From the NCBI GenBank assembly GCA_002162875.1, contig MABA01000009.1, positions 124,001-188,000 on the forward strand: a DNA stretch of 64,000 bases, given 5' to 3'. Each line of letters begins with the position of its first letter. The stretch's first letter is position 1. Shown here one piece after another: positions 1-64,000 of the stretch. This DNA is from Rhodobacterales bacterium 52_120_T64 (GTDB lineage: Bacteria; Pseudomonadota; Alphaproteobacteria; Rhodobacterales; Rhodobacteraceae). The notes below the pieces were generated by a model that did not search any database, had not been told where the DNA came from, and worked only from the letters and a program-made list of their open reading frames with translations. The position numbers and the translations under genes were made by a program.

Positions 1-545
1 AACGTGGTTTTCTCATTTGCAAGGCGGAAAAGGTTCTGGTTTGGAATAATAATCAGGGTATCAACAACTTTTTGCAAAGCAGCGACACCTTCTTCAGCCT
101 GACGCATCCGGCGCGCACCTTCAAACTGGAAAGGTTTGGTCACGACACCAACAGTCAAAACACCCAATTCGCGTGCCGCAGCAGCGATAATCGGTGCAGC
201 GCCCGTTCCGGTACCACCACCCATACCAGCAGTAATGAAACACATGTGTGCACCAGCCAGAAGGTCAACAATTTCTTCAAGGTTTTCTTCAGCAGCCGCG
301 GCTCCGACTTCCGGTCGTGCACCAGCACCAAGGCCTTCGGTAACTTTGGCGCCTAGCTGGAGTTTGGTCGTAGCATTGCTTTGCTGCAAAGCCTGAGCGT
401 CAGTGTTCGCGACAACGAAATCCGCGCCTTCAAGTGCTTTTTCGATCATGTTGTTGACCGCGTTACCACCCGCGCCACCAACACCAAATACTGTAATACG
501 AGGTCTCAGATCGGGTTGATCCGGCATGCTAAGGTTCAAAGCCAT
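1..545 (-). CDS. ftsZ: Cell division protein FtsZ (N-terminal part, cut by window edge)
   Basis: Tubulin-like GTPase that polymerises into the cytokinetic Z ring. Only the first 181 codons lie in the window; the rest runs off the left edge. Translation from the ATG at 545 gives a short leader, the nucleotide-binding start [10 protein letters not shown] (residues 21-30), the NTDAQAL segment, and the tubulin signature GGGTGTG at residues 109-115, which binds the GTP phosphates. It is the last gene of the dcw cluster and is separated from ftsA by 177 nt, so it probably has its own promoter. Identification is secure from the signature; the C-terminal part cannot be judged. Confidence 0.97.
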
Positions 546-722
546 GATAAGTTCCGCCTGTTTTGTTTCCCCTTAATATGGGGATTCTAAATGTAATTCT
601 GTTGATTCCTGATCGTAACCTAAACTTAAGTGTTCGTCACCAGTTTTTGTGATTTTTCCTACAATATACTGTAGGCAACCCCTTATTTTGTGGTTTAGGC
701 GGATTTGCACCTAAATACCATT
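546..722 (-). promoter_or_regulatory. ftsA-ftsZ intergenic region with hairpins and a CtrA-like site
   Basis: This 177-nt gap is long for this otherwise overlapping cluster. On the + strand it contains GTAA-N7-TTAA at 615-629, one base off the CtrA consensus TTAA-N7-TTAA, about 70 nt upstream of the ftsZ start. It also holds a hairpin with arms CCTACA/TGTAGG at 658-675 and a CCCC/GGGG hairpin just upstream of the ftsZ ribosome-binding area. CtrA control of ftsZ is known in Caulobacter; applying it here is inference. Confidence 0.4.
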
Positions 723-2063
723 TCACCAGTTATTGCGGAACCAGCGCATTGCGCGCCGTACCTTACGCGTACCAATCCGGTCAGCCGGCATCTCGAAATC
801 CCAGCACTCATCTTGCGGATAACTGGCGTGTAACGCGAGACCAACTGCGGCGGCAAAACCCGCCCCTGTCGCGGCCTGCGGCAACCCCATAACCCGTATC
901 GGCTTACCTATGCGGCATCGGCGGCCTAAAATGCGGGTTGCTAGTTCGTCAATTCCTTGAATTTGGCTGGAACCACCAGTCAAAACGATCTGTTGGCTTG
1001 GCAAATACTCGAACCCGGATGCATCGAGACGCTCGCGCACTTCCTCAAGGATCTCTTCAACGCGCGGTCGCATCACTCCGATAAGTTCGGAACGCGACAC
1101 ATGCCGCCGCTCATCTTCCCATTGCGCCATCGGGTTTGGAACCTCGATCATTTCGCGATCATCAACACCAGTAGCAACCACGCCGCCATGCAGTGTTTTA
1201 ATCCGCTCCGCGACAGTGGTGTCAACTTGCAATCCTTGGCGGATATCGTTGGTGATATGATCACCGCCCAATCGTACGGCGTCCGCATAAATCAGTTGTT
1301 TCTTGATGAAAACAGAAATTCCCGTGGACCCTGCCCCCATATCAATACACGCAGCGCCAAGCTCCTGTTCGTTTTCGACAAGGCTGGACAGGCCACTCGC
1401 GAAAGAAGAAATCGAAAGTCCTGCCAGTTCCAAATCGCAACGCTTCATGCATTGCAAAAGGTTCTGCACAACGGTGTCGTTAACCGTCAGCATATGCATA
1501 TCGACGGCTAGTTTGTTACCGATTTGCCCACGAGGGTCCGACAGTCCCGGCTGATGGTCCAGCGTAAAACTAACTGGCATCGCCGAAATGGGCTGTCGGT
1601 TTTCGCCATAAGGTGGCACTTCGCACGCAGCCATTGCATAGCCGATATCGCGTTCTGTCACCTCGCCGTTTTCTACGTTAATCTCGCCACTCAGACCATA
1701 AGAGCGTGGCCGCCCGCCAGAAAAACTAACGATTACATCGTCGACACGAAGACCGGCCATTTTCTGCGCCCGCTGAACTGCCGTGCGAATAGCCCGCTCG
1801 GTTTCATCCATCACCGCAATTTCACCAAAACGCACTCCGCGCGAGCGTGTGGTTCCAACACCGACGACGCGAAACGCACCCATGGCCGGTACCGTTACCG
1901 TGTCTGAAATACTCGGTTCCGCATTCACGTTCGGTGCAAACTGCAACACAAGACAAGCAACTTTGGAGCTGCCAATATCAAGAATAGCAACTACACCACG
2001 CCGAACAGCAGCCTCGCGGCGGGTACGCATTTCGCGTTGCATTTCAAAAAGACTTGGGGTCAT
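723..2063 (-). CDS. ftsA: Cell division protein FtsA
   Basis: Actin-like ATPase that tethers FtsZ to the inner membrane and recruits later divisome proteins. The 446-residue product has the first phosphate-binding motif of the actin/Hsp70 fold (ILDIGSSKVACLV, about residues 27-39), a second phosphate loop (DMGAGSTG, about 240-247) and the adenosine-site segment LTGGSSQIQG near residue 360. The C-terminus ends in a basic/aromatic stretch (RRAMRWFRNNW) suited to an amphipathic membrane-targeting helix. The ATG overlaps the ftsQ stop (ATGA at 2060-2063), so the two are translationally coupled. Length is normal for the family. Confidence 0.96.
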   Translation of the reverse strand: MTPSLFEMQREMRTRREAAVRRGVVAILDIGSSKVACLVLQFAPNVNAEPSISDTVTVPAMGAFRVVGVGTTRSRGVRFGEIAVMDETERAIRTAVQRAQKMAGLRVDDVIVSFSGGRPRSYGLSGEINVENGEVTERDIGYAMAACEVPPYGENRQPISAMPVSFTLDHQPGLSDPRGQIGNKLAVDMHMLTVNDTVVQNLLQCMKRCDLELAGLSISSFASGLSSLVENEQELGAACIDMGAGSTGISVFIKKQLIYADAVRLGGDHITNDIRQGLQVDTTVAERIKTLHGGVVATGVDDREMIEVPNPMAQWEDERRHVSRSELIGVMRPRVEEILEEVRERLDASGFEYLPSQQIVLTGGSSQIQGIDELATRILGRRCRIGKPIRVMGLPQAATGAGFAAAVGLALHASYPQDECWDFEMPADRIGTRKVRRAMRWFRNNW

Positions 2064-2932
2064 GCGTCCTCTCCTCGGACTTCAGTGCGCAAACGGCGCA
2101 ACTCGGAAATGGCTTGATCGGTTAGGCGTAACACGGGGCGTTCACCGTTACGCATATCCACGACTTTTACGTCGCGGTTCAGCAAATCTTCGGCTAGATG
2201 TAATCCAATTACGCGGCGCAACGCGCTGATGGCCCCGTATTCGGGCAGCATGATCGTTTGCCCGCGATCCAAAACAAGATCCCAGCGACGGTCGCCAACG
2301 CGAACCAATCCACGGACCCGACCGGAAATCGAGGAGGCTACACGTACAAGATTGATTGCTTCGGCGACCTGCGTTTCTGCACCAACGCCAACAATAAGCG
2401 GAAGATCGCCACGGGCCGACCTCCGCGCAATATCCGCAACACGATGGCCTTCATTGTCGACCAAGCGCAAAACGTTGCCATCGCGCCAAACTACAACCGG
2501 ATCCCGTTCAACTGTTAGAATTTCTAGTATTCCGCCACCCAGAACCCGAATCTGCGCTGTTTCAACAGCGTCCAGCGATTCCACGGCCTGCTTAAGTGCG
2601 ACCACATCCAGCTCTAACGAGCTGACCGGCAGCTCCAACCTCGAGACGGTCAAAATTTGCTGCTGCAAATCGTCGGACACCTCAGGGAAAACAACATGTG
2701 TCACCTGAAGTTCTGGTCGCGCGGCCGCAATTTCATACAGTTGCGCACTTTTGAGCCGAACAATTTCGCGAATGGTCATGTTATTAAATGTTGCGAGAAC
2801 CACCAAAGTCACCACACCCAAAGGCAACCACAGTCGCACTATTTGGCGCACTGAAGGTTTCAGCCACAGCCGTTCAAAACGATACCTTAACAGCGAAGGT
2901 GACGGATCAGCATATGGTACTACCGAACGCAT
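2060..2932 (-). CDS. ftsQ: Cell division protein FtsQ
   Basis: Bitopic divisome protein linking cytoplasmic and periplasmic division proteins. I place the start at 2932 (residues MRSVVPYADP), giving 290 aa: a short cytoplasmic tail, one membrane segment at about residues 31-48, a POTRA-like domain, then the FtsQ/DivIB beta domain (VERDPVVVW, DNEGHRV). A start further upstream would run deeper into ddl and adds no FtsQ-like sequence. Even so, ftsQ overlaps the ddl end by 13 nt. It sits between ddl and ftsA in the usual order. Confidence 0.94.
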   Translation of the reverse strand: MRSVVPYADPSPSLLRYRFERLWLKPSVRQIVRLWLPLGVVTLVVLATFNNMTIREIVRLKSAQLYEIAAARPELQVTHVVFPEVSDDLQQQILTVSRLELPVSSLELDVVALKQAVESLDAVETAQIRVLGGGILEILTVERDPVVVWRDGNVLRLVDNEGHRVADIARRSARGDLPLIVGVGAETQVAEAINLVRVASSISGRVRGLVRVGDRRWDLVLDRGQTIMLPEYGAISALRRVIGLHLAEDLLNRDVKVVDMRNGERPVLRLTDQAISELRRLRTEVRGEDA

Positions 2933-3834
2933 GATGCATCCTCCACCAACCAGCGGCAAAATTCGCCAAATGGAATTCCACAATGGGCAGCCTGTTCAGG
3001 GGCCAATGATGTTGGAGTCATACCGGGTTGTGTGTTGACTTCTAACAAGATCAAACCGTCAACGCCCCGTTCGTCATCCCAACGGAGATCCGCGCGACTA
3101 ACGCCTTTACAACCCAATGAATTGTGCGCGCGCTCAGCTATATCCAGACATGCTGCGAAAACATCCTTTGGTAAATCTGCAGGCAACACATGCTTAGATC
3201 CGCCCTCGACATATTTCGCATCGTAGTCATACCATCCAGTCGTTAGAATATCGGTAACCGTCAAGGCTTTGCCGTCCATTACAGCAACGGTCAATTCACG
3301 CCCTCGTACGAATTCTTCGACCATAACAACGTCCGGCATGTCAGCCGACAATTTCGCGGGGCTATTGGCCCCTTCGTTAACTAGATACACCCCGACGGAC
3401 GATCCTTCGTTGTTAGGTTTAACAACGTATGGAGGGTCCATCGGGTGTGCATTGCTGGCGGCAACTCGATCAACTAAAATACTTTTTGCTAGAGGTAGGT
3501 TGGCATTTGCGAAGGTCCGCTTGCTGCGATCCTTATCCATCGCCAAAGACGAGGCCAAAACGCCGGAGTGAGTGTATGGAAGACGCATCCATTCCAGCAG
3601 ACCCTGCACACAACCGTCTTCACCCCACCGACCGTGGAGCGCGTTGAATACAACATCTGGCTGAACGTCAAGAAGTCGCGCCGCGAGGTCATCCCCCGCG
3701 TCGATTTCGACCACCTCGAATCCTTCTTCCCGCAACGCAACTGCGCATTCACGGCCCGAAACAAGCGAAACTTCCCGCTCGGCGGACGGACCACCCATTA
3801 ACACTGCGATGCGGTTGACTGTCCTGCTCGACAT
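2920..3834 (-). CDS. ddl: D-alanine-D-alanine ligase
   Basis: ATP-dependent ligase that makes D-Ala-D-Ala, the substrate of MurF, in the cytoplasm. The 304-aa protein shows the N-terminal motif VLMGGPSAEREVSL (residues 11-24), the substrate-loop LHGRWGEDG, the ATP-grasp lysine segment YVVKPNNEGSSVGV and the metal-binding end LLEVNTQPGMT. Length and motifs are typical of DdlB. It lies 44 nt downstream of murB and overlaps the ftsQ start, as is usual for alphaproteobacterial dcw clusters. Confidence 0.96.
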   Translation of the reverse strand: MSSRTVNRIAVLMGGPSAEREVSLVSGRECAVALREEGFEVVEIDAGDDLAARLLDVQPDVVFNALHGRWGEDGCVQGLLEWMRLPYTHSGVLASSLAMDKDRSKRTFANANLPLAKSILVDRVAASNAHPMDPPYVVKPNNEGSSVGVYLVNEGANSPAKLSADMPDVVMVEEFVRGRELTVAVMDGKALTVTDILTTGWYDYDAKYVEGGSKHVLPADLPKDVFAACLDIAERAHNSLGCKGVSRADLRWDDERGVDGLILLEVNTQPGMTPTSLAPEQAAHCGIPFGEFCRWLVEDASCVR

Positions 3835-3878
3835 AACCGCCTCAATCTGCCCCGTGCCTTATGGCTTGTTGGGGTCAA

Positions 3879-4820
3879 TTACGTGGGTGTTTTTTCACCT
3901 ACACGCATAATTTCCCACTCTAGCGTTATACCGCTGTTTTGGGCAACCTTTTTTCGTACCAACTCGCCTAATTCTTCCAGATCAGCCGAAGTAGCATTAT
4001 CGGCATTAATCAAAAAATTAGGATGCATTTCAGACATTTGTGCCCCACCAAGGCGATAACCGCGCAATCCGGCATCCTCAATAACTTTCCACGCTTTTAA
4101 GTCGTGCACATCATCTGCGCGTCCGGTTGAGGAAAATCCAGCCGGATTTCGGAAAGTGGAGCCACAAGAACGCTCTTTGGTCGGCTGACTTTCAGCACGG
4201 CGCGCCAGAGCATCTTCCATCTTCTTATGGATTTCTTCCGGTTCACCAATCGGAGCCTTCAGCACACATTGCACAACCATCGCATCATCCGGCAACGCGG
4301 AATGTCTGTAGCTGAAATCCATGTCATCGGGCTTCAGCGTAACGATTTCGCCCGCGCGGGTTACCGCTGTCGCACTGACAAAAACATCCGCCAAGTACAC
4401 ACCGTAGCATCCCGCATTCATCTTGATCGCGCCACCGATGCTTCCTGGTATGGTCCGCAAAAATGCGAGATCATATCCTTCATCCGCAGCCTTCTTAGCC
4501 ACCTGCGCACCAAGGGCCGACGACCCTGCCCGCAAGTTGCCATTGGCCATAACCTCAAACCCGTTAAATCCGCGCCCCAGCCGGATCACCACGCCCCTGA
4601 TACCACCATCGCGAATTATCATGTTGGAGCAAACACCAATGGGCAAAACCGGAATATCTTCGGGCAGGCCTTTCATAAACGTCGCCAGATCCGCCATGTG
4701 CGCGGGTTGAAACAAGATTTCGGCAGGCCCGCCAGTACGCAGCCAGCTTAACGTGTCCATTGTGCGGTTTTCGGTATATTTACCCTCGACCTCAGGCAAT
4801 CTAGACAGAAGCTCACCCAT
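3879..4820 (-). CDS. murB: UDP-N-acetylenolpyruvoylglucosamine reductase MurB
   Basis: FAD enzyme that reduces UDP-GlcNAc-enolpyruvate to UDP-MurNAc with NADPH. The start at 4820 ([11 protein letters not shown]) gives 313 aa and an 8-nt overlap with murC; an upstream extension would be murC sequence in another frame. FAD-binding motifs are TGGPAE near residue 30 and the segment [12 protein letters not shown], where the usual glycine of GVGSN is cysteine. The proton-donor serine lies in the motif CGSTFRNP, and the C-terminal catalytic Glu is probably in LEWEIMRVG. It is a type I-like MurB without a large insertion. Confidence 0.95.
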
Positions 4821-6213
4821 TCGAAAGGGCCAAAGGCAAGTCATTCGCCCACGCAGATATCGTTCCTGCACCAAGACAAATAACGATATCACCGGGCTGT
4901 GCATGTTTGCGAACAAACCCAGCGAGGTTGGTATCATCTTCCAAGGCGACGGCATTCCGGTGGCCATGATTTACTAAACCAGCCACCAGCGCATTCCCGT
5001 CAGCGCCGTCAATATGGTCTTCACCCGCGGCGTAAACATCGGTGATCGCAACAACGTCAGCGTCGTTAAAGCACCCGCAAAATTCGTCAAACAAATCCCG
5101 AAGGCGGGTATATCGGTGCGGCTGATGGATAGCGATTACGCGTCCGTCACTCGATTGTCTCGCAGCTTTCAGTACAGCAGCAATCTCGACTGGATGGTGC
5201 GCGTAGTCATCAATGATCGTCGCCCCGTTCCACTCACCAACGCGGGTGAAGCGGCGGTTCACGCCTCGGAACTCAGCCACCGCAGTCTTAATATCTTCGG
5301 CGCTAATTCCCAAATGTCGAGCAACGGAGATTGATGCTAACAAATTCATGACATTGTGTTCGCCGGGCATTGGCAAGCATAATCCATCGATCCGCTCGCC
5401 TTCAGATTTCAAGTCCACATCAAAGCAGGCAGAGCCGTCTTTGTATTCCAAATTTTCCGCCCGAACGTCAGCTTGCGGATTGAACCCATAGGTCACAACA
5501 CGGCGGTCATTTATCCGCCCAACGAGGCTTTGCACCTCAGGGTGGTCGATGCAACAAACCGCAACACCGTAAAACGGGATGTTTGAAACAAATGTATAGA
5601 AAGCTTCGCGCAGCGCATCGAAGCTGCCGTAATAATCCAAATGCTCGGCGTCGATGTTCGTGACAACGGCAATCGTAGCTGGCAAGCGGATAAACGTGCC
5701 GTCACTTTCATCCGCCTCAACGACCATCCAGTCGCTTTTACCCATCCGTGCATTCGAACCATAGGCATGAATGATCCCACCATTAATCACCGTCGGATCA
5801 ATCCCACCGCCATCCAGTAACGCCGCTACCATAGATGTGGTCGTTGTCTTGCCATGCGTTCCAGCCACCGCAATATTCGATTTCAACCGCATTAATTCTG
5901 CCAGCATTTCCGCACGTCGCACCACTGGCAAACCTTGGGCGTGCGCGGCGTCCAGTTCCGTATTGCCAGGCTTAATCGCGCTAGAGATTACGATCACTTC
6001 GGCACCCTCAAGGTTCTCGGCTTTCTGACCGACAAAAACCTTCGCTCCTTTTTGCTCAAGGCGCTCGGTGATTTCACTGCCGCGAAGATCAGAACCTTGA
6101 ACCGTATAGCCATGGCTAAGCAAAACTTCGGCGATACCGGACATACCGATGCCTCCGATACCAACGAAATGGATCGGACCAATGTCTTGCGGTAAGCGGG
6201 TCTGTGTATTCAA
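4813..6213 (-). CDS. murC: UDP-N-acetylmuramate-L-alanine ligase MurC
   Basis: Adds L-Ala to UDP-MurNAc using ATP, the first amino-acid addition of the Mur ligase pathway. The 466-aa product has the Rossmann-like N-domain ([16 protein letters not shown], residues 16-31), the ATP P-loop [10 protein letters not shown] at 118-127, the central-domain segment [10 protein letters not shown] and the C-domain motif DDYAHHPVE. The gene starts 4 nt after the murG stop and overlaps murB by 8 nt. Length is normal. Confidence 0.97.
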
Positions 6214-6217
6214 CGCA

Positions 6218-7303
6218 TTAATCCTTTTTCAATTTTTCAACCAGCGCTGCGAGCTCTTGCGTGGCTTCGGGTTTTCCCTGCGCTGCAGCCGCTTGCGCCA
6301 TCGCAACCGCACCTTCGGTGTCAGACAGAATAGCCTTGATATGTCCTGACAGTTTTTCGGCCGTCAACTCTGCTTCAGTTATCAAAAACGCACCACCAGA
6401 TTCAACCAACGCCCGTGCATTCGCTGTTTGTTCATCCCGAACAGCAATAGCAAACGGGATCAGGATGGACGGGCGACCGATTACTGTCAAATCCGCAATA
6501 GAACTTGCCCCGGCGCGCGATACAACAAGTTGCGCGGCGTCTATCCGGACAGGAACGTCGTCGAAAAACGGTTGAACATCAGCCGTTACACCCATCGCAT
6601 CATAAGCGGCAACAACGGTATCGTGATCAGCCGCCCGCGCTTGATGAGACACATTCAAATGCGCTTTCATCGCATCAGGCAGCAACGCGATCGCCTTGGG
6701 AACCACATCTGAAAGAATACTTGCTCCTTGAGATCCACCAATAACCAGAAGGTTCATCGGAAAATCACCGGGAAAATGATATGGCGCAGATGCATGTTCC
6801 AGAACCACACCACGTACGGGGTTTCCAGTATGTACTGCGCTTGTGTTCGTCGGCAGTTCGGTCGGCCAAACACTACACGCAACAACATCTACGCGCCTGG
6901 CAAACAATCCGTTTACACGCCCCAACACACCGTTTTGTTCATGGATCATCCGTGGTGCACCAAGAAGGCGCGCAGCCGTCATCGCCGGAATTGCAGGATA
7001 TCCGCCAAACCCTACAACCACTGTGGGGCGATCCGCTTTCATGCTACGCCATGCTGAAAACACGCCGCTTGCGATGCGAAACGGCATGGCCAATTTTGCT
7101 AAAGCCCCACCCCTTGATGGCGTCGCCGAAGACACGACCTCGCGTTTCACTGCATCAGGGAAACCGCCGGAATATCGGTTGCCGCGCGCATCCGTCGACA
7201 GTTTCACTCGCCAACCACGCGCCAACATCTCCTCGGCCAAAGCTTGCGCCGGGAACATATGCCCACCGGTCCCACCTGCCGCGATGATCAATAATGGAGC
7301 CAT
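6218..7303 (-). CDS. murG: UDP-GlcNAc:lipid I N-acetylglucosaminyltransferase MurG
   Basis: Peripheral membrane glycosyltransferase that converts lipid I to lipid II. The 361-aa protein has the two-domain GT-B fold signature: [10 protein letters not shown] (residues 10-19) in the N-terminal loop, [13 protein letters not shown] in the acceptor domain, and the UDP-GlcNAc-binding end [12 protein letters not shown] with GRPSILIPF. The start overlaps the ftsW stop by one nucleotide, so MurG is made directly after the lipid II-using polymerase FtsW. Confidence 0.97.
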
Positions 7304-8466
7304 TACTGCGCCCTCGTCAAAATATCGCTCATTTCATCTTGCGGCCGACGGCGTGTCAGGGCTAGCAACATTCCCAACATCATGCCAGCCGCAATTAGTG
7401 ACGAGCCACCATAGCTAACGAACGGCAATGTCATGCCCTTAGCCGGTAACAATCGAACAGCAACACCCAAATTGATTAGCGCCTGCATGGCCAGCAAAGA
7501 TGAAAGGCCGACTCCGGCGATCCGAACGAACGGGTCGCGTTCCCGCACAAGACGCAAAAGCGAGCGTATGGTGATAAGCATGAACAATCCAATAATGAAC
7601 AGGCAGAAAACCAACCCGTATTCTTCCGCCGCTACAGCAATAATGAAATCGGTGTGCGCGTCAGGCAAAGACCATTTGACCGATCCTTCCCCTACACCAA
7701 CGCCAAATACCCCACCCTCTTGAATGGCGTTACTTGCGAAACCAATCTGGGATGTGGGGTCAATTTCAGGGTTCAAAAATCCATCAATCCGCCGCGCAAC
7801 ATGCTCGGAATTATTGTATGCGAAGGTAGAAGCTGCTGCGATTGCGATCGCAAGTATGATCAAAAGCAACATCGGCGCGCCAGCGATAAAATACATCAGT
7901 ATCCAGCTGGCAAGAACCAGCGCCGCCTGTCCGAAATCTGGTTGCAGCGCCAATAAAAGTGTAAGCGCCACAGCAACGACAAACGACATAAACCGCCCTG
8001 GTGGGCCATCAATATCAACGCTGGCGGACATCAACCAAGCAGAAAACAAGACAAACGTCGGTTTAACAAATTCGGAAGGCTGCAAAGAGATAAATCCAAG
8101 CGAGTACCAACGCACCGCGCCCTTGCCATAATCCGTACCGAAAAATGGCAACATAACGATTGCAAAAAATACGGCGATAAACCCGATAACAGCTAGCCTG
8201 CGAACCATTGTGGGCGTTTGCATGGAAAGAAAAATCATTCCTGACAGCGCAGCTGTTCCAAATATCATCTGACGATTCACATAGTGAAACGCGCCTAACC
8301 CGTTCCGCTCTGCCAACGGCGGAGATGCGGCCAAGCCCAGCAACACGCCAACCGCGAACAGTAGCAAAACCGCCAACAGCGAAACACGGTCAACCGTGCG
8401 CCACCAATGTGAAATAATCGGCTCGCCAGACTTGGCTGAGACCGTTCCAAATACCATTTCCGTCAT
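7303..8466 (-). CDS. ftsW: Peptidoglycan polymerase FtsW
   Basis: SEDS-family glycosyltransferase that polymerises septal peptidoglycan with FtsI. The 387-aa product has about ten membrane segments beginning near residue 28, the SEDS signatures [13 protein letters not shown]-type (here [14 protein letters not shown]), the [11 protein letters not shown] region and the C-terminal [12 protein letters not shown]. The C-terminal tail after residue 370 is short and cytoplasmic. The gene is preceded by a 155-nt gap, the first break in the cluster after ftsI. Confidence 0.96.
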
Positions 8467-8620
8467 GAGAGACTGCTCCTGCTCATGTATACGCCTGCAT
8501 TTCGACTTATCGTCCGTTTACGGATCTTGCCGATATCGAGGGTAGTATAGCGCGTAAATCGTTATGTTGCCAGATTTTTTCCGTAAAATCACCGGATCGG
8601 TGCAACCTCGCGTAAAAGCG
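8467..8620 (-). promoter_or_regulatory. murD-ftsW gap
   Basis: A 154-nt spacer interrupts a run of overlapping genes. Just after the murD stop there is a small inverted repeat (CACCG-GAT-CGGTG on the + strand, 8590-8602), followed in the transcription direction by an A/T-rich stretch. It could act as a weak terminator or processing site, and the rest of the gap could hold a promoter for ftsW-murG-murC. No clear -35/-10 pair was recognised. Confidence 0.3.
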
Positions 8621-10015
8621 TTACTTCCGAACCAACGTCTCGAATGCTTCACCGCGCTTTTCAAAATTTTCAAACTGATCGAAGCTAGCGCAAGCGGGGG
8701 CCAAAAGGACCGTATCTCCAGCCTCGGCCTCGGCTTTGGCAGCTTTGACGGCAGCCTCTAATGTCTCGGATATCTCGTAAGGGGTATCGCCCAATTGCCC
8801 AGCAAACATCTCGGCGGCTTCACCGATTAGATATGCCTTCGCCACTTTATGAAATAGCGGTGCAAGTTCTGCAATGCCGCCTTCTTTCGCCTGCCCACCG
8901 GCAATCCAGCGAATACATGAAAACGCCCCAAGTGCTTTACCGGCGGCATCCGCATTCGTCGCTTTGCTGTCATTTACAAACTTCACCCCATCAGTGTTGG
9001 CAACTGCTTGGCAGCGATGCCGCATGCCATGATAATCCCTAATGTGCGGTTCAATCTGTTTTGGTGCCAGCCCCAGCGATCTACAAACCGCATAAGCTGC
9101 ACATGCGTTCTGGTGATTATGTGCGCCGGGTAGTCCAGCAACATTTCGCAGGTCAATCGACGCAACCTGCCGTCCCTTACGCCATTCAACCAAGAAGCCC
9201 TTGCGCGCAAAAACGCTCCAACTCTTACCCTTCATCTGGCGTGCCGTCGAAATCGAGATTACCGGATCTGCTGCCCCCGCCCCTTCACGCATGACGCTCG
9301 CCAAAAACTGCCCCTCTGACTGGTCAACACCAATCACTGAACGCTCTGGACCGCCTTGCGTAAACAATCGTTTCTTGGCTGCAAAATATCCGCCAATTCC
9401 TCCGTGCCGATCTAGGTGATCGGGCGAAAGGTTAAGGAACACTGCCACATCCGGCTGCAATGCCCGTGCCAGTTCGATTTGATAAGACGAGAGTTCTAGC
9501 ACAACCACATCACCATCACGCGCAGGTTCAAGTCCCAGCGACCCTATGCCGATGTTCCCACCCAACTGCGTAGGAATTCCTGCTTCTTCCAAGATGTGAT
9601 GCAACAATGCAGAAGTCGTCGATTTTCCGTTTGATCCGGTGACGCAGACGACACGAGGGTACCTCTCAAACATATCCCATTCTTGCAGGGCAAACGATTG
9701 GAAAAATAGCCCAACATCGTTGTCAACTACAACGCCACTTTCCCAAGCCATTTGAATTGCCGCGTGCGGTTCTGGATACAAATGTGGAATACCAGGTGAA
9801 ACGATTAACGCCGCCAAATCCTCGTACGAGCGCCCTTTGGTCAGATCAGATATCTCGTACCCTGCGTCTTCAGCCTTGGCTCGAGCAACGTCGCTGTCAT
9901 CCCAGCAAACCGGCGTCGCCCCACCTGCCTGCAACGCAGCCGCCGTGGCAAGACCCGAAACACCGAGCCCCAAAACCCCGACGCGCGCGCCAGTATACCC
10001 CCGAACAGGGATCAT
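8621..10015 (-). CDS. murD: UDP-N-acetylmuramoylalanine-D-glutamate ligase MurD
   Basis: Adds D-Glu to UDP-MurNAc-L-Ala. The start at 10015 ([12 protein letters not shown]) is chosen because its ATG overlaps the mraY stop by 4 nt and places the Rossmann motif [10 protein letters not shown] at residues 14-23. Total length is 464 aa. The ATP P-loop TGSNGKST is at 126-133; the central segment [10 protein letters not shown] and the C-domain [11 protein letters not shown] are also present. All three Mur ligase domains are intact. Confidence 0.96.
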
Positions 10016-11097
10016 CTGATTTTCAACGTAGCTAGGCCGACCAAAGCAAGAATAAGTGATACAATCCAGAAACGGATCACAATCTGACTTTCCCCCCAAC
10101 CGGCTTTTTCAAAATGGTGGTGAATAGGGGCCATCAGGAAAATCCGTTTGCCGGTTTTCTTGTAATACAGCACCTGAATTACAACACTTAGCAGTTCAAC
10201 TACGAACAGTCCGCCAATGATCGACAGAACGATTTCATGTTTGGTAGCGACCGCAATGGCGCCCAGTGCGCCACCCAGTGCAAGCGAGCCGGTATCACCC
10301 ATGAAAACCGCTGCGGGCGGGGCGTTATACCAAAGAAAACCAAGACCTCCGCCAATCAACGCTGCCACGAAAATCGTCAATTCTCCTGTGCCAGCCACGT
10401 AATGGACATCCAGATATTCGGTGAAATCGACGCGCCCGACGAGATACGAAATAATTCCGAAAGATCCTGCTGCAATCATCACTGGCATAATTGCCAATCC
10501 ATCCAGTCCGTCAGTGAAGTTAACCGCGTTTGCTGTGCCAACAATCACGATCATAACGAACGGAACATAGAGAAAGCCAAGGTTCAACAGCGTGTCTTTC
10601 AGAATTGGAAACGCCAGATATCCTGACAGCGCCTCGCCTTGCATCGACATCACCCAAAAGCCGGCGATCATCGCAATGACAAAACCAAGACCCAACCGAA
10701 TTTTACCCGAAACACCGTCGTGATGTTGCTTGGATACTTTTTGGTAATCGTCAGCAAAGCCAATCAGACCAAAGCTGTAAGTCACAAAAAGCACCATCCA
10801 GACGTAGCCGTTATCCCAACGTGCCCACAGCAGAGTGGAAATTAGAACTGCACCCAAAATCAGCACACCGCCCATCGTTGGCGTGCCCGCCTTGGCCAAA
10901 ATGTGACTCTCGGGGCCGTCCTTGCGGATCGGCTGCCCCTTGCCCTGTTTGCGTCGCAAAAGGTTAATAAGCGGCTTACCGAAAACGAATCCGAAGATCA
11001 GCGCCGTGAAGAAGGCTCCGCCGGCGCGAAAGGTGATATAACGGAAAAGGTTAAAGAAATCCCCGCCATCAGACAGTTCGTTCAACAGATAGAGCAT
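10012..11097 (-). CDS. mraY: Phospho-N-acetylmuramoyl-pentapeptide transferase MraY
   Basis: Integral membrane enzyme that transfers phospho-MurNAc-pentapeptide to undecaprenyl phosphate, forming lipid I. The 361-aa product has about ten membrane helices, the cytoplasmic-loop catalytic motif FADDYQK, the Mg/nucleotide motif [10 protein letters not shown] and the [13 protein letters not shown] loop. It overlaps both neighbours: 1 nt with murF and 4 nt with murD. Length is typical. Confidence 0.97.
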
Positions 11098-12482
11098 TAA
11101 GCCGTGCCTCCGGTTTCGTTCAAAGGACGTGCATCGCCCAAATTCTTGATCGCGTCAACAATCAACCCCATTTTCGACCCAAGAGAGCCTTTTACCATCA
11201 CCACATCCCCGTCCGCCAACAGTTTTTCAATCTGTGCAGCCAACTGATCGGAGGTCTGAAACCATTCACCGCGTATATCAACTGGCAATGTGTCATAAAG
11301 GTGCTTCATCAAAGGGCCGATGCAATGAATTTTGTCAATATTTTTCAGGTTGTCGTTCTGCGAGATTCCGGTGTGTAATGCGATTTCGTCTGGGCCAAGC
11401 TCCAACATATCCCCCAAAATCGCAATCCTCCGGCCTGTGCTATGGGCCAATACATCCAGCGCAGCCGCAACCGAAAGAGGGTTCGCGTTATAGCTGTCGT
11501 CGATCAAATTGATCTTGCCAATAACCCAGCGCTCTCCTCGTCCCACCGGTGGCCGCCAATCGGCAAGCGCATCGGTAGCGGTTTCTACATCTGCTCCGAT
11601 CGCATGAACCGCCGCCAAAACCGCCAGTGCGTTCATCGCCAGATGCCGCCCTGCGGCGCCAAGAGTGAACGACCGGTCTTTGCCCAAAAACGTTATGTGT
11701 ACATCAGTATCGAAGGCGCCAACAATAACATCGCGCAAACGGAAGTCCGACCCCGTCTCTCCGAACCAAAGCACCTGCGTGTTCTGCGCTACCTCGGCCA
11801 AAACTTCGGCGGTTTCAGTGTCCGCATTAAAAACCGCAGCACCACCAGAAAGCCCTTCGATAACCGAGGCTTTCTCTCTCGCGATCTCCTCGACACTCTC
11901 GAACGCGGCCATGTGTACTGCCGCGACATTCGTCACAATGGCCACATCCGGTCTAGCCAAACGCGATAGCGGCGCGATTTCTCCAGCGTGGTTCATACCA
12001 ATTTCAATCACCGCGTAATCTGTGTTCTTGGGCATTCGCGCCAATGTTAATGGCACCCCCCAGTGGTTATTGTAGCTTTTTTCGGCAGCGTGGGTTTTTC
12101 CTTGGGTGGCCAAAGCCGTTCGAAGCATTTCTTTGGTGCCTGTTTTTCCAACCGACCCCGTCACTGCAATAACCTGTGCGCCCGTTCGTACCCGCGCGGC
12201 CGTCGCCAAAGCTTCCAACCCTTCCAGCGGATCGGACACAATCAACAAAGGCGCATCTGGCGAAATTCCGTCGGGAATGTGCGATACCATCGCAACCGCC
12301 GCACCTTTTTCTAACGCTTGTGCAACAAAGTCATGTCCATCTCGTATGTCCTGCAATGCTACAAACATGTCGCCCTTTTGCAGCGTACGGGTGTCTATCG
12401 AAACGCCAGAGGCACTCCAATCCACAGCGCACCGCCCGCCAGTTGCGGCTACCGCTTCGGCCATCGTCCACAACGCAGTCAT
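11097..12482 (-). CDS. murF: UDP-N-acetylmuramoyl-tripeptide-D-Ala-D-Ala ligase MurF
   Basis: Adds the D-Ala-D-Ala made by Ddl to complete the cytoplasmic pentapeptide precursor. The 461-aa protein has an N-domain beginning with the [13 protein letters not shown] segment, the ATP P-loop TGSVGKTGT at residues 108-116, the central-domain NHAGEI motif and the C-domain [10 protein letters not shown]. It overlaps murE upstream by 4 nt and mraY downstream by 1 nt. Confidence 0.97.
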
Positions 12483-13951
12483 CTTTGCAATTCCTCTAGG
12501 GCTGCGACGGCAATACTCGCCTGTTCTGCATCATTGAATTCCAGAATATCCGTCCCAACGATCTGCCCGGTTTCGTGCCCTTTACCTGCAATCAGCAAAG
12601 CGTCACCGGGCTGAAGAGCGTCAATCGCCGTCAAAATGGCTTCTGCCCGATCACCAATTTCGTTTGCATTTGGGCACGCCGCCATAATCGCCGCGCGTAT
12701 TTCTGTTGGATCTTCCGTGCGTGGATTGTCATCGGTTACATACACCACGTCGGCATATCTTACCGCTGCCTCACCCATCAACGGACGTTTGCCGGTATCT
12801 CGATCGCCTCCAGCCCCGAACACGACCAATAGGCGACCCATCACGTGTGGCCGCATGGCCTTTAATGCCGTTTCCAGCGCGTCCGGTGTATGGGCGAAAT
12901 CGACAAACACCGTTGCGCCGTTACCGCGCGTCGCTACCAGTTCCATTCGTCCTCGGACCGTCTGCAACCTGGGCAATACTTCGAAAACTGTTAGCGCATC
13001 TGCACCGCAGGCAATTGCAAGTCCCGCTGCCAACATCACATTGTCCGCTTGAAAACCGCCGATCAACTCGAGGGGTACCATGTGGCTGGTACCGTCGTAC
13101 GAGACCAGCACATCTAACCCGTCCGCGCGATACCGCGTATCCTTGATACAGATATCAGCATCACCATGTCCGACGGTCAAAACCTTGTTCAGTTCATCCG
13201 CCAGACTAAGCCCGCGTTCATCATCGATATTAATCACTGCTGTAGCGCCGTCTGGCAAAACCCGCCGAAACAGTCCGGCTTTGGCGTCAAAATAGTCCTC
13301 GAACCCATCGTGATAGTCCAAATGGTCCCGGCTTAAGTTGGTAAAACCCGCCGCCGACAAACGCACGCCATCCAATCGACGCTGCTCCAACCCGTGAGAG
13401 GACGCCTCCATGGCAGCATGGGTAACACCCTGCGCCGCCAAATCAGCCAATAACGCGTGTAACGTCAACGGTTCAGGAGTGGTGTGGGACAGTGGCGCAG
13501 ACACAGCGCCCTCAACCCCAACCGTCCCAAAATTCACTGCAGCAAGCCCCAGTTCTTCCCAAACCTGACGAGTGAAATTGGCAACAGAGGTTTTGCCATT
13601 GGTCCCCGTAATGGCCACCATCGTTTCAGGTTGCCCACCAAACCAAACGGCTGACGCCTTGGACAGCGCCATGCGCGGGTCGTCCGAAATCAAGAACGGC
13701 ACGTCGTATCCACCCTCCGCCTGCGCGATTTCGTACCCCGCCTGATCGGTCAACACCGCCGCCGCACCCATCCGAACGGCATATTTCACGAACTCGGCAC
13801 CGTGGACATTGTTGCCGGGCATCGCGGCAAATAAATGCCCCGGTTTAGTCTGCCGGCTGTCGACGGAAATGCCCGTGATATCAGTAGGCAAATCGCCAAC
13901 GAGCCGGTAATCCAGCCCCAGCGCATCTATTGTTTTTGAAAGGTTTGTCAT
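12479..13951 (-). CDS. murE: UDP-N-acetylmuramoyl-tripeptide synthetase MurE (meso-DAP type)
   Basis: Adds the third residue of the stem peptide. The 490-aa product has SVDSRQTKPG in the N-domain, the ATP P-loop TGTNGKTS at 115-122, the central segment NLSRDHLDYH and the C-domain motif DNPRTEDP. DNPR is the signature of ligases that use meso-diaminopimelate, as expected for a Gram-negative organism. The start lies 20 nt downstream of the ftsI stop; the end overlaps murF. Confidence 0.97.
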   Translation of the reverse strand: MTNLSKTIDALGLDYRLVGDLPTDITGISVDSRQTKPGHLFAAMPGNNVHGAEFVKYAVRMGAAAVLTDQAGYEIAQAEGGYDVPFLISDDPRMALSKASAVWFGGQPETMVAITGTNGKTSVANFTRQVWEELGLAAVNFGTVGVEGAVSAPLSHTTPEPLTLHALLADLAAQGVTHAAMEASSHGLEQRRLDGVRLSAAGFTNLSRDHLDYHDGFEDYFDAKAGLFRRVLPDGATAVINIDDERGLSLADELNKVLTVGHGDADICIKDTRYRADGLDVLVSYDGTSHMVPLELIGGFQADNVMLAAGLAIACGADALTVFEVLPRLQTVRGRMELVATRGNGATVFVDFAHTPDALETALKAMRPHVMGRLLVVFGAGGDRDTGKRPLMGEAAVRYADVVYVTDDNPRTEDPTEIRAAIMAACPNANEIGDRAEAILTAIDALQPGDALLIAGKGHETGQIVGTDILEFNDAEQASIAVAALEELQR

Positions 13952-13970
13952 GGCCCCTATTGGCCCCTCG

Positions 13971-15761
13971 TCAGTTCCGCGTCAAGGTCAACGCACTTGG
14001 CGAGACCCTATCATCGAAATGCTCCGGTCGCATACCCATCAGCGGCGCGATCCGGCGAATAATCTCGGCGCCGACGGGCACAGCCGTCCAGCCCGCGGTG
14101 CGGCGCGGTTCGTCACCCGAGCGTTCTTCGGGTTCGTCAAGACTAACGACTAGCACGTATTTGGGGTCGTCCATCGGGAAAACGCTGGCGAAGGTCGCGA
14201 TCACTTTGTCTTCGTAATACCCGCCTTGCGGATTAGGTTTATCCGCAGTTCCGGTCTTGCCGCCCACCTGATACCCTTCAACTTCACCCAGCGAGGCAGT
14301 TCCGCGCACCACAACTTGGCGCAACATATCGCGCAGGTTTGCCGAGGTTTGTGTCGATATAACTCTATCTTCTTCAGTTGGCGCTGTGCCATTTTTCAAC
14401 AACGTGGGAGTGATTTTCAACCCGCCATTGGTAATCGTCGCATAGGCCGCCGCCAAATGCAGCGGGGTTGCGGCAAGGCCGTGACCATAAGAAATCGTCA
14501 TCGTTGAAAGCTCGGACCAGTTTGACGGCAACAAAGGTTTACTGCGCTGTGCCTCTGCAATTTCCAGTGGCACTGGTTTAAAAAACCCCAATTCCCGCAA
14601 AAAATCCTGCTGTGCTTCGGTTCCCATTTCAACTGCCAAATTCGCCGTACCAATATTGGAGGACTTTACGATCACATCCATCAAACTAAGCTGAGAACCG
14701 TAATTGTGGAAATCCCTGATCGAGTATTTCCCCCACCGCAGTGGGCCACGTGTAGGAACCATTGTGTTAGGTGTTGCCGCACCCGTTTCCATCGCCTGTG
14801 CCGCAGTAAACAGCTTGAAAGTCGAGCCGAGCTCGTACTTTCCTTGCGCCACCCGGTTAAATAGTGGGCTATCTGCCGGATCACCACTAACAGGCGGTGC
14901 GGGCCGATGATTTGGATCAAAGTCGGGCAGCGAAACCATCGAAATGACTTGCCCCGTATCAACCTCCATCAGGACCGCTGCGGCCCCTTTCGCATTCATC
15001 ATCGCCATGCCACCAGCCAAAACGCGGCGCATAGCGGCTTGTACCGAAATATCAATCGACAATTCCAACGGCGCCCCATCCTCAGAAGGATCACGCAAGA
15101 ATGTGTCGAACTGTAATTCAACGCCTGCTGTCCCGACCACTTCGGCAGAACGAACACCTTCACGGCCAAACGTTGTGCCACCAAGAATATGTGCAGCCAG
15201 ATTGCCGTTCGGGTATAGGCGAATTTCTCGGGGGCCGAATTGCAAGCCCGGTTCGCCTAAGTCGTGCACAGCCTGACGTTGTTCCGGTGAAAGTTTATGC
15301 TTGATCCAGACAAACTTCCGCTCGCCACCAAACAGCACATAAAGTTTTTCTATATCGAGATCAGGGAAAATCTCTACCAAGCCTTCTGCGGCACCACGTT
15401 CGTCAACCATGTCCTGCGGATGCGCGAAAAGCGAGGTAGTCGCTAGGTTGGTTGCCAGAATTTCCCCGTTTCGATCGACAACGTTTGCACGCTGATTAAC
15501 GATCTGAACTGAACGCCCATGTGTAGTCGGCTCAATTGGCGCGGTGGTTGCCAACACAGTCATTTTCCAACCCACAGCCCCGAAACTTAAAAGAAAGGCA
15601 AACGCTAACAAAACCAGACGAGATTGCGCCCGGAACCGTTCAGCATTGCGCTGGCCGTGCATCCTCGCGGCTTTTTCCTCTGCTTCGATCAGACTGGGAT
15701 CCACGCCACTTTCGCGGGCTTTTAATACACGAGCGATAGGGCGCAGCGGGCGACGTATCAT
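13971..15761 (-). CDS. ftsI: Septal peptidoglycan transpeptidase FtsI (PBP3)
   Basis: Class B penicillin-binding protein that cross-links septal peptidoglycan with FtsW. The 596-aa protein has a cytoplasmic N-tail, one membrane segment at about residues 49-66, the PBP dimerisation domain, and the transpeptidase motifs SxxK (Ser313-Thr-Phe-Lys316), SSN (367-369) and KTGT (502-505). All catalytic motifs are intact. Its ATG overlaps the ftsL stop (ATGA, 15758-15761). Confidence 0.97.
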   Translation of the reverse strand: MIRRPLRPIARVLKARESGVDPSLIEAEEKAARMHGQRNAERFRAQSRLVLLAFAFLLSFGAVGWKMTVLATTAPIEPTTHGRSVQIVNQRANVVDRNGEILATNLATTSLFAHPQDMVDERGAAEGLVEIFPDLDIEKLYVLFGGERKFVWIKHKLSPEQRQAVHDLGEPGLQFGPREIRLYPNGNLAAHILGGTTFGREGVRSAEVVGTAGVELQFDTFLRDPSEDGAPLELSIDISVQAAMRRVLAGGMAMMNAKGAAAVLMEVDTGQVISMVSLPDFDPNHRPAPPVSGDPADSPLFNRVAQGKYELGSTFKLFTAAQAMETGAATPNTMVPTRGPLRWGKYSIRDFHNYGSQLSLMDVIVKSSNIGTANLAVEMGTEAQQDFLRELGFFKPVPLEIAEAQRSKPLLPSNWSELSTMTISYGHGLAATPLHLAAAYATITNGGLKITPTLLKNGTAPTEEDRVISTQTSANLRDMLRQVVVRGTASLGEVEGYQVGGKTGTADKPNPQGGYYEDKVIATFASVFPMDDPKYVLVVSLDEPEERSGDEPRRTAGWTAVPVGAEIIRRIAPLMGMRPEHFDDRVSPSALTLTRN

Positions 15762-16111
15762 CTGTTGCCCCCTTGAACTTCAAGAATTGCCGCTTCGATC
15801 AATTCTGCCAACAACGGATCTTCCGGTGTGGGGTAAGCAACTTTCATGGCGTCGGAAAAATGGTCTGGATGCAACGGCATAAGCCGTAATTCAGTAAAAT
15901 GCTCTTCCGAAAGCGCCAATAAACGGTCTGGGCGATTAAGGTAAGCCCACTCGGCCTCCAATACCGCAATGGTTTCGCGCTCGGTGCGGATCTCACGTTG
16001 CAGACTGGCGACACGGCCCAATGCGTCGCGCGTGTCATTGTTTACGCGGTACGCCCATGTCGCAAAAACCATCACCATGAAGACGCCGAGGATCAACAAC
16101 AGGCTTCTCAT
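15758..16111 (-). CDS. ftsL: Cell division protein FtsL
   Basis: Small bitopic divisome protein that forms a complex with FtsQ and FtsB and activates FtsWI. I choose the ATG at 16111 (MRSLLL), which overlaps the rsmH stop in an ATGA; a TTG two codons upstream is also open. The 117-aa product has an N-terminal membrane helix (about residues 2-21), a periplasmic coiled-coil region (about 28-60), and the segment [10 protein letters not shown], which is typical of the alphaproteobacterial FtsL family. Sequence conservation is low, so position between rsmH and ftsI supports the call. Confidence 0.9.
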
Positions 16112-17124
16112 AACCAAGCCCCTTTTGTGATGTCCAGCTTCGGCATTCCAATTTCACGAGGATCAATATCACCCGCATCCGCGCCAGTGCGCTGTGCCAT
16201 ACGCAATTTAGCCGAGCGCGCCCGAGGATTGGCTGCCAGCTCGCTCGCATCGCCAACCACGGCTTTGCGGGAAGCCTGCGAAAAGCTCGGTGCCTCGCTA
16301 TCCACAACCGGTGCAAATCTACTGCCCTTCGGGGCCGCACCAGACCGAGATTGCATAAAGCGTTTCACCATACGATCTTCAAGCGAATGGAACGTCACAA
16401 CGACAAGTAAGCCACCCTCTTTCAAGGCAACCTCTGCCGCGGTCAAGCCACGCGCCAGTTCGCCCAACTCGTCATTCACAACAATCCGCAACGCCTGAAA
16501 ACACCGTGTCGCCGCGTGTGGTTGGCCAGGTTTCGGGCGTGGCATGATGCGCTCCAACATGCTCGCAAGCTGCCGTGTGGTTGTGAAAGGTTTGGTTTTG
16601 CGATCCATAACAATCGCCTTGGCGATCTTGCGCGACGCGCGTTCTTCGCCGAATTGAAACAGTATATCTGCCAGCACAGCTTCAGGTGCTTTGTTCACGA
16701 TATCCGCCGCTGATGGACCGGATTGCTCCATACGCATATCCAATGGACCATCTTTCATGAACGAAAAGCCACGCTCTGCTTGATCAATTTGCATTGACGA
16801 AACGCCGATATCCAACACGACACCATCCAGCGTGCCAGCGCCTGCAATCTTGTCCAAATCGCCAAACCGCCCAGAAACCAACTTTAGCCGGTCGCCATAT
16901 TCGTCAGACCAAACCGCAGCACGCTGTAATGCCTCAGGGTCACGGTCTACACCAATCAGACGCCTCGCTCCTGCATCCAGAATTGCGCGTGCATACCCGC
17001 CAGCACCAAAAGTGCCATCCAGCCAAACGCCGGTTACAGGCGATATCCTATCCAAAATAGGGCCAAGCAATACGGGAACATGCGGTGTTTCAGAATCTGC
17101 AGGATCAATCGGAGGAACGGCCAT
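16108..17124 (-). CDS. rsmH: 16S rRNA (cytosine(1402)-N(4))-methyltransferase RsmH
   Basis: SAM-dependent enzyme (formerly MraW) that N4-methylates C1402 in the ribosomal P site. The 338-aa product starts with the family N-terminus HVPVLL, followed by the SAM-binding motif [14 protein letters not shown] (about residues 36-49), the [13 protein letters not shown] segment and the C-terminal [15 protein letters not shown] motif. It follows mraZ by 3 nt and overlaps ftsL by 4 nt, the conserved head of the dcw cluster. Confidence 0.97.
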
Positions 17125-17127
17125 CGC

Positions 17128-17622
17128 CTAACCCTCCGCCGTTGTGCGATACAATTTCGCATGAGGGTTTTCCTGCGAGGCCCCCCACTCCTTTATCTGC
17201 TGAAGTTCGTTTTCATACGCGGAAGGCTTCCAAATCTGGAAGCGGTTCCCTTTACCAACAAACACAGCATCTTTCGCCACGCCAATCATCTTGCGTAGCG
17301 CGGCAGACAGCACCATACGCCCGTTCTCGTCGACCGAGGCGTAATCAGAATCCGTACCTAGAATTGTTTCAAAATATTCGCGTTCATCCGAAAAATGCGG
17401 CAACGCTTCGATTAAATCGTCAACCTCGTCCATCGATTTGATTGAATAGCCTTCAATGCATCGCCCATCTTTGGACCCATGCACAAGAACAAGCTGAGGG
17501 TTTTCGCCAGAACGCCAGTCGGGGTCACCTTCCTCAAGTACACGCCGAAAGGACGCGGGAATCGAGACCCGGCCTTTTGCGTCCACCTTATGGACCGATT
17601 TGCCTCTGAAACGTCTAGCCAC
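17128..17622 (-). CDS. mraZ: Transcriptional regulator MraZ
   Basis: First gene of the dcw cluster and, in other bacteria, a repressor of it. The 164-aa protein has two SpoVT/AbrB-like half-domains. The first contains HKVDAKGRVSIPASFR (about residues 11-26), the second DSDYASVDENGRMVLSAALR (about 90-109). MraZ rings bind direct repeats upstream of their own gene. The promoter side here holds a regularly spaced TGG array (17857-17911), described separately. RBS: an AGGAGAGAG stretch just upstream of the ATG. Confidence 0.96.
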   Translation of the reverse strand: MARRFRGKSVHKVDAKGRVSIPASFRRVLEEGDPDWRSGENPQLVLVHGSKDGRCIEGYSIKSMDEVDDLIEALPHFSDEREYFETILGTDSDYASVDENGRMVLSAALRKMIGVAKDAVFVGKGNRFQIWKPSAYENELQQIKEWGASQENPHAKLYRTTAEG

Positions 17623-17856
17623 GTCTCTCTCCTGTTTGTCGCCCCTTAAAACGGACGCGGCGGACCGTACTGCCTATGGTACGACCCGCCGTTTGCCCCG
17701 TGGAAGGAAGCCGACTGCGCCACTTTCGTGTCTGCTCACATGCGCGTCGAATCTCTCACCTATGGTAGAATGCGGTGCCTGTATGAAACCTTATTGGTTT
17801 TTTTGTTTTCCGGGGCTTAAGCCCTCTAAAAAATAACCGCTGTCTATCCGTGTAAT

Positions 17857-17911
17857 TGGATTAACATGGGAAATTATGGAAATCAATGGTATTTTTGTGG
17901 GCTTCAGTGGG
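17857..17911 (+). promoter_or_regulatory. Array of six TGG triplets at about 10-bp spacing (MraZ-box-like)
   Basis: TGG occurs at 17857, 17867, 17877, 17887, 17898 and 17908; the copies at 17867, 17898 and 17908 read TGGG. The spacing (10,10,10,11,10) places them on one face of the helix. E. coli MraZ binds TGGGN repeats with 5-nt spacers, i.e. a 10-bp period, so this is a candidate MraZ operator. The array is on the strand opposite mraZ and about 235 nt from its start, which is farther than expected. Confidence 0.45.
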
Positions 17912-17974
17912 CGAAATCGCCCAAAAATTTCAACCACGGCTAGATTTCAGCAGGTATAGTACCAACCATCTAAC

Positions 17975-18005
17975 ACACCACTACATATGGTGGGCTTTTT
18001 TGTAT
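17975..18005 (+). terminator. Weak terminator-like hairpin in the leader of the SoxW-like gene
   Basis: A CACCA-N7-TGGTG hairpin followed by GGC and six T residues lies about 130 nt before the plus-strand gene at 18131. No gene ends here on the plus strand, so it would act on a short RNA or as a leader attenuator. The stem is short; the call is tentative. Confidence 0.3.
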
Positions 18006-18130
18006 TTCTACTTCCCATGAATTCCCAAAATACTTTAAGAACTAATCAAATTTCCGCTACATAGGCACCCCGACATCCACCAAAACCGAAGCTGTGCTAC
18101 AGTCCATTTGAGGTATTCGGAGGTAAAAAA

Positions 18131-18733
18131 ATGATTCGTAGACGTAGCTTTTTGGCAATGACAGCGGCACTTTCAGCCCTTTCAATGGCAAACCAGATCA
18201 ATGCAGAAGTCAAAATGGGGGACGATGGCCTGCACAAACAGAGGTTCTTCCTCGACAGTTTTTTAGAAATGGGTTCGGATTTGGAGGAAGCGGCCGCGGA
18301 AGGCAAAGGTCTGATCCTATTGTTCGAACAGCGTGGCTGCCCCTACTGCCGCGAACTGCACACCGTTAACTTCGAACGCCCGGAAATAGTTGAATTCCTT
18401 ACGGAAAGCTTTGTAACCGTGCAGCTTAATATGTGGGGCGACCGCGAAGTTCTTGATTTTGATGGTGAAACTTTGTCGGAAAAGAATCTTGCCTCCAAGT
18501 GGTATGTAAACTTCACACCTACAATGATAATAATTCCCCACGAAGCGGTTGGTGCTCAAAGCGTGGCGGAAGCCACCGCGTTCACAATGCCAGGATATTT
18601 CAAACCCTTTCATTTTATTTCTTCGCTGGAATACGTGGCCTCAGGTGCTTTCAAGCAGCAGGGCTTTCAACGGTTCCTGCAGGAAAAAGGTCAGCGCCTT
18701 GCCGCTGAAGGAATTGAAGTAGACCTCTGGTAA
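18131..18733 (+). CDS. Tat-exported thioredoxin-fold protein (SoxW-like)
   Basis: Predicted periplasmic thiol-disulfide protein of the thioredoxin_2/SoxW type. The 200-aa product begins with a twin-arginine-like signal (RRRSFLAM, residues 3-10, then a hydrophobic stretch ending near NAE at 26), followed by a thioredoxin-like domain with active-site Cys70-Pro-Tyr-Cys73 and a cis-Pro loop (NFTPTMII). SoxW relatives keep sulfur-oxidation or cytochrome-maturation proteins reduced, but no sox genes are nearby, so the substrate is unknown. The RBS GGAGGT is 7 nt before the ATG. Confidence 0.8.
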   Translation: MIRRRSFLAMTAALSALSMANQINAEVKMGDDGLHKQRFFLDSFLEMGSDLEEAAAEGKGLILLFEQRGCPYCRELHTVNFERPEIVEFLTESFVTVQLNMWGDREVLDFDGETLSEKNLASKWYVNFTPTMIIIPHEAVGAQSVAEATAFTMPGYFKPFHFISSLEYVASGAFKQQGFQRFLQEKGQRLAAEGIEVDLW

Positions 18734-18751
18734 AGCGTTAGCACAAATTAT

Positions 18752-18801
18752 TTATTCACCCAATTGGTTGACAATCGGCTTTCGCCGAGTTATTCACCCC
18801 T
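18752..18801 (+). promoter_or_regulatory. Promoter and operator repeats of the ArsR-type gene (probably leaderless mRNA)
   Basis: A consensus -35 TTGACA (18768-18773) is followed after 17 nt by TATTCA (18791-18796), so transcription would begin at or next to the ATG at 18802. No Shine-Dalgarno sequence is present. TTATTCACCC occurs twice (18752-18761 and 18790-18799), flanking the -35 and covering the -10. The dyad TCGGC-TTTC-GCCGA sits in the spacer. The layout suggests autorepression by the encoded ArsR protein and a leaderless transcript. Confidence 0.5.
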
Positions 18802-19143
18802 ATGGTTGAACAAAAACTAAACACACTGTCCGATACCTTGAAAGCTGTGAGCGATCCCACACGGCGTTCGATTTTGACGACGCTCGTCCAACAAGGCTCG
18901 ACCCGCGTGACGGAACTGGCTGCGATGTACGATATGTCTCTCAATTCGGTATCCAAACACATCAAAGTCCTGGAAAGGGCAAACCTCGTGTCCCGCAAAA
19001 CGCTGGGGCGCGTGCACTTAATCGAAGCGAACTTGGCACCTGTCAAAGAAGTGGACGATTGGTTCAACGAACTCCGTTCCATCTGGGAAATCCGGCTGGA
19101 AGCTCTCGACAACCTCGTAACAAAGGAAAATTCCAATGACTGA
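18802..19143 (+). CDS. ArsR-family transcriptional regulator
   Basis: Winged-helix DNA-binding protein of 113 aa. It shows the family start LSDTLKAVSDPTRRSIL (about residues 9-25) and the recognition helix region MYDMSLNSVSKHIKVLERANLVSR (within 43-66). No CxC metal-binding motif of the metal-sensing ArsR group is present, so this is probably the non-metal type that is paired with SRPBCC/AHSA1 genes. It overlaps the next gene by 8 nt, which strongly links the two. No RBS precedes the ATG; see the promoter entry. Confidence 0.92.
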   Translation: MVEQKLNTLSDTLKAVSDPTRRSILTTLVQQGSTRVTELAAMYDMSLNSVSKHIKVLERANLVSRKTLGRVHLIEANLAPVKEVDDWFNELRSIWEIRLEALDNLVTKENSND

Positions 19144-19558
19144 TTTATCCCTAACCGTATCGCGCACAATCAGCGCATCGTCCGAAGCCGTGTTCGATGC
19201 ATGGCTGGACCCCGAAATGCTCAAACGGTTCATGATCCCTGGCGACAGTATGATCGTTCCATCTGCGACCACAGATCCGACGGTTGGCGGGCGTTTTGAA
19301 ATTGTCATGCGCAATGGCGATCAAGACTTGCCTCATTCCGGAACCTACACAGAAATCAACCGTCACTCGCGTATTGCTTTCACCTGGGAAACACCGTTCT
19401 CCGAGACTGCCAGCAACGTCGCGATAACATTCACCCCGAACGGCGACGGCACAACCGTCGAGCTGTCACACGTTAAGTTCGAAACCGAGGAGTCGCGTGA
19501 CAACCACAAAGCCGGTTGGGGCAAAATTTTGGATTCACTTGACAATGTGCTAGGCTAA
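19136..19558 (+). CDS. SRPBCC (AHSA1-type) domain protein
   Basis: 140-aa protein with the START/Bet v1-like fold of the activator of Hsp90 ATPase homologue family: an N-terminal strand (LSLTVSRTISASSEAVFDAW-type beginning), the segment TDPTVGGRFEIVMRNGD (about residues 45-61), and the C-terminal ESRDNHKAGWGKILDSL helix. Such proteins bind hydrophobic ligands in a central cavity; the ligand is not predictable. Pairing with an ArsR gene by overlap is a common arrangement in which the regulator controls the pair. Confidence 0.88.
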   Translation: MTDLSLTVSRTISASSEAVFDAWLDPEMLKRFMIPGDSMIVPSATTDPTVGGRFEIVMRNGDQDLPHSGTYTEINRHSRIAFTWETPFSETASNVAITFTPNGDGTTVELSHVKFETEESRDNHKAGWGKILDSLDNVLG

Positions 19559-19598
19559 AAGTTGCCAAGTAATTGGCGCAACATATAAAAAGGGGAAA

Positions 19599-19985
19599 AT
19601 GATGAGTGAAATTACGGATATTAACTGGTTGGCGACAATAGTCGGCTTCGTTTTGGCTTTCGGGCTTGGCATGATTTGGTTCTCGCCAAAAATGTTCGGA
19701 ACCAAATGGGCCGAGGGCGTCGGGTTAGACCCAGAGGGCCCTAAGAAACCGCCGGCTGCCGCGATGACCGCCCAGACTGTGGGAACCTTCCTGCTCGCGT
19801 GGACGGTTGGTGTGACGGCCGCAAATGATGCATTGTTGACGATCATTCTGTTCACTCTGACAATGGTAGTGCTCGCGGGCGCCAGTGGTTTTTTCACAGG
19901 AAAAAGCGCCTATGCACGCCACACCGAAGGTGGGTACATGCTCGCAATGGTCGTTATCATGATTATTAGCCACGGCATTTTCTAA
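19599..19985 (+). CDS. DUF1761 membrane protein
   Basis: 128-aa integral membrane protein with four predicted helices (about residues 8-28, 48-68, 73-93 and 106-126). The N-terminal segment contains the G-x-IWFSPKMFG pattern (here LGMIWFSPKMFGTKWAEG, about 25-42), which is characteristic of DUF1761. Function is not known. It lies 40 nt after the SRPBCC gene and ahead of a strong terminator, so it probably closes the ArsR operon. Confidence 0.85.
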   Translation: MMSEITDINWLATIVGFVLAFGLGMIWFSPKMFGTKWAEGVGLDPEGPKKPPAAAMTAQTVGTFLLAWTVGVTAANDALLTIILFTLTMVVLAGASGFFTGKSAYARHTEGGYMLAMVVIMIISHGIF

Positions 19986-20007
19986 ATAGCCATACAATCA
20001 ATATTCG

Positions 20008-20044
20008 AAAAGGCAGAGCCATGTGCGCTCTGCCTTTTTATTTT
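20008..20044 (+). terminator. Rho-independent terminator after the DUF1761 gene
   Basis: Stem AGGCAGAGC/GCTCTGCCT (20011-20019 with 20027-20035) is followed by TTTTTATTTT. It ends the ArsR-SRPBCC-DUF1761 unit. Confidence 0.85.
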
Positions 20045-20157
20045 CTGGTCGATTTTTTTCCGACCTATAGCCTTCCAACTCTCTTCCAAATTCGCAACAA
20101 ACCGATGTATTTCGCGATATTCACTCGGTCGTCGTCTCGAGGTTTTTATCCTGCTTC

Positions 20158-20700
20158 CTAGTCATGCGCATGTTCGCTGTCGCTATGGCCAGCCACCTCT
20201 GTGTGCTCTTCGACGGCAGCAAGCGCACCATGCTCGTGATCCATCATCACGATGGCTTCCTCTGTCAAGTTATGCTCGGTGAACTGTTGCTGCTGCACAT
20301 CGTCCTGCAGGAACGCTATGATGTCGGACAGCTCATTACCGGTAAACAATATTTGCCCGCCGAAAGCTTCTTCTTGCGCGGCGATCATGGAGGGCGCCAT
20401 CATCCACATTTTGGCAACCAGATCAAAGGGGTTCACAAACTCGTCCAAATCGTGCGCATCAAGCGCCGCGGCATCATGCCCCCCGACCCCGCTGACTGCG
20501 TGGCAGGCGACACAACCTTTTTCAACGAATAGCTCCATACCACGAGCACTACTCACGACCGACATTAAAAGCCGCGTAATATCAGATTTATGTTCATCGC
20601 CATGGTCATGCCCACCGCTATGATTACCGGCAGCCCACGCGCTTGTGGTGTCATTCAGCCCGAGCGCGGTGATAAGCGCTAATAATGAGAGAATTTTCAT
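20158..20700 (-). CDS. Small c-type cytochrome with His-rich termini
   Basis: Predicted periplasmic electron carrier. The start at 20700 gives 180 aa with a signal peptide (about residues 1-23), a His/Asp-rich segment (26-37, GNHSGGHDHGDEH region), one haem-binding motif CVACH at 63-67, a probable Met ligand in MMAPSM (100-105), and a second His/acid-rich tail (150-180). A longer open frame would place a perfect Fnr box inside the coding region, so the short start is preferred. The SSARG-x-x-LF and GNELSDIIAFL segments are usual for class I cytochromes. The His-rich ends could bind metal; this is inference. Confidence 0.85.
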   Translation of the reverse strand: MKILSLLALITALGLNDTTSAWAAGNHSGGHDHGDEHKSDITRLLMSVVSSARGMELFVEKGCVACHAVSGVGGHDAAALDAHDLDEFVNPFDLVAKMWMMAPSMIAAQEEAFGGQILFTGNELSDIIAFLQDDVQQQQFTEHNLTEEAIVMMDHEHGALAAVEEHTEVAGHSDSEHAHD

Positions 20701-20770
20701 TCCATTTTTTCCATTCACATCACAAGTATAAGTTCTTATCTGCCTTTCTGCTTTTGCACCTAGGGTAGCT

Positions 20771-20784
20771 TTGATGCAAATCAA
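20771..20784 (-). promoter_or_regulatory. Fnr/FnrL box upstream of the cytochrome gene
   Basis: TTGAT-GCAA-ATCAA is a perfect match to the Fnr consensus TTGAT-N4-ATCAA. It lies 71-84 nt upstream of the cytochrome start, a usual activator position for a promoter with a 30-40-nt leader. It predicts low-oxygen induction. Confidence 0.75.
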
Positions 20785-20916
20785 TGTTTCCACAAATACC
20801 GCTAACTCACACAAATGTAGCTATTGTCGCTAAAACCCCAACTATCAACTCAGCTGCCTTTTGTTAATCCAGATGGAGTTCTCCAAATGGGTCACAGCAA
20901 AAGTTGCGTGTAAAAT

Positions 20917-21279
20917 ATGCGGATGGCCTATAAGCCGGATTTTGTTCCGGGCTTGCGCCCTTCGATGACCATTCGTCTGGGCCTGCCGTTACCAACAGGC
21001 TCTTGCAGCCAACCCGGATCGCTCGGTTGAAGACCTGCCTTGCAGCGCGCGATCCCTATTTGGCCTTGCTCCTGACGGGGTTTACCGTGCCGTTTCTGTT
21101 GCCAGAAACGCGGTGGTCTCTTACTCCACCGTTTCACCCTTACCCACGCAAGCGTAGGCGGTCTGTTTTCTGTGGCACTTTCCCTCGGGTTGCCCCGGCC
21201 GGTCGTTAACCGGCGTCACTTCTCCATGGAGTCCGGACTTTCCTCACCTTTTCAGGTGCAGCCATCCAGCCATCCGCAT
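20917..21279 (-). ncRNA. rnpB: RNase P RNA
   Basis: Catalytic RNA of RNase P, which trims tRNA 5' ends. Read on the minus strand it has the 5' conserved block GAGGAAAGTCCGGACTCCAT (near 21246-21227), the central block GGAGCAAGGCCAAATAGGG (around 21075-21057) and the 3' block GAACAAAATCCGGCTTAT (20947-20930). The ends are set by an 11-bp P1 helix pairing 20917-20927 with 21269-21279. Length near 363 nt is slightly short for a type A RNA but reasonable for this clade. Exact ends are approximate. Confidence 0.95.
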
Positions 21280-21355
21280 GGTGGTTAGGTAGGCGGTTCG
21301 CGCTGTTAGGTCAATGGGCGTTGAACCAGTGCGGGTTTGGGCATAAAGGGACAGC

Positions 21356-22273
21356 ATGAAAAACTTGCCATTACATTTGTGGGACATCCCCACCGACGCG
21401 ACAACCACCTTGATTAACGTCTCGGAAAACGAAACTTATCTGGTTGAGGGTGGTGAGTTCAAAGCCGTTCTGCGCGTGCATCGCCAAGGGTATAACACCC
21501 AACGCGCAATCGAGTGTGAGCTGGAGTGGAGCGCCGCCCTGCCCCTGAATACGCCTACCGCCATTGCAGGCGTTGATGGAAAGGCAGTTCAGAATTACCA
21601 CGATCACTTTATGGTTTTATTCAACCATATCAACGGTAAACACCCGGATCAGAGCGAAGACCTAACCGCGTCCTTCACCGAACTTGGCCGTATCGCGGCG
21701 CAAACGCACAGCCATAGTCAAGGTTGGACGCGGCCCGAAAACTTCGAACGATTGACTTGGGGATTGGACGAAGTGTTTGGCGAAAATGCCAAATGGGGGG
21801 ACTGGCGGGACGCGCCAAATGTGACCAATGACATCCGCCGTATTCTTGAACGGGTGGAACGCGTTGTGCAGCATCGTCTGAACGCATTTGGCCAAACGCC
21901 GGAGAATTGCGGGTTGATTCACGCCGATATGCGGCTGGCAAATATACTGGTTCACAACAACGAAACACGCCTGATCGACTTTGACGATTGCGGGTTTGGC
22001 TGGTTTTTGTACGACTTCGCCGCCGCTATTTCGTTCATGGAGGATGACCCGCAAGTTCCCGTACTTCGCAAGGCTTGGGTCAAGGGATACCGGACGGTTC
22101 GCACGCTTAGCGATGCTGAAGTATTCGAAATCGACAGCTTTATTATGCTGCGGCGGATGGCGCTGCTGGCATGGATCGGCAGCCATATGGAGGCGACCGA
22201 GCCACAGGCGCTCGCCCCTGATTTTGCGCGGGTGACGGCGGAACTGGGCACAGCGTATCTGGCGAAAATGTAA
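21356..22273 (+). CDS. Aminoglycoside/choline-kinase-like phosphotransferase
   Basis: APH-family kinase-fold protein of 305 aa. The catalytic loop is H189-A-D191-M-R-L-A-N196 and the metal-binding motif is IDFDDCG (207-213). The N-terminal lobe keeps VLRVHRQGY with a likely ATP-site residue near 40. The substrate could be a small amine, a sugar or homoserine-like compound; sequence alone does not decide. It stands alone, convergent with the rluB-type gene. Confidence 0.85.
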   Translation: MKNLPLHLWDIPTDATTTLINVSENETYLVEGGEFKAVLRVHRQGYNTQRAIECELEWSAALPLNTPTAIAGVDGKAVQNYHDHFMVLFNHINGKHPDQSEDLTASFTELGRIAAQTHSHSQGWTRPENFERLTWGLDEVFGENAKWGDWRDAPNVTNDIRRILERVERVVQHRLNAFGQTPENCGLIHADMRLANILVHNNETRLIDFDDCGFGWFLYDFAAAISFMEDDPQVPVLRKAWVKGYRTVRTLSDAEVFEIDSFIMLRRMALLAWIGSHMEATEPQALAPDFARVTAELGTAYLAKM

Positions 22274-22294
22274 CGTGCGGTGTCGTTAACTATT

Positions 22295-22360
22295 AGGATT
22301 TTTCGCAGGAAAATCCTGTACACAACGCGTACACAATCCGTGCACAACGCGTATGCACAA
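22295..22360. repeat. Hairpin plus CACAACGCGTA repeats
   Basis: The 94-nt gap between convergent genes holds a perfect hairpin with arms AGGATTTT/AAAATCCT (22295-22302 and 22310-22317). This is followed by GTACACAACGCGTACACAA and a related copy TGCACAACGCGTATGCACAA, each centred on the palindrome ACGCGT (22325-22330 and 22346-22351). The hairpin may terminate either gene; the repeats look like a dispersed extragenic element. Confidence 0.45.
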
Positions 22361-22366
22361 AATTAG

Positions 22367-23290
22367 TTAATCTCTCTTGCCCTTAGGGCCTTTAGGTGGT
22401 GGAATCGGCTTCCGTTTAACCTTGCTTCCAGCACGCTTTTTACCGCGTAGCGAAATACCGGGGCTAGCCGAACCGGGGCGAACCTGACGAACCCGTGGGG
22501 CACGTGGTTTTTCCGTCGGGGCAACTTTGCGTTCAATTTCTGGAGCGCGCTCAATTCCGAGCTGATCCTTCAAAATCTTCGCCTTGATTTCATCGACTTC
22601 GCCTAGCTTCATGTCACCAAGCTGGAAAGGGCCGTAAGATACACGGATCAGTCGGTTCACCGTCATGTTAATGCTTTCGATCGCACGGCGGATTTCGCGG
22701 TTTTTGCCTTCGCGAAGGCCAATCGTCAGCCATGCATTCGCACCTTGCTGGCGATCTAGAACCACTTGCATCGGCATGAAGCGTTCACCGTCGATTGTAA
22801 TACCCTTACGAAGGGGTGCCAGCGTCTCGTCCGTAGGATAGCCGTTTACGCGCACGCGGTACTTGCGCACCCAACCGGTCGAGGGGAGTTCCAGTTTACG
22901 CTTCAGCTCGCCATCGTTGGTTAACAACAACAACCCTTCGGAGTTCAAATCGAGGCGGCCAATTGTCATCACCCGTGGCAAATCATCTGGCAGGCGGTCA
23001 AAGATCGTCTCGCGGCCTTTTTCATCACTGTTGGAGGAAACCAAACCCTTGGGTTTGTAATACCGCCAAAGGCGCGCGGGTTCAGCTGCGGCAACAGGCT
23101 TGTTGTCCACCAAAATCCGGTCCGATGCCACGACGTTAAATGCCGGAGACTCCAGCACCTCGCCGTTAACGCTTACGCGTCCAGCAGCAACCATACGTTC
23201 CACCTCACGGCGCGAGGCAACCCCGGCGCGCGAAAGACGCTTGGCGATCCGCTCGCCTTCATGTTTCTTTTCTGTCATAGATCGGGGCAT
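22367..23290 (-). CDS. rluB: 23S rRNA pseudouridine synthase, RluB type
   Basis: Converts uridine to pseudouridine in 23S rRNA (U2605 in E. coli for RluB). The 307-aa protein has an N-terminal S4 RNA-binding domain (RLSRAGVASRREVERM, about residues 18-33), the RsuA/RluB catalytic motif GRLDLNSEGLLLLT (Asp near 114) and the REGKNREIRRAI segment. A basic tail of about 60 residues rich in Lys, Arg and Pro ends the protein. An internal start at 23278 is also possible. It is divergent from tadA; the exact target base is inference from similarity. Confidence 0.88.
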   Translation of the reverse strand: MPRSMTEKKHEGERIAKRLSRAGVASRREVERMVAAGRVSVNGEVLESPAFNVVASDRILVDNKPVAAAEPARLWRYYKPKGLVSSNSDEKGRETIFDRLPDDLPRVMTIGRLDLNSEGLLLLTNDGELKRKLELPSTGWVRKYRVRVNGYPTDETLAPLRKGITIDGERFMPMQVVLDRQQGANAWLTIGLREGKNREIRRAIESINMTVNRLIRVSYGPFQLGDMKLGEVDEIKAKILKDQLGIERAPEIERKVAPTEKPRAPRVRQVRPGSASPGISLRGKKRAGSKVKRKPIPPPKGPKGKRD

Positions 23291-23323
23291 ACACGATGGA
23301 CTACACTGTTGACTAGGGTCGAA

Positions 23324-23773
23324 ATGCGCGAATTTACCACATATATGGACATTGCCTTAGCTGAGGCCCGCTTTGCGGCCGAACGCGGCGAAACGCCTGT
23401 GGGTGCTGTGATCGTCGCGAATGGCAAAGTTTTGGCCCAGAATGGCAACCGTACGCGGGAGTTGTCGGACCCGACGGCGCACGCTGAAATTCTGGTTATC
23501 CGCGAGGTTTGCGCGGCGTTGGGTTCGGAACGTCTGCCCGATGTTGACTTATACGTCACGCTGGAACCCTGCCCGATGTGCGCGATGGCAATCTCGTCCG
23601 CACGTATCGCGCGGGTGTATTACGGTGCGGCGGATCCGAAATCTGGAGGGGTGGAACAGGGGCCGCGCATCTTCAGTCATTCCCAATGCCACCACAAACC
23701 CGAGGTTTACGGTGGCATTAACGAGGCCGACTCAGCAGCCCTTCTTCGGGATTTTTTTGAGGGTCGTCGTTAG
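23324..23773 (+). CDS. tadA: tRNA-specific adenosine deaminase TadA
   Basis: Zinc enzyme that deaminates A34 to inosine in tRNA-Arg(ACG). From the ATG at 23324 the product is 149 aa with the deaminase motif TAHAE (His53 zinc ligand, Glu55 catalytic) and PCPMC (Cys83 and Cys86 zinc ligands). A later ATG at 23345 would still keep the whole domain. It is divergent from the RluB-type gene with about 35 nt between starts. Confidence 0.94.
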   Translation: MREFTTYMDIALAEARFAAERGETPVGAVIVANGKVLAQNGNRTRELSDPTAHAEILVIREVCAALGSERLPDVDLYVTLEPCPMCAMAISSARIARVYYGAADPKSGGVEQGPRIFSHSQCHHKPEVYGGINEADSAALLRDFFEGRR

Positions 23774-23774
23774 G

Positions 23775-24086
23775 TTAGCCGCCCATTGATTTCATCTCGG
23801 CGACTTCAACCGCACCCATGTCCAGATACGGGCAGCCTTTGGCGATCTCGACAGCGGCATCCAGATCGGGTGCCTCGACAACTGTGTAACCCGTCAGGCC
23901 GGTGTCCGTTTCCGACACACCGTCTGAACTGACCATCATGGATTTGCCCAGCGGCGTGCCCGGATTGATCATCGCATCGCCGAGATCCTTGGTCCACTGC
24001 ATCCATTTAGCCTGATTTGCTTTGCCTTCCTCGGGTGAGGACGGATAACTGGTAGCCGCGTGATAGATGATAATAAAATTTGCCAT
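23775..24086 (-). CDS. YCII-related domain protein
   Basis: 103-aa protein beginning MANFIIIYHA, with the YCII/DGPF-type dimeric alpha-beta barrel layout: Trp-containing helix (WMQWTKDLGDAM), a turn, GYTVVEAPDLDAAVEIAKGCPYL (about residues 65-87) and a short C-terminal strand. Members are found with ECF sigma factors or as stand-alone proteins, with no general function assigned. It is convergent with tadA with no space between the stops. Confidence 0.82.
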   Translation of the reverse strand: MANFIIIYHAATSYPSSPEEGKANQAKWMQWTKDLGDAMINPGTPLGKSMMVSSDGVSETDTGLTGYTVVEAPDLDAAVEIAKGCPYLDMGAVEVAEMKSMGG

Positions 24087-24191
24087 TTTTTTGTACTCCC
24101 GTTTTATTAATCCAACCACCATACCCAAAAATGGGCCAAAAACAACATTCGCCAGTTGCATATATTCCGCCGCGCAGGCAGATTACGCCCT

Positions 24192-24740
24192 ATGTCAAAA
24201 ATCATTCTATTCAACAAACCGTTTAATGTGCTTTCGCAATTCACTGATGCGGGAACCGCTGGATCAACGCGCAAAACGTTGTCCGAGTTCATCGACGTGC
24301 CCGATGTATATGCAGCGGGGCGTTTAGATAAAGACAGCGAAGGGTTGCTGGTTTTGACCGATGACGGGCGATTGCAGCACCGGATCAGCGACCCGAAGCA
24401 CAAGACCGCCAAAACCTATTGGGTACAGGTCGAAGGCGAACCGACCGAGGAGGCCATAAAAGCCTTGCGCGAAGGTGTGAAGCTGAAAGACGGCAAGACC
24501 GCCCCCGCGCAGGTTAGTCAAATAGACGAACCTGCCGCTTTGTGGCCCCGCGACCCGCCTGTACGGTTTCGCAAAACCGTGGCGGACAGTTGGCTTGAGA
24601 TCACGATTACCGAGGGTCGCAACCGCCAAGTTCGCCGTATGACTGCCGCTGTCGGACACCCGACACTGCGATTAATCCGCTATCGTATCGGGTCTTGGAC
24701 GATTGAAGACATCCCGAACGGGGAATGGCGCGAGGCTTAG
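24192..24740 (+). CDS. rluE: 23S rRNA pseudouridine synthase, RluE type
   Basis: 182-aa pseudouridine synthase lacking an S4 domain, as in RluE (U2457 in E. coli). Starts at ATG 24192 ([10 protein letters not shown]). The catalytic motif is [15 protein letters not shown] with Asp46, and the C-terminal [10 protein letters not shown] motif is present. The end overlaps the convergent UPF0173 gene by 4 nt. Assignment to RluE rather than another short RsuA-family member rests on size and N-terminal sequence. Confidence 0.9.
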
Positions 24741-25429
24741 AGCGTTATTGCGACCATCACCTCTGGCTCGATTACGTTAACGCCGTCCAGTTCTGCCTTC
24801 ATCAAATCCGCGTTTTGTTCCAGCAAAGGGAACGTGCGGTAGTGGCAGGGGATTAAGGTCTCGAATTCGAAGAATTTTTTAGCGGCGTAAGATGCGCGCT
24901 TCATGTCCATCGTAAAATGTCCGCCGGCGCACAGGATGCCGATTTCCGGCGCGTGCAATTCCTGCATCAACTGCATATCCATGCAAATGTCTGTGTCGCC
25001 CGAGAAGTAGATCGTTTTGCCTTCGCCCGAAATCATGAAGCCTGCTTCGTGCCCTGCATAAAGTGGACCTTCGTCCGTCGCGATGGAGGAACTATGCACC
25101 GCGTTAACCATCGTCACGGCCACGTCGCCCAACTGGACCGTGCCGCCTTTGTTAAACCCGACAACCGGAATTTCATGCTGCCCTTCCCACCACGACATCA
25201 GGTCGTAAATCCCGACCACCGGAACAGACAGCCGTTTGGACAGCGCCACAGCATCACCAGCATGATCGCCATGCCCATGGCTTACCAGAATATGCGTTGC
25301 GCCGTTGACCGCCTCGTCGTGGACAATCTCCGGTAACATCGGGTTGCCCGTCAACCATGGATCAACCAGTAAAACCTGATTGCCGATTTCAATACGAAAG
25401 CTGGAATGGCCGAGCCAGATGATTTTCAT
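24737..25429 (-). CDS. Metal-dependent hydrolase, UPF0173 family
   Basis: 230-aa metallo-beta-lactamase-fold protein. The metal motif is HGHGDH (His51, His53, Asp55, His56), with further ligands in the GHEAGFMI and [10 protein letters not shown] segments and a late His in LIPCHY. UPF0173 proteins (YtkL-like) have an unassigned substrate. Start at 25429 ([10 protein letters not shown]) is chosen over a longer frame because it begins the conserved first strand. It is divergent from gatC. Confidence 0.9.
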
Positions 25430-25557
25430 GTGCGTTCTCCTGTGGATTTCCCTCACGATAGCGCGGAATCGTGGCTATGCAAGCGCCGCAACGCTTGCGC
25501 CCAAGGCGTAGCGCGGCTAAACCGCATTCCAAAGTTATACCGTCAGGAATGGACCCC

Positions 25558-25845
25558 ATGTCGATAGATAAAGAAACCGCGCGCAAAGTAGCGCATCTGG
25601 CCCGCATCGAAGTTGCCGAAGAAGCGCTTGAACCGCTTGCTGCTGCACTGTCTAATATCCTTGATTTCATGGAGCAGTTGAACGAGGTCGATATTGAAGG
25701 CGTTGAGCCGATGACCTCCGTTACGCCGATGGATTTGAAAAAACGTGCCGATGTTGTGAGTGACGGTGGGTATGCAGATCGCATTCTGGCCAACGCCCCT
25801 GACACCCGCGAAGGTTTCTTCGCCGTTCCTAAAGTGGTGGAGTAA
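25558..25845 (+). CDS. gatC: Asp-tRNA(Asn)/Glu-tRNA(Gln) amidotransferase subunit GatC
   Basis: 95-aa subunit that stabilises GatA in the transamidosome, making Gln-tRNA(Gln) or Asn-tRNA(Asn) from misacylated precursors. The start [16 protein letters not shown] is the canonical GatC N-terminus; [10 protein letters not shown] and the C-terminal [12 protein letters not shown] are also typical. It precedes gatA by 3 nt. gatB is not in the window. Confidence 0.96.
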
Positions 25846-25848
25846 GCC

Positions 25849-27336
25849 ATGACTGACCTATCCAAAATCACTATTGCCGGTGCGCGTGACGCAATGCGTG
25901 CAGGCGAGCTGACCTCGGTTGAACTGACACAAAGCTATCTGGACGCGATTGACGCGGCCGATACGCTGAACGCATTTTCAACCAAAACACCCGAGAAAGC
26001 CTTGGCGCAAGCCGCTGCTGCCGATGTTCGCATTCAGGTAGGCGATGCGCCTGACATGTGTGGCATTCCGCTGGGCGTCAAAGATTTGTTCTGTACCGAA
26101 GATATCCAGACGCAAGCTGGTTCGCACATTCTTGACGGCTTCAAACCAAAATATGAATCCACTATCACATCCCAGCTTTGGGACGCGGGTTCGGTGATGC
26201 TGGGCAAGTTGAACATGGACGAATTCGCGATGGGTTCCTCGAACGAGACATCCTATTACGGCCCAGTCACCAGCCCTTGGCGTCGTGAAGGCAGTGACAA
26301 GGCACTGACGCCCGGTGGTTCATCGGGTGGCTCGGCCGCTGCGGTGTCCGCTGACCTTTGCCTTGGCGCAACTGGTACTGACACGGGCGGTTCCATCCGC
26401 CAGCCTGCAGCCTTTACTGGCATCGTCGGCGTTAAACCAACATATGGTCGTTGCTCTCGCTGGGGTGTGGTGGCGTTTGCGTCATCCTTGGATCAGGCAG
26501 GTCCGATGGTCAAAACCGTTCGCGATTCCGCGATTATGCTGGAGGCCATGTCCGGTCACGACGCCAAAGATTCCACCTCTGCCGATCTGGCTGTTCCGAA
26601 TTTTGAGGCGGCACTTACTGGTGACATCCGTGGCAAGAAAATCGGCATCCCGAAAGAATACCGCGTTGATGGTATGCCTGCGGAAATCGAGGCGTTGTGG
26701 CATGAGGGTGCGGAAAAGCTGCGTGCCGCTGGTGCCGAGATCGTTGATATCTCGCTTCCGCACACCAAATACGCGCTACCAGCATACTACGTAATCGCCC
26801 CTGCCGAAGCTTCGTCCAATCTTTCCCGTTACGATGGCGTGAAATATGGCCACCGTGCCAAAATCAGCGCTGGCGAAGGCATTGACGATATGTATTCCCG
26901 CACCCGCGCCGAAGGGTTTGGATCAGAAGTCCAGCGTCGCGTCATGATCGGCGCATACGTTCTGTCAGCTGGTTTTTATGATGCGTATTACATCCGCGCC
27001 CAAAAAGTTCGCACGCTGATCAAACAGGATTTCGAAAAAGTCTTCGCAGATGGCATCGACCAAATCCTGACACCAGCAACCCCGAGTGCTGCTTTCGGGT
27101 TGGGTGAAATGAAAAATGCCGACCCGATCAAGATGTACCTTAACGATGTGTTTACGGTTACCGTAAACCTCGCTGGTTTGCCCGGTGTTTCGGTCCCAGC
27201 CGGCATTGATCATCAAGGGTTGCCTTTGGGATTGCAGCTAATCGGACAGCCGTGGGGCGAGGCCGATATGCTGAATACCGCCTATGCGCTCGAACAGGCT
27301 AGCGGATTTGATGCAAAACCTGTTAAGTGGTGGTAA
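25849..27336 (+). CDS. gatA: Asp-tRNA(Asn)/Glu-tRNA(Gln) amidotransferase subunit GatA
   Basis: Amidase subunit (495 aa) that releases ammonia from glutamine for tRNA transamidation. The Ser-cisSer-Lys triad is visible as Lys78 in GVKDLF, Ser158 in PGGSSGGS, and Ser182 in [11 protein letters not shown]. Further GatA-specific sequence is present ([18 protein letters not shown]). Immediately downstream of gatC and upstream of a lipoprotein gene by 22 nt. Confidence 0.97.
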
Positions 27337-27358
27337 TTTTACACCTGAGGGATATTTC

Positions 27359-28048
27359 ATGTTCAAAAAATCTGCGTTGCTGGTCACAGGACTGGCCCTA
27401 GCTGCTTGCGGTGATCAGCCGGTCGGCGGAACGGGATATTTCGATACGATTGCACCGACCACAACCGTGCAGGAACCAGTAAGGCTGGTTCCTGTCGCAA
27501 GCGAACAACCCGATATGACTGCCGCCCTAAGCGAAGCTGTCGAGTTGGCGATTGCGGAAGGAGAAGCAACTGAGCCAGAAATCGAAGTGGCGCAAATTGA
27601 TGAGGCGCCATCAGAAACAGAGGGTGAAGCCGATCCAGCTGATAGTGGCACCGCTGAAATCAGTACGGATGACGGAACGCTGAACTTGAACATCACATCT
27701 CAAGAGCAACAGAAAATCGAACGTGACAAAGCCGCAATCCTTTTGGCGGCAGCACGTGCGCAGTACGAGATTATCGAGCCGGGAGCGTTACCTAATATCG
27801 TGGCAGGCGTTAACATCGCACTTTATGCGCGCGAAACAACCAACGCCGTTGGCGACAATGTATACCGCCGCCCGATTATCAAAAGTCGTTTTTCTGCTGT
27901 CGAGTGTGGCAAGTTTGAAATACAGGACGACGCCCAACGATATTTCCTTGCAAACGATGGCCCCGAAAAGGATCCGCTTAACTTGGATCCGGACGGTGAC
28001 GGTTTTGCATGTCGTTGGTCACCGGAGTTCTATCGCTCTCTACGATAA
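27359..28048 (+). CDS. Lipoprotein with C-terminal Excalibur calcium-binding domain
   Basis: 229-aa predicted lipoprotein. The signal peptide ends in a lipobox (LALAAC, Cys17). A low-complexity Glu/Ala/Thr-rich linker covers about residues 40-120. The C-terminal region has the Excalibur pattern: Cys in VECGKF, then DPLNLDPDGDGFACRW, whose D-x-D-x-D-G loop is expected to bind calcium with a paired Cys. No role is assigned to such proteins in this group. Starts at ATG 27359 after gatA; a strong terminator follows. Confidence 0.8.
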   Translation: MFKKSALLVTGLALAACGDQPVGGTGYFDTIAPTTTVQEPVRLVPVASEQPDMTAALSEAVELAIAEGEATEPEIEVAQIDEAPSETEGEADPADSGTAEISTDDGTLNLNITSQEQQKIERDKAAILLAAARAQYEIIEPGALPNIVAGVNIALYARETTNAVGDNVYRRPIIKSRFSAVECGKFEIQDDAQRYFLANDGPEKDPLNLDPDGDGFACRWSPEFYRSLR

Positions 28049-28076
28049 AAAAAGCCCCGTTATAACGGGGCTTTTC
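28047..28076. terminator. Bidirectional terminator between the Excalibur gene and cspA
   Basis: Perfect inverted repeat AAGCCCCGTT/AACGGGGCTT (28052-28073), flanked by A7 on the left and T4 on the right, so it can serve both convergent genes. Confidence 0.9.
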
Positions 28077-28086
28077 TAATTCAGTT

Positions 28087-28290
28087 TTAGACTTTTAGTT
28101 CGCCGGCACTTTGACGCCCATCGCGCCCTTCGACCATTTCAAATTCGATCGGTTGATCGTCCTGCAAACCTTGAAGCCCGGCTTCTTGAAGTGCTGTGAT
28201 GTGAACGAAAACATCTTTGCCGCCATCTTCTGGTTGAATAAAACCGAAGCCTTTTTCGGCGTTAAACCATTTAACAGTTCCCTTTGCCAT
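28087..28290 (-). CDS. cspA: Cold-shock protein, CspA family
   Basis: 67-aa OB-fold RNA chaperone. RNP1 motif is KGFGFIQ (residues 13-19) and RNP2 is VFVHI (about 27-31); the N-terminus MAKGTVKWFN is canonical. The gene is monocistronic. The 270-nt upstream gap to the next plus-strand gene leaves room for the long 5' leader usual for cold-shock genes, though I did not recognise a cold box. Confidence 0.95.
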   Translation of the reverse strand: MAKGTVKWFNAEKGFGFIQPEDGGKDVFVHITALQEAGLQGLQDDQPIEFEMVEGRDGRQSAGELKV

Positions 28291-28562
28291 CTCTGACTAT
28301 TCCTCCGTGGTATTTGCCCAAACGAACCTGCCGGGCTTGTAACGAGGCAAACGTTAACAGATGTGGCAAATTCGCGCAAATAAAACAATAAATTCCGATT
28401 TTGGGTCCTCGGATTTAACGCCAGAAAAGTGGCAGTTAGAAAACCTCGCCGGATTTCCATGGCGTTTTTCCCAGTTTCGGCGTTCCGCACTGGAAAGCAC
28501 GCACCACAGGTAATATGTTACATACAACCAAAGCGTTACCCAAATCGAAACAGGAGAGGCAC
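28291..28562. promoter_or_regulatory. Divergent promoter region, cspA and the TelA operon
   Basis: 272 nt without a convincing gene. It must hold the cspA promoter and leader (minus) and the promoter of the XpaC/TelA unit (plus). An AGGAGAGG ribosome-binding site at about 28551-28559 precedes the TTG start at 28563. No clear operator was recognised. Confidence 0.4.
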
Positions 28563-28661
28563 TTGTCCGCTAACACCTTGCAATGGATAGCTTTTGCGGT
28601 TCTCGTAGCCATAATATGGACCGTCGCCGCCGGCGCTTTTGGCGACGGGATTTCCCTATGA
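28563..28661 (+). CDS. Small single-span membrane peptide (32 aa), coupled to XpaC-like gene
   Basis: Open frame of 33 codons starting at TTG 28563, preceded by a strong RBS (AGGAGAGG) at correct spacing. The peptide begins SANTLQW, has a hydrophobic segment WIAFAVLVAIIWTVAAGAF (about residues 8-26) and ends GDGISL. Its TGA overlaps the ATG of the next gene (ATGA at 28658-28661), the usual sign of coupling. No family is recognised. It may be a real small subunit or a translational leader. Confidence 0.55.
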   Translation: MSANTLQWIAFAVLVAIIWTVAAGAFGDGISL

Positions 28662-29560
28662 GAAAACGATTTGGTGGCAAATTTAGCCCGTCTGACTCAA
28701 CGTCAGACAAAGACACCCCCCCTGTAAATGCATTTCGAAACCGCCGTGTTGCCCCATCATACCTGCGGGCAAACATGCTGTTTCTGGCCCCCCTTCCATT
28801 ATTGTTCAGCGGCATCGGCGAACTTCGTGCTGGTGATGCCCTTGGCATGATAAGCGAATTCGGGGCACTTTCCATCCTTCTACTTTCCGCATGGATGCTT
28901 CGCGAAGGTATGAAAGCCGAAACCGCATACGAGGATCGTAAAATTGCCCGCCCTCCGGCAATCCCGCGCAAGTTGTTTGCTGCCGCTCTATCGGGAATCG
29001 GGGTGTTCACCGCAGCCGCTCTCGGGTGGGGGCAACCAATGATCAGCGCCGCGCTATTCGGGATATTGGCCTCTGGTGCGCATGTATTTGCTTTCGGGTT
29101 GGACCCGATGAAAAAGAAGGGCATGTCCGGCCACAACGCATTTGACAACGAGCGTGTCGCAAAAGCTGTTGAGAAAGCCGAAGTGACATTGGCAGAATTG
29201 TACGCAGCCTCTGCCCGTTTCGGCGACCGCGCCTTGGAAGCGCGGATCGAGCGTCTGGGCGCATCTGTTCGCGAGGTTTTTCGCGCGGTTGAGGATGATC
29301 CGCGCGACTTAACCCGTGCCCGTAAATTTCTGGGCGTGTATTTAACTGGCGCCAGGGATGCGACGGTCAAGTTTGCAGATATTTATTCCCGAAACAGATC
29401 CACCGAGGCCCGAGATGATTACATAGCTTTGATCAGCGATCTGGAAATTAGTTTTAACACACACCGCGACGTGCTTTTGCTTGATGACCGCCAAGATCTG
29501 GACATCGAAATCGAAGTGCTGCGTGATAGACTACAACAAGAAGGGTTGAAAAACCGCTAA
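28658..29560 (+). CDS. XpaC-like membrane protein (5-bromo-4-chloroindolyl phosphate hydrolysis family)
   Basis: 300-aa protein starting at ATG 28658. The N-terminal part is basic, followed by paired hydrophobic segments at about residues 40-83 and 103-150, then a long charged, helical C-terminal half (DNERVAKAVEKAEVTLAEL onward) suited to coiled coil. XpaC-family proteins are typically encoded next to TelA, as here (15 nt apart). The historic enzymatic name is probably misleading; a membrane scaffold role beside TelA is more likely. The same-frame extension upstream is rejected because it overlaps the coupled small gene. Confidence 0.75.
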   Translation: MRKRFGGKFSPSDSTSDKDTPPVNAFRNRRVAPSYLRANMLFLAPLPLLFSGIGELRAGDALGMISEFGALSILLLSAWMLREGMKAETAYEDRKIARPPAIPRKLFAAALSGIGVFTAAALGWGQPMISAALFGILASGAHVFAFGLDPMKKKGMSGHNAFDNERVAKAVEKAEVTLAELYAASARFGDRALEARIERLGASVREVFRAVEDDPRDLTRARKFLGVYLTGARDATVKFADIYSRNRSTEARDDYIALISDLEISFNTHRDVLLLDDRQDLDIEIEVLRDRLQQEGLKNR

Positions 29561-29575
29561 CCGAGGAGACACATT

Positions 29576-30766
29576 ATGTCTGACGAAACCCGCGCCAAAG
29601 CCTTAACAGCCTTGATAGACGCCGAGGTTGTTACAGCCGCATTGCTGCCTGCGGCAAAGAGCGATCTAATCGTGATCGACGTCGCCAGCGCCGAGGAAAA
29701 AGCCGCGGTCGGCACCCGCATGGCCGAGTTGGACATGGAGGATACGCAGTCCATCATCCGTTTTGGCTCAACGGCTCAAGCCGAGCTGCAGGTTATTTCG
29801 CAAGAGATGTTGGCAGGCGTTCGCAATAAGGATGTCGGGCCAGCGGGCAGCAGCCTGCGCGATATGGTTTCATCCATCCGTGGTTTCTCGATCGAAGAGT
29901 TAGACCCGAACCGCAAATTAAGCTGGTGGGAACGTTTGATGGGCAAGACCCAACCGATGGCGGCCTTCATGGCGAAATACGAAGATGTACAGGGCCAGAT
30001 CGACAACATCACTAATGAACTTTTGGCGCATGAAACAACCCTGTTGAAAGACATTAAATCGCTGGATAAGCTTTATGAAAAGACCCTCGATTTCTATGAC
30101 GAACTGGCACTTTATATTGCTGCGGGCGAAGAGAAAATTCGCATTCTGGACACGGTCGATATTCCAACGATGGAAAAGACGGTGGCAAATGCGCCTGAAG
30201 GCGACGGTGTGATCCTTGCGCAGGAGTTGCGCGATCTGCGCGCCGCGCGCGATGATCTTGAACGTCGGGTGCATGATCTGAAACTGACACGCCAAGTGAC
30301 TATGCAGTCTCTGCCCTCCATCCGATTGGTCCAAGAAAACGACAAATCCCTAGTAACGAAGATTAACTCGACATTGGTTAACACCGTACCGCTGTGGGAA
30401 ACGCAGTTGGCGCAGGCGGTCACCATTCATCGTTCGCGCGAGGCCACCGAAGTCGTCCATGACGCCAATGACTTGACGAATGAGCTGCTGAAATCCAACG
30501 CGAGTAATCTGAAGCAGGCAAATAAAGTCATCCGCGAAGAAATGGAACGCGGGGTCTTTGATATCGAGGCCATCAAACAGGCCAATACCGATTTGATCGA
30601 AACTATCGAGGATAGCTTGCGAATTGCTGACGAAGGCAAAGCCAAACGTGCCGAAGCCGAAAAAGAGCTGAAGGTGATGGAAGCAGAGCTGAAAACCACG
30701 CTTGCCGCCGCCAAGGCCAAGGCGACAGGGGCCGGCGCGGCTGTTGGCGAAAGCGCTGGTGACTGA
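29576..30766 (+). CDS. telA: Toxic anion resistance protein, TelA/KlaA family
   Basis: 396-aa cytoplasmic, mostly helical protein. It has family segments SIRGFSIEELDP (about residues 101-112), WWERLMGK (117-124), DIKSLDKLYEKTLDFYDEL and VQENDKSLVTKINSTLVNTVPLWE (split across about 261-285), with coiled-coil heptads at about 210-245 and in the C-terminal third. TelA relatives give resistance to tellurite and some antibiotics and have been linked to envelope stress. An Ala/Gly-rich tail ends the protein. RBS GAGGAG is present before the ATG. Confidence 0.9.
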   Translation: MSDETRAKALTALIDAEVVTAALLPAAKSDLIVIDVASAEEKAAVGTRMAELDMEDTQSIIRFGSTAQAELQVISQEMLAGVRNKDVGPAGSSLRDMVSSIRGFSIEELDPNRKLSWWERLMGKTQPMAAFMAKYEDVQGQIDNITNELLAHETTLLKDIKSLDKLYEKTLDFYDELALYIAAGEEKIRILDTVDIPTMEKTVANAPEGDGVILAQELRDLRAARDDLERRVHDLKLTRQVTMQSLPSIRLVQENDKSLVTKINSTLVNTVPLWETQLAQAVTIHRSREATEVVHDANDLTNELLKSNASNLKQANKVIREEMERGVFDIEAIKQANTDLIETIEDSLRIADEGKAKRAEAEKELKVMEAELKTTLAAAKAKATGAGAAVGESAGD

Positions 30767-30817
30767 TACACTCGGTCCGCCATATAATTGCGTGGGCCAT
30801 CCAAACCAAAGGCAGAT

Positions 30818-31702
30818 ATGAACATTCTAACCCGCATATTACCAGTTGCGTTAATTCTGTTTGTCGCCGGATGTGTCGGGCCGTATCCGATTACACCGTC
30901 TGATACAGGAAGCGATCTGCAACGCGTGTATGCTGCCGCCGAAGCAAACATGCGGGGTTTGGGCAAGATGCGGACTGAGTTCAGCCCGAAGGATGCGCCA
31001 TTCACCTACGGCGATCTTGTGCGGAATTTCGAACGCATCGCCCTTCGAAATGAATACCGCATAACCGACGGACGTTTCGTTGCAACTGAATCGCAGACGT
31101 TCTTGCGCCGCTGGCAAGGCCCTGTGCGCATCGCGACGATCAACGGCGTCAGCACACCGAAAACAACGGTCCAGCGCAACAATAGTGAAGTGGCCAAATA
31201 CACCCGCCGGCTTGCACACCTCACAGGGCTAGATATGCGAACAACGACGGCAAAGGACGCCAATTTTCTTGTGCTATTCCTGAACGCGGAAGAACAGGTC
31301 GAGTTTGCCGATACCCTGCCGGACATCTTGAACGACATCAGCCCCGCCGTTGTCGATGCCTTTCGTAACAGCCCGCGAAACATCTTCTGCGCCGCGTTTG
31401 CCTTCACCAGACCGTGGCAGAAAGGTGTATATGGTAACGTATTGATTTTGGTTAAATCGGAGCATAGCGATTTCATGCGAAAATCCTGTATCCACGAAGA
31501 AATGGCGCAGGCGATGGGGTTAACGAATGACAGTCTCGACGCCCGCCCGTCGATTTTCAACGACGACGAAGAATTTGCATTCCTGACCAGACACGACGAA
31601 ATTCTATTACGAATGCTGTATGATCCCCGCCTTAAAGCGGGTATGGAAAGCTATGAAGTAATTCCTCTTTTACCCGCTATTGCACAGGATGCGACGCCGT
31701 AA
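30818..31702 (+). CDS. DUF2927 lipoprotein with metalloprotease-like HEE motif
   Basis: 294-aa predicted lipoprotein (lipobox LFVAGC, Cys19). The C-terminal half contains SCIHEEMAQAMGLTNDS (His226-Glu-Glu228), resembling the zinc-binding helix of gluzincin-type proteases but with HEEMAQ rather than HExxH, and a following FNDDEEFAFLT segment. DUF2927 has no assigned function. It lies 51 nt after telA and 27 nt before the SPFH gene, so it is probably co-transcribed. The start at 30818 places the signal peptide correctly. Confidence 0.82.
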   Translation: MNILTRILPVALILFVAGCVGPYPITPSDTGSDLQRVYAAAEANMRGLGKMRTEFSPKDAPFTYGDLVRNFERIALRNEYRITDGRFVATESQTFLRRWQGPVRIATINGVSTPKTTVQRNNSEVAKYTRRLAHLTGLDMRTTTAKDANFLVLFLNAEEQVEFADTLPDILNDISPAVVDAFRNSPRNIFCAAFAFTRPWQKGVYGNVLILVKSEHSDFMRKSCIHEEMAQAMGLTNDSLDARPSIFNDDEEFAFLTRHDEILLRMLYDPRLKAGMESYEVIPLLPAIAQDATP

Positions 31703-31729
31703 GGGGGAACTTGTTTTAAGGAGAAACAT

Positions 31730-32824
31730 ATGGGTATTTTTGATTTCTTAACTGGCGAATTTATTGACGTCATCCACCACACTGACGAAACTAACGATAC
31801 GATAGTTTGGCGTTTTGAGCGTGAAGACCACGAGATTAAGTACGGTGCCAAATTGACCGTTCGCGAAGGTCAGGCCGCTGTATTTGTCCACGAAGGACAA
31901 CTAGCCGATGTGTTCACACCGGGCATGTACATGTTGGAAACCAACAACATGCCGATCATGACCACATTGCAACACTGGCATCACGGTTTTGAAAGCCCGT
32001 TCAAATCAGAAGTCTACTTCGTAAACACCACTCGTTTCCAGGACCTGAAATGGGGTACAAAAAACCCGATCATGTGCCGCGATCCAGAATTTGGCCCTGT
32101 GCGCATCCGCGCATACGGCACTTATACGATCCGCGTTTCTGACCCCGCGCAATTCCTGCGCGAAGTGGTTGGAACGGACGGTGAATTTACCACTGACGAG
32201 ATCACCTATCAGATCCGTAACAACATCGTGGCGCGCGCCTCGGCTGCGATTGCATCGAGCGGTATTCCGGTGCTGGATATGGCCGCCAATACAATGGATC
32301 TTGGTAAACTAATCGCCGCCAAAGTCAGCCCCGAGTTGGCCGAGTTCGGTATCGAAATGCCGGCGTTTTACATCGAAAACATCTCGCTGCCGTCGGCTGT
32401 AGAGGCGGCGATGGACAAGCGGACCGCCATCGGAGTTGCCGGTGATCTGGGGCGCTACACGCAATTTTCTGCGGCTGAAGCGATGACAGCGGCGGCATCC
32501 AACCCTGCCGGTGGCGGCATGGGCGAAGGGCTTGGTATGGGAATGGGCATGGCGATGGCCGGCCAAATGGCGCAAGGTTTGGCACAATCCGCGGTTGTCG
32601 CACCACCGCCGCCCCCAGCCGAAAAAGTTTGGCATATCGCTGCCAATGGCGCGACGACAGGTCCTTTTTCACGGGCAAGCCTTGGGCGTATGGCTGGTGA
32701 AGGTTCCTTCACGCGGGGGTCATTGGTCTGGACTGCGGGCCAAGACGGTTGGACCAAAGCCAACGACATCAACGAGCTGGCGCAATTGTTCACCGTAATG
32801 CCACCGCCCCCACCTGCTGCATAA
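31730..32824 (+). CDS. SPFH-domain protein with C-terminal GYF_2 domain (YdjI/virion-core-like)
   Basis: 364-aa protein. The N-terminal 240 residues form a stomatin/flotillin-like SPFH domain of the YdjI type (VREGQAAVFVHEGQ near 41-54; YTIRVSDPAQFLREVVG near 128-144). A Gly/Met-rich linker (about 262-285) and a Pro run lead to a GYF_2 domain at about 297-352 (VWHIAANG, TGPFS, LVWTAGQDGW), which binds proline-rich partners. The C-terminus is again PPPPPAA. In Bacilli, SPFH-GYF or SPFH-zinc-ribbon genes sit with PspA-like proteins. RBS AAGGAG precedes the start. Confidence 0.85.
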   Translation: MGIFDFLTGEFIDVIHHTDETNDTIVWRFEREDHEIKYGAKLTVREGQAAVFVHEGQLADVFTPGMYMLETNNMPIMTTLQHWHHGFESPFKSEVYFVNTTRFQDLKWGTKNPIMCRDPEFGPVRIRAYGTYTIRVSDPAQFLREVVGTDGEFTTDEITYQIRNNIVARASAAIASSGIPVLDMAANTMDLGKLIAAKVSPELAEFGIEMPAFYIENISLPSAVEAAMDKRTAIGVAGDLGRYTQFSAAEAMTAAASNPAGGGMGEGLGMGMGMAMAGQMAQGLAQSAVVAPPPPPAEKVWHIAANGATTGPFSRASLGRMAGEGSFTRGSLVWTAGQDGWTKANDINELAQLFTVMPPPPPAA

Positions 32825-32833
32825 GGCACGACC

Positions 32834-33931
32834 ATGACCGAAGAACACCGTTTCCCCTGCGAAGTATGCGGGGCCGATATGCGGTTTGACCCGACTATGA
32901 CCGCACTTAACTGCGATCATTGCGGTGCAAGCGAGGCGATTGACGTTAGCCCATGGGCGAGCGGCGCGATCAAGGAAATGGATTTCAACGCGGCACTGTC
33001 GTCGGTCGTCGCTGAATCGGAAGTGGAAGAAGTCAGAGTCACCAAATGCGAAAGCTGCGGTGCTCAGGTTGAATTCCTAGAAAATGACCACGCCACAGAA
33101 TGCCCATTCTGCGCCACACCTGTGGTGGTAGGAACAGGTACGCACCGCCATATTAAGCCACGCGGTGTGATGCCCTTTGCCCTATCCGAAAAACAAGGGC
33201 GCATTGCGATGAACGACTGGTTGGGCAAGCTGTGGTTCGCCCCAAATGGCCTGAAAATATACGCGCGGGCGGGTCGTAAAATGCAGGGCATATATGTGCC
33301 CTATTGGACCTACGATGCCGATACCAAAAGCCGATATGCGGGGCAACGCGGTACGATCTACTACGTAACAAAAACTGTTCGCGTAATGGTGAACGGCAAA
33401 CCCCAAACGCGCAAGAAAAAGGTTCAAAAAATCCGCTGGACACCGGTAAGCGGGCGCGTGGCGCGGTTTTTCGATGACGTCCTTGTCCTTGGCTCAACAA
33501 GCTTACCGAAAAAATACACCGATGCGCTGGCTCCATGGGATTTATCGGCGTTAGAGCCATATAACGCTGAATATCTGGCAGGATTTCGTGCTGAAGGATA
33601 TTCGGTCGATCTGGCAGACGGCTATACGGAGGCCCGCACCATCATGGATCGCCGGATTGTGCGCGACGTGAAATTCGATATTGGCGGGGATCGACAGCGG
33701 ATCACAAACCTGGACACATCCATCAAAGATGTGACGTTTAAGCACATACTGCTGCCTGTCTGGCTGGCTGCTTACAAGTATCGCGGGAAAACATTTCGAT
33801 TTGTGGTGAATGCCCAAAACGGATCCGTAAAAGGTGAACGCCCCTATTCCGTCTGGAAGATTACGCTTGCTGTGATAACCGCCGCACTATTTGCAGCGGT
33901 TATCGGCGCAATCTACTACGCCAGCAAGTAA
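32834..33931 (+). CDS. Double zinc-ribbon protein with C-terminal membrane anchor
   Basis: 365-aa protein. Two zinc ribbons are visible: Cys9/Cys12/Cys27/Cys30 and Cys72/Cys75/Cys90/Cys93, the first of the TFIIB-like pattern CxVCGA..CDHCG. A central domain (about 110-330) has conserved YVPYWTYDA and KHILLPVWLAAYKYRG segments as in YdjG-like proteins. The C-terminus has one hydrophobic helix (about 343-361), so the soluble part is probably cytoplasmic and membrane-tethered. It is 9 nt after the SPFH gene, which points to a common function. Confidence 0.8.
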   Translation: MTEEHRFPCEVCGADMRFDPTMTALNCDHCGASEAIDVSPWASGAIKEMDFNAALSSVVAESEVEEVRVTKCESCGAQVEFLENDHATECPFCATPVVVGTGTHRHIKPRGVMPFALSEKQGRIAMNDWLGKLWFAPNGLKIYARAGRKMQGIYVPYWTYDADTKSRYAGQRGTIYYVTKTVRVMVNGKPQTRKKKVQKIRWTPVSGRVARFFDDVLVLGSTSLPKKYTDALAPWDLSALEPYNAEYLAGFRAEGYSVDLADGYTEARTIMDRRIVRDVKFDIGGDRQRITNLDTSIKDVTFKHILLPVWLAAYKYRGKTFRFVVNAQNGSVKGERPYSVWKITLAVITAALFAAVIGAIYYASK

Positions 33932-34168
33932 GACTAGCGACCAGGGGCGGGTCCCGACGCCAGCGGGTTGATGATATCGTAACAAATACCCGATTTCACA
34001 CACCACGGTGTTGGCGAACACGTAATAGTTACGCAGTTACTAGTAACGCCAGCATCCACCAACGAATCTATATTTATTCGCCAATGGGGGCAGGAGTGGG
34101 GCTGAAATGGGGCATTCTTGAACTCTGCCTTAACCAAATAGATAAGTTTTGAATTAACATCCAGATCG
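33932..34168. other. Spacer between convergent genes; possible small Cys-rich frame
   Basis: Between the zinc-ribbon gene and the Crp/Fnr gene. A minus-strand frame (33934-34137, 67 codons, TTG start) encodes a peptide with Cys-containing segments (SNCVTITCS, WCVKSGIC). It has no RBS and no recognised family, so it is not called as a gene. An imperfect GTTAC-rich repeat lies near 34026-34050. No clear terminator was seen. Confidence 0.3.
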
Positions 34169-34831
34169 TTAGATCGAGAGGAATGCTTCCAAGCTTTCGC
34201 GATCCAGAATCTCGATCACACCTTTTTCGACCGAAATGAAGCCTTTGTCCCGCAATACGCCCAACTCCTTGTTTATGGTCTGACGCGAGCAACCAACAAC
34301 TCCAGCCAAATACGATTGCGAGTCAAAAATCGTGCTGTTTCGTTCGGAGAACATTAACAAATAGGCGCATAGCCTGTGATCAACCGGAGAGTTCCGGTCA
34401 ACCAGTTTGAAATAATTCAGCTGTAACAAATGCCCGTGAAACACCTTCATCAAATTTTTGACGAAATCAACGGTCCCTAGCGCCTCGACCAACAACTTTT
34501 TCGGGCAAAATAACAAGGTCGTGTTCGCCGTCGCCTCGGTGGTGGCAGCGCACCGCTGTTCGGTTATCGCTTCAGTTTCGCCGATAATGGCACCTACGCC
34601 TGCACGGGCAAAAAAAGTTTCCCGGCCATCTTCGCCCAAATACAGAATCTCCACGGATCCTTCGGCAATAAGGTACATGCCCAATGCGCGTTCACCTTGT
34701 ACCAGAAAATGTGTCGAAGTGTCGTAATGCAATACGCTGCATCGATCGATGAATTCTTTTCGAAAATCCTTGGGAAGGCCGTCGAAAATTTGTGCCTTCA
34801 TCATCTGCGGAAATCTGTCACTAACTTCCAT
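34169..34831 (-). CDS. Crp/Fnr-family transcriptional regulator
   Basis: 220-aa protein with an N-terminal cyclic-nucleotide-binding-like beta-roll (FLVQGERALGMYLIAEGSVEIL in the region of residues 43-64; GAIIGETEAI near 79-88) and a C-terminal helix-turn-helix (SYLAGVVGCSRQTINKEL, about 173-190). The N-terminal Cys cluster of Fnr is absent and the cAMP-binding RxS motif is not seen, so ligand and oxygen-sensing type are unknown. The recognition helix SRQTINK differs from Fnr (SRE/T-x-x-SR), so it is unlikely to read the Fnr box found at 20771. Confidence 0.88.
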   Translation of the reverse strand: MEVSDRFPQMMKAQIFDGLPKDFRKEFIDRCSVLHYDTSTHFLVQGERALGMYLIAEGSVEILYLGEDGRETFFARAGVGAIIGETEAITEQRCAATTEATANTTLLFCPKKLLVEALGTVDFVKNLMKVFHGHLLQLNYFKLVDRNSPVDHRLCAYLLMFSERNSTIFDSQSYLAGVVGCSRQTINKELGVLRDKGFISVEKGVIEILDRESLEAFLSI

Positions 34832-35250
34832 TATTCTTTTATCCGTTTAGCCATAGTAAATTATTATCAGTTGGTGCCTGAAGTGAACGGGTATTGAACA
34901 CGCCATTTAGAATAATATTGCCGCCGGCGAAACCGGGAATGTCCATTTAATTTAAACACCGTACCCCCCGTCGAATGATTCTAACACTTACAGAGCGTAA
35001 TAATAATGCCGCCTTTTGGAAAGCTGACAAATATCGCGTCTTGTCGCATCAGGTACTATTTACTCGAACACTAGTAATTTTCTATCCGCTACACCAAACA
35101 CTTCAGGTGCAATCTATTTAATAAAGCTTTGAATGATTCTATGTCGGTTAGGCGACAGACCTTATAAATTATTGCGCGAACACATAAAATATCATGAACA
35201 TTAGACCAAACGGTAAAAAATAACCCAAAACGCGTAATTCACAAAATGCA
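34832..35250. promoter_or_regulatory. AT-rich non-coding gap with two GAATGATTCTA repeats
   Basis: About 420 nt clearly richer in A+T than its surroundings, with no plausible gene. It contains GAATGATTCTA twice (34973-34983 and 35131-35141); each holds the dyad GAAT-G-ATTC. A TGTCG/CGACA hairpin (35142-35157) follows directly after the second copy. It presumably carries the promoter of the divergently placed Crp/Fnr gene; a small RNA cannot be excluded. Confidence 0.35.
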
Positions 35251-35280
35251 AATGGCGCGGAGTTGTACCCCGCGCCATTC
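35250..35280 (-). terminator. Terminator of the 5'-nucleotidase gene
   Basis: Ten-bp stem AATGGCGCGG/CCGCGCCATT (35251-35260 with 35270-35279) just beyond the stop of the minus-strand gene, followed in that direction by a short T-rich stretch. Stem is strong, T tract is interrupted. Confidence 0.7.
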
Positions 35281-35297
35281 ATTAGTCAGTGCACCTT

Positions 35298-36878
35298 TTA
35301 CTTCTGGGAAATACGCCCATCAGTGTAAGGAGTATACGCTCCACCAGCTGCCATATAGTCGGCAACAACATCTTCTAGTCCAGGGCCGTAATCGTAGGCA
35401 TTTATTCCTTCGGCTGCGAATACTTTGTATCCGTCGCCGCCCGAACGCATGAAGTTGTTTGTCACAACGCCGTAAACTGCGTCTGGATCAATCGGCACCC
35501 AATTGCCGCCATCGCTTACCAGAACTTCGGTTACACGCCCTTCATTCGGGGCTACCGAAATATCCCATGTAAACCGAAGACCGGAGACCTGTGCGAAACG
35601 ACCTTTGCCGTCTTCAACCTGGCTAACACCATTTTCAAGAGCGGCTATAACATTCGCACCTGTCAACTGCATTGTAGCCAGCGAATTCTGGAACGGCAGA
35701 ACCGTTAGAACTTCGCCCATGGTCACTTCGCCTGCGTCGATGCTGGCACGAATACCGCCACCGTTCTGGATTGCAATTGTGACGCCTTGGTCGGCAACAC
35801 GTGCAACCATCGCATCAGCAATCAGGTTGCCCATTTCGCATTCCACCGCACGGCAGCTATCGCGTTCGCCGTTAATTGCGGCAGCGGTCGAAGCCACAAC
35901 TTTGTTGCGGATTTCGTCAAGTGGTTCGGCAGCTTCGGCAATACGTGCAACAGTGCCCGCATCCTGAGTAACAGTACCATCCATTACCAGCGGCTCGCCA
36001 GATGCTGAAATCAGGTTGCCTGCGTCATCGAATGTCGCGTTAAGCTCACCAAGGAACTTGCCGTAGGCATACGCCTGAACAATCGCTGTGTCGCCAACCA
36101 TGGTCGGGTATGGTCCTTTTGCACGATCGGATGTGTTCGACAGATACGTGTTGGAGTGACCACCAACGATGATATCTACGCCAGTTGTATTAGCTGCAAC
36201 TTCCTGATCCGTGTTGTAACCGGAGTGTGACAGAACGACGATAATACCAACGCCCGCACCTGTCAGCGCGTCAACCTGCTGCTGCACAGCTTCGGATGGA
36301 TCGCTGAAGCTGACGTTTTTGCCGGGGCTTGCCAGTTCGTCTGTGTCTTGTGGTGTAAGACCGATCAAGCCAACCAACGTGCCGTTAACATTAAGCACTG
36401 TGGATTTTTGCAATTTGCCAGCCAAAAGAGGCTCGTCCGAGAAATCAGCGTTAGACATTAGCACTGGGAAGTCTAACGCATCCATGAAGCCACGAAGAAC
36501 TTCGGGGCCATCGTCGAATTCGTGGTTACCCACGGTCATCGCGTCGTAGCCCATATTGTTCATCATCTCGGCTGCCAGCTTACCTTTATAGTAAGTGTAG
36601 AACAGCGTGCCCTGAAACTGGTCGCCGCCGTCAACAAGAATGGAGTTTTCAGCACGGGCTCTCGCGGCCTCGACAGCTGTTACCAGACGCGCGGATCCAC
36701 CAAAGCATTTACCCTCGGTGTTGTCTTCAGCAGAACAACCGGAGTCATACTTGCTGATTGGCTCAAAACGCGCGTGGAAGTCGTTCGTATGTAAAACTGT
36801 TAGATTAAAATCGGCTAGAGCGCCGGTGGCAGACATTGCCAGCGCCGATGCAGCCATAAGTATACGTGATGTTTTCAT
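35298..36878 (-). CDS. Periplasmic 5'-nucleotidase / 2',3'-cyclic phosphodiesterase (UshA-like)
   Basis: 526-aa exported metallophosphoesterase that dephosphorylates nucleotides outside the inner membrane. Signal peptide at residues 1-22 (ending GALA). The metal site is built from LHTNDFHARFEP (about 29-40), DGGDQFQGT (about 83-91), GNHEFDDGP (about 117-125), LSHSGY and GGHSN. The C-terminal nucleotidase domain has QNGGGIRASI and LPFQN. Both domains are complete. It is monocistronic. Confidence 0.93.
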   Translation of the reverse strand: MKTSRILMAASALAMSATGALADFNLTVLHTNDFHARFEPISKYDSGCSAEDNTEGKCFGGSARLVTAVEAARARAENSILVDGGDQFQGTLFYTYYKGKLAAEMMNNMGYDAMTVGNHEFDDGPEVLRGFMDALDFPVLMSNADFSDEPLLAGKLQKSTVLNVNGTLVGLIGLTPQDTDELASPGKNVSFSDPSEAVQQQVDALTGAGVGIIVVLSHSGYNTDQEVAANTTGVDIIVGGHSNTYLSNTSDRAKGPYPTMVGDTAIVQAYAYGKFLGELNATFDDAGNLISASGEPLVMDGTVTQDAGTVARIAEAAEPLDEIRNKVVASTAAAINGERDSCRAVECEMGNLIADAMVARVADQGVTIAIQNGGGIRASIDAGEVTMGEVLTVLPFQNSLATMQLTGANVIAALENGVSQVEDGKGRFAQVSGLRFTWDISVAPNEGRVTEVLVSDGGNWVPIDPDAVYGVVTNNFMRSGGDGYKVFAAEGINAYDYGPGLEDVVADYMAAGGAYTPYTDGRISQK

Positions 36879-37046
36879 GATTCCCTCCGAATTGAAATAC
36901 GAGCGTAAGTAAACAGTATGTTAGCGAGTCGTGCAAACGACTAGACCACAAACTTCGAATAAATCGTTTCACTCTACTCAATTGAATTGACGATTAGTTG
37001 GGCCAATCCTAGGCTCTAGAAAATTTTCAACTTTCGAGGCAAGCCG

Positions 37047-38423
37047 ATGACCAAACCCCTGCCGAATTCCCATACCCGCGACCTAGAAGCGCTTCTGCAT
37101 CCGTACGCCAACTCTCCAGCATTACGGGAAACGGGCTTGCAAATTATCACGCGTGGCGAAGGGGTGCGCGTGTTTGATGACACCGGCCGCCCGTATATCG
37201 AAGCGATGGCTGGCCTATGGTGTGCGGGCCTTGGTTTCAGCGACACAGAGTTAGTCGAAGCCGCCCAAGAACAGATGGCCAAGCTGCCATACTACCACTT
37301 GTTCGGGAACAAATCCCACGAACCAGCGGTGGAATTGGCAGAGAAGATCAAAGAACTAGCGCCAGGCATGGCACGGGTATTCTATCAATCCTCGGGGTCC
37401 GAGGCGAATGAAACCCAGATCAAGATGATTTGGTATTATAACAATGCGCTAGGGCGGCCCGAGAAGAAAAAAATCATCAGTCGCAAGAAAGGCTATCACG
37501 GGGTGACGATTGTCTCGGCGTCAATGACAGGCCTTCCATATAATCACACCGATTTTGACCTACCGGTGGACCGGATTTTGCACACAGCGACCCCTCACCA
37601 CTGGAAAGAGGCCGAAGCCGGCGAAAGCGAACTGGCCTACTCCGACCGCCTTGCTGCCGCACTTGAGGCGCAAATCATTATGGAGGGGCCGGAAACTGTC
37701 GCCGCTTTCATCGCTGAACCCGTTATGGGCGCTGGCGGCGTGCTCGTCCCGCCGCAGGGCTACTTCGAGGCGATCGGGCATGTGTTAGAGAAATACGACA
37801 TCCTGCTTATCGCTGACGAAGTGATCTGCGGCTTTGGCCGTACAGGTGAATGGTTCGGTTCCCAGAAACTGGGCATGAAGCCCACATCCATGTCGATGGC
37901 AAAACAGCTGACAGCCGGCTTCGCGCCCCTTTCAGCGGTGGCAATAAATCAGGACATGGCCGACGTGATCGAAACGAACTCCGGCAAAATCGGCACTTTT
38001 GGCCACGGATTCACATACGGCGGCCACCCGATGGGCTGTGCAGTAGCCGTAAAAACGTTGGAGATTTACCAACGCCGCAATATCGTTGGCCACGTCCAAA
38101 GCCTCGCACCAAAATTCGAGGCGCATCTGGCACGATTGGCAGAACACCCGCTGATTGGCGAATACCGCTGCCTCGGGCTGATGGGCGCGCTTGAAATGTC
38201 GCCAGATAGAACTGCTGGCGGGTTTGCACCGGCTGGAAAAGTTGGCGCACGAATGGCGGCTGAGCTGGTCGAACGCGGCGTGATCGTGCGCGCAGTGATA
38301 GACAGCATCGTATTCTGTCCACCTATGATTATCACAGCCGATGAACTGGACGAAATGTTCGCCCCGATGGAAGATGCATTGGACGCAACGATGGCTTGGG
38401 CGAAATCCGAAGGGTTGGTGTAA
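37047..38423 (+). CDS. Class III (omega) aminotransferase
   Basis: 458-aa PLP-dependent transaminase of the ornithine/omega-aminotransferase group. The PLP-phosphate site is SSGSEANE (about 115-122), the pyridine-binding Asp257 is in LIADEVICGFGRTG, and the PLP lysine is Lys286 in MAKQLTAG. Such enzymes in roseobacters act on taurine, beta-alanine, putrescine or aspartate-like donors; the sequence does not settle which. It stands alone between two unrelated units. Confidence 0.92.
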   Translation: MTKPLPNSHTRDLEALLHPYANSPALRETGLQIITRGEGVRVFDDTGRPYIEAMAGLWCAGLGFSDTELVEAAQEQMAKLPYYHLFGNKSHEPAVELAEKIKELAPGMARVFYQSSGSEANETQIKMIWYYNNALGRPEKKKIISRKKGYHGVTIVSASMTGLPYNHTDFDLPVDRILHTATPHHWKEAEAGESELAYSDRLAAALEAQIIMEGPETVAAFIAEPVMGAGGVLVPPQGYFEAIGHVLEKYDILLIADEVICGFGRTGEWFGSQKLGMKPTSMSMAKQLTAGFAPLSAVAINQDMADVIETNSGKIGTFGHGFTYGGHPMGCAVAVKTLEIYQRRNIVGHVQSLAPKFEAHLARLAEHPLIGEYRCLGLMGALEMSPDRTAGGFAPAGKVGARMAAELVERGVIVRAVIDSIVFCPPMIITADELDEMFAPMEDALDATMAWAKSEGLV

Positions 38424-38483
38424 GGCGACGTTAACCCTGCCCTACGGGTTGACCTTCACACGGTGTTGGCGCATTCAAACCCC

Positions 38484-38822
38484 ATGATGATTTACAAGAT
38501 ATTCCGTGCGGACGAGTGGGCCGCCTTTGAGGCCGCGGGCGAAACGCTCGGCGCCCCAATCGATTTGGCCGATGGCTATATTCACATCTCAACTGGCGCA
38601 CAGGTCGCCGAAACGGTTTCCAAGTATTTTGGCGGTATTGAAGGCCTGCAAATTCTGGCACTCGATCCCGATACACTTGGTGACAAGTTGAAATGGGAAC
38701 CCTCGCGCGGCGGCGCTTTGTTTCCACATCTCTATCGAATGTTGCGGATGGACGATATTGCATGGGTTAAACCCTTGCCGCTTGATGGTGACGAACATGT
38801 ATTTCCGGAGGGTATGTTGTGA
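38484..38822 (+). CDS. DUF952 protein
   Basis: About 112 aa; start at ATG 38484 or the adjacent 38487 ([11 protein letters not shown]). Conserved DUF952 features are the N-terminal IYKI, the DGYIHISTG segment (about residues 31-39) and the C-terminal FPHLYR motif. The family has a small glutathione-S-transferase-omega-like annotation in some genomes but no proven activity. Its TGA overlaps the pyrD GTG (GTGA at 38819-38822), so it is translated with pyrD. Confidence 0.88.
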
Positions 38823-39880
38823 AGACCGCTGTGCAGAAACTCGGCCTGCCTTTGATGCATCTTCTGGATCCGGAAGTGGCGCACGGCCTGTCCATCAAGG
38901 CGTTAAAATTGGGCATGGTCCCGACACCCGGCCCCGTAACTTCACCCCGTTTGGCGACAACGCTTGCGGGGATGTCGTTGCCCAATCCCGTCGGGTTGGC
39001 CGCAGGCTTTGACAAAAATGCCGAGGCGATTGCGCCTTTGCTGGCGTCCGGCTTCGGCTTTATCGAAGTAGGCGCCGCGACTCCGCGCGCACAGGCGGGA
39101 AATGCCAAGCCGCGACTGTTCCGGCTGACCGCCGACAATGCCGCGATCAACCGTTTCGGGTTTAACAATCAAGGCATGGATTTGATCGCAGGGCGTCTGG
39201 CTGGCCGACCGGACAGCGGTGTTCTGGGGATCAACCTCGGGGCTAATAAGGACAGTACCGACAAGGCTGAGGATTTTGCCAAGGTCCTGACCGCCTGCGG
39301 CCCGCACGTCGATTTCGCAACAGTGAATGTGTCGTCCCCTAACACCGAAAAGCTGCGCGATTTACAAGGTAAGGCTGCGCTTGAAGGATTGTTGGCGGGG
39401 GTCATGGCGGCCAATGCTGCGCTGGAAAAACCCGTAGCCATATTCCTGAAAATCGCCCCTGATCTTGAACCACAAGATCTGGAGGATATCGCAGATGTGG
39501 CAATCTCCACTGGTATATCCGGTATCATCGCCACAAACACAACACTGTCGCGCGACGGTCTGTTGAGCGCCCATGCAGCCCAAGCCGGAGGCCTCTCTGG
39601 TCAGCCGTTATTCGAAAAATCCACCCGCATTCTGGCGCAGATTTCAGCCCTGACCGACGGCAAATTGCCACTGATCGGAGTTGGCGGCATCGCGTCGGCA
39701 GAACAAGCCTATGCCAAAATTCAGGCAGGTGCCAGCGCGGTACAGCTTTACACCGCCATGGTTTACAAAGGCATCGGCTTGGCTGGCGATATAGCACGCG
39801 GGCTGGACGATCTTCTGGCCCGTGATGGCTTCAACAATGTCGCCGATGCCGTCGGCACCAAACGCGAGGAATGGCAATGA
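38819..39880 (+). CDS. pyrD: Dihydroorotate dehydrogenase (quinone), class 2
   Basis: Membrane-associated flavoenzyme of pyrimidine synthesis; oxidises dihydroorotate to orotate with quinone. The 353-aa product starts at GTG 38819. Visible motifs: [15 protein letters not shown] (about 59-73), [13 protein letters not shown] (about 83-95), [19 protein letters not shown] with the catalytic Ser, and [13 protein letters not shown] near the C-terminus. The N-terminal amphipathic extension is that of class 2 enzymes. Confidence 0.96.
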
Positions 39881-40221
39881 CACAACCGATAATCTGGCAT
39901 AATCCACGGTGCTCCAAATCACGCGAAACGCTGGCGATACTGGAAGACAAGGGGTTCTCCCCTGTGGTCGTAATGTATCTGGAAGTCGCACCCAGCCAAG
40001 GCGAAATTCGCAACACTTTGGCATTATTGAAAATCGACGCCAGCCAGCTGATCCGTTCCGGCGAAAGCCTTTATAAGGAACTTGAATTGGCGAACGCCAG
40101 CGAAGCCGACCTGGTCAACGCTATGGCAGAGCACCCGATCCTGATTGAACGCCCAGTGGTTTTCCACAACGGCAAAGCCTCGCTCGGGCGGCCACCAAGT
40201 TCGGTTCTGCGCATCCTTTAG
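39877..40221 (+). CDS. arsC: ArsC-family arsenate reductase (glutaredoxin-dependent type)
   Basis: 114-aa thioredoxin-fold protein. The catalytic Cys12 lies in [10 protein letters not shown]; the RP-containing end IERPVV (about residues 89-94) and GRPPSSVL are as in ArsC. ATG overlaps the pyrD stop by 4 nt, making a DUF952-pyrD-arsC unit; an operon role in arsenic resistance is therefore not obvious, and YfgD-like activity is possible. Its end overlaps the convergent MATE gene by 4 nt. Confidence 0.9.
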
Positions 40222-41531
40222 GCGTCCGCCGTTGCTTCTAATGCCGGATAATACCGCCACAACGTTAGCGCCCTTGTCATACCGAAAACCATTAATGCCA
40301 GCCACAATCCATGATTGCCCATGGTGGGCACAAGCGCGAATAGCATCACAATATATACGGCGGTGGATTGCAGCATAGCGATGCGCATGTCGCGCGTACG
40401 GGTGGCGCCGATAAATATTCCGTCGAACATCCAGCTTGGCAGACCGATGAGCGGAAAAATGACCATCCACCATAAATATGATTTCGCCTCAATCCGAACG
40501 TCCGGTGCGGTGGTCATCAAATCGATTATGGCGGGGCCGAACAGCAGGAACACCCCCGTCAATAGAACCCCTCCGCCTAAGCCCCATTGGCTGGACAAAA
40601 TGGCGGCACGGCGCAGGTCTGCACGGTTTTTGGCCCCGACAGCGCCCCCGACCAACGCTTCGGCCGCGAACGCGAAACCGTCGAGGGCGTATGCGGTGAT
40701 ATCGACAAAGATCAGCAATATCTGGTTAGCGGCAAGCGTTACATTCCCCATTTTCGCGCCGATAAACAGGAAGGACATGAAGCTAGCTTGCAGCAACATG
40801 GAGCGCATCATGATATCGCCGCTGACGCTCGCCATACGGCGAATTTGCACGCGATCGAATATCCGCGTCCAATTGCGCCAATCGCCGCCTACAAAATTCC
40901 GACGGCAAAGCCAAAGACCAACAGCCAGCCCTGTCCATTCCGCGACCAGCGTAGCAATCGCGACGCCCTCCACGCCCATGTCCAGCCCCAGCACGAACCA
41001 CAGGTCCAGCGCCACGTTCACGCCATTTATCCAAAGTTGCAACAGCAGGACCGATCGAGTGCGTTCCATCGCGATCAGCCAGCCGGTAATGGCGTACAGC
41101 GATATCGCAGCGGGCGCACCCCAGATACGGATTTCCATGTAACTCTGCGCCAGAGCCTCGACTTCGCTACTGGCCGGCGCAATCTGGAATGCCCCCCAAA
41201 ACAGCGGGAACTGTAGTGCGAAAATCACCAGACCGGCAGTGATTCCGATGATCATGCCGCGAATAAATATCGCCTTCGTTTCGGACACATCGCCAGCCCC
41301 GCGCGCCTGCGCGACAAGGCCGGATGTTCCCATCCGCAGGAACCCGAAAATCCAGTAAAGCCCCGAAAGGATGATCGCTCCGATGCCCACCGCGCCGATA
41401 GGAACTGCATCCCCAAGTTGCCCGACAACGCCGGTATCAACAGCCCCTAAGATTGGATATGTCGCATTGGAGATCACGATCGGAATGGCCACGTTCAGGA
41501 CGCGGCGGTGTGTGATCTCGGCTGAATTCAT
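40218..41531 (-). CDS. MATE-family efflux transporter (DinF-like)
   Basis: 437-aa integral membrane protein with about 12 helices in two repeated halves, starting with the MATE pattern NVAIPIVISNATYPILGAVDT (split here: NVAIPIVIS then TYPILGAVDTGVVGQ). Further MATE signatures are GFLRMGTSGLVAQARG and EALVGGAVGAKN. Substrates are unknown; DinF-type members export drugs or bile-salt-like compounds using Na+ or H+. It follows the thioesterase gene with no gap. Confidence 0.92.
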   Translation of the reverse strand: MNSAEITHRRVLNVAIPIVISNATYPILGAVDTGVVGQLGDAVPIGAVGIGAIILSGLYWIFGFLRMGTSGLVAQARGAGDVSETKAIFIRGMIIGITAGLVIFALQFPLFWGAFQIAPASSEVEALAQSYMEIRIWGAPAAISLYAITGWLIAMERTRSVLLLQLWINGVNVALDLWFVLGLDMGVEGVAIATLVAEWTGLAVGLWLCRRNFVGGDWRNWTRIFDRVQIRRMASVSGDIMMRSMLLQASFMSFLFIGAKMGNVTLAANQILLIFVDITAYALDGFAFAAEALVGGAVGAKNRADLRRAAILSSQWGLGGGVLLTGVFLLFGPAIIDLMTTAPDVRIEAKSYLWWMVIFPLIGLPSWMFDGIFIGATRTRDMRIAMLQSTAVYIVMLFALVPTMGNHGLWLALMVFGMTRALTLWRYYPALEATADA

Positions 41532-42041
41532 TTAGGTAATCAGTTCCGGCATCAGAAAATGACCCGTAGCCTGTGCGAAAATCCTAGTTTTGTTATCTTG
41601 CCATGCCTCCACGTGCACGGAGGCATATCTGCGGCCAGACCGGTTCACCCGTGCCCGTGCATAGGCGTCACGCGGTAAGCCCGTGCGTAGATAATCCACA
41701 GTGAAGTCGATGGTTTTGGGCATAGCGGGAAATTCCCCACGCTCGATTGCTTCGGCAGCGGCGCCACCGCTTTCCATTTGCTGCCAGACGATCGACCACA
41801 TCAATTCCATTACTGCGGCAATTTCCAGAAACGCTCCAGTCGCCCCCCCGTGAATGGCTGGCAGAAACGGATTTCCAATCAGACTTTCGGAGAACGGCAG
41901 ATTCGCCGTCAGCTCATCCCCACGGCGATCAAAGTTGACGCCCAAATGCTGGATATACGGCACGTTTCCAGCCAGCTTGTTTAGCGCGTGATCGCGGCGT
42001 TGCTTTATCACCTGTACAGGTTCGGGTTTTGGTCGCGACAT
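41532..42041 (-). CDS. PaaI-type acyl-CoA thioesterase
   Basis: 169-aa hotdog-fold protein. Has the HGG motif region AIHGGATGAFLEIAAVME (about residues 62-79) and a conserved TVDYLRTG strand (about 113-120). It probably hydrolyses acyl- or aryl-CoA esters. It lies directly between its paralogue (1-nt overlap) and the MATE gene, forming a three-gene minus-strand unit. Confidence 0.85.
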   Translation of the reverse strand: MSRPKPEPVQVIKQRRDHALNKLAGNVPYIQHLGVNFDRRGDELTANLPFSESLIGNPFLPAIHGGATGAFLEIAAVMELMWSIVWQQMESGGAAAEAIERGEFPAMPKTIDFTVDYLRTGLPRDAYARARVNRSGRRYASVHVEAWQDNKTRIFAQATGHFLMPELIT

Positions 42042-42490
42042 TATGCACCCTCCTTTTTTGGGCTTCCAACGGTGAAGGCGCCAGCTGCGGTAGCAACCGG
42101 ATCCACCTCGTTTTCATCGTATGCTTTCGCATGCACGAACGCCACAGATTTGGTTACACGGTAACACTTGGCCTTGGCCAAAATACGTTGGCCGGGGGTG
42201 GCGGGACGCATATAATCGATCCGCAAATCAATGGTTGCTGTGGCTTCGAACACTGACGGGTGGCTGGAAACGGCAGCACCACTACATGTATCAAGCAACG
42301 CCGTGATAACGCCGCCGTGCAAAACGCCCGTGTCAGGATCGCCTACAAATCGAGGATCGTATTGGATCGACATCTCCGCCGCCCCTTCCCCCAAATCTTC
42401 GAGTGCCATTCCAAGATCTTGTGAATGGGGGATCATGGATATGAACTGCTCGGCCATCTTGCGACGCTGTGCTGCGGTGATTTTGGTCAT
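42041..42490 (-). CDS. PaaI-type acyl-CoA thioesterase (paralogue)
   Basis: 149-aa hotdog-fold protein with the classical PaaI core [20 protein letters not shown] (about 55-74) and [14 protein letters not shown] (about 88-101). The catalytic Asp of PaaI corresponds to LLDT. It overlaps the downstream thioesterase by 1 nt; the two probably make a heteromer or act on different chain lengths (inference). Confidence 0.9.
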
Positions 42491-42569
42491 GGGATCCCTC
42501 GGCGAGTTAGAATTAGTTTAGATGACTCTGAACATTTTCTCTTGCTATTGCCAGCCATATTCCTGCATT

Positions 42570-42590
42570 GCAAATGAGAATAGCTCGCAA
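42570..42590 (+). promoter_or_regulatory. Fur/Mur-like box before the manganese-transporter-like gene
   Basis: The 21-nt stretch begins GCAAATGAGAAT and ends CTCGCAA, with GCAA/TTGC-type symmetry at its ends. It resembles Fur-family (Mur/Fur) sites of Rhodobacterales. If real, it supports the downstream start at 42609 and metal control of the gene. Confidence 0.4.
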
Positions 42591-42608
42591 CTGCAAGGTT
42601 CCCGCTCA

Positions 42609-43371
42609 ATGCACCCAACAATTACCACCACAAATACCCCTACTTTGTGGCCCGAAAAAATTGGCCCATTCAAAGCCAAACGGTTACCTGTATTTCTGAT
42701 AATGATGGTCTTGGCGGTCTATCCAGGCGAGTTGGGCGCTCTGACCAGAGCGTTGATGACAGATGCCTACGTGCAGGTAAGCGCCTTTGTAGCAACGACT
42801 TTGTTGATCTTTTACGGGGCTGAACGCGTGTTCAACTTCAACCTTGGCTCTGCACTGCGGAATTCCAAAGGGTGGCAAGTACCACTTTCCGCCCTGCTCG
42901 GCGCAACACCCGGTTGCGGTGGCGCGGTTGTTGTGGTGGCGGCCTATTCGTCCGGTAATGTAGGCTTTGGCGCGGTCGTCGCCGCGTTGACTGCGACAAT
43001 GGGTGACGCAGCGTTTCTGTTGATTGCGACACGGCCCGATGTTGCCGCGGTTGTCCTTCCAACCTCGCTCGTAGTTGGGGTTTTGTCCGGATATTTCGTG
43101 AACTGGTTCAATAAAGTTGCCGCTGATGGGTGTGATTATCGGCCTTATCCCAGGGTGTGGACCACAAGTTCTGGTTACGACGCTTTACATTAACGGCTTA
43201 ATTCCTTTTGCAGCTTTGATGGGTAATGCCATATCGAATGACGGCGATGCGCTGTTCCCAGCAATTGCCCTTAATCCCAAAGCGGCTGTGATGGCGACGA
43301 TTTATAGCACCGTTCCGGCCGTAATTCTGGCCTATGGGTTCTATTTCTTTGCTCCAAACGCATTCTTGTGA
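42609..43371 (+). pseudogene. Putative manganese transporter (10-TM type), broken by an internal out-of-frame deletion
   Basis: Two reading frames carry the two ends of one family. The first (ATG 42609 to a stop at 43193) encodes four or five helices and the first PGCG motif (ATPGCGGAVVVVAAYSSG), ending in family sequence at GYFVNWFN near 43110, then 25 unrelated codons. The second, in the +1 frame from about 43117 to 43371, resumes at LPLMGVIIGLIPGCGPQV and runs through NAISNDGDALFPAIAL to the natural C-terminus. From memory of the family, roughly 100-150 central residues (loop and helices) are missing. A split functional protein or frameshifting at the joint is possible but less likely than decay. 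Confidence 0.72.
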
Positions 43372-43384
43372 TTGCAAACCCTCG

Positions 43385-43413
43385 CCCCTTTGCTCAATAT
43401 AGGGCAAAAGGGG
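43385..43413 (+). promoter_or_regulatory. Inverted repeat covering the RBS of the first MerR gene
   Basis: Arms CCCCTTTGC and GCAAAAGGGG (one-base bulge) lie just before the ATG at 43421, and the right arm contains the purine-rich ribosome-binding site. It may be the terminator of the broken transporter or a hairpin that limits translation. Confidence 0.4.
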
Positions 43414-43420
43414 TGACGCA

Positions 43421-43801
43421 ATGTCCGAAGAAACTCTAACGCTAAAAGAAATGTGCGCGCTGTTCGATGTAACACCGCGTACATTGCGTTATTACGAGTA
43501 TCTTGAACTGATTTCTCCGGCCAAAGTTGGCCGCACCCGGCAATATGGCGCAACCGAAAGAGCACGCGTTAAGCTGATCCGTCAAGGTCGCAAATTCGGG
43601 TTTTCGCTGGAAGAAATTCGCCAATGGCTGGAACTATACGATCTAAACGATCAGAACCGCAGCCAAATGGAACGCTGGGTTCAGATGTCTACAGACCAGC
43701 TTACCCAGCTCGAACAGCGTCGGATTGAACTTGAAGAAATTTCCTGCGAACTGACGCGCCTGCGCCAGCTGACACAGGACTCGCTCGACGCTCTGGACTG
43801 A
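43421..43801 (+). CDS. MerR-family transcriptional regulator (first of tandem pair)
   Basis: 126-aa protein with the MerR winged helix (FDVTPRTLRYYEYLELISP, about residues 13-31; REYG-like segment RTRQYGATERARVKLI) and a C-terminal dimerisation coiled coil (about 80-120). No Cys ligands of metal-sensing MerR proteins occur at the end, so it is of the small-molecule/acyl-CoA type often found before acyl-CoA dehydrogenase genes (LiuR-like). It lies 85 nt upstream of a paralogue. Confidence 0.92.
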   Translation: MSEETLTLKEMCALFDVTPRTLRYYEYLELISPAKVGRTRQYGATERARVKLIRQGRKFGFSLEEIRQWLELYDLNDQNRSQMERWVQMSTDQLTQLEQRRIELEEISCELTRLRQLTQDSLDALD

Positions 43802-43855
43802 CGCCACGTCACCGTACCTTCACGTCAACTTCACTTGATTTATGATACCCTCCAC

Positions 43856-43871
43856 CTTACGTTAACGTCAA
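43856..43871 (+). promoter_or_regulatory. Candidate MerR operator ACGTTAACGT
   Basis: The sequence CTTACGTTAACGTCAA contains the perfect palindrome ACGTTAACGT (43859-43868) 18 nt before the second MerR start. It closely matches the LiuR-type operator pattern TTnACGTnnACGTnAA. A partial half-site ACGTCAA occurs at 43822-43828. Confidence 0.6.
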
Positions 43872-43886
43872 CCAAAGGAGGCAGTC

Positions 43887-44285
43887 ATGACAGATTCGAT
43901 GATGACGATAGGCGAGATGTGCGAGTCATATGGCGTGACACCTCGGACTTTGCGATTTTACGAGGCGAAGGAGCTGATCTTTCCGATCCGTGAAGGTCAA
44001 AAACGCCTGTTCATCAAAAGTGACCGCGCCCGCCTTAAACTGATCCTGCAAGGCAAACGATTTGGTTTCAGCCTGGAAGAGATTCGGCAATTGCTGAACC
44101 TCTATTCGCTGGGCGATCAACAAACCACGCAGTTGACCAAAACTTATGAACTTGGGCTTGAGCGCCTCCGCGACATGGAAACCCAGCGCGAAGAGCTAAC
44201 CGAAGCCATCGCCGATCTCAGAGACCGACTGCAATGGGGCGAGACGGTCCTCGCTGACCGTGGCGTCAAGCTTGCTGCTGAATAA
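43887..44285 (+). CDS. MerR-family transcriptional regulator (second of tandem pair)
   Basis: 132-aa MerR protein with the DNA-binding domain YGVTPRTLRFYEAKELIFP (about 15-33), GFSLEEIRQLLNLY (about 61-74) and a C-terminal coiled coil. It is clearly paralogous to the preceding MerR gene (shared TPRTLR-YE, LKLI-QG-FGFSLEEIRQ). An AAAGGAGG RBS is present and the gene ends 12 nt before the acyl-CoA dehydrogenase gene, so it is probably the local regulator of this fatty-acid unit. Confidence 0.93.
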   Translation: MTDSMMTIGEMCESYGVTPRTLRFYEAKELIFPIREGQKRLFIKSDRARLKLILQGKRFGFSLEEIRQLLNLYSLGDQQTTQLTKTYELGLERLRDMETQREELTEAIADLRDRLQWGETVLADRGVKLAAE

Positions 44286-44297
44286 AGGAATGCGAAT

Positions 44298-46076
44298 ATG
44301 CCAACCTACACACCGCCGCTGAAAGACCTCGAGTTTGTTCTGCACGAAGTTTTACAGGTGCATGAAAGTGCCACACCCGGTTACAACGAATTGGACCGCG
44401 ATTTCACAGGTGCCATTCTGGAAGAAGCCGGCAAAATCGCCCGCGACGTGCTGACCCCCCTAAACACCGTTGGCGACACCGAGGGTTGCACGCTGGAAAA
44501 CGGCGTCGTTCACACCCCGACAGGTTTCAAAGAAGCATTTGACATCGTGCGCGATGGCGGATGGACCGGGCTTGGTGCCGATCCTGAATTCGGCGGACAA
44601 GGCATGCCATACGTTCTGGGCGCATCGGTAACCGAAATGCTTGTATCAGCGAACCTGTCCTTCAACATGTACCAAGGTTTAACCAACGGCGCTTACGAAG
44701 CAATCCACACGCACGGCTCTGATGAATTAAAAGCAACGTTCTTACCCAAGATGGTCACATGCGAGTGGACCGGCACAATGAACCTGACCGAACCACATTG
44801 TGGCACCGATCTGGGCTTGATGCGTTCCAAGGCGGAACCTTCGGGCGACGGTACATATAAAATCACTGGCCAGAAGATTTTCATCTCTGCGGGTGAGCAC
44901 GATATGGCGGATAACATCATCCATCTGGTCTTGGCGAAAATTCCGGGTGGACCGGATGGCGTAAAAGGTATTTCGCTGTTCATCGTGCCAAAGTTCATCG
45001 TCAACGAAGACGGTTCTTTGGGCAACCGCAATGGTGTTGTTTGCGGGAACCTCGAAAAGAAAATGGGCATTCACGGAAATTCCACTTGCGTGATGAATTA
45101 TGACGAAGCTGAAGGGTATCTGGTCGGCGAAGAACATAAAGGCCTTCGCGCCATGTTCACAATGATGAACGGCGCCCGCTTGGGTGTCGGGCTACAAGGG
45201 CTTGCACAGGCGTCTGTCGCATATCAGAACGCGCTGGGTTACACACGCGAACGCCTTCAAGGGCGTGATGTAACCGGCATTCAAAACCCTGACGGCCCAG
45301 CGGATCCGCTGATCGTGCATCCGGACGTTCGCCGGTCTTTGATGGAACAAAAATCCTTCGTCGAGGGCGGCCGCGCATTCATCCTCTGGGGCGCAACATT
45401 GCTGGACGCTGGCGACTTGGCTGACGATGCCGATGCGGAAGGGCTGCTATCCCTTATGACGCCAGTCATCAAAGGTTTCCTCACAGACAAAGGCTTCGAC
45501 ATGACAGTCCAAGCCCAACAGCTTTACGGCGGACATGGTTATATCGAAGAAACCGGTGCCTCCCAATTCGTACGCGACGCCCGTATCGCAATGATCTATG
45601 AGGGTGCAAATGGCGTACAGGCGCTCGATCTGGTTGGGCGTAAATTGGCCAGCGATGGTGGCAAGCATGTATTGGCCTTCTTCGACCTCACCAAAACGTT
45701 CATCAAGGAAAACGAAGGGGAAACATCGCTCAAGGCCGATTTCCTCGATCCATTGAAGGCCGCCGCCAAAGATATGCAGGCCGCAGCAATGTACTTCATG
45801 TCCGAGGCCCCGAAGAACCCGAACGCGGCATTGGCCGGTTCGTCCGACTTTATGCACCTCTTCGGTCATGTGGCGCTGGGTTTAATGTGGGCCCGTATGG
45901 CCAAAGCCGCGCAGGACGCGTTGACTGCGGGTGCTAGTGACGTGGCGTTCTACGAAACCAAACTTGCCACGGGTCGCTACTATATGGCTAGATCACTACC
46001 GGAAACCGCCCTTCGTTTGGCTCGTATCACTTCTGGTGCGGAGCCCGTCATGGGGCTAGCTGCCGAGGCATTTTAA
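44298..46076 (+). CDS. Acyl-CoA dehydrogenase, long form with C-terminal domain (FadE/DmdC type)
   Basis: 592-aa FAD enzyme oxidising acyl-CoA to 2-enoyl-CoA. Signatures: [19 protein letters not shown] (within about 161-179), the FAD-site [12 protein letters not shown], and [12 protein letters not shown] near 433 with the probable catalytic Glu. About 130 extra C-terminal residues form the acetyl-dehydrogenase C domain. In roseobacters this family includes DmdC, which acts on 3-methylmercaptopropionyl-CoA, so a DMSP-derived or a fatty substrate are both possible. The stop overlaps the next ATG (TAATG). Confidence 0.92.
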
Positions 46077-46303
46077 TGGGTAAACGTCTTCCCCTACCGG
46101 TTCGTCGCTCGATGAACCTGACCGAACCGGCTTACGAGCGCCTGCGCGCTTTGAACGCCGAATACGGTCTGGGGAACAACTATCTGTTGACCGTTCTTCT
46201 GGAACACCTCGATGAATACGCCGACGCTGACAAGCTGGCCGCGGTTTTCGACGAATTTATCGCGGAATACGGCGCACCAGTCGCAGAGGGAATGAAAAAA
46301 TGA
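46076..46303 (+). CDS. Small conserved-looking protein between two acyl-CoA dehydrogenases
   Basis: 75-aa protein of unrecognised family. Sequence: basic start ([14 protein letters not shown]), then [19 protein letters not shown], resembling a ribbon-helix-helix entry, and an acidic helical end ([19 protein letters not shown]). It overlaps the upstream stop by 1 nt and the downstream start by 4 nt, which strongly suggests it is real and co-translated. It could be a CopG-like regulator or a partner peptide of the dehydrogenases. Confidence 0.75.
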
Positions 46304-47457
46304 CGTTTAACAATCTTAAGTCCGAATGGATGACAGACGAGCATAAGATGCTCGAGGAAATGACCGCGCAGTTCATTGCTGAAAAATGGACGCCTAAGCT
46401 CGCGAAATGGCGAGATCAAGGCGAGATGGATAAAGACACGTGGCTAGAGGCTGGTGAGCTTGGCTTGCTTTGCGCCTCCATCCCCGAAGAATATGGCGGC
46501 GCAGGTGGCGATTTTGGCCATGACGCAGTGATCTATATGGAAGCGGCCCGCGCCAATCTGGCAAGCTGGGGCAACGGCATCCATTCCGGTATCGTCGCGC
46601 ATTATATTTTGGAATACGGCACCGAGGATCAGAAACAACGCTGGCTGCCAAAAATGGCAACAGGCGAGCTGGTCGGCGCTTTGGCAATGACCGAACCATC
46701 TGCCGGATCCGATGTGCAAAGCATCAAGACGCGGGCGGTTCTGGACGGCAATGTTTACAAAATGAGCGGCTCCAAAACATTCATAACCAACGGCCAACAC
46801 GCCGACTTGATCTTGGTGGCTTGTAAGACGGACCCGACGGAAAAAGCCAAAGGTGTTTCCCTGATTATGGTCGAAACGGAGGGCGCGGAAGGTTTCACCC
46901 GCGGCCGCAACCTCGACAAAATCGGCTTAAAAGCCGGTGACACATCCGAGCTATTCTTCGACAATGTCGAAATCCCACCTGAAAACCTACTGGGCACCGA
47001 AGAAGGCCAAGGCTTCTATCAGATGATGAAGCAACTCCCCCAAGAACGCCTGATAATCGGCTGCGGCGCTGTTGGCGCGATGGAAGGCGGCGTGGCCCTG
47101 ACGATTGAATACTGCAAAACCCGCGAGGCCTTCGGCGGCCCATTGACCCAGTTCCAGAACACACGATTCAAATTGGCCGAAGCCAAGACGAATACCGTGG
47201 TGGCTCGCACCTTCCTTGACAGCTGCATCACCGCCCACCTGCGCGGCGAACTGACCGTGGAAACCGCGGCGATGAGCAAATACTGGTTAACGGATTTGCA
47301 GTGCCAAGTACTGGATGAATGCCTGCAACTGCACGGTGGATACGGTTTCATGACCGAATACCCCATCGCCGAAATGTGGACCGACGCCCGCGTGCAACGG
47401 ATTTACGGCGGCACCAACGAAATAATGAAAGAACTGATCGCAAGGGATTTTAAGTAA
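46300..47457 (+). CDS. Acyl-CoA dehydrogenase, short form (long-chain/isovaleryl-like)
   Basis: 385-aa acyl-CoA dehydrogenase. FAD/substrate signatures: [18 protein letters not shown] (about 127-144), [26 protein letters not shown], and [17 protein letters not shown] at the C-terminus. The usual catalytic Glu of medium-chain enzymes (YEGT) is Gly here (YGGT); instead Glu262 in GAMEGG is placed as the catalytic base of long-chain and isovaleryl enzymes. Coupled to the small upstream gene by ATGA. Confidence 0.93.
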
Positions 47458-47700
47458 AGAAAACCTAACTTTTCCGCCTCCGGCGGGAGTATTTGAACAA
47501 AAGAGAAATCGAGAATGCGCCTCCACCCATGTGCTAACGCATAACGAGCAGAGGCGACTTCTCATTTGACGGCCATCGGCTCTCCAGCCTGTACCGCAAG
47601 CCTATGGTAGGTGCGACATGGTTAACAAAGGATGTAAAAATCGGCTTCTCTTTTGCAAAAATACTCAATCCTTACATAGAATAAAATCGGGAGTGTTAAG
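47458..47700. repeat. Inverted extragenic element and hairpins between dehydrogenase and GST-like gene
   Basis: GGAGTATTTGAACAAAAGAGAA (given in part; 47487-47508) recurs inverted at about 47645-47667, where the opposite strand reads GAGTATTT, a 3-nt variant, then CAAAAGAGAA. Inside are arms GAGAAtgCGCCTC and GAGGCGacTTCTC (47511-47523 and 47551-47563) and TGCT/AGCA. The left end CCGCCTCCGGCGGG is itself palindromic. The motif recalls a repeated intergenic element known from Rhodobacteraceae. Confidence 0.5.
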
Positions 47701-48336
47701 ATGACAATGAAACTTTACTGCTTTGGCGAAAGCGGAAACGCTTACAAAGCCGCGCTGTCGATGGCGATTGCCGGTGTCGATTGGGAACCCGTCTATGTTG
47801 ATTTTTTCAAAGGCGGTTCGCGCACCGATGAATACCGCGATGTGAATATTATGGCCGAAGTGCCGACGTTGGTTGACGGGGATCTAACCTTGTCGCAGTC
47901 CGGCGCTATTCAGGATTACGTTGCTGAAAAATCGGGTAAACTGGGTGGTAGAACATCTGACGAGCGCCGCGAGATTTTGCGGTGGGTATTGTGGGACAAC
48001 CACAAGCTTTCATCGCAGGCTGGCATGACCCGTTTTCTCATGAACTACCTGCCCGAAGACAAACGCCCTGCTGAAGTGATCGGCTTTATGCAAGGCCGCC
48101 TGAAAGCCGCCTACGCGACGCTAAATGCCGCCCTTGAGGGGCGCGATTGGCTGGTGAGTGACGAAATTACAAACGCAGACATATCCTGCTGCGGGTATCT
48201 ATATTACCCTGAACCCTTTGGATTTGATCGCGAAGACTACCCTAACATTGACGCATGGCTTGACCGTATTGCCGATCAACCCGGCTGGAAGCACCCGTAT
48301 GACCTGATGCCCGGATCCCCTGCGGACCGCGCCTGA
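47701..48336 (+). CDS. Glutathione S-transferase-like protein
   Basis: 211-aa cytosolic GST-fold protein. N-terminal thioredoxin-like domain with LYCFGESGNAYKAALSMAIAG (split; about residues 4-24) and the cis-Pro/Gln-Ser motif EVPTLVDGDLTLSQSGAIQDY (in parts, about 56-76). All-helical C-domain has NADISCCGYLYYPEPFGFD. Position between acyl-CoA dehydrogenase and thiolase genes suggests a role in handling acyl or reactive intermediates, but no substrate can be read. Confidence 0.88.
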   Translation: MTMKLYCFGESGNAYKAALSMAIAGVDWEPVYVDFFKGGSRTDEYRDVNIMAEVPTLVDGDLTLSQSGAIQDYVAEKSGKLGGRTSDERREILRWVLWDNHKLSSQAGMTRFLMNYLPEDKRPAEVIGFMQGRLKAAYATLNAALEGRDWLVSDEITNADISCCGYLYYPEPFGFDREDYPNIDAWLDRIADQPGWKHPYDLMPGSPADRA

Positions 48337-48353
48337 AATTGAAGGACAAGAGT

Positions 48354-49565
48354 ATGACCGAAGCTTATATTTATGACGCAATCCGCAGCCCACGTGGCAA
48401 GGGTCGCAAAGATGGCTCGTTGCAAGAGGTGACCTCGGTGCGGCTTTCTGCCAATGTTCTGAATGAACTGGCCACCCGCAACAATCTGGACACTACTGCA
48501 CTGGAAGATGTAATTTGGGGCAACGTAACCCAAGTAATGGAGCAAGGCGGTTGTCTTGCGCGTTCCGCCGTTCTGCTGTCGGATTATGCCGAAAGCGTGC
48601 CGGGGCTGTCGATTAACCGCTTTTGTGCCAGTGGGCTGGAGGCGACCAATATCGCTGCCAATCAGGTTCGTGGTGGCGCCGGAAGTGGCTATGTTGCTGG
48701 CGGGGTCGAGATGATGGGCCGCGTGGCCATGGGTGCAGATGGTGCGGCGATTGCTGTTGATCCTGAGCTGGCGATGAAAACGTATTTCGTACCACAAGGT
48801 ATTTCGGCCGATATTATAGCCACGGAATATGGCTTTAGCCGTGATGACGTTGATACCTACGCTGTTGAATCCCAAAAGCGTGCGAAAATCGCTTGGGATG
48901 AGGGTCGATTTGACAAATCTGTCGTAACGATCAAGGATCAAAACGGCCTGACCATTCTGGATAAAGACGAATACATGCGCCCGCAGACAGACATGCAATC
49001 GCTTGGTGGTTTGCGTCCTGCGTTCAAGGAAATGGGTGAAATCATGCCCGGATTTGACGCCATTGCCATGATGAAGTACCCACATCTAGAGAAGATTAAC
49101 CACGTGCATCACGCTGGCAATTCCTCCGGTATTGTGGACGGCGCAGCTGCGATCCTCGTTGGTTCCAAGGAATTCGGCGAAGCACATGGTTTGAAACCTC
49201 GTGCGTTAATCCGTGCGACGGCCAAGATCGGCACGGACCCGACGATCATGCTGACCGGTCCCGTTCCGGTAACGGAAAAAATCTTGCGTGATGCAGGCAT
49301 GAGCATACCCGACATCGACTTATTTGAAGTAAACGAGGCCTTCGCCGCCGTTGTTCTGCGCTTCATGCAGGCCTTCAACGTCAGCCACAGCGACATCAAC
49401 GTCAACGGTGGCGCGATTGCCATGGGTCACCCGTTGGGCGCAACTGGTGCGATGATCATCGGCACGGCCTTGGACGAGCTGGAACGCTCCGGCAAGGGCA
49501 CAGCGCTGGCCACCCTTTGTGTTGCATCCGGTATGGGTGCGGCGACTATTATTGAACGCGTATAA
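48354..49565 (+). CDS. Acetyl-CoA acyltransferase (thiolase)
   Basis: 403-aa thiolase; cleaves 3-ketoacyl-CoA in beta-oxidation. The nucleophile Cys91 is in NRFCASGLEA, and the C-terminal motifs NEAFA, GGAIAMGHPLGATGA and CVASGMGAA (second catalytic Cys) are complete. Start at ATG 48354 (MTEAYIYDAIRSPRG). With the FadB gene 11 nt downstream it forms a FadA/FadB pair in the order thiolase-first. Confidence 0.94.
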   Translation: MTEAYIYDAIRSPRGKGRKDGSLQEVTSVRLSANVLNELATRNNLDTTALEDVIWGNVTQVMEQGGCLARSAVLLSDYAESVPGLSINRFCASGLEATNIAANQVRGGAGSGYVAGGVEMMGRVAMGADGAAIAVDPELAMKTYFVPQGISADIIATEYGFSRDDVDTYAVESQKRAKIAWDEGRFDKSVVTIKDQNGLTILDKDEYMRPQTDMQSLGGLRPAFKEMGEIMPGFDAIAMMKYPHLEKINHVHHAGNSSGIVDGAAAILVGSKEFGEAHGLKPRALIRATAKIGTDPTIMLTGPVPVTEKILRDAGMSIPDIDLFEVNEAFAAVVLRFMQAFNVSHSDINVNGGAIAMGHPLGATGAMIIGTALDELERSGKGTALATLCVASGMGAATIIERV

Positions 49566-49576
49566 GGACTTAGATC

Positions 49577-51781
49577 ATGACTAAAGATTTTAAATACGCA
49601 GTAGATGCAGACGGTGTGGCCACGATCACGTGGGATGTGCCGGATAAATCCATGAACGTTATGTCTCGCGACGGGTTTGCCCAGTTCGACAGCATGGTTG
49701 ACGATGCGCTGGCGGATGATGCTGTTAAAGGGATCATCGTGACCTCGGCGAAGAAAGATTTCGCAGGCGGCATGGACCTTAACGTTCTAAGCACAATCCG
49801 CGCTGAAGCGGGTGACAACCCAGCCCAAGGCTTGTTCGATTTCACCATGTCCGGCCACCACATTCTGCGCAAACTTGAGCGCGCCGGAATGGACGCCAAG
49901 ACCAACAAAGGCGGCAAGCCTGTTGCATGGGCCAGCCCCGGCACTTCGGCTGGTATCGGCACCGAAATCGGTTTGGCTTGTCATCGTCGCTTCGTGGCGG
50001 ATAATCCGAAGGCCAAGGTTGGCTTGCCGGAGATTCTACTCGGGATTTTTCCCGGTGCTGGTGGCACTACGCGCCTGATCCGCATGCTTGGACTTATGGC
50101 GGCCTCGCCATTGTTGCTGGAAGGCAAAATGTTACCGCCGACCAAATCCAAAGCGGCCGGTGTGATCGATGAAGTTGTTCCTGCGGATGAACTTTTGGCG
50201 CGCGCCAAGGAATGGGTTCTGAACGCTACGAACGCTGACATTTTGAAACCATGGGATGCCAAAGGGTACAAATTCCCGGGCGGCGCGCCGTATCATCCGG
50301 CAGGCTTCATGATGTTTGTTGGCGCCTCTGCGATGGTGCATGGCAAGACGCAAGGCGTTTATCCTGCAGCCAAAGCAATGCTGTCAGCGATTTATGAGGG
50401 CGCGTTAGTGCCTTTCGACACGGCACTGAAAATCGAGGCGCGCTGGTTCACCAAGGTTCTGATGAACCCGAGTTCTTCGGCTATGATCCGCTCATTGTTC
50501 ATCAACAAAACCGCGCTTGAAAAAGGTGCTGTGCGGCCTGACGTCGAAGACCAATCCGTGAAGAAGGTTGGCATTCTTGGCGCAGGTATGATGGGCGCAG
50601 GGATTGCGTATGTGTCGGCCATGGCGGGCATTGAAGTAGTTCTGATGGATCGCGAGCAAGCTGCCGCTGACAAGGGCAAAGCCCATGTTGAAGGTATCTT
50701 GCAAGGCGGGATCAAGCGCAAAAAGACAACGCCGGAAAAAGCCGCTGTGGTTCTGGGGCGCGTTCTTGCCACGACCGATTACGCTGCCCTGAAAGGCTGT
50801 GATCTTATCGTCGAGGCCGTGTTCGAAGACGTTGGCGTCAAAGCCGAGGTGACCAAACTGGCCGAAGCGCATCTGGGTTCGGGCGCAATTTTCGCCACCA
50901 ACACCTCCACCCTGCCGATCAGCGAACTGGCGAAGGCCAGCCGGAACGATGAAAACTTCATCGGCATCCACTTCTTTAGCCCCGTTGATCGCATGGCCTT
51001 GGTAGAGATCATCAAAGGTGAAAAGACGGGCGATAAAGCTGTTGCCAAATCCCTCGATTTCGTGCGCCAGATCCGCAAGACACCAATCGTGGTAAACGAT
51101 GCGCGGTTCTTCTATGCCAATCGTTGTATCATTCCATACATCAACGAAGGACTAACGATGGTACGCGAAGGCGTTAACCCGTCGGTAATCGAGAACGCCG
51201 CCAAACAGCTTGGGTTCCCGTTGGGGCCGTTGCAGTTGAACGACGAAACTTCGATTGATCTTGGCGTCAAGATCGCCAAAGCCACGAAAGAGGCTATGGG
51301 TGACACCTATAACGACAGCGCCGACGAGGTTCTGTTCAAGCTGTTTGACGAAGGTCGCCTTGGCCGAAAATCCCTGTCCGGTTTTTATAACTATAATGAA
51401 AAAGGCAAGCGGACCGGTCTTTGGGAAGGTCTGGAGACAAACTGGCCGCATGCCGACGATCAACCGGATTTCACCGACGTAAAACATCGCCTCGCGATGG
51501 TGCAAACGTTGGAGGCGGTTCGCGCCCTTGAAGAAGGTGTGCTGGAAGACATCCGCGAAGGCGATGTTGGTGCGATCCTTGGTTGGGGCTTCATGCCTTG
51601 GTCCGGTGGTCCGTTCAGCTGGCTGGATATTCTGGGGGCCGCCAAAGCCGTCGAAATCTGTGATCATCTGGCAGAAACTTGCGGCGAACGCTTCGCAGCC
51701 CCCGCCTTGTTGCGGGAAATGGCCGAAAAAGGCGAAAGCTTCTATGGCCGCTTTGGTCCGGAAGCCTCAGCCGCCGCCTAA
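49577..51781 (+). CDS. fadJ: Bifunctional enoyl-CoA hydratase/3-hydroxyacyl-CoA dehydrogenase (FadB/FadJ)
   Basis: 734-aa multifunctional beta-oxidation protein. N-terminal crotonase domain (about 1-300) with the oxyanion region KKDFAGGMDLN and LPEILLGIFPGAGGTTRLIR (in parts). A Rossmann NAD domain begins near 330 (VGILGAGMMGAGIAY). The dehydrogenase motif FFSPVDRMALVEII and a C-terminal helical repeat follow. All domains intact. A FadB versus FadJ choice is uncertain; the symbol is by size and order only. Operon end is marked by an inverted repeat. Confidence 0.9.
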   Translation: MTKDFKYAVDADGVATITWDVPDKSMNVMSRDGFAQFDSMVDDALADDAVKGIIVTSAKKDFAGGMDLNVLSTIRAEAGDNPAQGLFDFTMSGHHILRKLERAGMDAKTNKGGKPVAWASPGTSAGIGTEIGLACHRRFVADNPKAKVGLPEILLGIFPGAGGTTRLIRMLGLMAASPLLLEGKMLPPTKSKAAGVIDEVVPADELLARAKEWVLNATNADILKPWDAKGYKFPGGAPYHPAGFMMFVGASAMVHGKTQGVYPAAKAMLSAIYEGALVPFDTALKIEARWFTKVLMNPSSSAMIRSLFINKTALEKGAVRPDVEDQSVKKVGILGAGMMGAGIAYVSAMAGIEVVLMDREQAAADKGKAHVEGILQGGIKRKKTTPEKAAVVLGRVLATTDYAALKGCDLIVEAVFEDVGVKAEVTKLAEAHLGSGAIFATNTSTLPISELAKASRNDENFIGIHFFSPVDRMALVEIIKGEKTGDKAVAKSLDFVRQIRKTPIVVNDARFFYANRCIIPYINEGLTMVREGVNPSVIENAAKQLGFPLGPLQLNDETSIDLGVKIAKATKEAMGDTYNDSADEVLFKLFDEGRLGRKSLSGFYNYNEKGKRTGLWEGLETNWPHADDQPDFTDVKHRLAMVQTLEAVRALEEGVLEDIREGDVGAILGWGFMPWSGGPFSWLDILGAAKAVEICDHLAETCGERFAAPALLREMAEKGESFYGRFGPEASAAA

Positions 51782-51787
51782 CAAACC

Positions 51788-51815
51788 AAGCCCTTCCCGA
51801 ATTGGGGAGGGCTTC
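51788..51815 (+). terminator. Inverted repeat after the FadB/FadJ gene
   Basis: AGCCCTTCCC and GGGAGGGCTT flank a 6-nt loop. The stem is long and G+C-rich; the T run is short, so termination may need help. Confidence 0.65.
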
Positions 51816-51932
51816 ACACATTGTGTCAGACGTGTTTCAACCCTAGATTAGAGATTGAAACCTACGCCGACGGGCGGCATAGAGTTTCCCCGAAGGCTCG
51901 ATAGAAGCCTCTTATTTAGGCAGGAACATAGC
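51816..51932 (+). promoter_or_regulatory. glmS leader region
   Basis: Contains an inverted repeat GTTTCAA/TTGAAAC (51835-51862 region) and a small hairpin GCCT/AGGC shortly before the glmS ATG, next to the AGGAAC ribosome-binding site. No glmS ribozyme is expected in Proteobacteria and none was seen. No glmU precedes glmS. Confidence 0.35.
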
Positions 51933-53756
51933 ATGTGTGGAATTATTGGCGTATTGGGGAAATCCGAAGCTTCCCCGAGCATTATCGAAACCCTTCGTCG
52001 TCTTGAATATCGTGGCTATGACAGCGCCGGAATTGCAACGCTGGATTGTGGTGCGATCACTAGCCGTCGGGCCGTTGGCAAACTGTCCGAGTTGGAGGCA
52101 GTCGTAAAAGCACGCCCTGTCAGCGGCACAATCGGCATTGGTCATACCCGTTGGGCTACACACGGTTCAGCTACTGAAAACAACGCCCACCCGCATATCG
52201 CCGGACCGGTCGCGGTGGTGCATAACGGCATCATCGAAAACTTCCGCGAACTACGCGACGAACTAACCGCCAAAGGTGCGAATTTCAGTTCCGAGACGGA
52301 TACCGAGGTCGTCGCCCGCCTTTGCGCTTATTTCATATCCGAGGGAAAAAACGCGAAAGACGCTGTGGCTTCCACCCTTGCCCGCCTAACCGGGGCGTTT
52401 GCCCTCGCGTTCTTGTTCGAGGGCGAGGATGACCTGCTGATCGCCGCTCGTCGTGGCTCCCCTTTGGCGATTGGGCATGGGGACGGTGAAATGTTCATTG
52501 GGTCTGATGCGATGGCGCTGGCCCCCGTTACCAATCGCATTACCTACCTTGAAGAAGGTGACTGCGCTGTTCTAACCCGCGCTGGCGCTGATATATTCGA
52601 CGCGCTTGGCAATCCGGCTGATCGCGCCATCCGCGTCGTGAATGTTGACCAGATAATGGTCGACAAAGGCGAACACCGCCACTTTATGCTTAAGGAAATT
52701 CACGAACAACCTTCCGTCACGGCTTTCGCGCTATCGCACTACCTTAACCCCGAACGCACGGCCATCAATTTACCGGAATCCGATATAGATTTCAGCCAGT
52801 TTGACCGTATCGTTCTGGTTGCCTGTGGCACCGCACATTACGCCTGTGCCGTCGCAAAATACTGGTTCGAAAAAATCGCGCGCATCCCAGTCGAGATCGA
52901 CGTCGCTAGCGAGTTCCGCTATCGTGAACCGCCTATGAATGGCCGTGAATGTGTGATGTTCATCAGTCAATCAGGTGAAACGGCAGACACCCTCGCAGCG
53001 CTTCGATACGTTCAAGGCAAAGTGGCGAGCATCGTCGCAATCGTAAATGTCGCCGAAAGCTCCATCAGTCGGGAGGCCGATTTCAGCTTGCTAATCATGG
53101 CTGGTCCAGAGATTTCGGTTGCCTCAACCAAAGCTTTTACATGTCAGTTAACAGTTCTTGCCTGTCTCGCCATTCTGGCGGGTCGTCAGCACGGAACCGT
53201 TGATCAAAGCGAAGAGAAGCGCTTGATTGACGCCCTGATGAGCGCCCCTCGTCTGATCGGCGAAGCCATCAATAGTAGCGCGGATTTGAATATTGCCAGC
53301 CGCGAATTGGCTAAAGCGCAAGATATTCTGTTTCTTGGTCGTGGTTCTTTATTCCCGCTCGCCATGGAAGGCGCGTTGAAGCTGAAAGAACTAAGCTATA
53401 TCCACGCCGAAGGCTTCCCCAGTGGCGAGTTGAAGCACGGCCCGATCGCATTGGTCGACGACTCCGTGCCAGTGATAGTGTTCACGCCCAGCGGCGGATT
53501 GTTTGAAAAAACCGTATCCAACATGGAAGAGGTCATGGCGCGCGGTGGCAAGATTTTACTAATCACAGACGAGGACGGAGCCGCCACAGCATCCAGCGGG
53601 GTCTGGCACACAGTTCTTATGCCCAAAGTCGATCCGTTCATCGCCCCGATCGTCTACGCCGTTCCAGCACAATTGCTGGCCTATCACACGGCTGTCGAAA
53701 AAGGCACTGATGTGGATCAGCCCCGCAACTTGGCCAAATCGGTGACGGTGGAATAA
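51933..53756 (+). CDS. glmS: Glutamine-fructose-6-phosphate aminotransferase GlmS
   Basis: 607-aa enzyme supplying glucosamine-6-P for peptidoglycan and LPS. The ATG at 51933 sets the catalytic Cys as residue 2 (MCGIIGVLG), required after Met removal. The glutaminase domain has RRLEYRGYDSAGIA and GHTRWATHG; the isomerase part has two SIS domains (FISQSGETADTLAAL; ISVASTKAFTCQLT) and the C-terminal LAKSVTVE. An in-frame extension upstream is rejected because it buries Cys. Confidence 0.96.
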   Translation: MCGIIGVLGKSEASPSIIETLRRLEYRGYDSAGIATLDCGAITSRRAVGKLSELEAVVKARPVSGTIGIGHTRWATHGSATENNAHPHIAGPVAVVHNGIIENFRELRDELTAKGANFSSETDTEVVARLCAYFISEGKNAKDAVASTLARLTGAFALAFLFEGEDDLLIAARRGSPLAIGHGDGEMFIGSDAMALAPVTNRITYLEEGDCAVLTRAGADIFDALGNPADRAIRVVNVDQIMVDKGEHRHFMLKEIHEQPSVTAFALSHYLNPERTAINLPESDIDFSQFDRIVLVACGTAHYACAVAKYWFEKIARIPVEIDVASEFRYREPPMNGRECVMFISQSGETADTLAALRYVQGKVASIVAIVNVAESSISREADFSLLIMAGPEISVASTKAFTCQLTVLACLAILAGRQHGTVDQSEEKRLIDALMSAPRLIGEAINSSADLNIASRELAKAQDILFLGRGSLFPLAMEGALKLKELSYIHAEGFPSGELKHGPIALVDDSVPVIVFTPSGGLFEKTVSNMEEVMARGGKILLITDEDGAATASSGVWHTVLMPKVDPFIAPIVYAVPAQLLAYHTAVEKGTDVDQPRNLAKSVTVE

Positions 53757-53862
53757 AGGCCACGCCTACCCCGTATGGGGCTTGTTAACTGGCGCCAATC
53801 TCCCTTAATGATAGACAACGGCCCTGCTGAGGCCCAAGCCTCGTAATCAGGAGTCCTACTGG

Positions 53863-55092
53863 ATGAAAGCACGCCTTCCATTCGTCTTTATCATCATCAC
53901 TATGATGCTCAATTCCATCGGAATTGGTTTGATCCTGCCCGTGATGCCAGACCTGATTACGGACCTTACCGGTGGCTCTATCAGCTCGGCTGCACTTTGG
54001 GGGGGCATTCTGGCCACAACATACGCCGTGATGCAGTTTTTCACGGGACCAACGTTGGGGAACTTGTCGGACCGCTTCGGGCGCCGACCAATCTTGCTAA
54101 TTTCGCTGATTGCGATGGGTTTGGATTACATCCTCTTAAGCCTCGCAGGTACGATCTGGTGGTTGTTCGCGGGCCGCGTAATCGCCGGCGTTGCCGGGGC
54201 AACGTTTTCCACTGCATCCGCATATATTGCAGACATTTCAACGCCCGAAAAGCGAGCCGCAAACTTCGGTTTGATCGGTGCGGCTTTCGGTATTGGTTTC
54301 ATCATCGGTCCTGCCATCGGCGGCTTTCTTGGTGAAATCGGTCCACGCGTGCCATTCATGACCGCCGCCGTGGTCGCACTGGCAAACGCTACTCTTGGCT
54401 ACTTCATTTTGCCCGAGACGCTCGTGCAATCCAAGCGCCGCGCCTTTGACTGGACACGCGCAAACCCGCTTGGGGCGCTCCTCTCCATCCGCAAGATCCC
54501 GCATTTGGCCAGCTTGGTAACTGTATTTCTGGTCTTCACAATTTCGCATCAGGTCTACCCGTCCGTCTGGAGCTATTACACGATCGAGCGCTTCGACTTC
54601 TCGCCCAAAATGATCGGCGCATCGCTTGGTACATTCGGGTTCTTTATTGCCGTTGTCCAAGGTGGCATGATCCGCGTAATAATCCCAAAACTGGGCGAAA
54701 TGCGCACCGCAATGTGGGGCATGGGCTTGAACTTTTTCGTCTTCCTGCTGGTGGCTTTCCTCGGCGAAGTCTGGATGCTTTTCGCCCTAATGCCGCTGAT
54801 GGCGCTCGGCGCGGTCGCTGGCCCTGCCCTGCAAGGCATCATGTCCAAATGGGTGGACGATGATGCACAAGGCGAGCTGCAAGGCATTTTCGCCTCCGTC
54901 ACCGGAATCGCGCTGATCCTCAGCCCAATTACGATGACCAGCATTTTCAAGTATTTCACATCGAGTGATGCCCCTTACTACCTACCGGGTGCTCCATTCG
55001 TTGCATCCTCTCTGTTGGAAATATCGGCTATGGTAATGCTGTTTGTCATAGCCAAACGGATTTGGGGCAACGCAGCAGTTCCTGCCGAGTGA
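53863..55092 (+). CDS. MFS drug exporter, TCR/Tet-like
   Basis: 409-aa transporter with 12 predicted helices. Signature sequences: N-terminal [11 protein letters not shown], motif [14 protein letters not shown] (about 64-76), and motif C-like [19 protein letters not shown] (about 144-162) typical of DHA1 antiporters. Layout matches TetA-type proton antiporters, but the drug cannot be read. A poorly coding region follows, which is unusual for this tightly packed window. Confidence 0.92.
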
Positions 55093-55208
55093 TACCTCTC
55101 TGCACCAAATAGCTTGGGTCTGAAGTGCCATCTTTGGTTTTGATGCGCCGTATCTGTTGAACGCCACTACTACTTCTGGCAGATAGGAAACTGGTGTTCC
55201 AGAAAGGG

Positions 55209-55476
55209 CTTAACATCTCTACACCAAAACCTGTTGCAGGTAGTATCCTTAACCAAATGTCGTTTCCAAAACTTGGCGGAGGCGAAGTAACCATTGTCAG
55301 CGTCAGAAGCGAATCGCCCGTTTGCAGAGTCAGGCACATATGTCATTCGCCCCGACGGTAGCCTTTTGTTGATTACTATATCCAACGGACCATCCGCGCG
55401 CCCAGAATTGACCGAGCTGCTTGATGGCATGACATTTACAAAAGAAAACAATCGCCCACCGCGCGGTACGCTCTGA
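55209..55476 (+). pseudogene. Remnant of an AhpC/TSA-family (peroxiredoxin-like) gene
   Basis: Two frames carry fragments of one redoxin-type family. Upstream (to about 55290) the frame reads TPKPVAGSILNQMSFPKLGGGEVTI, given here only in part (KPVAGSIL, FPKLGGGEVTI), typical of the N-terminus. A +1-frame stretch to 55476 gives AESGTYVIRPDGSLLLI, SARPELTELL and ENNRPPRGTL, typical of the C-terminus. About 100 central residues, including the active site, are absent. It looks like an internal deletion with frame loss. Confidence 0.6.
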
Positions 55477-55550
55477 ACTTTTGGGGTTTTTCGATTGGTT
55501 TGGCCTAGAAGCTAACGCCCTCGAAATCTCGGACAGTTAGCATTTCTGGC

Positions 55551-55626
55551 ATTCCACTGCCGGAATAGTTCCCCAAAAAGTTAAGGCCCGCACGATTAAG
55601 TGCGGGCCTTTCCATACTTTAAAGCA
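55551..55626. repeat. 76-bp direct repeat, left copy (contains a terminator)
   Basis: It matches 56978-57053 over 76 nt with 7 mismatches and no gap. It includes the hairpin AAGGCCCGCAC/GTGCGGGCCTT (55583-55610). Just to the right, about 55637-55660 reads on the minus strand like a relic of the bmpA C-terminus (GTTGAAGACGAATTGCTTAAC), suggesting duplication of the bmpA tail and terminator. Confidence 0.8.
55583..55613. terminator. Terminator in the left repeat copy
   Basis: Eleven-bp perfect stem AAGGCCCGCAC/GTGCGGGCCTT with loop GATTAA, flanked by T-rich sequence on the right and A-rich on the left. It can end the ATP-grasp gene (minus) and transcripts from the MFS side (plus). Confidence 0.85.
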
Positions 55627-55717
55627 CTCTGTTTTGGTTAAGCAATTCGTCTTCAACATGAAAGAGTTCAGATCAACCACACATGCATTTGCACATTCAC
55701 ACAAAGCGATGACACCT

Positions 55718-56851
55718 TCACGATGCCGTATTCTTCGACTTGGCGTAAGCAACAGCGCGGTCATAAATCGGTTTTAGATCGGGATTATTCAGGCCCGACC
55801 GCGAAGCCATTTGATAGACATCGGTAGGATTGGCGTTAATTTCATTAATTAGGGCCCCGTGTTCTGTGATGAATACGTCCCACCCCAGTATCCCATGAGC
55901 CGGAAATAGTTCATGCGCCTTGGTACAGATTTCGATTGCCTGATCCCAATGAGGAATTGCGAAACCGAGAACCGGATTATCTTTGTCTTGCCAATGTGTT
56001 AGGTCGCCTAGATGCGGGCGCTTGTGAGGGCGAAGACGAAGAATCTTACCATCTTGCAGATTTACGTGGGCCTTAGCTCTTTTATTGAGTGACGCGCCGT
56101 CATGCATGGCAGTCGCAGACGGGAACTTCATGACCGCGTAAAACGGTTCAACCCCGCGATCGGTCAACAATGTAACGATCCGTAGACTTGCCATCGCCTT
56201 TCCTGTGTGACGCTGCAACGTGGCCTCGCTGTGGTATAGCTCTTGAAAAGTATAGCCGGCAGGCCAATCGGAGGCGATTTCTTCTGCCAGCGCGCGGGGC
56301 GGAACTTCTACTCCATTTGTAAGAACTAAGTTCACTCCATCGCTTGCCATACCTTGAATGGCAATTGAACCCACAGCTAAGGAACCGTTACGCGGTTTGG
56401 CAAATAGCGGCGGATTTGCAGGCCTAGTCAAGAATGCAACGATATCGTCAACACTATTCAGTTTTTCAATGGACGGGGCAGGATCACTTCCCCCGAATGT
56501 GGCAAGCGTTCGAGACGTAGGAAATCCATGTTTTCGCAAAAAGGCTTCTGTTCTTATCTTGTCTTCGATTAAGTCCTTATCAAGGCCTAGTTCTTGCATC
56601 CTCAAAGCACGGTTGTAAGCAAGCTTGCGACTCTTCGGTACGTATTCTTTGCGGAATACTGGGTCGAGGTCGCGCATCCAAAGCCCGTGGCCGTAATAAT
56701 CTCCCACTCCTACGCCAGTTCCACGGACTATATGCCCAGCAATCTGTAACAATTGCACCCAAGGGTTGGGCCCACCGTTTTGAACAACCGATGTCGCCAT
56801 CTTGTTTAGATCCGGTTTTCCGGCCGCTGCAGTGCTAGTTAGAAATTTCAT
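55718..56851 (-). CDS. ATP-grasp protein of the sugar-transfer-associated family
   Basis: 377-aa protein starting at ATG 56851 (a TTG 10 codons upstream is also open). The N-terminal third is basic and helical. The central and C-terminal ATP-grasp part shows LFAKPRNGSLAVG (about 165-177), TFQELYHS, LHNAD-like ILGWDVFITEHG (about 329-340) and a final metal-binding INEINANPTDVYQ. Members of this family (ATPgrasp_ST) are found in capsule or polysaccharide loci. It is isolated here between two repeats and may be a recent arrival; the substrate is unknown. Confidence 0.82.
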   Translation of the reverse strand: MKFLTSTAAAGKPDLNKMATSVVQNGGPNPWVQLLQIAGHIVRGTGVGVGDYYGHGLWMRDLDPVFRKEYVPKSRKLAYNRALRMQELGLDKDLIEDKIRTEAFLRKHGFPTSRTLATFGGSDPAPSIEKLNSVDDIVAFLTRPANPPLFAKPRNGSLAVGSIAIQGMASDGVNLVLTNGVEVPPRALAEEIASDWPAGYTFQELYHSEATLQRHTGKAMASLRIVTLLTDRGVEPFYAVMKFPSATAMHDGASLNKRAKAHVNLQDGKILRLRPHKRPHLGDLTHWQDKDNPVLGFAIPHWDQAIEICTKAHELFPAHGILGWDVFITEHGALINEINANPTDVYQMASRSGLNNPDLKPIYDRAVAYAKSKNTAS

Positions 56852-56977
56852 ACCTACTTTACCGCTGTCTATTGTTGCCAACTTTCACTATCCAACCAGA
56901 GTTGCAAATAGGCAAGTTATGCTTAACCAAACGCGCAAATAACTATCTCGAAAATTTGCATGGTAACTGCTATTGGA

Positions 56978-57053
56978 ATTCCACTGCCGGAACATTTTCC
57001 CAAAAAGTTAAGGCCCACACGATTAAGTGCGGGCCTTTCCAAATCTTAAAGCA
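56978..57053. repeat. 76-bp direct repeat, right copy (bmpA terminator)
   Basis: Counterpart of 55551-55626. It carries the terminator hairpin with one mismatched pair (57010-57020 with 57027-57037), just past the bmpA stop codon. This is presumably the original copy because it is attached to the intact bmpA gene. Confidence 0.8.
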
Positions 57054-57059
57054 TTTAGC

Positions 57060-58127
57060 TTAGTTCGGCAGTTCGCCTTCAACGCCTTCAACGTAGAAGT
57101 TCATTCCAGCCAATGTGCCGTCGTCTGCTGTTTCACCGGCCGCCAACCAAACAGAACCGTCCTGCTTGTTGATCGGGCCTGTGAACGGGTGCAACGTACC
57201 AGCAGCAATCGCGTCTGAAGCAGCCTGGGCTTCGGCTTGAACGTCAGCAGGAATACGATCGGAAAATTCACCGATTTCAACCATGCCTGGTGCAATACCG
57301 TCCCAAGTGTCTACGCTTGCCCATGTGCCATCCATGACAGCTTTAACGCGCTCAACATAGTAAGGGCCCCAGTTGTCAATGATTGAAGATAGGCGTGCTG
57401 TTGGACCGAACTGCATCATGTCGGATGCTTGACCAAAGGCGAAGATGCCTTTTTCTTCAGCGATAGTCATAGCAGCAGGGCTGTCTGTGTGCTGCATGAT
57501 TACGTCGGCGCCCTGCTCGATCAAAGCGTTCGCCGCGTCGGCTTCTTTGCCGGGATCAAACCAAGTGTAGACCCAAACAACTTTGAACTGCACGTCAGGG
57601 TTAACCGATTTCGCTGCCAAATATGCCGCGTTAATGCCGCGCACAACTTCAGGAATCGGGAAGGAAGCGATGTAACCAACAGTGTTGGATTCAGTCATGC
57701 GCCCTGCGATCAGGCCAATCACGTGACGGCCTTCATAGAAACGGGCGGAATACGTGGATACGTTGTCTGCACGTTTATAACCAGTCGCGTGCTCGAACTT
57801 CACATTCGGGAACTTGGCCGCAACATTCAAAGTCGGGTCCATGTAACCAAAAGATGTTGTGAAGATGATGTCAGCGCCGCCAAGGGCCATCTGGGTCATC
57901 ACACGTTCAGCGTCTGCACCTTCAGGCACGGACTCAACGTAAGTGGTTTCAACCGCATCGCCGAAAGCTTCGACCACGGCTTGACGGCCTTGGTCGTGCT
58001 CGTAGGACCAGCCAAGATCGCCTACTGGGCCAACGTAGATAAAGCCGGCCTTGGTTTGCGCGATTGCAGAACCACCAAGCCCAAGGGCCAGTGCAGCTGC
58101 CGCCGCTAGTGTTGTAGTAAACTTCAT
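57060..58127 (-). CDS. BMP-family ABC transporter substrate-binding protein
   Basis: 355-aa periplasmic binding protein of the basic membrane lipoprotein (Med/BmpA) family, members of which bind purine nucleosides. Signal peptide about 1-23 (ending GSAIAQ). The core has TKAGFIYVGPVGDLGWS (about 25-41), TTSFGYMDP and VDTWDGIAPG. It is the last gene of the xdhB-xdhC-ABC unit, which points to purine or related nucleobase uptake feeding xanthine dehydrogenase. A hairpin stands before its RBS. Confidence 0.9.
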   Translation of the reverse strand: MKFTTTLAAAAALALGLGGSAIAQTKAGFIYVGPVGDLGWSYEHDQGRQAVVEAFGDAVETTYVESVPEGADAERVMTQMALGGADIIFTTSFGYMDPTLNVAAKFPNVKFEHATGYKRADNVSTYSARFYEGRHVIGLIAGRMTESNTVGYIASFPIPEVVRGINAAYLAAKSVNPDVQFKVVWVYTWFDPGKEADAANALIEQGADVIMQHTDSPAAMTIAEEKGIFAFGQASDMMQFGPTARLSSIIDNWGPYYVERVKAVMDGTWASVDTWDGIAPGMVEIGEFSDRIPADVQAEAQAASDAIAAGTLHPFTGPINKQDGSVWLAAGETADDGTLAGMNFYVEGVEGELPN

Positions 58128-58143
58128 AAAGTTTCCTCCGTTT

Positions 58144-58159
58144 ACGGGATGTTACCCGT
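58144..58159 (-). other. Intercistronic hairpin before bmpA
   Basis: ACGGG-N6-CCCGT lies between the second permease and the bmpA RBS. Such hairpins often stabilise the mRNA of the binding protein, which is needed in excess. Confidence 0.5.
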
Positions 58160-58169
58160 GAGTATTGCC

Positions 58170-59102
58170 TCAGTGTGAAGCGTGAAAAATCCGACCGAGA
58201 GAGGCCGGTGCGTTCATGCTGGCCCGTCTGCGATCAGCAGATATAATGACCATCACAATAATAGTAATTAGATACGGTGTCATCGACAAATATGCCGCTG
58301 AAATCCCTATTCCGAGGGCTTGTAGGTTCAATTGCAGGATTGTGACCCCGCCGAACAGATAGGCCCCTAGAATCAACCGCCATGGTTTCCAGCTAGCGAA
58401 GACTACAATCGCCAGGGCGATCCAGCCGGCACCGGCCGTCATCCCCTCGGTCCATTGCGGAACACGCACCAGCGACAGGTACGCCCCGCCAAGGCCAGCA
58501 CACGCGCCGCCAAAGGCAATCGCGCCCATACGGATCAACACCACATTATAACCAAGCGAGTGGGCTGCATCGTGGTTTTCCCCCACAGCCCGCAAAACCA
58601 ACCCGCCACGCGTACGGTTAAGGAAGTACCAAACACCTGTGACAAGCGCGATGGACATATAGATCATCGGATCATGGCTAAACAGGATTGATCCGACGAC
58701 TGGCAAATCACTTAGCACCGGAATGTTGAGGTGTGGCGTGGATGGCGGTTTCATACCTGTATAGCTCTGTCCCAATAACGCCGCCATACCCAGACCAAAC
58801 AGCGTTAATGCCAAACCCGTCGCAACTTGATTAGACATCAGAAACTGCGTCATAAACCCGAAGATCAAAGCCAGAATTGCGCCCGCGAACATCGCCGCCA
58901 ACATGCCAATCCACGGATTACCGGTTTCGACCGAAATCGCAAAACCTGCAATCGCGCCGATAATCATCATCCCCTCAACCCCGAGGTTGAGAACACCGGA
59001 TTTTTCCACCACCAGCTCGCCTACGGCGGCCAGAAGGATGGGAGTTGCCGCAATGATCAGGCTGACCATCAAAGATACGGGATTAAGTGCCGAGAAATCC
59101 AT
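58170..59102 (-). CDS. ABC transporter permease (BMP/nucleoside type, second subunit)
   Basis: 310-aa inner-membrane protein with eight or so helices, of the ribose/branched-chain permease superfamily. It has the conserved segment GVLNLGVEGMMIIGA (about 37-51) and EVVEKSG-type start. The start at 59102 (MDFSALNPVS) gives a 1-nt overlap with the first permease stop. Together with it and the ATPase it forms a purine-type importer. Confidence 0.93.
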   Translation of the reverse strand: MDFSALNPVSLMVSLIIAATPILLAAVGELVVEKSGVLNLGVEGMMIIGAIAGFAISVETGNPWIGMLAAMFAGAILALIFGFMTQFLMSNQVATGLALTLFGLGMAALLGQSYTGMKPPSTPHLNIPVLSDLPVVGSILFSHDPMIYMSIALVTGVWYFLNRTRGGLVLRAVGENHDAAHSLGYNVVLIRMGAIAFGGACAGLGGAYLSLVRVPQWTEGMTAGAGWIALAIVVFASWKPWRLILGAYLFGGVTILQLNLQALGIGISAAYLSMTPYLITIIVMVIISADRRRASMNAPASLGRIFHASH

Positions 59103-60184
59103 CACTTCACCTCCTTTTTCCACACGAGGCGGTAGTTAACAAAAACATCCACGGCCAGCAGGAAGAACAACATCATCCCCTGAAACACGCTGATTGCGGC
59201 GGCCGGAATACCCAACGACAATTGCGCCAGCTCTCCGCCGATGTAGGTCAGGGCCATCAACAATCCTGCAAGCACGATGCCGATGGGGTTAAGGCGGCCA
59301 AGGAATGCCACGATGATCGCCGTGAAACCATATCCAACCGGGAAGTTGGTGGTCAGTTTACCCGCAGGCCCTGTGACCTCGAACAAACCTGCCATGCCTG
59401 CTAGTGCACCTGAAATGCCCAACGTGACAGCTACGATGATCGCAGGATTAACGCCCGCAAATTTCGCAGCACGAGGCGATTCACCGGTTAGGCGGATCTG
59501 GAAACCCAGCAAGTGCCGCTCCATCATAACGTATGCTGCAATAACGAGGGCTAACGCCACCATCACTCCAGCATGCATCCCAAGCGGCTCATAAATCATC
59601 GGCAAATGCGTACTATCGACCGATGTAAAGCTGCGCGATTCAGGGAAACCAAAACCATCAGGGCTTTTCAAAGGTCCCGTCACCATCGCCGCCAAGAAAT
59701 TGTAGGCCACGTAAACCAGCATCAAGGACACCAGAATTTCGTTAGTGTTGAATTTGATCTTAAGGAAGGCCGGGATCATCGCCCAAGCCATGCCCCCAAG
59801 TGCACCCGCGATCGTCATCAACGGTAGCACCCAGATGCCCTCCGCAGGATAAAGCGCAAGGCCGACGGCCCCGCCAGCAATAGCGCCCATTACGAACTGG
59901 CCTTCGGCCCCGATGTTCCACACGCCAGCGCGAAAACCGATGCTAAGGCCGGTTGCGATCAGGATCAGAGGGCCAGCTTTGACCATAAGTTGTGATCTGG
60001 AATATGGCCCGAAGGTTTCATGGAAGAACGGATCAAGGAAGATGATCTTGATCGCCTCGAACGGGTCTTTGCCCATAGCCGCAAACAAGAATCCACCCAT
60101 TACCATCGTGATTGCGACCGCCAGTATCGGCGTCAGCCACCGCATGGTGCTGGAGGCTTGTTGTCTTGGTTCTAACCTAAGCAT
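59102..60184 (-). CDS. ABC transporter permease (BMP/nucleoside type, first subunit)
   Basis: 360-aa membrane protein with a signal-anchor-like first helix near residue 16 and the family core GLSIGFRAGVWNIGAEGQFVMGA (in parts, about 78-100). Partner of the next permease; it overlaps the ATPase gene by 8 nt. Such YufP/YufQ-type pairs import nucleosides. Confidence 0.93.
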   Translation of the reverse strand: MLRLEPRQQASSTMRWLTPILAVAITMVMGGFLFAAMGKDPFEAIKIIFLDPFFHETFGPYSRSQLMVKAGPLILIATGLSIGFRAGVWNIGAEGQFVMGAIAGGAVGLALYPAEGIWVLPLMTIAGALGGMAWAMIPAFLKIKFNTNEILVSLMLVYVAYNFLAAMVTGPLKSPDGFGFPESRSFTSVDSTHLPMIYEPLGMHAGVMVALALVIAAYVMMERHLLGFQIRLTGESPRAAKFAGVNPAIIVAVTLGISGALAGMAGLFEVTGPAGKLTTNFPVGYGFTAIIVAFLGRLNPIGIVLAGLLMALTYIGGELAQLSLGIPAAAISVFQGMMLFFLLAVDVFVNYRLVWKKEVK

Positions 60185-61691
60185 TGGCGCTTTCCTCCAG
60201 ATTACCGCCCATCATCAGGCCAATTTGTTCCACCGTCATGCCAGCAGCAGGACGCGGTTCAGACATGCGCCCCTCGGCCAGAACGGCGAAGGTGTCGGAC
60301 ATCTCCATCAATTCGTCGAGGTCTTGGCTGATCACCAGAACCGCCGCCCCATTCGCCGCCAGTTCACGCAGCGCTTCGCGGATATCCGCCGCCGCTGCCG
60401 CATCAACACCCCATGTGGGCTGGTTCACAACCAACACTGTTGGCTTTTGCAACACCTCGCGACCGATCACGAACTTCTGCAGGTTTCCGCCAGAAAGCGA
60501 GCGTGCAGCGTTGTCGATCCCAGGTGTGCGGACATCGAATTGTTCAACAATCTCGCGGGCGAAATCATCGCGTTTACCAAACAGCGTAAAACCGGATTTG
60601 GTCAAACCCTGCCGAACCCGTGCACTCAAGTACGCGTTTTCCTTAAGGCTCATATCGGGTGCAGCCGCATGGCCCAGACGTTCCTCTGGTGCTGCCAACA
60701 GACCAAGCGCACGGCGCGTCGTCGGCCCCATACCGCCGATTTCAACACCGCTGAGTTTGACCATTCCAGCGTCCGTCGGGCGTTCGCCAGACAATGCCAG
60801 CAGCAATTCATCCTGTCCATTACCAGCCACACCGGCCACTCCCATAACCTCGCCAGCGCGTAGTTCCAGCGAGACATTTGCTAGGCTCGTTCCGAACGGA
60901 TCAAGCGATTCCAGCGTAAGGCTTTCCAGATGCAACAACGTCTTACCCGGGGTGAACTCCCGTGCAGTCGGCATCGACAACTCGCCACCAATCATCATTT
61001 CAGCCATGGAGCGCGCAGTTTCTTCGGCTGGGATGCACGTATCCACCACTTTGCCCATACGCAGTACCGTGGCGTGATCACAAAGCGCTTTGATCTCATC
61101 CAGTTTGTGACTGATATAAAGGATCGCAACACCTTCAGACGACAGTTTTCGCAAGGTTTTGAACAGGATTTCGACCTCTTGCGGGGTCAGAACCGATGTT
61201 GGCTCGTCCATAATCAAAAGCTGTGGGTTTTGCAGCAAGCAGCGCACAATTTCGACGCGCTGACGTTCCCCGACCGACAAGTCACCGATCAGACGGTTGG
61301 GGTCCAAAGGCAAGCCATATTCATTGCTGACCTCGATAATTTTTGCGTTCAATTCCGCACGAGGGATCGTTTCTTCCATACCGAGGATAATGTTTTCCGC
61401 CACGTTCAACGCCTCGAACAACGAGAAATGCTGGAACACCATGCCGACGCCCAAATTACGGGCCTCGCTGGGTTTATGGGGCATATAATGCTCGCCGTGC
61501 AGCAGCATGTCGCCCTCGTCCGGATGCACCAGACCGTAGATCATTTTGACGAGCGTCGATTTACCAGCCCCGTTTTCCCCCAGCAGCGCGTGAATTTCGC
61601 CCTCCTGAATGGTGAAGCTGATGTTATCATTCGCCTTCACGCCGGGGTAAGATTTACTTAACCCTTTGATTTCGAGCAGCGTCTTCTTCAT
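60177..61691 (-). CDS. ABC transporter ATPase (BMP/nucleoside type, two ABC domains)
   Basis: 504-aa double ATPase like RbsA/YufO. First domain has Walker A GENGAGKST (about 38-46), signature LSVGERQRVEI and Walker B LLIMDEPTSVL; the second has GVAGNGQDELL, signature LSGGNLQKFVI and a degenerate Walker A, as usual for this type. It overlaps xdhC by 4 nt and the first permease by 8 nt. Confidence 0.95.
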   Translation of the reverse strand: MKKTLLEIKGLSKSYPGVKANDNISFTIQEGEIHALLGENGAGKSTLVKMIYGLVHPDEGDMLLHGEHYMPHKPSEARNLGVGMVFQHFSLFEALNVAENIILGMEETIPRAELNAKIIEVSNEYGLPLDPNRLIGDLSVGERQRVEIVRCLLQNPQLLIMDEPTSVLTPQEVEILFKTLRKLSSEGVAILYISHKLDEIKALCDHATVLRMGKVVDTCIPAEETARSMAEMMIGGELSMPTAREFTPGKTLLHLESLTLESLDPFGTSLANVSLELRAGEVMGVAGVAGNGQDELLLALSGERPTDAGMVKLSGVEIGGMGPTTRRALGLLAAPEERLGHAAAPDMSLKENAYLSARVRQGLTKSGFTLFGKRDDFAREIVEQFDVRTPGIDNAARSLSGGNLQKFVIGREVLQKPTVLVVNQPTWGVDAAAAADIREALRELAANGAAVLVISQDLDELMEMSDTFAVLAEGRMSEPRPAAGMTVEQIGLMMGGNLEESANA

Positions 61692-62650
61692 GCGCTCACC
61701 TCCCTCATTTTTTGTTTTTCAACGCGGAGTTGTTCCAACAATCCCGCGGTAACGCCAACAGCAATCGCCATCGGTTCTTTGCCTAATGCACGGTTTCCAA
61801 TGGGGCATTCAAGACGCGACGCATCTGCGCCGGCCTCGGTTAACCGCCTGATGAACCGTGTTCGTTTAGTATCGGAGCCAATCAATCCAAGCCCGCCGAA
61901 CGCACGATTTAGGACGCGCAAGCAAATCTCAAGATCGATGGAATGGGAATAGGTCAGGACCACATGCTGCGCATCATCCGGCGCAAACGCCACTGCGTCG
62001 GCAGGGTTGGCCGCCACCAGCATATCGGCATGTGGTGGAATATTCGTCGGGAAACGATCGCGCGCGGAATCGACCCACGTAACGGCAAACGGCAAACCTT
62101 CAAGCGTGGTGACCAAGGCGCGGCCAACATGTCCGGCGCCGTAAATCCACAAAGGTTGTTGCGGGGTTTCCAGCGGTTCGATTAACCAGCCGTTAAGAAG
62201 AGTTAAGGCGGTATTACTTGCGCCCGAACGCGCGCTGCGCAGGTGCTTTTGCACAGGCAGCGGCAGTTCAGTAGGTTCGCCGGATGTTATGGGGCGCACG
62301 AACGGGCCTTGCAGGGTTTCAAGGTGTGCCAATTCAGTTTCGCCGTAACATTCCGCCAGCAAACTGACGGACCCACCGCAACACTGCCCCAGATTTGGAC
62401 CAAGCGGTATTTTGCTAAAGGCGCGCTGCCAATTGCCATCGGTCTGTAGCATATTTCGCGCGTCAGCGGCCGCTTCAAACTCCAGCACCCCGCCGCCAAT
62501 CGTGCCAACCTGTCCGGTTTCAGTCACAAGCATCGACGTTCCAGTTTCGCGCGGGGTGGAGCCCTTATGCTCAACAATCACCACGCGTACCACCCTACCC
62601 GCGTCGCGGATATGTTGGCGCAATTCTGAAATGTCGAAACCAGTTACCAT
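61688..62650 (-). CDS. xdhC: Xanthine dehydrogenase accessory protein XdhC
   Basis: 320-aa chaperone that binds Moco and inserts the sulfurated cofactor into XdhB. N-terminal domain has GSTPRETGTSMLV, TIGGGVLEFEA and the cysteine motif LGQCCGGSV (about 96-104). The C-terminal Rossmann domain starts near 166 (IYGAGHVGRALV). It overlaps the end of xdhB by 7 nt, typical for this enzyme. Confidence 0.95.
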   Translation of the reverse strand: MVTGFDISELRQHIRDAGRVVRVVIVEHKGSTPRETGTSMLVTETGQVGTIGGGVLEFEAAADARNMLQTDGNWQRAFSKIPLGPNLGQCCGGSVSLLAECYGETELAHLETLQGPFVRPITSGEPTELPLPVQKHLRSARSGASNTALTLLNGWLIEPLETPQQPLWIYGAGHVGRALVTTLEGLPFAVTWVDSARDRFPTNIPPHADMLVAANPADAVAFAPDDAQHVVLTYSHSIDLEICLRVLNRAFGGLGLIGSDTKRTRFIRRLTEAGADASRLECPIGNRALGKEPMAIAVGVTAGLLEQLRVEKQKMREVSA

Positions 62651-64000
62651 GTGATGCCTTTTTCCATATCAACGGTTTTCAGCACTCGTTCCGCCGTGGC
62701 GGGCGCATCCATATCCGGATAGGCATCGCCACACGACGCCACTGCGTCAGACAGGGCCAGAAACGCCGAAATGCCGAGGTTGAACGGTGGCTCGCCAACA
62801 GCCTTGGACTTGTAAATCGTATCCTCGACATTCTCGCCGCGATCCCAAAGAGCGACGTTGAATTCTTTCGGGCGGTCCGAACAGGCGGGGATTTTATAGG
62901 TCGAAGGCGCGTGGCTCAAATGGCGACCTTTGTCGTCCCAGACCAGCTCTTCCGTCGTTAACCAGCCCGCGCCTTGCACATAAGCACCCTCGATTTGCCC
63001 GATGTCGAGCGCAGGGTTCAGCGATCGACCAACATCATGCAAGATGTCTGTACGCAAAATTCGGTTCTCCCCAGTTAAGGTGTCGATGACCACTTCGGTC
63101 ACTGCCGCCCCATAAGAGAAATACAGGAACGGTCGGCCTTTGCCGGCAAAACGATCCCATTTGATTTTGGGTGTTTTATAAAACCCCGTAGCAGACAGTT
63201 GGATGCGTGCACCATAAGCCGCCGCCGCCAGTTCAGCAAACGTCATGGAATTACCGTTGTAACCAACGATGCCATCTTTGAACGTGATCTGCTCAGGTTT
63301 CGCCTGCCACTTCTCAGATAGAAAATCGACCAAACGTGCGCGGATCGTCTCGCACGCGGCTTTGCAGGCCATACCGTTCAGGTCAGCACCAGATGACGCC
63401 GCCGTAGCCGAGGTGTTGGGCACCTTCGCCGTATCCGTCGCGGTGATCTTGACCATATCAAGCCCAACGCCGAACACTTGTGCGGCAACCTGCGCAACCT
63501 TGGTGAAAAGCCCTTGCCCCATCTCCGTGCCACCATGGTTCAGATGGATGGAGCCGTCAGAATACACATGCACCAAAGCCCCCGCCTGATTTAGGTGTGT
63601 CAACGTGAAGGAAATCCCGAATTTCACCGGTGTTAACGCAATACCGCGCTTAAGGATCGGCGAAGTTTTGTTGAACGCGGCAATTTCAGCCCGACGGGTG
63701 ATGTAATCCGATGATTTAACCAACTCGTCCGTAATCTCCGGCATCACGTTGTCTTCGACGGTCATGTGATACGGCGTGACGTTGCGGTCTTCGGTGCCAT
63801 AGAAATTCACGCGGCGGACATCCAGTGGATCAAGTCCGAGGTCATAAGCGATATGATCCATCACTCGTTCAATGCCGATAATTCCCTGCGGGCCACCAAA
63901 GCCGCGATAAGCAGTGTTGGAAACCGTGTTGGTTTTCAAACGATGCGACAGTATCCGCACGTTTGGCAAATAATAGGCGTTATCCGCATGCAACATCGCA
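62644..64000 (-). CDS. xdhB: Xanthine dehydrogenase molybdopterin-binding subunit XdhB (3' part)
   Basis: Large catalytic subunit converting hypoxanthine and xanthine to urate; the N-terminal part is beyond the window edge. The visible 452 codons contain the Moco-site segments NTAYRGFGGPQG, the substrate-site Glu region HLNHGGTEMGQGL, ATAASSGADLNG and the C-terminal KAVGEPPFNLGISAF. It matches the C-terminal two thirds of XdhB. Because this frame is open to the edge, the start cannot be given. Confidence 0.95.
   Translation of the reverse strand, partial: AMLHADNAYYLPNVRILSHRLKTNTVSNTAYRGFGGPQGIIGIERVMDHIAYDLGLDPLDVRRVNFYGTEDRNVTPYHMTVEDNVMPEITDELVKSSDYITRRAEIAAFNKTSPILKRGIALTPVKFGISFTLTHLNQAGALVHVYSDGSIHLNHGGTEMGQGLFTKVAQVAAQVFGVGLDMVKITATDTAKVPNTSATAASSGADLNGMACKAACETIRARLVDFLSEKWQAKPEQITFKDGIVGYNGNSMTFAELAAAAYGARIQLSATGFYKTPKIKWDRFAGKGRPFLYFSYGAAVTEVVIDTLTGENRILRTDILHDVGRSLNPALDIGQIEGAYVQGAGWLTTEELVWDDKGRHLSHAPSTYKIPACSDRPKEFNVALWDRGENVEDTIYKSKAVGEPPFNLGISAFLALSDAVASCGDAYPDMDAPATAERVLKTVDMEKGITW

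Follow-up and report, generated by a model that had tools for sequence, protein, structure and literature searches.

The six adjacent genes described here appear to be a PSP-like envelope-stress unit without PspA, in which XpaC-TelA would stand in PspA's place; judged by analogy, we hold this to be somewhat likelier than the other readings taken together. The unit lies on the + strand at 28563-33931 of the window, the 64,000-nucleotide stretch of Rhodobacterales bacterium 52_120_T64 analysed here (contig MABA01000009.1, positions 124,001 to 188,000). Open reading frames and Pfam matches confirm all six genes (Table 1), and the same-strand module that a sequence-only reading had proposed here is thus real. 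The successive intergenic gaps are -4, 15, 51, 27 and 9 nt, and both flanking genes lie on the opposite strand. A sigma-70 promoter scan found no match on the + strand within the upstream region. Because a promoter-like match (30759-30788) lies just 5' of DUF2927, a second transcript starting there is possible, on a scan that gave 5 matches vs 4.7 expected; the terminator scan gave 7 vs 8.8 expected, and neither scan is informative.

Table 1. Features of the six-gene unit and its flanks, in window positions.
Feature	Position	Strand	Basis or remark
Cold-shock-like ORF, left flank	28087..28290	-	named by eye
Upstream region, expected promoter place	28291..28562	+	layout, divergent from neighbour
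32-aa single-pass membrane microprotein, TTG start	28563..28661	+	sequence; ATGA overlap with XpaC
XpaC-like membrane protein	28658..29560	+	PF10112, E 1.6e-22; three hydrophobic segments
TelA	29576..30766	+	PF05816, E 1.8e-106; mostly long helices
DUF2927 lipoprotein	30818..31702	+	PF11150, E 1.5e-54; VAGC lipobox, Cys19
DUF2927 motif E227-E228-x-x-Q231-x-x-G234-L-x-N237-D238	31496..31531	+	site of HExxHxxGxxH
SPFH + GYF_2 protein, YdjI type	31730..32824	+	PF13421 (Band_7_1), E 1e-100; PF14237, E 2.7e-17
Poly-proline run preceding GYF_2 domain	32603..32617	+	PPP conserved in homologues
GYF_2 domain	32630..32779	+	residues 301-350
C-terminal poly-proline run of SPFH protein	32801..32815	+	PPP conserved after GYF
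Double zinc-ribbon protein, C-terminal TM helix, YdjG type	32834..33931	+	invariant cysteines; hydrophobic 343-361
Crp/Fnr-like gene, right flank	34169..34831	-	

These genes are conserved together as a unit. Within Rhodobacteraceae, the family as judged from named matches, TelA is present in 133 of 149 genera and a strong SPFH match in 132; the two occur together in 131 of the 149 genomes, TelA only in 2, SPFH only in 1 and neither in 15 (Fisher p 1.5e-17, which overstates independence because the genomes are related). SPFH lies downstream of TelA on the same strand, at 6 kb or less, in 122 of the 131 genomes having both, a count that leaves out two genomes with weak or partial SPFH matches (G200, G263); three of the remaining nine are contig breaks (G205, G223, G288). 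Conservation of gene order, on which the sequence-only reading had staked its module, is therefore found across the family, and it extends to four other families. Among the best 80 named loci listed, XpaC precedes TelA in all 80, DUF2927 follows TelA in 72 and is missing in 8, SPFH is present in 77 and the zinc ribbon in 71; at locus L152 neither SPFH nor the zinc ribbon is in place. XpaC's membership, firm in these 80 loci, does not extend to two Paracoccus records, where the order is TelA-DUF2927-SPFH-zinc ribbon and a search found no XpaC beside TelA.

The SPFH and zinc-ribbon proteins are, as the earlier reading had suggested, of the YdjI and YdjG types that accompany PspA in Bacilli (PMC8581546, PMC9239133, PMC11237479): a Band_7_1 SPFH gene adjoins the gene of a double zinc-ribbon transmembrane protein. 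In the latter the cysteines C9, C12, C27 and C30 and C72, C75, C90 and C93 are kept by all 15 homologues aligned; the protein has no Pfam match above cut-off, and its PDB relatives by sequence are at the level of the ribbon only, none of them convincing. In B. subtilis, PspA depends on YdjI together with YdjG/H to be brought to the membrane (PMC8581546). The pspA-ydjGHI operon thus shares with the window's unit (PMC8581546, PMC9239133, PMC11237479) a Band-7/SPFH protein, a double zinc-ribbon transmembrane protein and an envelope-stress setting, whereas the window's unit lacks PspA and the TPM protein YdjH and has XpaC-TelA, DUF2927 and the microprotein instead. The SPFH proteins also differ at the C-terminus, which bears GYF_2 with proline runs in the window's unit and a zinc ribbon in B. 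subtilis. PPP is found both within 25 residues before GYF_2 and after it in all 70 family homologues counted (79 before SPFH proteins of 340 aa or less were left out), and outside the family a terminal PPP occurs in 15 of 15 GYF_2 SPFH proteins vs 0 of 8 with another C-terminus. Comparison of sequences therefore lends support to the earlier idea that GYF domain and poly-proline may dock onto each other.

We could also speculate that the unit is a platform for membrane-protein quality control or for the assembly of respiratory or photosynthetic complexes, working in normal growth and not under stress. Such a role would suit the proposal in PMC11237479 that Band-7 and TPM proteins are chaperone-like assembly factors, as well as the cytochrome b561-like genes inserted between SPFH and zinc ribbon at L110 and L116. 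However, those insertions are sporadic (2 of 10 proteins scanned) and the Bacillus relatives sit in a stress regulon (PMC8581546, PMC3498285), and we consider this role rather unlikely.

TelA is a clear member of its family (PF05816, 356.4 bits vs a curated cut-off of 30). Its predicted model is weak (pLDDT 71.6, pTM 0.52; helices 128-204, 208-324 and 330-383), and the structural matches listed for it are generic helical bundles, with no PspA/ESCRT-III structure among them; sequence searches gave no convincing PDB relative. At E 0.001 the window's genome yields no PspA/IM30 (PF04012) match, nor is there one among the unit's proteins, and because of this absence from unit and genome alike the unit is PSP-like and not filed as Psp. 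Across the family, PspA is over cut-off in 25 of 149 genomes, namely in 3 of 16 without TelA vs 22 of 133 with it (p 0.73); because the two are not anticorrelated, the phyletic pattern does not show a replacement of PspA by TelA, which is thus not supported on that ground. We also tried and rejected membership in anti-phage defence, since PADLOC models matched none of the five larger proteins of the unit; an NCBIfam scan gave nothing above cut-off.

The presence of TelA raises another reading, that of a toxic-oxyanion (tellurite) resistance locus in which TelA is key and the rest supporting. R. sphaeroides, which presumably belongs to the same bacterial family as the window's organism, has a chromosomal telA. 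In PMC6955997, which cites O'Gara 1997, this gene is listed as a tellurite determinant; what it shares with the window's unit is a TelA. Among 72,556 plasmid records, 595 carry relatives of TelA. Nevertheless, TelA is near-universal in the family and not patchy, it is linked to SPFH/zinc-ribbon genes of a membrane-stress kind, and mutation of lmo1967 (TelA) in Listeria raises susceptibility to nisin 4-fold but to tellurite 2-fold (PMC12791056), all of which makes tellurite resistance a distinctly unlikely main function. XpaC with TelA is likewise found in xpaC-yaaN of B. subtilis and lmo1966-lmo1967 of Listeria, where the sigmaW regulon and the nisin/tellurite phenotype, respectively, have been described; unlike the window's unit, these are presented as two-gene units without SPFH-zinc ribbon or DUF2927. 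Both xpaC-yaaN and pspA-ydjGHI appear as sigmaW units in PMC3498285. Among the matches listed from CC-licensed literature, no paper joined TelA or 'toxic anion resistance' with SPFH.

Four other alphaproteobacterial families carry XpaC-TelA-SPFH-zinc ribbon without DUF2927 (L077, L078, L079, L085). Because DUF2927 has no place in this four-gene form, comparison marks it as an add-on, and the earlier inclusion of DUF2927 in the module generally does not hold. Of 142 alphaproteobacterial genomes, 10 matched the zinc-ribbon profile; in each of the 6 where the match spans its full length, TelA and SPFH adjoin it, although TelA is present in only 13 of the 142 (p 1.7e-7). Six genomes have the unit split, and there XpaC-TelA stay paired, as do SPFH-zinc ribbon. 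The latter pair reaches other classes and phyla: 22 genomes of other classes matched, 6 of them by a single ribbon and left out, and in the 16 examined (from 6 families, 8 belonging to one genus) the pair has no TelA nearby at 15 loci, the 16th being cut off at a contig end. It also occurs alone in Vibrio, Comamonas, Tsukamurella and Enterococcus. XpaC-TelA is similarly found without SPFH nearby (L081, L006), or with an intervening VWA/solute-binding protein (L082). Thus, the unit can be divided into an XpaC-TelA half and an SPFH-zinc ribbon half, and neither needs the other everywhere, because each occurs elsewhere without the other nearby. That these are two independent operons, brought side by side a single time in an ancestor among the alphaproteobacteria and kept so only by co-expression without a shared complex, would fit this independence and the splitting without loss in six genomes, but is very improbable given that the halves are rarely found singly in 149 genera (the three discordant genomes are 84, 76 and 78% complete) and that they are co-regulated in B. 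subtilis despite separate units (PMC3498285).

The first gene, with AGGAGAGG upstream of its TTG start, encodes a microprotein under selection. A small hydrophobic ORF accompanies 74 of 75 XpaC genes in this position vs 49 of 1440 random places (10 of 85 XpaC matches, with <270 aa or <150 nt upstream, were left out), and pN/pS in its reading frame is 0.30, against 1.01 and 2.16 for the two other frames, from 39 nearest-neighbour pairs only, at 65-98% identity. Three family loci (L113, L091, L114) carry the ORF once longer XpaC start extensions are allowed. Outside the family it precedes XpaC in two of four cases, L077 (TTGA overlap) and L078 (18 nt before ATG); a wider upstream search found none in L079 and L085, and neither microprotein nor XpaC was found at the Paracoccus ferrooxidans locus. 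The gene may well be short enough for ordinary gene finding to miss. XpaC itself scores 80.9 bits with PF10112 (curated cut-off 29.8), with hydrophobic windows at 62-80, 106-124 and 128-146, of which the second and third fall at or within the Pfam match.

For DUF2927, whose name did not turn up in the CC-licensed literature searched, the predicted model (pLDDT 90.9) offers what may be a first structural clue. Residues about 70-271 are predicted to adopt a matrixin-like fold, as in MMP catalytic domains and karilysin: all 50 VIA matches listed for the model are MMP or karilysin (best Z 11.6, karilysin and MMP-7, about 150 residues, rmsd about 3), and the best Foldseek match has E 2.1e-3 and probability 1.00, so that no match reaches E 0.001. 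Kinship with matrixins finds no support in sequence profiles. Peptidase_M10 gave no Pfam match in 57 DUF2927 members or in the window's genome, hhalign against it gave a probability of 0.1% and a score of 11.8, below shuffled controls (up to 16.6), and no convincing PDB relative was found by sequence. In the alignment of the window's protein with 56 of 66 proteins of 260-340 aa (74 matches overall), lipobox Cys19 is conserved in 56 of 57, E227, E228, Q231, G234, L235 and D238 in all 57 and N237 in 55, and all 10 additional DUF2927 genes compared, distant paralogues among them, have EExxQxxG. In contrast to matrixins, the three zinc histidines are replaced, in our own register, by E227, Q231 and N237. 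Because EExxQxxGLxND stands where HExxHxxGxxH would be, the protein is probably, if the model is right, a pseudoprotease. An active zinc protease built on the 'HEE' helix of the sequence-only reading was rejected: His226 occurs in only 48 of 57 proteins, E227 sits at the first zinc histidine, and no M10 sequence match exists among those searched.

Returning to the PSP-like unit that we favour, we infer its client recruitment, sensing, SPFH chaining and stress function as follows. The SPFH-GYF protein would form a scaffold on the membrane's inner face together with the double zinc-ribbon protein anchored there, modelled on the part ascribed to YdjI and YdjG in B. subtilis, with SPFH subunits probably chaining as GYF domains grip proline tails. 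The long helical TelA, with XpaC as its holder in the membrane, would be the client brought there, as PspA is in Bacillus, and the one-helix microprotein overlapping XpaC probably regulates or stabilises it. Rhodobacteraceae would have added the periplasm-facing DUF2927 lipoprotein which, without zinc ligands, is probably a sensor binding an envelope ligand or protein. It is tempting to go further, to a PspA-independent, envelope-spanning protection machine in which XpaC-TelA serves the SPFH/zinc-ribbon platform as a second, interchangeable class of client, SPFH polymerises via GYF-polyproline, the microprotein gates XpaC, and the zinc-less matrixin-like DUF2927 is a periplasmic sensor, a protease fold turned binding module; we regard this full version as doubtful.

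To our knowledge, a mechanism for TelA and XpaC has long been lacking. Their fixed linkage to the SPFH/zinc-ribbon pair, whose counterpart in Bacillus has a part in bringing PspA to the membrane, gives them a concrete role that can be tested. This same linkage suggests a general SPFH/zinc-ribbon platform whose client can be exchanged, and by analogy the six-gene unit probably serves to protect the cell membrane during stress.

The sequence-only reading had joined six genes in one short-spaced unit on a single strand, and this was borne out: their association is strong. The unit is flanked on each side by an opposite-strand gene, its intergenic gaps are at most 51 nt, and the start of XpaC is shared with the stop of the microprotein gene in an ATGA overlap. 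No promoter or terminator of the unit could be called with confidence by our scan, and the number of promoter-like matches, including one 5' of DUF2927, is within chance expectation.

Features of the unit and its surroundings in the window
Feature	Position	Strand	Remark
Six-gene unit	28563-33931	+	
Microprotein, 32 aa, membrane		+	gene 1, TTG start
XpaC		+	gene 2
TelA		+	gene 3
DUF2927 lipoprotein		+	gene 4
SPFH-GYF_2 protein		+	gene 5
Double zinc-ribbon protein		+	gene 6, membrane helix at C-terminus
Promoter-like match	30759-30788		gap 5' of DUF2927
RNase P RNA, class A	20915-21277	-	
Protein with Excalibur-like C-terminus	27284-28048	+	upstream of unit, sub-threshold

We sampled 149 genera, whose assignment to the Rhodobacteraceae rests on named matches. 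TelA is present in 133, a Band_7_1 (SPFH) match in 134 (132 counted as strong) and DUF2927 in 142, a count that is not unit-specific because second copies are common. TelA and a strong SPFH occur together in 131/149 genomes, and in 122 of these SPFH follows TelA in the same orientation, at most 6 kb away. The remaining nine comprise three contig breaks (genomes G205, G223 and G288) and six that look like real splits (G145, G159, G203, G224, G226 and G251), in which XpaC stays with TelA and SPFH with the zinc ribbon. Among the best 80 named loci of the scan with TelA, which include Roseovarius, Sulfitobacter, Loktanella, Amylibacter, Paracoccus and Defluviimonas, XpaC is 5' of TelA in all 80, while DUF2927 (72/80) and SPFH (77/80) are 3' of it. 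The zinc ribbon is present in 71; where it is missing, a contig end lies at most 224 nt away in seven loci and at most 682 nt in L130, leaving L152 as the true exception. Gaps of at least 400 nt occur in a good part of these loci, mostly between SPFH and the zinc ribbon. XpaC is not universal in the unit, since it was not found beside TelA in two Paracoccus records (L288, P. ferrooxidans; L289, P. denitrificans) with TelA-DUF2927-SPFH-zinc ribbon.

Several retrieved loci show variants. DUF2927 stands three times in tandem 3' of TelA in an alphaproteobacterial MAG (L184:3228-5940), and at L109:5889-6881 its expected place is taken by an ORF without any Pfam match. Cytochrome b561-like genes lie between SPFH and the zinc ribbon in L110:3917-4816 and L116:11097-11639. 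A second XpaC-like match lies upstream of TelA in L152, L191, L194, L197 and L207, with its own small hydrophobic ORF in the last three. The record L197 carries a Rhodobacteraceae-like module but is titled Enemella evansiae, an actinobacterial name; it is probably mislabelled.

Beyond the family, the neighbourhood of TelA, DUF2927 and SPFH that the sequence-only reading had proposed to search for held in part: loci of four other families have TelA with SPFH and lack DUF2927. In 142 alphaproteobacterial genomes, nearly all of different families, TelA is found in 13 and the zinc-ribbon profile matches 10, six at full length (two in Rhodobacteraceae, four in four other families). In all six, TelA and SPFH adjoin the zinc ribbon, the four other-family loci reading XpaC-TelA-SPFH-zinc ribbon. 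Across the phylum the profile matches 45/349 genomes, some by a single ribbon only. Outside the Alphaproteobacteria the profile matched 22 genomes, of which we checked 16, spanning 6 families: SPFH is upstream of the zinc ribbon in 15, the 16th ending at a contig end, and TelA was not found in the surroundings of any. The pair also occurs in named records of Vibrio, Comamonas, Tsukamurella and Enterococcus; in the last a TPM gene accompanies it, as it does in ydjGHI. These lone pairs, together with the four loci without DUF2927, indicate that the unit arose in Alphaproteobacteria from two older halves, one being SPFH-zinc ribbon and the other XpaC-TelA, and that DUF2927 is a later addition. 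In B. subtilis the counterparts of the two halves form distinct units that share a sigma factor, the sigmaW table including both pspA-ydjG-ydjH-ydjI and xpaC-yaaN (PMC3498285). Another arrangement, TelA-large protein-XpaC, was seen in L082:5765-9800, L083 and L086; the middle protein of L082 carries SBP_bac_11 and VWA domains.

As for the microprotein, 74 of the 75 XpaC genes tested have a small hydrophobic ORF whose end lies close to their start, versus 49/1440 random places, and the 75th (L130) has a clear relative just below threshold. In 39 close pairs, pN/pS is 0.30 in frame versus 1.01 and 2.16 in the other two frames. Of the four other-family loci with XpaC-TelA-SPFH-zinc ribbon, L077 and L078 have a candidate in this position, so the microprotein may be older than the Rhodobacteraceae; none was found in L079 or L085. 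In L081 a different hydrophobic ORF without the family's pattern passes the threshold.

Proline-rich peptides are ligands of GYF domains. In the family, PPP stands both shortly before and shortly after GYF_2 in 70/70 SPFH proteins. Outside it, GYF_2 is present in 15/23 of the SPFH proteins compared, all 15 ending in a PPP-bearing tail; the other eight end in HTH_17 (4), SHOCT-like (3) or zinc ribbon (1) domains, the latter two sub-cut-off, and their last 60 residues are free of PPP. Because domain and tail are gained and lost together, our data suggest that they act on one another, within or between subunits; the alternative is a shared outside partner. The adaptor following the same SPFH domain varies across L247, L250, L254, L256 and L257 (GYF_2, HTH_17, SHOCT-like, double zinc ribbon).

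The DUF2927 model is confident (pLDDT 90.9, pTM 0.86). Each of the 50 VIA-align matches listed is an MMP or karilysin structure (best Z 11.6, with an rmsd of about 3 over about 150 residues), and Foldseek gives moderate support (best E 2.1e-3, probability 1.00). At the active-site helix position stands E227-E228-x-x-Q231-x-x-G234-L-x-N237-D238, with E227, E228, Q231, G234, L235 and D238 conserved in 57/57 proteins, N237 in 55/57 and the preceding H226 in 48/57; EExxQxxG is retained in 10 further DUF2927 genes, distant paralogues included. By our own reading of spacing, helix position and predicted fold, EExxQxxGLxND would align with the matrixin motif HExxHxxGxxH; a profile comparison gave the same register starting at the G, though without significance, as it scored below shuffled controls. 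DUF2927 probably has an inactive, zinc-less protease fold, although it could still bear an unusual metal site. The TelA model is poor (71.6) and matches generic helical bundles below the tool's own caution line; we read from it only predicted long helices.

Membrane recruitment of PspA in B. subtilis needs YdjI, which is an SPFH protein, together with YdjG and YdjH (PMC8581546), YdjG carries zinc ribbons (PMC9239133, PMC11237479), and a Listeria TelA-gene mutant is 4-fold more susceptible to nisin and 2-fold to tellurite (PMC12791056). The words TelA and XpaC are absent from the main text of the PSP survey (PMC11237479). A search for PspA itself gave no match in the window's genome; 25/149 family genomes have one over cut-off, with no anticorrelation with TelA across the 149 (p 0.73). 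Because no PspA was matched in the window's genome, we do not class the unit as a Psp system, and it is best filed with the PSP-like envelope-stress units. With good precedent, we infer that SPFH and the zinc ribbon would form a scaffold with TelA as its client, DUF2927 would act as sensor in the periplasm, and the microprotein may serve as regulator.
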